Assembly: GCA_031262245.1 (NCBI GenBank)
Contig: JAISIJ010000270.1
Coordinates: forward strand, 1-37,107
Source: Oscillospiraceae bacterium
GTDB lineage: Bacteria > Bacillota > Clostridia > Oscillospirales > Ruminococcaceae
Direction: 5' to 3'
DNA length: 37,107 nt
Shown: positions 1 to 37,107 of the stretch, piece by piece
How the letters are laid out: the number at the start of each line of letters is the position of its first letter
Numbering within the stretch: position 1 is the stretch's first letter
Notes under the pieces: model-generated
What the model saw: the letters and a program-made list of their open reading frames with translations, nothing else
Told to the model about the DNA's origin: nothing
Databases searched by the model: none
Position numbers and translations under genes: made by a program

Positions 1-36
1 TTTTTTAAGCTTACTGTGTCGGATATTTATTATTTT
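1..36 (+). repeat. Dispersed 35-36 nt repeat, copy T1
   Basis: TTTTTTAAGCTTACTGTGTCGGATATTTATTATTTT; matches 14701-14735 with three substitutions and one indel. Confidence 0.8.
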
Positions 37-113
37 AAGAGAGTGGAGAGAATTTTTATATATTTAAACTACACCTTACTGTTAAAAATAACAAATATCT
101 TCCACAGTACGCT

Positions 114-145
114 AAAAAAAAGCACCTAAAATAGGTGCTTTTTTC
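114..145. terminator. Intrinsic (possibly bidirectional) terminator downstream of gap
   Basis: AAAAAAGCACCTA-AAA-TAGGTGCTTTTTT perfect hairpin flanked by A and T tracts. Confidence 0.85.
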
Positions 146-158
146 ATATACAGTTAAA

Positions 159-231
159 CCAAAGCCTAAAGAGTGCCAACTATGAAAATAACTACGGAAC
201 TTCGATAGTTGCGAACCACAGGAACTAAGAG
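159..231 (-). repeat. Dispersed intergenic repeat, copy A (diverged)
   Basis: Reverse complement GTTCGCAACTATCGAAGTTCCGTAGTTATTTTCATAGTTGGCA, aligns with copy D. Confidence 0.65.
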
Positions 232-240
232 AAAAACAAA

Positions 241-1251
241 TTAAAGCTCGGCGAAGTATTTTATAGTTTTAACCATTTGTGAAGTGTAAGAATTTTCATT
301 GTCATACCAAGAAACTACTTGAACTTGGTAGAGGTCGTCGGAGATTTTTGCAACCATTGTTTGGGTTGAATCGAAAAGTGAACCGTAAGTGATACCTACA
401 ACGTCGCTTGAAACGATTTCATCTTCGTTATAGCCGAAACTGTCAGAAGCTGCCGCTTTCATTGCTGCGTTGATACCCTCTTTGGTAACGTCTGTACCTT
501 TAACAACAGCTGTGAGGATTGTTGTTGAACCGGTAGGCACGGGAACACGTTGAGCTGCACCGATAAGTTTGCCGGAAAGTTCGGGAATAACAAGACCGAT
601 AGCTTTAGCGGCACCTGTAGAGTTGGGAACAATATTAACAGCGGCAGCACGAGCACGTCTTAAGTCACCTTTTCTGTGAGGACCATCGAGAACCATTTGG
701 TCGCCGGTATAAGCGTGAATGGTAGCCATAATACCTGTTTGGATAGGTGCAAAATCGTTGAGAGCTTTAGCCATAGGAGCTAAGCAGTTAGTTGTGCAAG
801 ATGCAGCGGAGATAATTGTATCACTTGAGTTAAGAATATTTTCGTTAACACCGTAAACAACTGTAGGAAGGTCATTGCCTGCGGGAGCAGAAATAACAAC
901 TTTCTTAGCACCTGCGTCAATGTGAGCTTGAGATTTTTCTTTTGAAACATAAAAACCTGTACATTCCAAAACAACGTCAACACCTAATTCACCCCAAGGT
1001 AATTCAGCAGCTTTTGCTTGAGCATAGATTTTAATTGTTTTGCCGTCAACAATGATAGCACCGTCAGCTGTTTCTACTGTGTGACCGTCATAGCGACCTT
1101 GTGAGCTGTCATATTTTAAGAGATGAGCGAGCATTTTAGGGTCTGTTAAGTCGTTAATTGCAACTATTTCATAACCTGCCGCACCCCACATTTGTCTGAA
1201 CGCCAAGCGTCCTATTCTGCCGAAACCGTTTATAGCAACTTTTACTGCCAT
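241..1251 (-). CDS. gap: Glyceraldehyde-3-phosphate dehydrogenase
   Basis: [21 protein letters not shown]-terminus and [12 protein letters not shown] catalytic-Cys motif; start trimmed from the ORF track to the ATG at 1251, which follows a GGAGGAAAG ribosome-binding site. Confidence 0.97.
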
Positions 1252-1303
1252 TATTCTTTCCTCCATATATAAATAAATTATTAACAATATTTTTAACTGA
1301 AAC

Positions 1304-1332
1304 ATTATACTCTCTTTTTAAAACTATGTCAA
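1304..1332 (-). promoter_or_regulatory. SigmaA-type promoter for gap
   Basis: On the minus strand TTGACA - 17 nt - TATAAT (perfect consensus), upstream of the gap ATG. Confidence 0.85.
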
Positions 1333-1377
1333 CAATTTTTTTCTTTTTTCTTTTCTACAAGTTTTAGAGAAATACAC

Positions 1378-1440
1378 CTTTCGAAGTTCTCTACTTGTAA
1401 TTGCAGTTGCCAACTTAGCTGACATTATCTTTACCGATGT
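1378..1440 (+). repeat. Dispersed intergenic repeat, copy B (partial)
   Basis: TCGAAGTTCTCTACTTGTAATTGCAGTTGCCAACTTAGCTGACATTA; last 20 nt match copy D almost exactly. Confidence 0.7.
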
Positions 1441-1444
1441 TTTC

Positions 1445-1484
1445 AATTACTAATTACTCATTATTCATTATTCATTACTAATTG
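1445..1484. repeat. Low-complexity ATTACTAATTACTCATTATTCATTATTCATTACTAATT tract
   Basis: Imperfect 7-nt (TTATTCA) periodicity between copy B and the tRNA-Ser gene. Confidence 0.7.
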
Positions 1485-1493
1485 CGTCAGCCC

Positions 1494-1579
1494 CGGAGTG
1501 GGTGGGATTCGAACCCACGTGGGATTGCTCCCAAACTGATTTCGAGTCAGCCCCGTTATGACCACTTCGATACCACTCC
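1494..1579 (-). tRNA. tRNA-Ser(CGA)
   Basis: Minus strand GGAGTGG...CTGACTCGAAATCAG...long variable arm...GGTTCGAATCCC...CCACTCCG; acceptor stem pairs 7/7, anticodon CGA, class II variable arm. Confidence 0.93.
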
Positions 1580-1655
1580 AAAAGACTCAATGAACATTAT
1601 ATCAAATAAAAAAATAATGTCAAGAAAAAATAGAAAATAAAATAACTAAAAAGTG

Positions 1656-1684
1656 TTGACAGTACTATATAATTATAGTATAAT
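1656..1684 (+). promoter_or_regulatory. SigmaA-type promoter for tig
   Basis: TTGACA - 17 nt - TATAAT perfect consensus, about 40 nt upstream of the tig ATG. Confidence 0.85.
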
Positions 1685-1722
1685 ATTTCGGTATGTTGAA
1701 AAATTTAAACAAGGAGCATAAT

Positions 1723-3117
1723 ATGAACATTGGAACATTAGAAAAAACAGGTGCATATACACAAACATTTAAAATTGAATTTTCACCTGAAGATTTCGAT
1801 AAGGCTATTAATAAAGTATATAATAACCAAAAATCAAAACTCGCTATCCCCGGATTCAGAAAAGGTAAAGTCAGCCGTAAGATGATTGAGAAATATTACG
1901 GGGAAGAGGCTTTTTATGAAGATGCTATATCCGAACTTTTAAGCGAAAATATTCCCAATATAGTTAAAGATATGGATGTTAATCTTGTTGACAGACCTAC
2001 CGCAAAAAGTGCAAATGTTACAAAAGAAAAAGGTTTGGATGTTGAGATTGATTTAACAGTTAAACCTGATATTACCATTGAAAACTATAAAGGCATTAAA
2101 GCACCTAAAGCTATTGAGGGTGTTACAGACGAAGACGTTGACAAAATGCTTGAACGTGAACAGCAAAAAAGAGCGGCTGTAACTGAAATTACAGACCGTC
2201 CCGCACAAGACGGCGATACTGTTGTAATTGATTTCAAAGGATTTCTTGACGGTGAGGCGTTCCAAGGCGGCGAGGCTAAAAGTCACTCTCTGAAATTGGG
2301 TTCGGGTCAAATGATTCCCGGCTTTGAAGATGCGATTATCGGACATTCTGTGGGTGAAAAATTCTATATTGACGTTACTTTCCCCGAAGAATACGGTATG
2401 GAAACACTTGCCGGCAAACAAACTACATTCAGAATTAAAATACACTCAATCTCCGCTGTTGCTATTCCCGAATTAGATGACGAATTTGCAAAAGATATTT
2501 CAGATTTTAATACTCTTGAGGAATATAAAGAAGATTTACGCAAAAAACTCGAAGAATCTGCAGATAAAGCGGCTAATATCAATTTCACTGCAGATATTTT
2601 GGAAACAATTGTTGACAATGAATTTGAGGGTGAAGTGCCTGTTTGTATGTATGAACAACGTATTGACAGCCTTATCCGTGATTTTGCTTTGCGTTTACAA
2701 CAACAGAACGTGTCATTCCGTGATTATATGGCATATACAAACTCCGATGAAGAAACTTTCCGTGAACAGTTCCGTGAGAGAGCGGAGAATGATGTTAAGG
2801 TACGTCTTGCTCTTGAAAAGATTGCGGAATATGAAAATTTAATCGTTTCAGACGAAGAAGTTGACAAAGAATATGCAGAAATTGCCCAAAGAGAAGATAT
2901 TTCCGTTGAGGAACTTCCTAAATATCTCTCAAAAGAAACTGTAAAATCCGATATGCTTATGAAAAAAGCTAACGATTTTCTGTTAGAAAGCAGTATTGTT
3001 GACAATACTATTGTGAGAGAAAAAGATAAAGAGGCAATTGCAGAGGCTGTTGAAGATATATTTACTGAAATTGCCGACAATGCCGAAGATACCGAAACAC
3101 AGGAAACGGCAGAATAG
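1723..3117 (+). CDS. tig: Trigger factor (peptidyl-prolyl isomerase chaperone)
   Basis: Ribosome-binding N-domain (IPGFRKGKVSRKMIEKYYG), FKBP-like GQMIPGFEDAIIGHSVGE; start placed at ATG 1723 after AAGGAG. Confidence 0.95.
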   Translation: MNIGTLEKTGAYTQTFKIEFSPEDFDKAINKVYNNQKSKLAIPGFRKGKVSRKMIEKYYGEEAFYEDAISELLSENIPNIVKDMDVNLVDRPTAKSANVTKEKGLDVEIDLTVKPDITIENYKGIKAPKAIEGVTDEDVDKMLEREQQKRAAVTEITDRPAQDGDTVVIDFKGFLDGEAFQGGEAKSHSLKLGSGQMIPGFEDAIIGHSVGEKFYIDVTFPEEYGMETLAGKQTTFRIKIHSISAVAIPELDDEFAKDISDFNTLEEYKEDLRKKLEESADKAANINFTADILETIVDNEFEGEVPVCMYEQRIDSLIRDFALRLQQQNVSFRDYMAYTNSDEETFREQFRERAENDVKVRLALEKIAEYENLIVSDEEVDKEYAEIAQREDISVEELPKYLSKETVKSDMLMKKANDFLLESSIVDNTIVREKDKEAIAEAVEDIFTEIADNAEDTETQETAE

Positions 3118-3126
3118 GAGAACAGA

Positions 3127-3738
3127 ATGTTTAATAACAGTTTAGTCCCATATGTAGTGGAGCAAACAAGCCGTGGTGAGCGTTCATACGATATTTTTTC
3201 AAGGCTTTTAAATGACCGTATTATTATGCTTAACGAAGATGTTAATGATACTACCGCCGGTTTAATTGTTGCACAGCTCCTTTACCTTGAAAGCCAAGAC
3301 CCCGAGAAAGATATTTATCTTTACATTAACAGTCCCGGCGGTTCTGTTACTGCCGGTATGGCAATATTTGATACTATGAACTATATCCGCTGTGATGTTT
3401 CAACTATATGTATCGGTCTTGCGGCATCTATGGGAGCATTGTTGCTTTCAAGCGGTGCTAAAGGTAAACGCTATTCTTTGCCTAACAGCGAGATTATGAT
3501 ACACCAACCCCTTATCGGCGGACACGGATTAAGCGGGCAGGCAACGGATATTCAAATTCGTGCCGAAAACCTCTTAAAAACCAAAGACCGTCTTGCAAAA
3601 ATTCTCAGCGAAAACACAGGTAAAGACTATGATACAGTTAAAGCTGATACAGAACGTGATAATTTTATGTCAGCAGACGAGGCTTTAGCTTACGGTCTTA
3701 TTGATAAAATTGTTAAGGACAAGGACAGTATTTCTTAA
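3127..3738 (+). CDS. clpP: ATP-dependent Clp protease proteolytic subunit
   Basis: [52 protein letters not shown] motifs. Confidence 0.98.
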
Positions 3739-3757
3739 TCGAGAATATATACAGTTA

Positions 3758-3800
3758 ACTGATATTCAATTAAAAGCATTGCTTTTAATTGAATATCAGT
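3758..3800. repeat. Perfect 21-bp inverted repeat with 1-nt spacer in the clpP-clpX spacer
   Basis: ACTGATATTCAATTAAAAGCA-T-TGCTTTTAATTGAATATCAGT. Confidence 0.95.
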
Positions 3801-3823
3801 ATTAAAATGGAATCGAAGGAAAA

Positions 3824-5083
3824 ATGATGGCTGAAGATAAAAGATGTAATTTTTGCGGGAAATCTGCCGAAGATGTAACCTCATTATTTTCTGCGGGTAA
3901 TACTAATATTTGTGACGAGTGTGTCAGTTATTGTTTTAAAATGATGTATGGTTCACAACACATTCAGCAAGGACAGAAAAGAGTTTCTTCGGGTGACATA
4001 AATTTTAAAAATAAACTTATTAAGCCCACACAGCTCAAAGCTACTCTTGATGAATATGTAATCGGGCAAGATAATGCAAAAATTGCCTTGGCAGTATCTG
4101 TTTATAATCATTATAAACGTATTGCCGCTATAGAAGAAAATAGTAAAGACGTTGAAATTCAAAAAAGTAATGTGTTGCTTTTGGGACCTACAGGTACAGG
4201 TAAAACTTTGTTGGCACAAACACTTGCAAAGATACTTGACGTTCCCTTTGCCATTGCCGATGCTACAACTATTACCGAGGCGGGATATGTGGGTGACGAC
4301 GTTGAAAATGTTCTTTTAAGACTTGTTCAGGCTGCGGATTATAATATTAAGTCTGCAGAAAGAGGCATTGTTTATATTGACGAGATAGATAAAATCGGAC
4401 GAAAATCCGAAAATACTTCCCTTACCCGTGATGTCAGCGGTGAGGGTGTTCAGCAAGCACTCTTAAAGATTATTGAGGGTACTGTTTCAAATGTTCCTCC
4501 TCAAGGCGGCAGAAAACACCCCTCACAAGAATATCTTCAAGTTAACACAAAAAATATCCTCTTTATTTGCGGCGGTGCTTTTGACGGTCTTGAAAAGATT
4601 ATCACAAAGAGAATGTATGCCTCTGCAATCGGTTTCGGTGCTAATATCACAACAGAAAAAGAACGTGACGAAAATGCTTTCGCCCACGTTACCCCCCACG
4701 ACCTTGTAAAATACGGTTTAGTGCCTGAATTAGTGGGACGTTTACCCATTATTACCGCATTAAATCAATTAGACGAGAGTGCGTTGGTACAAATTCTTAC
4801 AAAACCTCGCAATGCGTTAGTTAAACAATACAAAAAGCTCCTTGCTTATGACGATATTAAGCTTGAGTTTTCGGATGATGCTTTAGTTGAAGTTGCACAA
4901 AAAGCTATTGAACAAAAAACAGGAGCAAGGGGTTTGAGAGCAATTCTCGATACTGTTTTAATGAAAGTTATGTTTGAAGCTCCCTCTGAAAAAGATGTTG
5001 AAACAATAGTTGTATCCGCTGACAATCTCAAGAACGGAACAGAGCCGGAAATAATCAGAAAAAAGCAGGAGAGATTTGCTTAG
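3824..5083 (+). CDS. clpX: ATP-dependent Clp protease ATP-binding subunit ClpX
   Basis: N-terminal zinc finger CNFCGKS...[13 protein letters not shown] Walker A, ARGLRAI sensor II. Confidence 0.98.
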
Positions 5084-5103
5084 TTATTAAGCTTTGAAAA
5101 ACT

Positions 5104-6189
5104 ATGATACAAATAGGATATCTTCGCAGCAGTAATTTCGGGCTGATTCACTCCCCCTCCTTTGCGGATAAAAAAACTATTTTTTATATTGCAAAACACT
5201 TCGGTATTGAATTGATTTATTTTAATCCCGAAAGAATTAATTTAAAAGATAAAACCATAACGGGACATATTTTAGAGGGTTTGGAATGGAAACGAGTTAC
5301 AGTTCCCGTTCCGAAAGTTATTGATAATATGCCCCGTTTGGAACCGTATATAAGGTCTTTTTTGGAACAAACAAGTACCTTACTTACCACGCCTTTTACA
5401 CATAAAGGAAAAAGAATTTCAAAGATACAAACCTATCAATATATGACAGAAAACGGAGATTTTAAAGATATTTTAATTCCGTCTTTTCTGTTGCATAAAA
5501 CACAGTCTTATCCTTATATTGATATATTAGCTGCTTTGGAAAAATATCAATCGGTTATTCTTAAACCTTACGGCGGCTCAAAGGGAAGTAATATCCATAA
5601 AATAACAAAACTTGATACTGAAAAATATTCTGTGCTGATAAATAAAGTCTGTACGGAATATTCAAAGTGGGAGTTATTAGATTTTTTAAATGCGGGAAAT
5701 TTTATCAAACGTTATATGCTCCAACCTTATATTCCCTCTGTTACAAAAAATAAAGAGCCTTTTGATATCAGAATTTTAATAAGACGTAAATCTGTTCAAC
5801 CTTTATTTGAAACATTTATATTCCCCCGTATCGGTTCGGCAGAGGGTGTTGTTTCAAATATTCATACAGGCGGTTATACTATGCCTGTTGGGGATTTTCT
5901 TAAACTGCAATATGGTGACGAGGCAGAAAATATCCTTAAAAGACTGCAAGATTTAGCGGATACTTTTCCGCTGTTTTATCAGGAATATGTTGACACACCT
6001 ATCTTTGATTTGGGTTTAGACATCGGGATTGTTAAAAATTCACATGGTGAATATACTTTTAATCTTTTTGAGGTTAATTATTGGTGTGCAAACTTGAATT
6101 GTCAATTAAAAATGGCTTTGGGGACTGTTAATTATTACAAGGAATTATACGCTGCAGCTCTTGAACGAGAAAATAAGATTGCAGAGTAA
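5104..6189 (+). CDS. YheC/YheD-like ATP-grasp protein (spore-coat-associated family)
   Basis: N-terminal pattern and ATP-grasp-like ILKPYGGSKGSNIHKI...PFDIRILIRR...LDIGIVKN...FEVNYW; family call by motif recognition only. Confidence 0.7.
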   Translation: MIQIGYLRSSNFGLIHSPSFADKKTIFYIAKHFGIELIYFNPERINLKDKTITGHILEGLEWKRVTVPVPKVIDNMPRLEPYIRSFLEQTSTLLTTPFTHKGKRISKIQTYQYMTENGDFKDILIPSFLLHKTQSYPYIDILAALEKYQSVILKPYGGSKGSNIHKITKLDTEKYSVLINKVCTEYSKWELLDFLNAGNFIKRYMLQPYIPSVTKNKEPFDIRILIRRKSVQPLFETFIFPRIGSAEGVVSNIHTGGYTMPVGDFLKLQYGDEAENILKRLQDLADTFPLFYQEYVDTPIFDLGLDIGIVKNSHGEYTFNLFEVNYWCANLNCQLKMALGTVNYYKELYAAALERENKIAE

Positions 6190-6200
6190 AAAAATAAAAT

Positions 6201-7577
6201 ATGGCTAAAAACAGAACGGTATTTGTTTGCAGTAATTGCGGATATGAGAGTTCAAAATGGAACGGTAAATGCCCCGACTGTAATGAATGGAATACTCTTG
6301 AAGAACAGGCGTTCTCGGTTAAGGGAACACCTGCTGTTAATATGCTTAAACCTGTTGCAACTCGCCGCCTTAAAGATATTACTTCCGAAGAGGAAATAAG
6401 ATATTATACGGGTATCGGCGAATTGGACAGAGTTTTGGGTGGAGGACTGGTTAAAGGTTCGATTGTACTTTTGGGCGGTGAACCGGGTATAGGTAAGAGT
6501 ACAATTCTCTTGCAAATATGCCAATTTTTGGGCGAGAAATACAGCGTTTTATATGTTTCCGGTGAGGAAAGTGCACGTCAGCTTAAACTCCGTGCAGAAC
6601 GATTGGGTGTTACAACGGAAAATCTCTATATGCTTGCCTCAACCGATGCAGAGAGTGTTAATGATACTATTTCTGTTACAAAGCCCGATATTGTAATAAT
6701 TGACAGTATTCAAACTATGAATTTACGTACACTCAATACCTCTCCCGGGTCGATTACGCAAGTGCGTGAATGTACAAACCTTTTTATGTATACCGCAAAA
6801 TCTCTTGAAATACCTATATTTATTGTGGGTCACGTTAACAAAGACGGCAATATTGCAGGTCCTAAAGTTATGGAACATATTGTTGACGCTGTTCTTTATT
6901 TTGAGGGTGAAAGAAATCTATCTTACAGAATATTGAGAGCGGTTAAAAATCGTTTCGGTTCAACAAATGAAATAGGTGTTTTTGAAATGTTGGATAAGGG
7001 TTTAAGAGAAGTTTCAAACCCCTCTGAAATGCTTTTAAGCGGACGACCTCTTAATGTTTCCGGCACTTGCGTTACCTGTGTTATGGAGGGTTCACGCCCT
7101 ATTTTGGCAGAGGTTCAAGCTCTTGCAACCAAAAGCGGTTTTTCTGCACCACGACGTACGGCAACAGGTTTTGACTTTTCGAGAATGGCTATTATTATTG
7201 CGGTTTTGGAAAAGCGAACAGGTATATTTTTCGGTACATTAGATGTTTATCTCAACATAGTCGGCGGTTTTAAATTAGATGAAACAGCAGGTGACTTATC
7301 TGTTGCATTGTCTTTGCAGTCAAGTGTTTTTGATAAACCTCTTCCAGAAAAATTAGTTGCTTTCGGAGAAGTGGGATTAGGCGGAGAAGTACGTTCTGTT
7401 TCTCATATCGTTCAGCGAGTTAAAGAGGCGGAGCGAATGGGTTTTGAAAGTTGTATTATTCCGAAACACAACTTAGCACAACTGAACGGACTGAAATTAT
7501 CCATAAAAGTTATAGGTGTTACAAGCCTTAAGCAAGCGTTTTATTTATTGAATAATGAAAAAAATCTTGGTGAATAA
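6201..7577 (+). CDS. radA: DNA repair protein RadA
   Basis: C4 zinc finger CSNCGYESSKWNGKCPDC, Walker A GGEPGIGKST, KNRFGSTNEIGVFEM RadA motif, Lon-like C-terminus. Confidence 0.97.
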   Translation: MAKNRTVFVCSNCGYESSKWNGKCPDCNEWNTLEEQAFSVKGTPAVNMLKPVATRRLKDITSEEEIRYYTGIGELDRVLGGGLVKGSIVLLGGEPGIGKSTILLQICQFLGEKYSVLYVSGEESARQLKLRAERLGVTTENLYMLASTDAESVNDTISVTKPDIVIIDSIQTMNLRTLNTSPGSITQVRECTNLFMYTAKSLEIPIFIVGHVNKDGNIAGPKVMEHIVDAVLYFEGERNLSYRILRAVKNRFGSTNEIGVFEMLDKGLREVSNPSEMLLSGRPLNVSGTCVTCVMEGSRPILAEVQALATKSGFSAPRRTATGFDFSRMAIIIAVLEKRTGIFFGTLDVYLNIVGGFKLDETAGDLSVALSLQSSVFDKPLPEKLVAFGEVGLGGEVRSVSHIVQRVKEAERMGFESCIIPKHNLAQLNGLKLSIKVIGVTSLKQAFYLLNNEKNLGE

Positions 7578-8498
7578 ATGAAAAAATACACCCTGTTTAC
7601 TCCCGAGGGTATGAGAGATACCCTTTTTGAGGAATGTAAAATACGCAGACAAACAGAGAATACACTCTTTGATATTGCCGAAAAAAACGGTTACAGAGAA
7701 ATTTCTACACCAATCTTTGAGTTTTATGATGTTTTTGACCATAGAAAATTGAATTTCCCACAGGAAAATCTCTATAAATTTACAGACAATAAAGGGCGTT
7801 TAATGGTTTTACGTCCTGATGTTTCTTTGCCTATTGCAAGGAGTGCGGCTACTCGTTTGCGTAATGAAGAATTACCCTTACGATTGTTTTATGCACAAGA
7901 TGTATTCAGAGTGAATAATTCTGACACAGGGAAGAAAAGCAGTATGCGGCAAGTGGGTGCGGAATTAATAGGCAATGCAGACGACTTGGAGATTTTTTCA
8001 CTTGCAACGGATTTTCTGAAAAGTTTTAATAAACCTTTTACCCTTGAGATTGGGCATATCGGTATTTTTAAACACCTTACAAAAAAACTCAAAGAGAACG
8101 AAGAATTTGAAAAATTAGATACTGTTCGTAATTTGATTGCAAGGAAAAATTCACCTGAATTAAATAATATGGATATAGATACAGCTTTAAAGCAATTACC
8201 AAAAATGTTCGGCAAAGCTGAAGTTTTTGAAAAATGCAACGGACTTTACCCCGAAGATATTCTTGACTACTTAAAAGATTTATATGAAAAACTCTCAAAA
8301 GATAACGATGTTATTATCGACTTGGGACTTGTTAATAAAATCAATTATTATACGGGTGTTGTATTTAAAGGATATGTGGGCGGTGTTGAAGTATTATCCG
8401 GCGGACGTTATGATGACCTTATCGGAAAATTCGGATATAACGTGCCTGCTATGGGTTTTGCATTATATTTAGATGACATTACGGAGCAGATAATATGA
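7578..8498 (+). CDS. hisZ: ATP phosphoribosyltransferase regulatory subunit (HisRS-like)
   Basis: HisRS-like fold motifs (PIFEFYDVF, LRPDVSLPIAR, GGRYDDLIGKFG), about 306 aa, overlaps hisG by ATGA. Confidence 0.93.
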   Translation: MKKYTLFTPEGMRDTLFEECKIRRQTENTLFDIAEKNGYREISTPIFEFYDVFDHRKLNFPQENLYKFTDNKGRLMVLRPDVSLPIARSAATRLRNEELPLRLFYAQDVFRVNNSDTGKKSSMRQVGAELIGNADDLEIFSLATDFLKSFNKPFTLEIGHIGIFKHLTKKLKENEEFEKLDTVRNLIARKNSPELNNMDIDTALKQLPKMFGKAEVFEKCNGLYPEDILDYLKDLYEKLSKDNDVIIDLGLVNKINYYTGVVFKGYVGGVEVLSGGRYDDLIGKFGYNVPAMGFALYLDDITEQII

Positions 8499-9109
8499 GA
8501 TTGGCATTAACAAAAGGCAGGATTGAGAAACAAACCATTGCTCTTTTTGAAAAAATAGGGTTTGATTGTTCCGAATTAAAAGATAAAGGCAGAAAATTAA
8601 TTCTGCCTGTTGAAAATTTTGAAGTGCTTCTTGCCAAACCCGACGATGTTATCACCTATATTGAATATGGGGTTTGCGATTTGGGTATAGTGGGAAAAGA
8701 TACAATAGCACAAAAGGGCGGAAAATTTTATGAAGTCCTTGACTTGGGTTTCGGTAAATGCAGATTTGCACTTGCCAACAAAAAGGACGTTGATTTCTAT
8801 GCCGGCAGCGGAGTTAAAACTATTGCAACAAAATACCCTAACGTTGCACGAAATTATTTTCAAAGCAAGAATATGGACATTCGCATTATAAAAATTGAGG
8901 GTTCGGTTGAGGTTGCTCCCTTGTTGGGACTTGCAGATGGTATTGTTGATATAGTTGAAACAGGCAATACTCTTGTTGCAAACGGTCTTGAAGTTAAAGA
9001 ATGGATAATGGATATTTCCTCAAGACTTATTGTCAACACCGCAAGTATGAAGTTGAAAATGGAAGAAATAAACGAATTTATAAGAAAAATAGAAAATGTG
9101 AAAATATGA
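8495..9109 (+). CDS. hisG: ATP phosphoribosyltransferase catalytic subunit, short form
   Basis: MRLALTKGRIEKQTIALFEKIGFD, DLGIVGKDTI, DGIVDIVETGNTL; 204 aa. Confidence 0.97.
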   Translation: MRLALTKGRIEKQTIALFEKIGFDCSELKDKGRKLILPVENFEVLLAKPDDVITYIEYGVCDLGIVGKDTIAQKGGKFYEVLDLGFGKCRFALANKKDVDFYAGSGVKTIATKYPNVARNYFQSKNMDIRIIKIEGSVEVAPLLGLADGIVDIVETGNTLVANGLEVKEWIMDISSRLIVNTASMKLKMEEINEFIRKIENVKI

Positions 9110-9351
9110 GATTAGATAAGTATTTAAAAGTTTCAAGATTGATAAAAAGACGTACTGTTGCGAATGAAGCCTGTGATGCAGGTAAAATACTTGTAAACGA
9201 TAAGGTCGCAAGGGCTTCTTACGAAGTTAAAATCGGTGATATTATTGAGATAAAACTTGCAAGAAATGTTAAAGTCAAGGTGTTGAATATCTCCGAGATT
9301 GCCAATAAATCAAATGCCGCTGAGCTTTTCGAAATAATTGTTGTTGAATAA
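9106..9351 (+). CDS. rqcP: S4-domain RNA-binding protein (RqcP/YabO, Hsp15-like)
   Basis: MRLDKYLKVSRLIKRRTVANEACDAGKILVNDKVARASYEVKIGDII; ATG overlaps the hisG stop. Confidence 0.88.
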   Translation: MRLDKYLKVSRLIKRRTVANEACDAGKILVNDKVARASYEVKIGDIIEIKLARNVKVKVLNISEIANKSNAAELFEIIVVE

Positions 9352-10341
9352 AACAGCGGGGTCTTGAGGTTTTATAGCCGCACTCTTCAAATGATATGCC
9401 TTTGCACGTTGTTTATCGCCCAATCTGTCATAGCAAACACAGAGTTGCAGATAAGGCAGAAAATCATAACAATCTTTTACGTTAAAGCCCAAAGCAGAGG
9501 GTGTACATCTTAAAGCTGCCTCATACCACCATATTGCACGCTGATATTCTTTTGTACTTTGATAATAATTTCCTAAATCATAGCAAATTTCCGCTCTGGG
9601 AGAATCTGTTTCAAAAGATTTATATAAAAACTTAACGTTTTTTGTCATTTTATATAAATCCGAACAAGCGGTTATTTTATTTTCAATAAAAACATCATTG
9701 CGTTTTAAGATAGATTCCATTAACGCAACAGCTTCGTCTTTACGGTTATGCCACATTAACTCCCTTGCATAATAGTATTGTTCTCTTGCGTTAAGTTTAT
9801 CTCCGCGTTCAATCATTTTTTTGAATATGTTGAGGTTTCTGTCTTTTTCGCTGTCTTTTACCCTTGCGTGGGTTACGGTAATATCCGCATAAAGAATTTG
9901 TCCCGTAGGAGCTATACATTCGTGTATAGTTCCTTTCCAACGCTGTATACTCGGTATGTTTTTTATCAGACGTTCCCTGTTATATTCCGTTCCCGAAACG
10001 CTGTATTTCATATATACCATATCAATATCCGTTGATAAGGTGTTTTTTAATTCCGAAATAGCTTTCTGATTGTCTTCCGATATAATATCGTCAGCATCAA
10101 GCCACATTTGATAATCCATTTTTGCAAGTGAAAAAGCATAATTCCTTGCTTTTGCAAAATCATCCACCCATTTAAATTCATATACTTTATCGGTATATTC
10201 TTTTGCGATTTGTATAGTATTATCAATAGAGCCTGTATCAACTATAATAATCTCGTCTGCAAAACTTTTTGCACAATCCAAGCAACGTCCGAGTGTTTTT
10301 TCCTCATCTTTGACTATCATACAAAGAGATATTGTTACCAT
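9310..10341 (-). CDS. Family 2 glycosyltransferase with C-terminal TPR-like region
   Basis: MVTISLCMIVKDEEKTLGRCLDCAKSFADEIIIVDTGSIDNT..., MWLDADDII, then YDLGNYYQSTKEYQRAIWWYEAAL repeats; start trimmed to ATG 10341. Confidence 0.88.
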   Translation of the reverse strand: MVTISLCMIVKDEEKTLGRCLDCAKSFADEIIIVDTGSIDNTIQIAKEYTDKVYEFKWVDDFAKARNYAFSLAKMDYQMWLDADDIISEDNQKAISELKNTLSTDIDMVYMKYSVSGTEYNRERLIKNIPSIQRWKGTIHECIAPTGQILYADITVTHARVKDSEKDRNLNIFKKMIERGDKLNAREQYYYARELMWHNRKDEAVALMESILKRNDVFIENKITACSDLYKMTKNVKFLYKSFETDSPRAEICYDLGNYYQSTKEYQRAIWWYEAALRCTPSALGFNVKDCYDFLPYLQLCVCYDRLGDKQRAKAYHLKSAAIKPQDPAVLFNNNYFEKLSGI

Positions 10342-10579
10342 AATTTTCTCCTTTGTTCGTAAAAGCAAATTTTGCGTATACAATTTGTTTTTATATGTGA
10401 TAATTATATGAAAATTTACTTTTTTGTTGACATAATAAATATTATATGATAATATAACTGTATTATATGACATACTGGATATGTGTTTCAGACTTTTTAA
10501 ACATTTAAGATTCAGTATTTTTTTAGTCAAATATGTTTATTAAAAAAATGTGTTTGCATATGTATAGGAGGTATACATA

Positions 10580-13396
10580 ATGGATTATAATGAAAATAGA
10601 GGTTGGGGTACCGAAGACGGCGGTTTGACCGACAACAGTGTAACTTCTCTCAGCGGTTCTGAGGGTTTCGGCGGCGGTGTTACTGTTCTTTCTAAAAGGA
10701 GAATAAAAAAACTCCCCATAATAATTGCGGCGGCAGCTGTGGTTGTTGCGGCGGCTTGTGCGTTGTCTTATGCTTTTATTCCGTCTGTTAAAAATGCTGT
10801 AAGACTTGCAACAATGTCACCCGATAAATATTTTGCAACCGTTGAAAAAGAAAATTTCGAGGGTATTGCAAAAGATGCCGCAGACCAATACGGTGCGTTA
10901 ATCGACCAATTAAGCGGTTCACAAAATGTCAAAGCAAATTTCGCATTAGATGTTACCGAAGAGGGTGCGAAAGCTATGGATATGAGTGAGGATTTCCCTG
11001 ACGGTATGTCAATTGACGGCGAAATGCAGGTTGTTTTTGAAAAAGAACTTCTCTCCGTAATCCTTTCGGCTGCTTATAACGGTACTGATTTGGGAACTGT
11101 AAATACTTTAATGGATACCGAAGGTCTTTATATACAATATCCCGAACTCAACGAAACTTGGCTGGGTGTACCTATGGCTGAAATTACCGGCGGTATGAGC
11201 ACAGAAGACTTAGTTGAAACATTCTTTACTTCAATGGGTTTAGATGTTGACGGTACTGATGTAGTTGCGGCTATGGAAACATTTGAGATTACCGATTATC
11301 TCTCTCCTGCTGAATTGGAAACTTTCTTAAACAAATACAACGGTATTATCGTTGACGGATTTACAGACATTACTCTTGAAAAATCCAAAGAAGTTACAAT
11401 CGGCGGTGTTACCCAAAAGTTTACGGTTGTAAACTCTGAAATGTCCTCTGATGACATTAAAGAGGTTATAATAAATGTATTAGATGCTCTTAAAGAAGAA
11501 ACATTCCCTGTTGAGATTGTTGAACATTTCGGCATTGAAGAGTTCAACCAACGCAAATATTCAGGTGCTATGGATATTGCAATCGGTTATATTGAAGACG
11601 AATGGGACAATTTAGAATTAGATTTTGATATTGTTCTTGAAACTTATGTAAACTCCAAAGGCGAGATTTACGGTACTGATATAGGCGTTGAAGTAGGCGG
11701 CGGAATGTCAATTTCCGCTTATGCTCTCCAAGCACTCGATAATGATAAATTAGGTGTTGAGGGCGGTCTTAAAGTTAAAGGTATGACAGGTGAAGGGACT
11801 TATGTTCCTCTTTCTTACGAAGGTACTTTAGATTATTCAAAGGACGAAAAAGTTTCAGGTACTGTTGATATTACTATTGTTACCGACCTTGAAAACTCCG
11901 ATTCTGATATTACTATTCCCATTGACCTTAAAAATGTCGGTGTTGTTTCCGAACGCGGTGATGTTTATCCTGTAGGTAAAATTTCAACAGTTTTGTCTGA
12001 CGAAATTACAGACATAGGCGACGTTGAAATTTCAATGGATTATTCTTATGATAACGGTCCCGGCATAGAAGTTACTTTCGGTGTTGACGACGAAGAATAT
12101 CTCTCAATGAGTGTGTCTTCCGAATATGATGCGGCTGAAACTCTTACCGCTCCCGATGAGTATCTCGGAGAAAAAGACGAGGACGAATGGCTTGAGGGCA
12201 TCAACAAAGAAAAAGCAGACGAGATTTTCCTTGCTCTCTTTGGTATGACTTTTGACGAGTATATGGAACCCGACGATGACGATTGGTATACTGAATATGA
12301 GGACTATGATGATTATAGTGACTATTCAACAGATACCGAAGAACTTTCTTATGATGATGGTTACATTGACGGATATGACGACGGTTATTTAGACGGACAG
12401 TATTATGATATTTATGACAGTTATGCTGAAAGTATGCGTATTGGCAGTGAAGAGTATGAAAACGGTTATGATGACGGATACGAAGATGGTTATGACGATG
12501 GTTTAGCAGACCGAGAAACTCTTCCGGAAGTTTCTGACAATACACAGTTTACAGGTGGTGACGAAGTAACATCTTGGGGCGGTTATTCTATGGGTTTATA
12601 CTATGGTACTTCCGTAGGCGAATATGATGCACTTTACGGCGACCCTTATGGTGCGAATTATTCCGACAGTAACGGTCAAGATACAAGATATGACGAGGGA
12701 TATGAAATCGGATATTCCCAAGGTTACAGTCAATATGCTCCGGGCGGTATGCCGGAAACTCCGTCAGTAGGTGTTTCCGATACAGGTACAGGCGAGGTTA
12801 CACCGCTGACAACCAATAAAAAACCTACTAAACCCGCAATTACAAATCCTTTAAATGAATATAACAACGGCTCTGTTTCGACAGAGCCTGTTGCTACTAT
12901 TACAACAAGTTTTTCCACTACCACAACTGTTTCAATAACTGCAGACGGAGGGAATACTTCAGTTACCGCAAGAACGGTTACCACAACAACAACCGTTACA
13001 ACTACCGAAGAAGTAACTTTAAACGGTCATTATTACGCTAACACAGACGTGAGGGTTATAGTGCCGCAAGGGTATACTGCCTCCGAAGAAAGCGGTATGA
13101 TTGAAATTTCAAACCAAGATAACCTCCTTTCAATTCAATCCGAATTTCCTATGACATATTCTTCCGCAAGTGAGATTGCCGCACTTTATACCGCCGCTGA
13201 AATGACTGTTACTTCTCAAAATGAAAATTTTTCTATCGGCGGACAGAGCGGCTACAGAATTGATTTTATTTGTGACGGGATTAAGGGTGTTGTTATTTAT
13301 ATTACCACAGGGAATCTTGCTCCGTATTCCATTATTTACAATGGCAACGATACAGCTTTAATGGAAAAAGTTATAGAAAGTATTGAATTTAAGTAA
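10580..13396 (+). CDS. Large single-pass membrane-anchored extracellular protein with acidic DGY-repeat and Thr-rich linker
   Basis: Short cytoplasmic N-terminus, TM helix KLPIIIAAAAVVVAAACALSYAFI, long acidic ectodomain, YDDGYIDGYDDGYLDG...NGYDDGYEDGYDDG repeats, TTTTTVTTT linker; RBS AGGAGG. Confidence 0.85.
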   Translation: MDYNENRGWGTEDGGLTDNSVTSLSGSEGFGGGVTVLSKRRIKKLPIIIAAAAVVVAAACALSYAFIPSVKNAVRLATMSPDKYFATVEKENFEGIAKDAADQYGALIDQLSGSQNVKANFALDVTEEGAKAMDMSEDFPDGMSIDGEMQVVFEKELLSVILSAAYNGTDLGTVNTLMDTEGLYIQYPELNETWLGVPMAEITGGMSTEDLVETFFTSMGLDVDGTDVVAAMETFEITDYLSPAELETFLNKYNGIIVDGFTDITLEKSKEVTIGGVTQKFTVVNSEMSSDDIKEVIINVLDALKEETFPVEIVEHFGIEEFNQRKYSGAMDIAIGYIEDEWDNLELDFDIVLETYVNSKGEIYGTDIGVEVGGGMSISAYALQALDNDKLGVEGGLKVKGMTGEGTYVPLSYEGTLDYSKDEKVSGTVDITIVTDLENSDSDITIPIDLKNVGVVSERGDVYPVGKISTVLSDEITDIGDVEISMDYSYDNGPGIEVTFGVDDEEYLSMSVSSEYDAAETLTAPDEYLGEKDEDEWLEGINKEKADEIFLALFGMTFDEYMEPDDDDWYTEYEDYDDYSDYSTDTEELSYDDGYIDGYDDGYLDGQYYDIYDSYAESMRIGSEEYENGYDDGYEDGYDDGLADRETLPEVSDNTQFTGGDEVTSWGGYSMGLYYGTSVGEYDALYGDPYGANYSDSNGQDTRYDEGYEIGYSQGYSQYAPGGMPETPSVGVSDTGTGEVTPLTTNKKPTKPAITNPLNEYNNGSVSTEPVATITTSFSTTTTVSITADGGNTSVTARTVTTTTTVTTTEEVTLNGHYYANTDVRVIVPQGYTASEESGMIEISNQDNLLSIQSEFPMTYSSASEIAALYTAAEMTVTSQNENFSIGGQSGYRIDFICDGIKGVVIYITTGNLAPYSIIYNGNDTALMEKVIESIEFK

Positions 13397-14520
13397 TGTT
13401 TGAAAATGTTAAAACGCCTTGTTATATTATAGATTGCCATAAATTACGTCAAAATTGTGAAATATTGTTAGAAGTTAAAAAGCAAACGGGTTGTAAAATT
13501 CTGCTTGCTCAAAAAAGTTATTCCTGTTATGCAACTTATCCTATTATTTCTCAATATCTTGACGGAACTACTGCCAGCGGACTTTATGAGGCGAAGTTAG
13601 GGGCAGAATTTTTCGGCAAGGAAACCCATATTTTTGCTCCTGCTTATACAGACGAGGACTTCAGCGAGATTATAGAAATTTGTGACCATATATCTTTTAA
13701 CAGTTTAACGCAGTTGGAGAAACACCGTAAAAAAGTCCCCGAAAATGCAAAAATATCTCTCAGAGTAAATCCGCTGTATTCTGAAGTTGAAACAGAAATT
13801 TACAATCCTTGTGCTAAATTTTCTCGTTTCGGTGTTTTGCCGAAAGATATATCAAAAGTAAACCTTGAAAATATCCAAGGTTTGCATTTTCATACAATGT
13901 GCGAACAGAGAGCGGATACTCTTGCACGGACTTTACCGTATATCGAAAATTATTTTGGCGAGATATTGAAAAAAATGGAGTTTCTGAACATCGGCGGCGG
14001 TCAGCATATCACAAAAGAGGGTTTTGATATTTCTAAATTTTGTGATATTATCAACTATCTTCAAAACAAATATAATTTAACTGTATATATGGAACCGGGA
14101 GAGGCAATTGCACTAAATGCGGGTTATTTTGTTGCGAGTGTGCTTGATATAGTGGAGAATGAAAGAGATATTGCAATATTGGATTTTTCTGCCGCTTGTC
14201 ATAATCCCGATATTTTGGAAATGCCTTATCGTCCCGAATGTATGAATATAAATAATGAAAAATGCGGAAAAATCGGTGAAAAAAAATACTCCTATCGTTT
14301 TGGAGGAAATACTTGTCTTTCTGGTGATGTTATAGGCGATTACAGCTTTGATACACCCCTTAAAGTGGGAGATAAAATAATCTTTTTGGATATGGCAATA
14401 TATTCAATGGTGAAAAATAACACTTTCAACGGCATAAAATTACCCGATATTTTACTTTATGACAATAATATCACAATTCACAAGCAGTTCGGATATGAAG
14501 ATTTTAAGGTTCGACTATAA
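13396..14520 (+). CDS. nspC: Carboxynorspermidine/carboxyspermidine decarboxylase
   Basis: Fold III PLP decarboxylase pattern TPCYIIDCHKLRQNCEIL...KILLAQKSYS...YLDGTTASGLYEAKLG, FHTMCEQ, EPGEAIALNAGY; overlaps upstream stop by TAATG. Confidence 0.9.
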   Translation: MFENVKTPCYIIDCHKLRQNCEILLEVKKQTGCKILLAQKSYSCYATYPIISQYLDGTTASGLYEAKLGAEFFGKETHIFAPAYTDEDFSEIIEICDHISFNSLTQLEKHRKKVPENAKISLRVNPLYSEVETEIYNPCAKFSRFGVLPKDISKVNLENIQGLHFHTMCEQRADTLARTLPYIENYFGEILKKMEFLNIGGGQHITKEGFDISKFCDIINYLQNKYNLTVYMEPGEAIALNAGYFVASVLDIVENERDIAILDFSAACHNPDILEMPYRPECMNINNEKCGKIGEKKYSYRFGGNTCLSGDVIGDYSFDTPLKVGDKIIFLDMAIYSMVKNNTFNGIKLPDILLYDNNITIHKQFGYEDFKVRL

Positions 14521-14540
14521 AAACCTACATTTTTTCTTTT

Positions 14541-14662
14541 CTGATAGTAGCAGAGACGGCGGCTCTCGGAGTTCCCTTTTTCTTTTTTCTGATAGTAGCA
14601 GGGACGGCGGCTTTCGGAGTTCCCTATTTCTTTTCACAGTTGGCAATTCAGCTGACATTGGT
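14541..14662 (+). repeat. Dispersed intergenic repeat, copy C (contains two tandem 48-nt units)
   Basis: CTGATAGTAGCAGRGACGGCGGCTYTCGGAGTTCCC repeated at 14541 and 14589, then GTTGGCAATTCAGCTGACATTGG. Confidence 0.85.
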
Positions 14663-14675
14663 TTAAATGAATATG

Positions 14676-14706
14676 AAAAATCCCCTTTTCCAAAGGGGAT
14701 TTTTTT
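14676..14706. terminator. Intrinsic terminator between convergent nspC and dnaB
   Basis: AAAAATCCCCTTT-TCC-AAAGGGGATTTTTTT. Confidence 0.9.
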
Positions 14707-14735
14707 AGCATACTATGTCAGATATTTATTATTTT
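14701..14735 (+). repeat. Dispersed 35-36 nt repeat, copy T2
   Basis: TTTTTTAGCATACTATGTCAGATATTTATTATTTT; partner of 1-36. Confidence 0.8.
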
Positions 14736-14822
14736 GAACGATATTTTTTGGATTAATAAAAATTTTCAAATCAACTTCCACAATAATCAGTTATAATCGG
14801 ACAAATAACATACGAGTAGAGG

Positions 14823-14893
14823 TAATGTCAGCTAAGTTGCCAATAACCACAACCGATACGGAACTTCGAGAGCTGCCGCCCCTGCACCTATCA
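14823..14893 (-). repeat. Dispersed intergenic repeat, copy D (opposite orientation to C)
   Basis: Reverse complement reads CTGATAGGTGCAGGGGCGGCAGCTCTCGAAGTTCCGTATCGG...TTGGCAACTTAGCTGACATTA, clearly related to copy C. Confidence 0.85.
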
Positions 14894-14897
14894 GATA

Positions 14898-16244
14898 CTA
14901 AATAAAAGGAGGGGGGATTTGGGTAGGCATAGAAAAGCGTGTAAATTGTCCATCCCAATGGAGATAGACGACACCTGTTTCACCGTGACGATTTTTTGAA
15001 ACAATGCACTCGACTAAATTCGGGTCGGGTGAGTTGGCGTTATAGTAGCCGTCACGATAGAGAAATAATACCACATCAGCGTCTTGTTCGATTGAACCGC
15101 TGTCACGCAAGTCAGAGAGCATTGGACGTTTGTCTTGACGATTTTCAACCGCACGGGAGAGCTGTGAAAGGACGATAACAGGGACGTTTAAATCTTTTGC
15201 CATAAGTTTAAGTTGACGTGTCATATCGGAAAGAATAGTTACGGTATTGGCGTTTTTCATAGTTGATGAAAGCAAACCCAAATAGTCAATTACAACCAAC
15301 CCTAAATCTTTCATTCGACGTAATTTTGCTTTAATTTGAGGGACTGTTATAGCACCGCTGTCGTCAAGATAAATAGGGAAATCCCCTAAGTATTCCATTG
15401 TTTCCCTAAGTCTGTCCCAATCTTCGTCTTGTTTAATATTACCATTACGCATAGTCATACTGTCGATAAGAGCAGTTGATGAAAAAATTCTCGTTGCAAT
15501 TTGTTCTGTTGACATTTCAAGGGAAAATAAAACGATATTTTTACCCATTGTCTTTGCGGCATTTGTCATAATATTCAAAGCAAAAGAAGTTTTACCCATA
15601 CCCGGACGAGCAGCAAGTATAATCAAGTCGGATTTATTAAGCCCTGTTATAACTGTGTCAAGATTGGAATATCCTGTTGACGCACCTAAGTACATATCGC
15701 GGTCATCGCCGCTACGTTGAGAAATTTCTTCATAAGCACGGAATAAAGCCTCTTTAAGATGAACAAGTCCGCCGATATCTTTTCCCTGTCGTAAGTCATA
15801 AAGCCGTTGTTCGGCAAGGTCGAGAATTTCTTCTGCAGAATCAGTTGCCGCCATAGCCGTTTCGGAAATTTCCTGTGAGATAAGCACTAATTGCCGTAAC
15901 TGGAAATATTCAGAAACAATTTTGCAATAACTCTCGATATTTGCAACACTTGGGACACCTTCAACTATTGCGGCGAGATAACGGCGAGCTTCAGTATCTG
16001 TTTCAAAAACACCTAATTTAACAGCCTCATTCATAACGGTGATAATGTCAATTTTGGAGTTAAATGTAAATTGTTCGAACATTATCATAAAGAGATTTTT
16101 ATGTGCATCTAAATAAAAACTATCAGGTTTAATTTTTTCCAAAACAACAACAAAGACATCGGGACTTTTCAATATAGCCCCGAGTATAGTTTTTTCAGCC
16201 TCTTCGCTGTATGGTAATTGCTGTTGTGTAAAATCAAAAGGCAT
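14898..16244 (-). CDS. dnaB: Replicative DNA helicase
   Basis: QLPYSEEAEKTILGAIL, Walker A AARPGMGKTSFALN, SLEMS, DLRDSGSIEQDADVVLFLYR; no intein. Confidence 0.98.
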   Translation of the reverse strand: MPFDFTQQQLPYSEEAEKTILGAILKSPDVFVVVLEKIKPDSFYLDAHKNLFMIMFEQFTFNSKIDIITVMNEAVKLGVFETDTEARRYLAAIVEGVPSVANIESYCKIVSEYFQLRQLVLISQEISETAMAATDSAEEILDLAEQRLYDLRQGKDIGGLVHLKEALFRAYEEISQRSGDDRDMYLGASTGYSNLDTVITGLNKSDLIILAARPGMGKTSFALNIMTNAAKTMGKNIVLFSLEMSTEQIATRIFSSTALIDSMTMRNGNIKQDEDWDRLRETMEYLGDFPIYLDDSGAITVPQIKAKLRRMKDLGLVVIDYLGLLSSTMKNANTVTILSDMTRQLKLMAKDLNVPVIVLSQLSRAVENRQDKRPMLSDLRDSGSIEQDADVVLFLYRDGYYNANSPDPNLVECIVSKNRHGETGVVYLHWDGQFTRFSMPTQIPPPFI

Positions 16245-16245
16245 T

Positions 16246-16695
16246 TTAAACCTCTGCTGTAACTTCTATTTTAATTTTTGCCGCAACACCGACATAAACT
16301 TTGACATCTGCCTCATAAGTACCGAATGTTTTTATATCGTCTTTAAGGGATATTTTTTTCTTGTCAACGTCAATATTGAATTGTGTTTTAAGAAGTTCGG
16401 CAATATTTGCAGCGGTTATGGAACCGAAAAGCTTACCCTCTTTGCCGGCTTTAGCCTTTGCAACAACTGTTTTGCCGTTGATATTTGCGGCAACAGCCTT
16501 TGCCTCTGCAAGTTCTTTCGCCAAACGCTCTGCCTCTGCTTTTTTTTGTTCGGCTAAAACTTCAAGATTTTTTGCAGTTGCTTCAAGTGCCATTCCTTTA
16601 GGAATAAGCATATTGCGTGCAAAACCGTCTGCAACCTCTTTAATATCGCCGATTTTGCCTGTGCCTTTAACATCTTTTATTAAAATAACTTTCAT
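16246..16695 (-). CDS. rplI: 50S ribosomal protein L9
   Basis: [36 protein letters not shown]; start trimmed to ATG 16695. Confidence 0.97.
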
Positions 16696-16760
16696 TTTCA
16701 ATTCCTTTTTAAGTAAATATATGGGGGTGTACCACACCCCCTATACGCCTGCACTAAGTT

Positions 16761-18035
16761 CTATGCACCTAAACCGATACCGTGATAATCAATACCGTAT
16801 TCTTTCATTTCGAGAAGTGGGAAACAGTTACGACCGTCAAAAACAAGTTTGTTTTTCATAATGTCAAAATCAGAGGGTTTAAGTGTTTTAATTTCATTCC
16901 AATCTGTAAATATAAAGCAAACATCTGCATTTTTAAGGGTTTCTGTGGGGCTTTCGCAAACTACAACAGTTGGAAATTTTTCTTTTGTTTTTTCCGAACC
17001 TACAGGGTCATAAACTTTAACGTTAGCACCTTCGTCTGTTAAAAGTCGGATATTAACAAGGCTGGGAGCTTCTCTCAAGTCGTCTGTGTTGGGTTTGAAA
17101 GTCAAGCCTAAAACGGCTACATTTAATCCCAAGAAAGAGGGGAAATATCCACGAGCTTTTTTTGTTAAAGTGAGTTTTTGATTTTCATTTACATCAATTG
17201 CCGCCTTAACTGTTTTAAGTTCACAGTCATTAAACCCTGCAAGCCAATGAAGAGCCTTTGTATCTTTAGGGAAACAAGAACCGCCGTAACCGCAACCGGG
17301 ATTTAAAAATTTACTGCCTATTCTGTCGTCATAGCTGATACCTTCCATAACTTTTAATACATTAGCACCGACTTTTTCGCAAAGATTGGCAATTTCATTG
17401 ACATAAGAAATTTTTAACGCTAAAAAGTCATTGGCTGTATATTTAATCATTTCGGCAGAACATCTGTTTGTAAAAACTTTCGGACAATCCCAAGGTGCAT
17501 AAATATCTTCCATAATCTTTTTTGCCGCTTCGGTTTCTGTTCCGATAACAATTCTTGAAGGGCGGAGCATATCGTCAACAGCAGTACCCTGTGCTAAAAA
17601 TTCGGGGTTTGAAATTAAATCAAAGTCAACACCCAAAGATTTGCTGTATTCAACGATTTTATCATTTGTTCCGATAGGCACTGTGCTTTTCATAACAATG
17701 AACGCAGATTTTTTGAATTTTGCAATATTATTAACGGAATCATAAACATATTTTAAATTTGCAGAACCGTCTTCACGCTCGGGTGTTCCGACTGCAATAA
17801 ATATTACTTCCGCATCTTTAAAAGCGGTTTCATTATCAAGGGTATAAGTTAAACGTTCCTTATTATTTGTGAGCAATTCCGGCAATCCCGGTTCATAAAT
17901 GGTGCATTTCCCGGAATTAAGCATATCAATTTTTTCTTTAACAACATCAAGACAAACAACATCGTGTCCATATTCGGCGAAAGTTGCCGCAGCCACTATT
18001 CCGACATAGCCTGTCCCGATTATAGAAATTTTCAT
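16761..18035 (-). CDS. ugd: UDP-glucose 6-dehydrogenase family
   Basis: MKISIIGTGYVGIVAAATFAEYGHDVVCLDV, NPGCGYGGSCFPKDTKAL catalytic Cys motif. Confidence 0.94.
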   Translation of the reverse strand: MKISIIGTGYVGIVAAATFAEYGHDVVCLDVVKEKIDMLNSGKCTIYEPGLPELLTNNKERLTYTLDNETAFKDAEVIFIAVGTPEREDGSANLKYVYDSVNNIAKFKKSAFIVMKSTVPIGTNDKIVEYSKSLGVDFDLISNPEFLAQGTAVDDMLRPSRIVIGTETEAAKKIMEDIYAPWDCPKVFTNRCSAEMIKYTANDFLALKISYVNEIANLCEKVGANVLKVMEGISYDDRIGSKFLNPGCGYGGSCFPKDTKALHWLAGFNDCELKTVKAAIDVNENQKLTLTKKARGYFPSFLGLNVAVLGLTFKPNTDDLREAPSLVNIRLLTDEGANVKVYDPVGSEKTKEKFPTVVVCESPTETLKNADVCFIFTDWNEIKTLKPSDFDIMKNKLVFDGRNCFPLLEMKEYGIDYHGIGLGA

Positions 18036-21000
18036 TTTTTTGCTCCTTTTATATTTTGTTCAAGTTTTAAAAGTCTTTTTTCCAATTCTTTTAATTGATT
18101 TTTTAGTTCTTGATTTTCAAGTTCTAAAATTTCAATGTCATTTTTTTCGGCTTTTAGGCTTTTTGCGTTTTTCGGTAATGCAATTGTTTCAAAAACCAAT
18201 TGCTCTGTAATAAGCGAAATAAATTTATAAGGTAAATCGTCAGGGGAGATTTGGTTGCGTGAGGTTAAAAAGCCCTCTTTAAATGCCCAACCGCTGCCTT
18301 GTTTTTGATATTGTCCGTAAACGGTAATTGCATCTTTGTCAATTGTATAATAAACGCTGTCACTCAATTCATTCTGTTCTTGCCATTTATGTGAATAGAG
18401 TGAAACACCCGTACTCTCAACACCTATTTCCAAATACAATGTATTATAAACATTGGGGCGGCGATTATTTAATATAATAAAATTAATCATTGCCGAACAA
18501 TTATTAAAAATCTCTTCTTTTAAAGATATTTTAAATAAAGGTATTACGGAATCTGCCGATGCGGCATTTTTGAAAACAGTTTTATATAACTCAGTATCTG
18601 TAGAAATAATATTATTTTGAACAACACCTAAAGTATTTGTAATTCTGACAACATCTTTCGGAATAGGTTTAAGTTGATTTCTTAAATCGCCTTGAGTGAT
18701 TTGTTTCAGCTTAACGGAATGTCCGACACCGATACGAGAGGTTAATAACATTGTTTTAAATTCAAAACCCGAGGCATATCCCGTATAATTAGCATAGAAT
18801 AAAATGATATTATTTTCTATTTTATAAGAAATTTTTGTTCTGAATATATCTTCGCCTTTTTCCCATTCAGCTTGAACAACTTTCATATTCAAGTCTTTGT
18901 CCAAGAACGCATAAAAGCGGAGAATATCGCTGTAGAAAGGGGTATTATTCGCCAAATATATAAATTTAATCTCTGTAATTACATTTTTATACGGTTCATT
19001 TGTCAGTTCTAATTTAAAAAACGGAACACCGGCATCGTGTTTGGCATCTTTTTGGATAAATATAAATTTAGAAGTGGTTTTTTCTCCGGGTTCGATAACA
19101 AAGCTTTTCCCTTTATCTTCAATCGGATTATCTGTAAGACTTTGTTTAAATTCTGCAAACTGACCGGGTTCATATTCAGATAACCGTAAAAAGAATCTGT
19201 ATTTATAAACCAAAGCGGAAGGTATAATACTTTCATTCAGTTGAGTTATGCCGATATAATCAAGAAAACCGCTTGAAAATTTATCAAACGCCATAGCCGC
19301 TACTTCGTCAAAATCAATACTTTCAACAAAATACCAATAAAACATTTTTATTGTGGCAACTGAAAAATTTGTTGCAAGTGAGGGTTTTGTATTTTTAATA
19401 TTATCAAAAATACCGCTGATTGATTCAAATATCGCCAACGGATAAATATTATGATTTTTTCTGCTGATATTTGCTTCCGAAGAAAGATTTGAACGTAGAA
19501 TCCAACGCAAAAGTACCTTAGGCAATACTGAAATCTTGTTTGCAGAGGTTAAAGCGGAGTAAGTGAAATAAGCATCATTTGAAACAAATAATTCCTTGAA
19601 ATGCAAGAGATTTTTTTGAACAAATTTACGGTTAAAAGCTTTATCCCAAGCACATCCGTTAAGTGCAAGATAAGGGTTAGAAGTCATTTCATTTAACGTA
19701 AAAGTCGGTTTGTTAGGAAAATTAACACCGTTATTTGCAAAAAACCAAGTCAATTCTCTGCAAAGATTTCTTGCCGTTTCAAATTGTTCGGATTTAAATA
19801 TTAAGACATCGGGAGTGTTTTTTGCCGTAGCCTCACTTATCTCCTGCAACATATTCGGATAGAAATAATCATCGCTGTCAAGGAAAGAAAGATATGCACC
19901 CTGTGCATATTCCATACCCAAATTTCTTGCCGCTCCCGCACCTTTATTTTCTTGTTTTAACAGTTTAAAACGGCTGTCTTTGTCAGCATATTCTTGCATA
20001 ATTTCGGGTGAAGAATCAGTTGAACCGTCATCAATAAGAATAAATTCTGTCTCTTTGAGGGTTTGTGCACAAAGACTGTCAAGTGTTTCTTTCAGATATT
20101 TTTCGGAATTATAAACAGCCATAATCACAGAGATTTTACAAACCTGTGCTAAATAACTTTCATAATATTCAACAGGAGAAAACGCTAAATTAATTAAAGC
20201 GTTATAAGTGTTTTTATTGTTGAAAACTGTTTTATCAATAGAGATTGTCATATTTTTTGTAAATTCTTTGATTTGTTTTGAACATTCCAAAATCAGCAGT
20301 AAATGACAATCTTTATTGGATAATCTGATTGTAAAATTCAGATTATATATATATCTTTCAAAAAATAATTCTTTTTTTGCCGGGAAGTCGGGATTTTTTT
20401 GCAACAATTCAAATGCAGATTTATGAGCCGCATTGAATTGACTTACCATATTATCTTCATTTTTTGTAATAGAATTATTATTATCTTTTCTGTGGTAAAC
20501 ACCTGTAAAATTCAAGTGCATTATGCTTTTTGCAGCTAAAACACATTCAAAATGGAAAGAGCAATCTTCCCAGTTTATTAAATTTTCATCGTGTAAGATA
20601 TTAGTTTCCGATAAGAATTTTCTGCGGTGTAACGTACGCCAACGGTGATTAAAAGCAGTATATGCCTCTTTATCTTTACCGCTGATAATCTTATTGTAAG
20701 TAGATGGTTTTTGGGTACAGGGTTTAAGGGTTTGCGTTAAATTATGCTTTTCAATGCTCCCTGAAAATTCACAATAATCAACGGATACCAAATCTAAATC
20801 AAATTCTTTTGCAGTATTATACGTTCTTTCCAAAAAGTTTATATTATAATAATCGTCACTATCCAAAAATGCGATATATTCACCTTTTGCCTGTTTAATA
20901 CCGTAATTAAGCTGATAACAAAGACCCTTATCCTCAAAATCAAAGAGAATAATTCTTTTGTCTTTTTTTGCATATTTATTTATAATATTAACCGTATTAT

Positions 21001-21142
21001 CTGTTGAACGACTGTTTATAACAAGAATTTCAATATCCTTAAAGGTTTGATTTATAACGCTGTTTAAACATTCCTCCAAATATAATTCGGAATTAAAACA
21101 AGGGATTATAACAGAAACAGCGGGGGTAACTGCTTTCGGCAT
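18032..21142 (-). CDS. Tandem double family-2 glycosyltransferase with C-terminal coiled coil
   Basis: Two GT2 domains: SVIIPCFNSELYLEECLNSVINQTFKDIEILVINSRSTDNT...FLDSDDYY and SVIMAVYNSEKYLKETLDSLCAQTLKETEFILIDDGSTDSS...FLDSDDYF; ends ILELENQELKNQLKELEKRLLKLEQN. Confidence 0.93.
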   Translation of the reverse strand: MPKAVTPAVSVIIPCFNSELYLEECLNSVINQTFKDIEILVINSRSTDNTVNIINKYAKKDKRIILFDFEDKGLCYQLNYGIKQAKGEYIAFLDSDDYYNINFLERTYNTAKEFDLDLVSVDYCEFSGSIEKHNLTQTLKPCTQKPSTYNKIISGKDKEAYTAFNHRWRTLHRRKFLSETNILHDENLINWEDCSFHFECVLAAKSIMHLNFTGVYHRKDNNNSITKNEDNMVSQFNAAHKSAFELLQKNPDFPAKKELFFERYIYNLNFTIRLSNKDCHLLLILECSKQIKEFTKNMTISIDKTVFNNKNTYNALINLAFSPVEYYESYLAQVCKISVIMAVYNSEKYLKETLDSLCAQTLKETEFILIDDGSTDSSPEIMQEYADKDSRFKLLKQENKGAGAARNLGMEYAQGAYLSFLDSDDYFYPNMLQEISEATAKNTPDVLIFKSEQFETARNLCRELTWFFANNGVNFPNKPTFTLNEMTSNPYLALNGCAWDKAFNRKFVQKNLLHFKELFVSNDAYFTYSALTSANKISVLPKVLLRWILRSNLSSEANISRKNHNIYPLAIFESISGIFDNIKNTKPSLATNFSVATIKMFYWYFVESIDFDEVAAMAFDKFSSGFLDYIGITQLNESIIPSALVYKYRFFLRLSEYEPGQFAEFKQSLTDNPIEDKGKSFVIEPGEKTTSKFIFIQKDAKHDAGVPFFKLELTNEPYKNVITEIKFIYLANNTPFYSDILRFYAFLDKDLNMKVVQAEWEKGEDIFRTKISYKIENNIILFYANYTGYASGFEFKTMLLTSRIGVGHSVKLKQITQGDLRNQLKPIPKDVVRITNTLGVVQNNIISTDTELYKTVFKNAASADSVIPLFKISLKEEIFNNCSAMINFIILNNRRPNVYNTLYLEIGVESTGVSLYSHKWQEQNELSDSVYYTIDKDAITVYGQYQKQGSGWAFKEGFLTSRNQISPDDLPYKFISLITEQLVFETIALPKNAKSLKAEKNDIEILELENQELKNQLKELEKRLLKLEQNIKGAKK

Positions 21143-21150
21143 TTTTCCTC

Positions 21151-22887
21151 CTACAATTCAAATATGGCATCATAAGTTCTTTTACAATTATTATTGTCAA
21201 TATTCCCGAAAAAATCATTAATCCTGTCAAGATATTTTTTCTTTTGTTTCGGGAAGATATTATTTTTTGAATTTTCGGTAAATTCAGCAATTGCTTTTAT
21301 CAATTCTTCTTTTTCCGTAATTATTTCTCCGAAACCATCTTTTTCATAATTAAAATAAGTAGGTTTATGATGATTGGGGAGTTTTTGATAATAAATAACA
21401 GGACGTTCAGAATAGGCAAAATCGAAAAAGACACTCGAAAAATCTGTAATTAACATAGCCGATTTTTTGAAAAGTTCAGCATAAGAAAGATTATCACCTA
21501 TTGTAATACATTCGGAAATATCCGCAAAAAATCTTCCGAATTGTTTTGCAAGAGGGTGAAGTTTCAATATTATCTTGAAATTATTCTTTTCTAAAGTTTT
21601 CAGCAAAATCGGGTCGGTGAGGAAATCTATAAGCATTTTGTAATAATCAGAAGCTTTAAATTCCGTTTCCGTCATTCCCGAAATACTATATCTCCAAGTA
21701 GGAGCAAAAGTTATAATTTTTTCAGGCGGTTCGTTATATACTCTGTTATCAAACCTCGGAAAACCCGTAAGTTTTACAACACCTTCGGGATAGCCGAAAG
21801 CAGAAGAATTTGTAATATAATCAAACTCTTTTTTTGCTGTTGCAACAAACATTTCCGGGTTATAGCGACGTTCATTATAGAAATCCGTCACATCGTCTTT
21901 TGTAATACCGTGCTGCAAAAATATAAATTTTGACCTGTCATAAACATAAAGAAATTGAATAGCCGGTGTTCCCGATGAAAACAAAATTGTTTTGGTAAGA
22001 CTTGATGCCCATTTTTCTGCAAAAGCAATTAACATAAACGTATCAAAATTTTCCGTGCAAACAATATTTTCGTCTTCGGGATTTTCCTTTTTTAACTTAT
22101 CATAACCTGTTTTGTTAATAATAAAATATTTTTCTATGCCGTCGTTTTGTTTTTTTGCATAATTATACAATGCCCAACCGTTATCGTCGGCAGTATTTTT
22201 TCTGTCTGAAAAAAGCCAGATTTTTCGTCCCTCATATTCCTTATAATGCTCAAGATAATATAAAAAAAGTTTTGTATCTTCAATAGTATTCATATTAACA
22301 GCATTACACATTGTATAGTGCTTAATAACTTCAAAATTGCTTTTTTCAACAAAGAGAATATTATTTTTAGGTGTAACGGTAAATACAGTATTTTCACAGG
22401 TATGAAAAGGAATTTTAAATCTTTTAATTGCTGAAAAAGGTGAGAAATTAGTATGGGTAAGCTTGGGACTGACGATACGTCCGCTTGCTGTTTTCAGGGA
22501 AATTCGGATAGTATCGTCAATCTCGAATTTAAAAACAAATTCAAATATTTTCAGAACAGCCGTATTTTTTTCTGCATATTTAGGGCGATAGAAATCATTT
22601 TCGGATATATGAATATTTGCATTAAAAATTTGGTTGTTATATACAAGAACAGGTGCAAAATCTTCACAAATCGAATGATAAAACCCGCGGATTGTAATAA
22701 TATTATTATATTCTTTTACACAAAAAAGCTTTAATTCCGTTGAGGAAAGGGGCATAAGCAGATTGTCGGCAATATAGACAGCGGTGTCTTTAACAACTGC
22801 TTTTTCCCCTGTAAGTTCCTCTAAAAGATATGCTCTTGTATAAAAATCCGAATGTTTTTCGTTAATTTCTTTTATACGGTCTGTCAT
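21151..22887 (-). CDS. CDP-glycerol glycerophosphotransferase family (TagB/TagF-like)
   Basis: YDRSKFIFLQHGITKDDV, ITFAPTWR, LKLHPLAKQF, SYAELFKKSAMLITDFSSVFFDFAYSERPVIYYQ. Confidence 0.92.
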   Translation of the reverse strand: MTDRIKEINEKHSDFYTRAYLLEELTGEKAVVKDTAVYIADNLLMPLSSTELKLFCVKEYNNIITIRGFYHSICEDFAPVLVYNNQIFNANIHISENDFYRPKYAEKNTAVLKIFEFVFKFEIDDTIRISLKTASGRIVSPKLTHTNFSPFSAIKRFKIPFHTCENTVFTVTPKNNILFVEKSNFEVIKHYTMCNAVNMNTIEDTKLFLYYLEHYKEYEGRKIWLFSDRKNTADDNGWALYNYAKKQNDGIEKYFIINKTGYDKLKKENPEDENIVCTENFDTFMLIAFAEKWASSLTKTILFSSGTPAIQFLYVYDRSKFIFLQHGITKDDVTDFYNERRYNPEMFVATAKKEFDYITNSSAFGYPEGVVKLTGFPRFDNRVYNEPPEKIITFAPTWRYSISGMTETEFKASDYYKMLIDFLTDPILLKTLEKNNFKIILKLHPLAKQFGRFFADISECITIGDNLSYAELFKKSAMLITDFSSVFFDFAYSERPVIYYQKLPNHHKPTYFNYEKDGFGEIITEKEELIKAIAEFTENSKNNIFPKQKKKYLDRINDFFGNIDNNNCKRTYDAIFEL

Positions 22888-24218
22888 ACTGCCTCAATAA
22901 TAAAATCTGCAGGTGTTCCTTTGTTTGAAATAACAACTTGTTGACCTTGAATTGTAAGGAAATACCCGCTGAAATTCTTTGAATAAAAATTGAAATCTTC
23001 GCCGTTTGCTTGAATACTGAATCTTCCTCTTGCTTTGCCTACATCTGACATATCAAACCCGTTTAATGATGTTTTTACAAGGATATAGGTAGAGTCTTTG
23101 AAAGTAGTTAAAAACAAATTGCCGGTTTTAAGGCGATAAGATAAAAGGAATTTATATTCGTCTTTTGTGCCTTTATTGTCGCCGATAAAGAATTTTGAAT
23201 CCTTGAGATAAATATATTTTCCGTTTGAAACAAGTCTTAATTTAACAACTTTATCACCGAAAAATTTATTATAATCGGGGGATTCCTCAACTTTATTGCG
23301 AACAACGCCTTTCATTGCCAATATCTCATTTTTCAATACAAGATTTTCGTCCTCAAGTACAAAGTTTTGTTTTTTGAGTTCTTCATATAATGATTTTAAA
23401 TCATTGTATTCGTCTAAAAGAGTGAGATATTTGGGGCTTTCTTCTTTTTCTTCTTCTTCTTCCTCGTCTTCACCTATTGCAACAATTTCTTCAACATCTA
23501 AATCGTCAACAATTTTAGTTTCTTCAATTGCTACTTCTGCTACTTCTTCAACTGCGATTTCTTTAACTGTCGGTTCAACAACAGGTTCCTCAATAACAGG
23601 CTCTTCAACAACAGTTTCTGTTATTGTTTCGGGAGCAATTTCAGCAACTGCATTTTTCTTTGTATATTTTCTTTTCGGTTTTTCTTCTTTTACAACCTCG
23701 GGAGCAGTTTCAGCCGCCGCATTTTTCTTAGTATATTTTCTTTTGGGCTTTTCTTCTTTTACAACCTCGGGAGCAATTTCAGCCGCCGCATTTTTCTTTG
23801 TATATTTTCTTTTGGGTGTTTCTTCTTTTACAACCTCGGGAGTAATTGCATTTTTCTTTGTATATTTTCTTTTTGGTTTTTCTTCTTTTACAACCTCGGG
23901 AGTAATTTCAACAGCCGCATTTTTCTTTGTATATTTTCTTTTCGGTGTTTCTTCTTTTATAACTTCGGGAGCAATTTCAGCCGCCGCATTTTTCTTAGTA
24001 TATTTTCTTTTGGGTGTTTCTTCTTTTACTACTTCGGGAGCAACTGCATTTTTCTTTGTATATTTTCTTTTGGGTGTTTCTTCTTTTATAACTTCAGCCG
24101 CTGTTTCAACTTTATTTTCAGCCACCTCTTGGGGAATAACTGCATTTTTCTTTGTATATTTTCTTTTTGCTTTTACCTCTGCGACAGGATTAATTTCAGG
24201 TGATTTTTTCCTTGCCAT
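22884..24218 (-). CDS. Octa-repeat basic protein (KRKYTKKNA repeats) with acidic linker, coiled coil and C-terminal beta-rich (possibly beta-trefoil/fascin-like) domain
   Basis: Eight KRKYTKKNA cores separated by APEVVKEE(T/K)P linkers; EDEEEEEEKEE; C-terminal VSNGKYIYLKDSKFFIGDNKG...; no signal peptide evident. Confidence 0.85.
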   Translation of the reverse strand: MARKKSPEINPVAEVKAKRKYTKKNAVIPQEVAENKVETAAEVIKEETPKRKYTKKNAVAPEVVKEETPKRKYTKKNAAAEIAPEVIKEETPKRKYTKKNAAVEITPEVVKEEKPKRKYTKKNAITPEVVKEETPKRKYTKKNAAAEIAPEVVKEEKPKRKYTKKNAAAETAPEVVKEEKPKRKYTKKNAVAEIAPETITETVVEEPVIEEPVVEPTVKEIAVEEVAEVAIEETKIVDDLDVEEIVAIGEDEEEEEEKEESPKYLTLLDEYNDLKSLYEELKKQNFVLEDENLVLKNEILAMKGVVRNKVEESPDYNKFFGDKVVKLRLVSNGKYIYLKDSKFFIGDNKGTKDEYKFLLSYRLKTGNLFLTTFKDSTYILVKTSLNGFDMSDVGKARGRFSIQANGEDFNFYSKNFSGYFLTIQGQQVVISNKGTPADFIIEAV

Positions 24219-25549
24219 TAATTCTTCCTCCTAACTTTTAATGTGTTAGATTTATTTGTTTTTTTGATATTTCCATTTGATTCTTCAAATTTCAAAACTA
24301 CGGGAACAAGTCGTTTTGCCGGTGTTTCATAGAAAAAACGAATACAGTCCTCCACGATAAAATCTATTTTAAAATAAAACTCATTCTCATAATAAATAGC
24401 CTTGCCCATATAAAAAATATTATTCCTTTTTATCGTTGAAAAAAAACAATTTTCATTATATTTTGCAATTAATTTAATATTCTCACAAACAGCGGAAAAT
24501 ATACCTTTAAAGCCGTTTTCACAGGATTGTATCATTACATCACTGCCGAAAGTTTCAAGTGTAAATTCGCCGAAAGTGCAAAAAGGTTTTATTTTATTTT
24601 CAAATAATTTTATTTCACCGTATTTTAATTTAAGCCATCCGATTTTTTGTGAAAAAGATAAATTTCTTTGAGAAAATATTATCTCATCATCAATATATTG
24701 CAGACAATAAAGGAACGCATCCCAAGCTGTTGTATATTCGGGTGTGTTTTTTAATTCTTCGGAATAGTCACCTTTATACCACTGCAAATCATAACAGACA
24801 ACCCTCTCTATATAATACGGTATTTTTCTGAATTTTGCAAGAAAAAAATCAAATAAATATTTATAAACTTTAAAAACACGCTTAAAAGTTTCAATATTTT
24901 TTCTCTGATTATTAATTGCAGAGGATTTTTCCGCTCTACGGCGGTAAAAATAAGTTGCTTCATTTATATATCCGAAAAAATATTTTTCGGCGGCAATTTC
25001 AAAAAATAATTTAAAATCTTCTGCAAGAGCAACATTTTTATCAAATTTATAATTTTTTAATACTTTTGTTTTAAAAAATACAACTCTCAAAGGAACGATA
25101 TTTTTATCGTTAAGTGAAATAATTCTTGTTTTTTGATTTATACACAAAGGGTGTTGTCCTTTTTTTGAATCAAAAAAAACAGTATTAACTTGTGTAAAAT
25201 CTATTTTGTCTTTATTTAATTCTAAAAATTCAAAACATATTTTCAGTAAATCCGGAGAAAATTTATCGTCACCGTCAAGAAAAGCAGTATATTCAGAGTA
25301 GGCAACCTCAATACCGACATTTCTTGTGTCAGAAACGCCGCTGTGTTCTTTATTTATATAACAGATATTAGAGTGTTTTTGTTGAAATTTTTCACAGATT
25401 AAAGCTGAGTTATCAGTGCTTCCGTCATTAATCAAAATCAGTTGAATATTTTCAAAACCGACAGTTTGGTTTATAACACTTTCAATAGCTGTTTCAATAT
25501 ATTTCTCGACGTTATAAACAGGTATTATAACGCTGAATATATACTTCAT
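24218..25549 (-). CDS. Family 2 glycosyltransferase
   Basis: FSVIIPVYNVEKYIETAIESVINQTVGFENIQLILINDGSTDNS...FLDGDDKFSPD. Confidence 0.93.
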   Translation of the reverse strand: MKYIFSVIIPVYNVEKYIETAIESVINQTVGFENIQLILINDGSTDNSALICEKFQQKHSNICYINKEHSGVSDTRNVGIEVAYSEYTAFLDGDDKFSPDLLKICFEFLELNKDKIDFTQVNTVFFDSKKGQHPLCINQKTRIISLNDKNIVPLRVVFFKTKVLKNYKFDKNVALAEDFKLFFEIAAEKYFFGYINEATYFYRRRAEKSSAINNQRKNIETFKRVFKVYKYLFDFFLAKFRKIPYYIERVVCYDLQWYKGDYSEELKNTPEYTTAWDAFLYCLQYIDDEIIFSQRNLSFSQKIGWLKLKYGEIKLFENKIKPFCTFGEFTLETFGSDVMIQSCENGFKGIFSAVCENIKLIAKYNENCFFSTIKRNNIFYMGKAIYYENEFYFKIDFIVEDCIRFFYETPAKRLVPVVLKFEESNGNIKKTNKSNTLKVRRKN

Positions 25550-26004
25550 ACAGGATAAATCAATTGCTCGGGTGAATAATTTTTCAGAATTTCAGATAAT
25601 TCCGATACATCTTTCTTTGCTTTTTCTAAATCGTGAAAAGCAAAATTACCACATTCCTCAAATTTTGAACCGGGGAGTTCGCCTTGAAAATCTTTTATAA
25701 ATTCAAGTGCATCTTTTACGAGTTTAATTGCCGCCTCTTTTTCCTTTGAACGTAAAAGCACATAAAATCCTGTCAAACAGCCCATAGGTCCTACATATAT
25801 AACATCGGCTTTAATATCGGAGTTTCTTGCAAAAGTTGCAAATAAATGCTCGATTGTATGTGCAGATGTTCCGCTTAAATAATCTCCGCCGTTGGGTTTC
25901 TTCATTCTGACATCATAGGTTATAATATCATCATCAATCCTTGATATATACATTCCTACACCGAATTTGGTATGGTCTGTTGAAAAGCTTGTAATACGTT
26001 CCAT
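25546..26004 (-). CDS. luxS: S-ribosylhomocysteine lyase
   Basis: HTIEHLFATFARN (HxxxH metal site), PMGCLTGFY, EECGNFAFHDL; 152 aa. Confidence 0.94.
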   Translation of the reverse strand: MERITSFSTDHTKFGVGMYISRIDDDIITYDVRMKKPNGGDYLSGTSAHTIEHLFATFARNSDIKADVIYVGPMGCLTGFYVLLRSKEKEAAIKLVKDALEFIKDFQGELPGSKFEECGNFAFHDLEKAKKDVSELSEILKNYSPEQLIYPV

Positions 26005-26053
26005 TTTTATTTTTTCCTTAGTTTTATAAATTTTATAGTTTTAAAATATGTAC

Positions 26054-26088
26054 TGCGACTTAGAAATAAATATTATATCTAAGTCGCA
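26054..26088. promoter_or_regulatory. 11-bp perfect dyad between the GH5 gene and luxS
   Basis: TGCGACTTAGA - 13 nt - TCTAAGTCGCA; TATAAT present in the spacer on the minus strand. Confidence 0.6.
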
Positions 26089-26102
26089 AATGAAATTATC
26101 TT

Positions 26103-27842
26103 TTATGCAAAAGATTTTTCAATGAATTTATCCATATATTCAGGATAATACCAAGAGAGATTTGAACGGTTAAGTTGTCTGAACCAGCCGCCGTCATCCC
26201 AAACACAGCAAGGAACGCCGATAGCTCTTGTTTTGCCTACATAATAATCCAACCAGTCTATACGGCTTGTGCCGCTGTAGGGGCGTTCTACAGTAATATT
26301 ATTCTCTTGTTGTGTTGAACGTGTACCGAACTCGTCAAGAACAACTGAATAACCTTTGTCAATTAAGCAAGTTTTAATTTGATTAATCATACTGTCAATA
26401 GCTGCTTTATCGGCATCGTCAAAGACTTGGTCATATTGACCTTCTTCAATACCGCCGCCTGCAAAATTCCAAGGTGTATAAGCGTGGATTTCGGCAATAG
26501 TATGGTTAGCGGGGTCATTGGGCATTTCAAAATGAGTGCCGCTTTGTTCTGCACCGTAAGTGGGGAGGAGAGAGTTGTCAACACCTGCGGCATAAGAGGG
26601 AACTAATAAGAAACGAGTTGCGTTGTTTCCGCCTTGTGCACGAATAGTATCAACGAAAGTTTGGTTAAGTCTGTTTACAACAGCACGGTCGTTTGATGTT
26701 CCGCCGTTCCATTCATATTGAGAACCCTCTGTTCTCGGTTCATTTAAGCCTTCAAACATCAATACATCGCCGTAATCTTTGAAAGTTTCACCGATTTGAT
26801 TCCAAACGGTTACAATCCATTCTTTGTCATAATTTTCAAACTCTGCTGTGGGGATTAAAACGCTGCCCTCGTGGTGGGTGTTGAGAATGACTTTAAGGTC
26901 ACATTCAATTGCATAGTTTACAACTGTTTGAACTCTTGCCATCCATTCAGGGTCGATTGTAAAGTTTTCATCAATAAAATGTGTATGCCAAGTGGTGGGG
27001 ATACGAACAAAGTCAAAACCCTGTGCTTTAACGGTTTCAAACATTGCTTTTGTTGTTAAGGGATTTCCCCAAGAAGTTTCACTTGCGTTACCCTCAAAAG
27101 CTTGTTGATAATCTTTTTGGTCAGAGCCGGCAGTATCATTCCAAGCATCGAAAGTATTACCTAAGTTCCAACCTGCGTGCATTTCGGCAACAAAAGCGGC
27201 AGTTGACATATCACGAATTTCGCCGGGGATTGTAGGAACAACAGGAACAGGAGGTTTCACAACATTTACTGTAAGCTCGGCTGAAAGTCCCTCGCTGTCA
27301 GTAACAGTAACAAGACTTGAACCTAATGTCAAACCGCCGATATAGAGAATTTCATTTGTAGGATTGAAGACGGCAGATACAATGCTTTCATCCTCAACAG
27401 ATACTGTCAAACTGCCATTGTCTTCGTCTGCAACAGCAATACCCGTCGCGTCAACACCTATATACACGTCAACTGTAGATAAGTCTAACACGGGAGCAAG
27501 GTTAGTTTGAGGCAATTCGGGGTAAGGCAAAGTTGTGAGGTCGCCCAAAAGGTAATTTACAATTGCCGTTAAATCCGCACTGTCTACAACAGTATTGCCG
27601 TCTGTAACATCACAATTGGCATTAGCCGAAGCATCTGCACTTAATTTGATATTCCCTGCAAGACTTTTTGATAACAGTGTAATATCGGACATTTTGCCTA
27701 TATCGCCGTCGCCGTCTACATCTCCGTATACAACATTTTCGGCTGCCCCTACAGGGGTAATCATTTGCGGTAAAGCGGATACCGCAGACATTGATAACGC
27801 AAACGCCGTTATCAATGAGAGAAGTCGTTTTTTTAACTTCAT
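26103..27842 (-). CDS. Secreted GH5 endoglucanase-like enzyme with N-terminal type I dockerin and Ig/cadherin-like domain
   Basis: Signal peptide MKLKKRLLSLITAFALSMSAVSA; dockerin repeats GDVDGDGDIGKMSDITLLSKSLAG / CDVTDGNTVVDSADLTAIVNYLLG; GH5 WNLGNTFDAW, FEGLNEPR (acid/base), VVLDEFGT (nucleophile). Confidence 0.94.
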   Translation of the reverse strand: MKLKKRLLSLITAFALSMSAVSALPQMITPVGAAENVVYGDVDGDGDIGKMSDITLLSKSLAGNIKLSADASANANCDVTDGNTVVDSADLTAIVNYLLGDLTTLPYPELPQTNLAPVLDLSTVDVYIGVDATGIAVADEDNGSLTVSVEDESIVSAVFNPTNEILYIGGLTLGSSLVTVTDSEGLSAELTVNVVKPPVPVVPTIPGEIRDMSTAAFVAEMHAGWNLGNTFDAWNDTAGSDQKDYQQAFEGNASETSWGNPLTTKAMFETVKAQGFDFVRIPTTWHTHFIDENFTIDPEWMARVQTVVNYAIECDLKVILNTHHEGSVLIPTAEFENYDKEWIVTVWNQIGETFKDYGDVLMFEGLNEPRTEGSQYEWNGGTSNDRAVVNRLNQTFVDTIRAQGGNNATRFLLVPSYAAGVDNSLLPTYGAEQSGTHFEMPNDPANHTIAEIHAYTPWNFAGGGIEEGQYDQVFDDADKAAIDSMINQIKTCLIDKGYSVVLDEFGTRSTQQENNITVERPYSGTSRIDWLDYYVGKTRAIGVPCCVWDDGGWFRQLNRSNLSWYYPEYMDKFIEKSFA

Positions 27843-27925
27843 TTTTCTTCACTTCTTTCTTTTTATTATATAAATAAGTTTATACAATAATTTTAGCGGA
27901 AATCATTGTATTAAACAAAAATATA

Positions 27926-29185
27926 CTACGACAACAAAGACGTTAAACGCTCCATTGCCTCCAATGTAAGGTCTTTATCTCCGAAAGCGGTAAGTCTGAA
28001 CCAACCCTCACCGTTTTTACCGAAACCGGCACCGGGAGTACCCACAACCTGTATTTCATTTAATAATCTGTCAAAAAACTCCCAGCTTGACTGATTATCG
28101 GGGCATTTAAACCATATATAAGGAGAATTTATTCCCCCTGTAAATTTAATATTCAATTTAGTAAGTGTATCGGCAATGATTTTTGCATTAGCTTGATAAT
28201 ATGCAATGTTTTCTTTTATCTGCTTTTGCCCTAAATCTGTGAAAACTGCCGCCGCCGCACATTGAACAGGATAGGAAATACCATTGAATTTTGAACCTTG
28301 ACGCTGTGACCAAAGGTCGGCAATTTTGATTGTTGTGTCACCTTTTTTCACAACCAATTCTTCGGGAATGACAGTATATCCGCAACGAACACCTGTGAAC
28401 CCTGCAGTTTTTGAGAGAGAACACATTTCAATTGCACATTTTTTCGCACCCTCAATCTCAAAAATCGAACGAGGGAGTGAAGAATCGGTAATAAAAGCTT
28501 CATATGCCGCATCAAAAATAATAATTGCCTCATTTTTAAGGGCATAGTCAACCCATTCTTTGAGTTGCTCTTTGTTATAAACAGAGCCTGTGGGGTTATT
28601 AGGTGAGCATAAATAAATCAAAGAGGGTTTTATGATTTTATTAACAACGTTTACGATTTTTTCTTTGAAACCTTTTTGTTCCTCGTTTACAACAGAAATA
28701 TCAGAGGGCATTGCTGTAAAATTATTCTCTTCATTGCTGTTAGCATAAATTATGGTATTCCCTTGCATAATATTGCTGTTGGCATAAACAGGGTAAACAG
28801 GGTCGGTTAAGAGAACAACATTTTCCCCGAAAATGTCAATAATATTGCCGCAATCGGATTTTGCACCGTCATTTATGCGAATTTCGTTTAAGGTAAGCTC
28901 AACGCCGTTGTTTTTGTAATAATCAGCCACAGCTTGTTTTAAGAAATCATAACCCGCACCGCTGTCCTCATATCCCTTAAAAGTTTCCTTAACTCCCATT
29001 TCGTCACAGCCTTTTTTGAAAGCCTCAACAACAACAGGTGCAAGGGGTAAAGTCACATCGCCGATACCCATACGAATAATTTTTTTGTCAGGATTTTTTT
29101 CTTTATAAGCATTAATTTTCTTAGCAATATCAATAAACAAATAGTTTTTCTCTAATTTAAGAAAGTTTTCGTTAATTTTAACCAA
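27926..29185 (-). CDS. dapL: LL-diaminopimelate aminotransferase
   Basis: IRMGIGDVTLPLAPVVVEAFKKGCDEMGVKETFKGYEDSGAGYDFLKQAVADYY; SLSKTAGFTGVRCGYTV PLP-Lys region. Confidence 0.96.
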   Translation of the reverse strand: MVKINENFLKLEKNYLFIDIAKKINAYKEKNPDKKIIRMGIGDVTLPLAPVVVEAFKKGCDEMGVKETFKGYEDSGAGYDFLKQAVADYYKNNGVELTLNEIRINDGAKSDCGNIIDIFGENVVLLTDPVYPVYANSNIMQGNTIIYANSNEENNFTAMPSDISVVNEEQKGFKEKIVNVVNKIIKPSLIYLCSPNNPTGSVYNKEQLKEWVDYALKNEAIIIFDAAYEAFITDSSLPRSIFEIEGAKKCAIEMCSLSKTAGFTGVRCGYTVIPEELVVKKGDTTIKIADLWSQRQGSKFNGISYPVQCAAAAVFTDLGQKQIKENIAYYQANAKIIADTLTKLNIKFTGGINSPYIWFKCPDNQSSWEFFDRLLNEIQVVGTPGAGFGKNGEGWFRLTAFGDKDLTLEAMERLTSLLS

Positions 29186-29237
29186 TTTATTACTCCTGTT
29201 TTAATAAAAATTTTAAAGAAATAGAATTGAAAATGAC

Positions 29238-29399
29238 TTAACAATTTACCGTCCAATCATATAAATCCGGATGCTGTTCCTTATCAATAAAAACATTTCC
29301 GTTTTTATCAGTAGGTAAATAGATTTTAGGGGAATTTTTTAATCCGGCAAGGATTAAAAGTTCGTCTAATTCTTTTTTTAAATCAATATTTTCTACCAT
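29238..29399 (-). CDS. Small 53-aa hypothetical protein between dapF and dapL
   Basis: Manually translated: MVENIDLKKELDELLILAGLKNSPKIYLPTDKNGNVFIDKEQHPDLYDWTVNC*; overlaps dapF 3' end by 7 nt; absent from the supplied ORF track. Confidence 0.65.
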   Translation of the reverse strand: MVENIDLKKELDELLILAGLKNSPKIYLPTDKNGNVFIDKEQHPDLYDWTVNC

Positions 29400-30238
29400 T
29401 TGAAAATTTCCTCTAATTCAAGGTTTGTTTCAAAAACAAACTCAGCCGGACCGTTTTTAATTACATTATCTTCCGAAGTGTAAGTGATTTTAAGCACTCC
29501 GCCACGCAATATTATAGAAATTTCTTCATCTTTTTTGCATTTATTATTGAGAACACTGGCAACAACAGCGGCACAAGCTCCTGTTCCGCAAGCGAAAGTT
29601 TCCCCCGAACCACGCTCCCAAACACGCATTTTTAAGGTTTTTTCGTCAATGATTTGTATAAATTCGGTATTAACTCTGCTTGGGAAAAATTTATGATTTT
29701 CAAAAGCGGGACCGATTTTTTCAAGAGGAATACAGTCAATATCATCAAAAAAGACAACACAATGAGGATTTCCCATTGAAACAGCCGTTGCATAGTAAAT
29801 CTCACCCAAAACTTCAATGGGTTGGTTTATAAATTTCTCTAAACAACAGCTGATAGGTATTTCTTTAGGTTCTAAAATGGGTTTTCCCATATCAACCTTT
29901 ACAGATTTAACCTTGCCGTTTTCAATATTCAGCCAAAGCGTTCTCACCCCCGAATTAGTTTCAAGGGTTATTTTGGATTTTTCTGTAAGACCTTTTTCAT
30001 ATACATATTTACCCACACAACGTGTTGCATTACCGCACATCATTGCTTCCGAACCGTCGGCATTAAAAATACGCATACGAAAATCTGCAATATCAGACGG
30101 CAAAATCATAACTAAACCGTCAGAGCCTAAGCCTAAATGTCTATCGCTTACTTTTTTCGATAGTTCGCCGGGATTTTCTACATTCTCCGTAATATAGATA
30201 TAGTCATTTCCCGCACCTTGCATTTTTACAAATAACAT
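29393..30238 (-). CDS. dapF: Diaminopimelate epimerase
   Basis: MQGAGNDYIYI, MCGNATRCVGKYVYE and ETFACGTGACAA catalytic Cys motifs; start trimmed to 30238. Confidence 0.97.
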   Translation of the reverse strand: MLFVKMQGAGNDYIYITENVENPGELSKKVSDRHLGLGSDGLVMILPSDIADFRMRIFNADGSEAMMCGNATRCVGKYVYEKGLTEKSKITLETNSGVRTLWLNIENGKVKSVKVDMGKPILEPKEIPISCCLEKFINQPIEVLGEIYYATAVSMGNPHCVVFFDDIDCIPLEKIGPAFENHKFFPSRVNTEFIQIIDEKTLKMRVWERGSGETFACGTGACAAVVASVLNNKCKKDEEISIILRGGVLKITYTSEDNVIKNGPAEFVFETNLELEEIFKW

Positions 30239-30259
30239 TAAATCACTCCATACTATAAG

Positions 30260-30288
30260 ATTATATATTTTTTTGTAACCTTTGTCAA
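30260..30288 (-). promoter_or_regulatory. SigmaA-type promoter for dapF
   Basis: Minus strand TTGACA - 17 nt - TATAAT perfect consensus. Confidence 0.85.
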
Positions 30289-30344
30289 TAGAAAAATATA
30301 TTTTAGTAAAAAAAATATATAAAAAAGGTGCCCTCATATAACTC

Positions 30345-30375
30345 AAAAAAAGGTGCACCCCCGAAAGGATGCACC
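30345..30375 (-). terminator. Intrinsic terminator downstream of the NPTTG surface protein gene
   Basis: Minus strand GGTGCATCC-TTTCGG-GGGTGCACC followed by TTTTTTT. Confidence 0.88.
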
Positions 30376-30446
30376 CCTGTAAAATCGTAAGCATATTAAA
30401 GTAATCGCAAGATTACAAGAATTTCTTAAACTTTCTTAAGTTAAAA

Positions 30447-31817
30447 TTAGTCTCTACGACCTCTTTTTTTAAGAACGATAGCTGTAGAACCTGTAGCTAA
30501 GAGAGCAGCAAGAGCAACGCCAACACCAGCAGTACCGGTTGTGGGGTTCTCGTCTGTGCCAGCTGTGCCATCGCCGGGGTCAGCAGTAGGTTCGCCGTCT
30601 GTACCTTCAGCAGGAGTTCCGTCGCCTTCAGCGGGAGCACCGTCTGTACCTTCAGCAGGTGTACCATCTGTACCTTCAGCAGGAGCACCGTCTGTACCTT
30701 CAGCAGGAGCACCACCGATTACATCGTCTTCTGTACCCCACAATTTATCAGCACCAGCGTCAGTAACGTCATCTTCTGTACCGAGGATACCATCAGCACC
30801 AGCTTTGATTGCATCGATTTCAGCATCTGTTAAGGTTTTTTCGTCAGTTTTTTGAGTATCTGTATCTGCTGTAGAACCGTCGTTTTTGTCGTCAGTTGTG
30901 GAGTTAGTACCTGTCATTTTGAAAACGAGGTCGTCACTGGTTTCAATTACAAGACCGTGACCGTCAGCTGCGGAATAAACAGTTGAACCAACTTTATAAC
31001 CGGGTTTTTTAACTTGTTGACCTGAGAAAGAACCGTCAGCGTTTTGAACGATACCTTCTTCTGACCAGTAGTAGGTGTAAAGTGAACCTTTATAAACTAC
31101 GAATGTGGGGTGGTCGGTAGGAACATAAACTGTCATACCCTTGGGAGCGTAGGTGAAAGGATTAGCATAATCATAGTCAGCATCAGCAACGCCGTCATCG
31201 TTAATATCTAAGCCGCCGCCTGCAGAAAGAGCTAATTGATATATAGCGAGCTCATCTGTGCTGTCGTTTTTGCTGTCGGGAACAAAGTTATCAACAGCAA
31301 TGTTTTTGTAGCTCTTAGTACCGTCAGATTCGATTTTGATATCTTCGTCTTTAACGCTTGTGATAGCACCGGGGTCACCGATTGCAACGATATCTTTTGT
31401 CAATGTGAAAGTTTTAGGACCTGCATTAGGATAAGCGAGAAGAGCATAGTCGGTCCATTCTTCATAGTCTTTACCTAATTTGCCGTTGTTATGAACTTCG
31501 TAACGAGCAAGAGCAACACCCTTAGCTTTGAAAGAAGCAGAAGAACCGGAAACACCGAAACTTGCAAGGTCTTCAGCAAGGTCAAGAGATTTAATATTGA
31601 ACTGTGTTACAGGGAGTTCACCGATTGTTGCGGGGATAACGAGTTTTTTAATTGTAGCGTTGGAAATTGACTCCAAAGAAGCGTAAGTGCCACGGTCGGA
31701 ATAAACTGCATCCAAAACGTTACCGTTAAAGTTGTTTGCTGCAAGAGCAGTCACTATACCACCGGATACAACCATAGAAGCTGCAATCATTCCGGCAAGG
31801 AATTTTTTAGATTTCAT
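30447..31817 (-). CDS. Secreted cell-surface protein with Pro/Ala/Glu/Gly repeats and NPTTG C-terminal sorting-like signal
   Basis: Signal peptide MKSKKFLAGMIAASMVVSGGIVTALAA; repeats (APAEGTDG)n; C-terminus NPTTGTAGVGVALAALLATGSTAIVLKKRGRRD; RBS GGAGG. Confidence 0.88.
   Translation of the reverse strand: MKSKKFLAGMIAASMVVSGGIVTALAANNFNGNVLDAVYSDRGTYASLESISNATIKKLVIPATIGELPVTQFNIKSLDLAEDLASFGVSGSSASFKAKGVALARYEVHNNGKLGKDYEEWTDYALLAYPNAGPKTFTLTKDIVAIGDPGAITSVKDEDIKIESDGTKSYKNIAVDNFVPDSKNDSTDELAIYQLALSAGGGLDINDDGVADADYDYANPFTYAPKGMTVYVPTDHPTFVVYKGSLYTYYWSEEGIVQNADGSFSGQQVKKPGYKVGSTVYSAADGHGLVIETSDDLVFKMTGTNSTTDDKNDGSTADTDTQKTDEKTLTDAEIDAIKAGADGILGTEDDVTDAGADKLWGTEDDVIGGAPAEGTDGAPAEGTDGTPAEGTDGAPAEGDGTPAEGTDGEPTADPGDGTAGTDENPTTGTAGVGVALAALLATGSTAIVLKKRGRRD
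30598..30714. repeat. 24-nt tandem repeat encoding PAEGTDG(A/T)
   Basis: Units CCTTCAGCAGGAGCACCGTCTGTA repeated about five times with variation. Confidence 0.85.
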
Positions 31818-31888
31818 TTTTAATTACCTCCAAGATAATTAGATATTTATTTATTTTGTATACTAAAATTAAAAGCATACGATTTACA

Positions 31889-31915
31889 GTCACCATTATA
31901 TCACATAACTGTCAC
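31889..31915 (-). promoter_or_regulatory. Promoter-like element P1 upstream of the NPTTG protein gene
   Basis: Minus strand GTGACAGTTATGTGATATAATGGTGAC; extended -10 TGATATAAT. Confidence 0.6.
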
Positions 31916-32104
31916 AAAGCAAGCATTATTATTTTTTGTAACATATTTTCGTGTAAATTTCACAATAATGTTTTTTAAATATAGTCATATTTTGTACAAA
32001 AACCATAGGACAGTTATTATTTTTTGACATTTTCCTTAAAACTCGGTAACTTTTTATTACAAATCGAGAATAAAATTGTTGACTGTTTTAATTTTCGTAT
32101 TGCT

Positions 32105-32128
32105 GTCACTATTATATCACATTCTCAC
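32105..32128 (-). promoter_or_regulatory. Promoter-like element P2, near-duplicate of P1
   Basis: Minus strand GTGAGAATGTGATATAATAGTGAC; same TGTGATATAATRGTGAC core as P1. Confidence 0.55.
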
Positions 32129-32222
32129 CTTTTTATTCTAAGGTAAAATTTTCATTGGTGATGGCATATTTAATCTAATAATAAAGTATACTTATAGTTT
32201 ATAAAGCATTTTTTAAAAAAAT

Positions 32223-32260
32223 CTTGACACATTATACCACGGTGTATTATAATAGTCAAG
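32223..32260 (+). promoter_or_regulatory. SigmaA-type promoter for transketolase, within an imperfect dyad
   Basis: TTGACA - 18 nt - TATAAT, bounded by CTTGAC...GTCAAG. Confidence 0.75.
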
Positions 32261-32315
32261 ATAATGTTTAAATTAAATAAAGAACACAAAAAAAGTTAAT
32301 AAAAAGGAAATAAAA

Positions 32316-34172
32316 ATGCAGAAAGAGACGTTAAAATATATAGCAAATGAAGTCAGAAAAAATATTATTGAAATGACATACAGTGCCAAAAGCGGACATC
32401 CCGGCGGTTCACTTTCAATAACAGATGTTGTAACATACCTTTATATATGCAAATTAAAACTTGATAAAAATAATCTCAATAATCCCAACAGAAATAGGTT
32501 TGTTTTAAGTAAAGGTCATTGTGTACCCTCTGTTTACGGTATTCTTGCGGAAATGGAATTGCTCCCGAAAAAGGAATTAAAAACTCTTCGTCAAGTCGGT
32601 TCTCATTTTCAAGGACACCCCTGTATTGAAATGGATGGCATTGATATGTCAACGGGTTCTTTGGGACAAGGTTTTTCTGTTGCGGCAGGTATGGCATTGT
32701 CAGCAAAGCTTGACAAGAAAGATTTTAAGGTGTATACTGTATTAGGTGACGGTGAAACTCAAGAGGGCATTGTTTGGGAAACGGCAATGTTTGCAGGAAA
32801 TAAAAATCTGAACAATCTTGTTGCGATTATTGATAATAATAATCTGCAAAGTGACGGTAAAGTGTCAGATGTTTGTTCAATATACCCCCTTGACGAAAAA
32901 TTTTCGGCTTTTAAATGGAATGTTGTTACCTGTAACGGCAATGATTTTGACGAGCTTGAAAATGCTTTTAATACAGTTGAAAGTTTTAACAACGACAAAC
33001 CCTCTGTTATTATTATGAAAACTGTTAAGGGTAAAGGCGTTTCCTTTATGGAAAATGCTGTTGAATGGCACGGAGCTGCACCAAACAAAGAACAATATGA
33101 CATTGCGATGTCGGAATTAGAAAAAAACACTCTTGAGCTTGCCGAATATAAAGAACAGGCGATTGAGTTGTTGCATAAGACATATGATTTTGCCAATGTT
33201 AATATTACAGAAAAAAAATCCGTTGAATTTAATTTTATTCCCGCTGAAAATGCAAAAGCAACAAGAGACAGTTACGGTGAGGCTTTAAAAGATTTAGCTG
33301 AACTTTACCCCGAACTTGTTGTTTTAGATGCGGATTTATCAAAATCCACTAAAACCTGTTTGTTTGCAAAAGCTTATCCCGAGCGTTTTATAAATGCAGG
33401 TATTGCAGAGCAAGTAATGATTGGTGTATCGGCAGGACTTGCCACAACAGGTAAAATCCCCGTTGCAAGCAGTTTTGCAATGTTTGCCGCAGGGCGAGCT
33501 TATGAAATTATTCGTAATGCTGTGGGCTACCCAAAACTCAATGTTAAAATCTGTGCTACTCACGCAGGTATTTCCGTGGGTGAAGACGGTGCGTCACATC
33601 AATGCAACGAAGATATAGCTTTAATGCGTACCATTCCGGGAATGACAATAATCAATCCCTGTGACGATACAGAAACAAAACTTGCTGTAAAAGCAATGTT
33701 GGATTACAAAGGTGCTGTTTATATGCGATTGGGACGTTTTGCCGTTCCTCAAGTGAATAAACAGGATTATAAATTTGAAATAGGTAAAGGTGTTACCCTT
33801 AAAGACGGCAATGATATTACAATTATTGCAACGGGATTAATGGTTAATGAGGCTTTGAAAGCCGCTGAAGAATTAAAGAACAGCGGTATTAATGCCCGTG
33901 TTATAAATATCCATACCATTAAACCCATTGACAAAGAACTTATACAAAAAGCCGCTCTTGAAACAAAAAAACTTGTTACCGTTGAAGAACACAGTATTAT
34001 AGGCGGTTTGGGTGCGGCAGTTTCGGAGGCTATTGCCGAAAATCCCGTTCCTCTTAAACGTATAGGTGTAAATGATGTTTTCGGTTACAGCGGACCTGCC
34101 GCAGAACTTCTTAAAGCTTTCGGACTTTGTTCCGAGAATATAGTTAATGTTGTTTCAGAATTTTTAAAATAA
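32316..34172 (+). CDS. tkt: Transketolase (single chain)
   Basis: SGHPGGSLSITDVVTYLY, VLGDGETQEG...NNLQSDG TPP site, C-terminal pyrimidine-binding half ATRDSYGEALKDLAE...FINAGIAEQ. Confidence 0.95.
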   Translation: MQKETLKYIANEVRKNIIEMTYSAKSGHPGGSLSITDVVTYLYICKLKLDKNNLNNPNRNRFVLSKGHCVPSVYGILAEMELLPKKELKTLRQVGSHFQGHPCIEMDGIDMSTGSLGQGFSVAAGMALSAKLDKKDFKVYTVLGDGETQEGIVWETAMFAGNKNLNNLVAIIDNNNLQSDGKVSDVCSIYPLDEKFSAFKWNVVTCNGNDFDELENAFNTVESFNNDKPSVIIMKTVKGKGVSFMENAVEWHGAAPNKEQYDIAMSELEKNTLELAEYKEQAIELLHKTYDFANVNITEKKSVEFNFIPAENAKATRDSYGEALKDLAELYPELVVLDADLSKSTKTCLFAKAYPERFINAGIAEQVMIGVSAGLATTGKIPVASSFAMFAAGRAYEIIRNAVGYPKLNVKICATHAGISVGEDGASHQCNEDIALMRTIPGMTIINPCDDTETKLAVKAMLDYKGAVYMRLGRFAVPQVNKQDYKFEIGKGVTLKDGNDITIIATGLMVNEALKAAEELKNSGINARVINIHTIKPIDKELIQKAALETKKLVTVEEHSIIGGLGAAVSEAIAENPVPLKRIGVNDVFGYSGPAAELLKAFGLCSENIVNVVSEFLK

Positions 34173-34186
34173 ATACAAGAGAAAAT

Positions 34187-35092
34187 ATGGACTTAAAAAA
34201 ACTTTTTAAACGCAAACGTAAACGCCGTAAAAGCGGCAGTATTGCTATACCTTTTATGGTTACTTTTCTTATATCGTTAGTGGGTATAGGCGGATTTACC
34301 GTCTATATGCTTGATTATGTTCGCAATAATACCCTTGATACAGGTGAATATGATACCCCCACTGCTGAAGCTTTTGTTCCCGATTCAGACGATAATATGA
34401 CTATGTTGCTTATAATCGACCCTCGAACTGCCGCAACAGAACCCTATAACTTCATTGTTTTCAGATTTCTTCCTAAAGACGAAAAAGTTTACATTATGCC
34501 TATCCCGGAAAATACCTTGTCAAATGTCAGCAATCAACGGGATACATTAAGCTCTTTCTATCTGAACGCAGGAGTTGTTACCGCAGAACAGGCGGTTGAA
34601 AATGCTTTGGGATTTAAAATAGACCGCTATCTCCATTGTAATGCCGCAAGTTTTGAGAAAATAACGGAGCTTTTCGGTAATGTTAACTTCCTTGTTCCTC
34701 AAGAGTTTGAATCTTCTATCGGCAGAGGGGAATATTTGTTTTCGGGAAAAGATATAAGCGACATTATGTTTTTCTCATATTACCCCGGCGGTGAAAAAGA
34801 ACGCATAATAAAAGCGGGTACTATTTTAACAGGATTATTTAACCAATCTTCAAAAGCAAAGGTATCGGAGAATTTTGAAGATAAATATGTTAATCTTAAA
34901 GAAGATGTGGATACGGATATCGACAGTACCTATTTTTACGGTCAGGTTATTGCCGTAAAATATCTCCTTGAACACGCCTCTTCTCCCGCAGAATTTGTTA
35001 ACCCCGACGGGACATATGCTATGGAAAGTCAGTTTATATTCAATCCCGATTTTCTGACTAAACTGAAAGATAAGTTTAAATTAAATGAATAA
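34187..35092 (+). CDS. Membrane-anchored LytR-CpsA-Psr-like protein (divergent)
   Basis: Basic N-terminus plus TM segment, LLIIDPRTAATEPYNFIVFRFLPKDEKVYIMPIPENTL..., VENALGFKIDRYLHCNAASFEKITELFGNVNFLVPQEF resembling an LCP core. Confidence 0.55.
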   Translation: MDLKKLFKRKRKRRKSGSIAIPFMVTFLISLVGIGGFTVYMLDYVRNNTLDTGEYDTPTAEAFVPDSDDNMTMLLIIDPRTAATEPYNFIVFRFLPKDEKVYIMPIPENTLSNVSNQRDTLSSFYLNAGVVTAEQAVENALGFKIDRYLHCNAASFEKITELFGNVNFLVPQEFESSIGRGEYLFSGKDISDIMFFSYYPGGEKERIIKAGTILTGLFNQSSKAKVSENFEDKYVNLKEDVDTDIDSTYFYGQVIAVKYLLEHASSPAEFVNPDGTYAMESQFIFNPDFLTKLKDKFKLNE

Positions 35093-35103
35093 GGACGGTT
35101 ATC

Positions 35104-35910
35104 TTGAATAAAATTATCGCAATTGTCAATCAAAAAGGCGGAGTGGGAAAATCCACTACCTGTGTTAATTTAGGTGCATATCTCGGACTTAAAGATAAAA
35201 AAGTGCTTTGTGTTGATATTGACTCACAAGGTAACACTACAAGCGGTTTCGGTATTAAGAAAAAAAGCATTAAAGCAACTTCCTATGAGGTTTTAATCGG
35301 AGAAGTCGGCATTAAAGAGGCAGTAATACCCACACAATATAAAAATGTTGATATTTTACCCTCAACTTCTGCAATGGCGGGTGCTGAAATTGATTTAACA
35401 AAAATCGACAATCGTATGAACCGATTGAAAATGCAGTTGCTTAATATCCGAGAAAATTATGAATTTATATTTATCGACTGCCCGCCCTCACTCTCACTTG
35501 TAACAATAAACGCTCTTGTTGCCGCAGATACTATCCTGATACCAATGCTCTGTGAATTTTATTCTTTAGAGGGACTTTCGCAACTGATAGAAACTGTTAA
35601 ACTTATTCGTGCAAAATATAATCACAATTTAGATATTGAGGGTATTTTGTTCACTATGTTTGACCCTCGTCTTAATGTTACCAATCAAGTGGTTAAAGAA
35701 GTTGAGGAACATTTTAAAAATAAAGTTTTTAAAACGAGAATTCCTCGTAATATCCGACTTTCCGAAGCCCCCAGTTACGGTAAACCCTGTATTTACTATG
35801 ACAGATACAGTAAAGGGTCTTTAGCGTATGAGAGTTTGGGGCTTGAAGTTTTGGGAGATAAAAATATTTTTAAAGATTTAGCATTAAATGCTATTGGTGT
35901 TAAAAAATAA
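35104..35910 (+). CDS. parA: Chromosome-partitioning ATPase ParA/Soj
   Basis: IIAIVNQKGGVGKSTTCVNLGAYL deviant Walker A, FIDCPPSLSLVTINAL; TTG start. Confidence 0.96.
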   Translation: MNKIIAIVNQKGGVGKSTTCVNLGAYLGLKDKKVLCVDIDSQGNTTSGFGIKKKSIKATSYEVLIGEVGIKEAVIPTQYKNVDILPSTSAMAGAEIDLTKIDNRMNRLKMQLLNIRENYEFIFIDCPPSLSLVTINALVAADTILIPMLCEFYSLEGLSQLIETVKLIRAKYNHNLDIEGILFTMFDPRLNVTNQVVKEVEEHFKNKVFKTRIPRNIRLSEAPSYGKPCIYYDRYSKGSLAYESLGLEVLGDKNIFKDLALNAIGVKK

Positions 35911-35936
35911 ATTGTATTTGTAATAAGAGGTAATAT

Positions 35937-36818
35937 ATGGCTCGTGGTGGATTAGGTTCGGGACTTTCGGCATTATTTGAAGATAACTCGAACGATATTG
36001 AAGTAAAAAAAACATTGCGTATTTCTGAAATAGAAAGAAATCGTCAGCAACCTCGTAAAACTTTTGACGAAGAGGCTATTGACGCTTTATCAAAATCTAT
36101 TGAAGAACACGGTATATTGCAACCTCTTGTTGTTCGCCCCTATAACAACAGCTATCAACTTGTTGCCGGTGAACGCCGTTATCGTGCCGCAAAAAAAGCA
36201 GGTCTTGACGAAGTCCCCGTTATTATCAGAGAACTATCTGACAATGAGACAATGCAGATAGCCTTAATCGAAAATATTCAACGTGAAAATCTCAATCCCA
36301 TTGAGGAAGCCGGAGGATATAAAACCTTAGCTGACAGTTTCGGTATGACACAAGAGGAAATTGCAAAAGCTGTGGGGAAATCACGCTCTGTTGTTGCAAA
36401 TCTTATGCGTTTGCTCTCCCTCCCCAATGATGTGCGTATGCGAATTGAGGATGGTTCACTTTCTATCGGTCACGCTAAAGTACTCCTCTCTCTTGAGGAC
36501 GAAACAATGCAAAGCGAATTGGCAATGCGTTGCTGTGACGATAAAATGACGGTTCGTGAGCTTGAAAGAATAGTTTCGGGGATTGGTAAAATTGAAAAAA
36601 ATCCCGACGAAAAACCTAATCAGGTTACTCAAAAAGACAAACAAATTTTTTACAGAGAAGTTGAATATAACCTCAAAGAAGTGTTGGGGCGTAAAGTCAG
36701 CGTTGATTTTTCCCATAATAAAGGTAAACTGACACTTGAATTCTATGACGAAGAAGATTTAAATTATCTATCTATGTTATTAGAGAAATATAACAGAGAA
36801 GATAAAGAAGATAAATAA
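35937..36818 (+). CDS. parB: Chromosome-partitioning protein ParB/Spo0J
   Basis: RGGLGSGLSALFED, QPRKTFDEEAIDALSKSIEEHGILQPLVVRP, AGERRYRAAKKAGL, ALIENIQRENLNPIEEA. Confidence 0.97.
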   Translation: MARGGLGSGLSALFEDNSNDIEVKKTLRISEIERNRQQPRKTFDEEAIDALSKSIEEHGILQPLVVRPYNNSYQLVAGERRYRAAKKAGLDEVPVIIRELSDNETMQIALIENIQRENLNPIEEAGGYKTLADSFGMTQEEIAKAVGKSRSVVANLMRLLSLPNDVRMRIEDGSLSIGHAKVLLSLEDETMQSELAMRCCDDKMTVRELERIVSGIGKIEKNPDEKPNQVTQKDKQIFYREVEYNLKEVLGRKVSVDFSHNKGKLTLEFYDEEDLNYLSMLLEKYNREDKEDK

Positions 36819-36843
36819 AAAAAGTCTTTGAAAGGAAAGCCCT

Positions 36844-37107
36844 ATGCTTGATATTAAACTGATAAGAGATAATCCCGATTTAGTGAAAGAAAAACTTGCA
36901 ACCCGCAACGGCGATTTTTCTCATTACATCGACGAAATTTCCGAGATTGACAAAGAACGCAGAATACTTTCAACAGAAACAGATAAGCTGAAAGCAGAGC
37001 AAAACAATGCTTCAAAGAAAATCCCCGCTATGAAAAAAGCTAGGGAGGATACCACAGCATTAATGGCACAAATGAAAGAATTTTCCGAAAGTGTTAAAAT
37101 TAATGAC
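36844..37107 (+). CDS. serS: Seryl-tRNA synthetase, 5' part (truncated by window end)
   Basis: Manually translated MLDIKLIRDNPDLVKEKLATRNGDFSHYIDEISEIDKERRILSTETDKLKAEQNNASKKIPAMKKAREDT; typical SerRS N-terminal coiled coil. Confidence 0.92.
   Translation, partial: MLDIKLIRDNPDLVKEKLATRNGDFSHYIDEISEIDKERRILSTETDKLKAEQNNASKKIPAMKKAREDTTALMAQMKEFSESVKIND

Follow-up and report, generated by a model that had tools for sequence, protein, structure and literature searches.

What does a protein built from a highly repetitive charged segment and a folded C-terminal end do among genes for surface-glycopolymer synthesis? This question is raised by a gene on the minus strand of the window, the whole 37,107-nucleotide stretch of DNA that we analysed. 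The gene (22884..24218, minus strand) was delimited by its open reading frame and translation, with the ATG at 24218 and the stop codon ending at 22884, and encodes a protein of 444 aa. From the N-terminus, this protein consists of a series of KRKYTKKNA cores, then an acidic region and a helix, and it ends in a domain rich in beta structure. In agreement with the original prediction, which knew of no named family of this kind, no match above the curated cut-offs was obtained with Pfam or NCBIfam, and no enzyme domain was found in these searches. No hydrophobic segment was seen either (19-residue hydropathy maximum of 0.84), as anticipated from the predicted lack of a signal peptide, and the protein is probably cytosolic. 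An antisense open reading frame (23296-24234, plus strand) was judged to mirror the repeat of the 444-aa gene and was discarded.

The gene belongs to a collinear run encoding a luxS-like protein, a GT2 glycosyltransferase, the 444-aa protein, a PF04464 transferase, a double-GT2 protein and a nucleotide-sugar dehydrogenase, with successive gaps of -4, -1, -4, 8 and -4 nt; rplI and dnaB follow. The names luxS, rplI and dnaB are those that we presume from reading the window. The GT2 gene (24218..25549, minus strand; Pfam PF00535) overlaps the 444-aa gene by 1 nt, and the gene of the PF04464 glycerophosphotransferase type (21151..22887, minus strand; Pfam and ortholog locus) overlaps it by 4 nt, exactly the position between GT2 and CDP-glycerol-transferase-type genes that had been proposed. 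Further downstream, the double-GT2 protein (18032..21142, minus strand; Pfam) ends in a coiled coil with a strong heptad pattern, which none of 300 shuffled sequences equalled on a home-made score. The run is closed by the gene for a UDP-glucose/GDP-mannose-type dehydrogenase (16761..18035, minus strand; Pfam, 4-nt overlap). Since the luxS-like gene (25546-26004, minus strand) shares 4 nt with the GT2 gene, it heads this glycan gene run. The GT2, PF04464 and dehydrogenase genes recognised by Pfam alongside the 444-aa gene bear out its surface-glycopolymer context. The G+C content is 28-34% from the GT2 to the double-GT2 gene, as compared with 35-39% in the luxS-like, dehydrogenase, rplI and dnaB genes. 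A 48-bp tandem repeat (2.2 copies, window 14530-14634) lies between genes and is apparently noncoding.

The charged repeat (aa 18-190; 23649..24167, minus strand) was characterized with Tandem Repeats Finder, which gave the array a score of 641-768, and by repeat and charge analysis. All eight predicted copies of KRKYTKKNA were recovered as identical peptides, at positions within 2 nt of those first given, although the true number could differ, since the copies were counted in a draft assembly (508 contigs). The cores start at aa 18, 50, 70, 93, 116, 136, 159 and 182 (low ends at 24141, 24045, 23985, 23916, 23847, 23787, 23718 and 23649, respectively), which defines units of 32, 20, 23, 23, 20, 23 and 23 aa; the acidic linkers between them and the expected 20- or 23-aa spacing were thus confirmed, with one additional unit of 32. 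The protein contains 33 distinct recurring 9-mers, and 1000 shuffled sequences contained none. The DNA of the copies is nearly identical. Codons of the cores vary silently only (ACA/ACT, GCA/GCG), and amino-acid changes are present in the linkers.

We then considered the occurrence of the motif elsewhere. A pattern search detected KRKYTKKN in 18 viral contigs, once per contig, and once in one genome of the family. The search for other repeat proteins of this type therefore returned single strings and no repeat family, and we found nothing in the literature on the motif, nor on combinations of trefoils, teichoic acid or lysine repeats. The basic character of the cores (repeat pI of about 9.8) and the lone KRKYTKKN strings close to the termini of some proteins from viral contigs would fit a tail that binds nucleic acid. 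However, the linkers are strongly acidic, the GRP core of the AT-hook is absent from KRKYTKKNA, no DNA-binding family was matched in Pfam or NCBIfam, and both the operon and the ortholog described below indicate glycan synthesis. We consider such a binding tail very improbable.

Among 299 genomes of the family, the helix and C-terminal domain (a predicted beta-trefoil, see below) were found in two, the genome of origin and that of a member of the same genus, G056. The G056 locus, on contig BNZF01000035 (16,842 bases), was the sole record found in an alignment scan of contigs; a contig scan with a single sequence yielded no relatives. No credible relative was obtained in overlapping draws of 394 genomes at the order level and 341 at the class level, and viral, phage and plasmid searches revealed no relative of the helix-trefoil protein. 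Among the weak order-level matches, two were inspected and set aside: L008, a frame of 69 aa that is interrupted by a stop and lies next to ABC-transporter genes, and L009, whose frame reads as a GntR/aminotransferase-type regulator. A further weak match, L010, is a 48-aa frame (E value of 0.005). The best reading of these searches, in which the genome of origin and G056 are 85% and 54% complete, is that the helix-trefoil protein is restricted to one genus.

The G056 ortholog has 228 aa and is about 33-36% identical to the 444-aa protein over the helix and trefoil. It lacks KRKYTKKNA and carries a short basic tail instead. Conservation in the family therefore does not extend to the repeat, which is ruled out as the family's essential working part. 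It looks like a recent lineage-specific embellishment, mainly of interest as a possible strain-variable tail. Upstream of the ortholog, direct repeats of about 160-170 bp were noticed by eye (L006:7830-8350), and this interval contains no open reading frame of at least 120 aa. The absence of the repeat from the ortholog, together with the near-identity of the copies in DNA, as expected after recent duplication, raises an alternative that is plausible but less likely than not: the helix and trefoil would serve the PF04464 enzyme, and the repeat would be a nearly neutral, functionless low-complexity expansion of a disordered tail. Against this stands the identity of the eight cores at the protein level, with silent changes only and linkers that vary, in numbers too small for a selection test.

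The segments that follow the repeat were analyzed in turn. The predicted Glu-rich acidic stretch (aa 200-262; 23433..23621, minus strand) was verified, with a net charge of -24. The next segment, a helix and probable coiled coil (aa 263-304; 23307..23432, minus strand), is predicted by AlphaFold to span about 40-50 residues and is fairly confident (pLDDT of about 80, two-sequence alignment). The helical part of the coiled-coil proposal was thus upheld, while its heptad pattern is modest, 26 of 300 shuffles scoring as well with the home-made score; that of the 228-aa ortholog is stronger (1 of 300). For the C-terminal domain (aa 305-444; 22887..23306, minus strand), the original prediction had advanced a fascin-like or ricin-like trefoil. 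A beta-trefoil comprises 12 strands, arranged as three units of four. The AlphaFold model contains 12 strands, at low confidence (mean pLDDT of 54.9, two-sequence alignment), and the ortholog's domain modelled alone has 10 strands, also at low confidence (pLDDT of 44). In Foldseek, 4 among the best 50 matches listed had an E value below 0.001. From their names, we take many of these 50 to be beta-trefoils or carriers of trefoil domains, such as lectins, CBM42, fascin, IL-1/IL-18, FGF and the designed Symfoil. Pfam matches remained below the cut-offs, with IL1 (PF00340) for the 444-aa protein (E value of 0.0017; 18.5 bits, cut-off 25) and FRG1 (PF06229) for the ortholog (E values of 0.01-0.05; 13.7-15.9 bits, cut-off 27). 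Given low-confidence models, Pfam matches below cut-off and trefoils among the Foldseek matches, a beta-trefoil is most likely the fold, although unproven, on weak but concordant evidence. The ricin-like variant was not supported, as no QxW motif was seen by eye in aa 305-444. Apart from predicted fold and sub-threshold profiles, which it shares with IL1, FRG1, fascin and trefoil lectins, the protein differs from these in being bacterial, in having no export signal and in joining the domain to a coiled coil.

A trefoil encoded in a glycan operon might read the growing glycan or its acceptor as a lectin does, directing or pacing the transferase, and carbohydrate-binding trefoils are numerous among the best 50 Foldseek matches listed. 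However, the model is of low confidence and the QxW motif was not seen. Moreover, trefoils bind proteins and lipids too. We regard glycan reading by the modelled domain as unlikely.

In G056, the ortholog gene lies directly upstream of a PF04464 gene, with a 1-nt overlap, so that a PF04464 gene is directly downstream and overlapping in both species that carry the helix-trefoil gene; no GT2 gene stands beside the ortholog. The linkage seen is to the PF04464 transferase, and not to the GT2 gene. The two PF04464 partners are 45% identical over 570 aa. As the single relative identified lacks the repeat tail, the helix and trefoil paired with the PF04464 transferase represent the conserved unit. 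The partner is related to TagF/TarF-type CDP-glycerol glycerophosphotransferases through PF04464, but scores just 50 bits with the NCBIfam TarF profile, for which the cut-off is 550, and the 444-aa protein is not an enzyme of that family. No glycerol-3-phosphate cytidylyltransferase (TIGR01518) above cut-off was found in the genome of origin or in G056, both incomplete; sub-threshold matches in the former were rejected, the best falling within a gene judged HldE/RfaE-like on reading. In the same genome, L052 (G000:C341) bears genes read as HldE/GmhA/GmhB-like heptose synthesis genes, possibly on a contaminating contig (genome contamination 5.3).

Single proteins fusing GT2 and PF04464 are encoded in G056 (contig C2), G370, G407 and G337, their halves resembling the GT2 and the PF04464 transferase of the window, respectively. 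Because they are fused elsewhere, the two window proteins probably act together, and this suggests that they form a complex. BLASTP detected no trefoil relative at these fusion loci. In G056 (L015:2-2632 and 6962-16001), a long protein that contains numerous QNFVQSEKPVETVQ-type repeats and reads as FliK-like is encoded next to flagellar hook-like genes and to genes for GT2-PF04464 fusions.

Since the PF04464 pairing is kept in two diverged species and the flanking enzymes are fused elsewhere, an accessory or scaffold role is the best reading of the 444-aa protein, which favours the scaffold element of the original prediction. We tentatively propose, at somewhat less than even confidence, that the protein is a cytosolic scaffold or adaptor subunit serving a transferase for surface glycopolymer. 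Its conserved working unit, the helix and trefoil, would bind the PF04464 transferase, the product of the next gene downstream. The helix may associate with itself or with the coiled coil ending the double-GT2 protein, a possible partner in view of its heptad pattern, and the protein would help to keep the separately encoded GT2 and transferase modules assembled at the membrane. The charged repeat would be a disordered, polyampholyte and lineage-specific extension of a basic N-terminal tail. It may give the tether more length or adhere to anionic lipids or polymers, or else be close to neutral. The scaffold reading accounts for the PF04464 gene kept in the second species; the absence of a GT2 gene beside the ortholog counts against it. 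Also against it are the small number of loci (two, from a single genus), the shortness and modest statistics of the coil in the 444-aa protein, and the lack of a TIGR01518 match above cut-off in the two incomplete assemblies.

The O-polysaccharide systems of Klebsiella and E. coli provide a working analogy: their polymerase modules, variously split or fused, are brought together on coiled-coil scaffold proteins (PMC11231755). WbdD and the Klebsiella O4/O7 coiled-coil proteins, scaffolds and molecular rulers (PMC3482155, PMC11231755), are likewise encoded among glycosyltransferase genes, and split-or-fused modules are common to these systems and to GT2/PF04464 here. In contrast to them, the present protein has a PF04464 partner, a predicted trefoil domain and a charged repeat. 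WbdD-like rulers bind the polymerase, hold it in a scaffold at the membrane and have a terminating enzyme at the far end of the coil. Because the present protein has no terminating enzyme domain (Pfam, NCBIfam) and its coil is much shorter than the extended spacer of WbdD-like rulers, we compare it with these proteins and do not place it among them.

A bolder version, which we consider highly unlikely, is that of a new cytosolic scaffold type for split GT2/PF04464 synthases, in which an expandable charged tail would determine how far the complex reaches or how it attaches, and the repeat number would tune the surface polymer from strain to strain. If the scaffold reading is right, a non-enzymatic adaptor would be added to PF04464-type surface-polymer synthesis, and it would suggest what keeps together, when split, the modules that some Clostridia encode as fusions.
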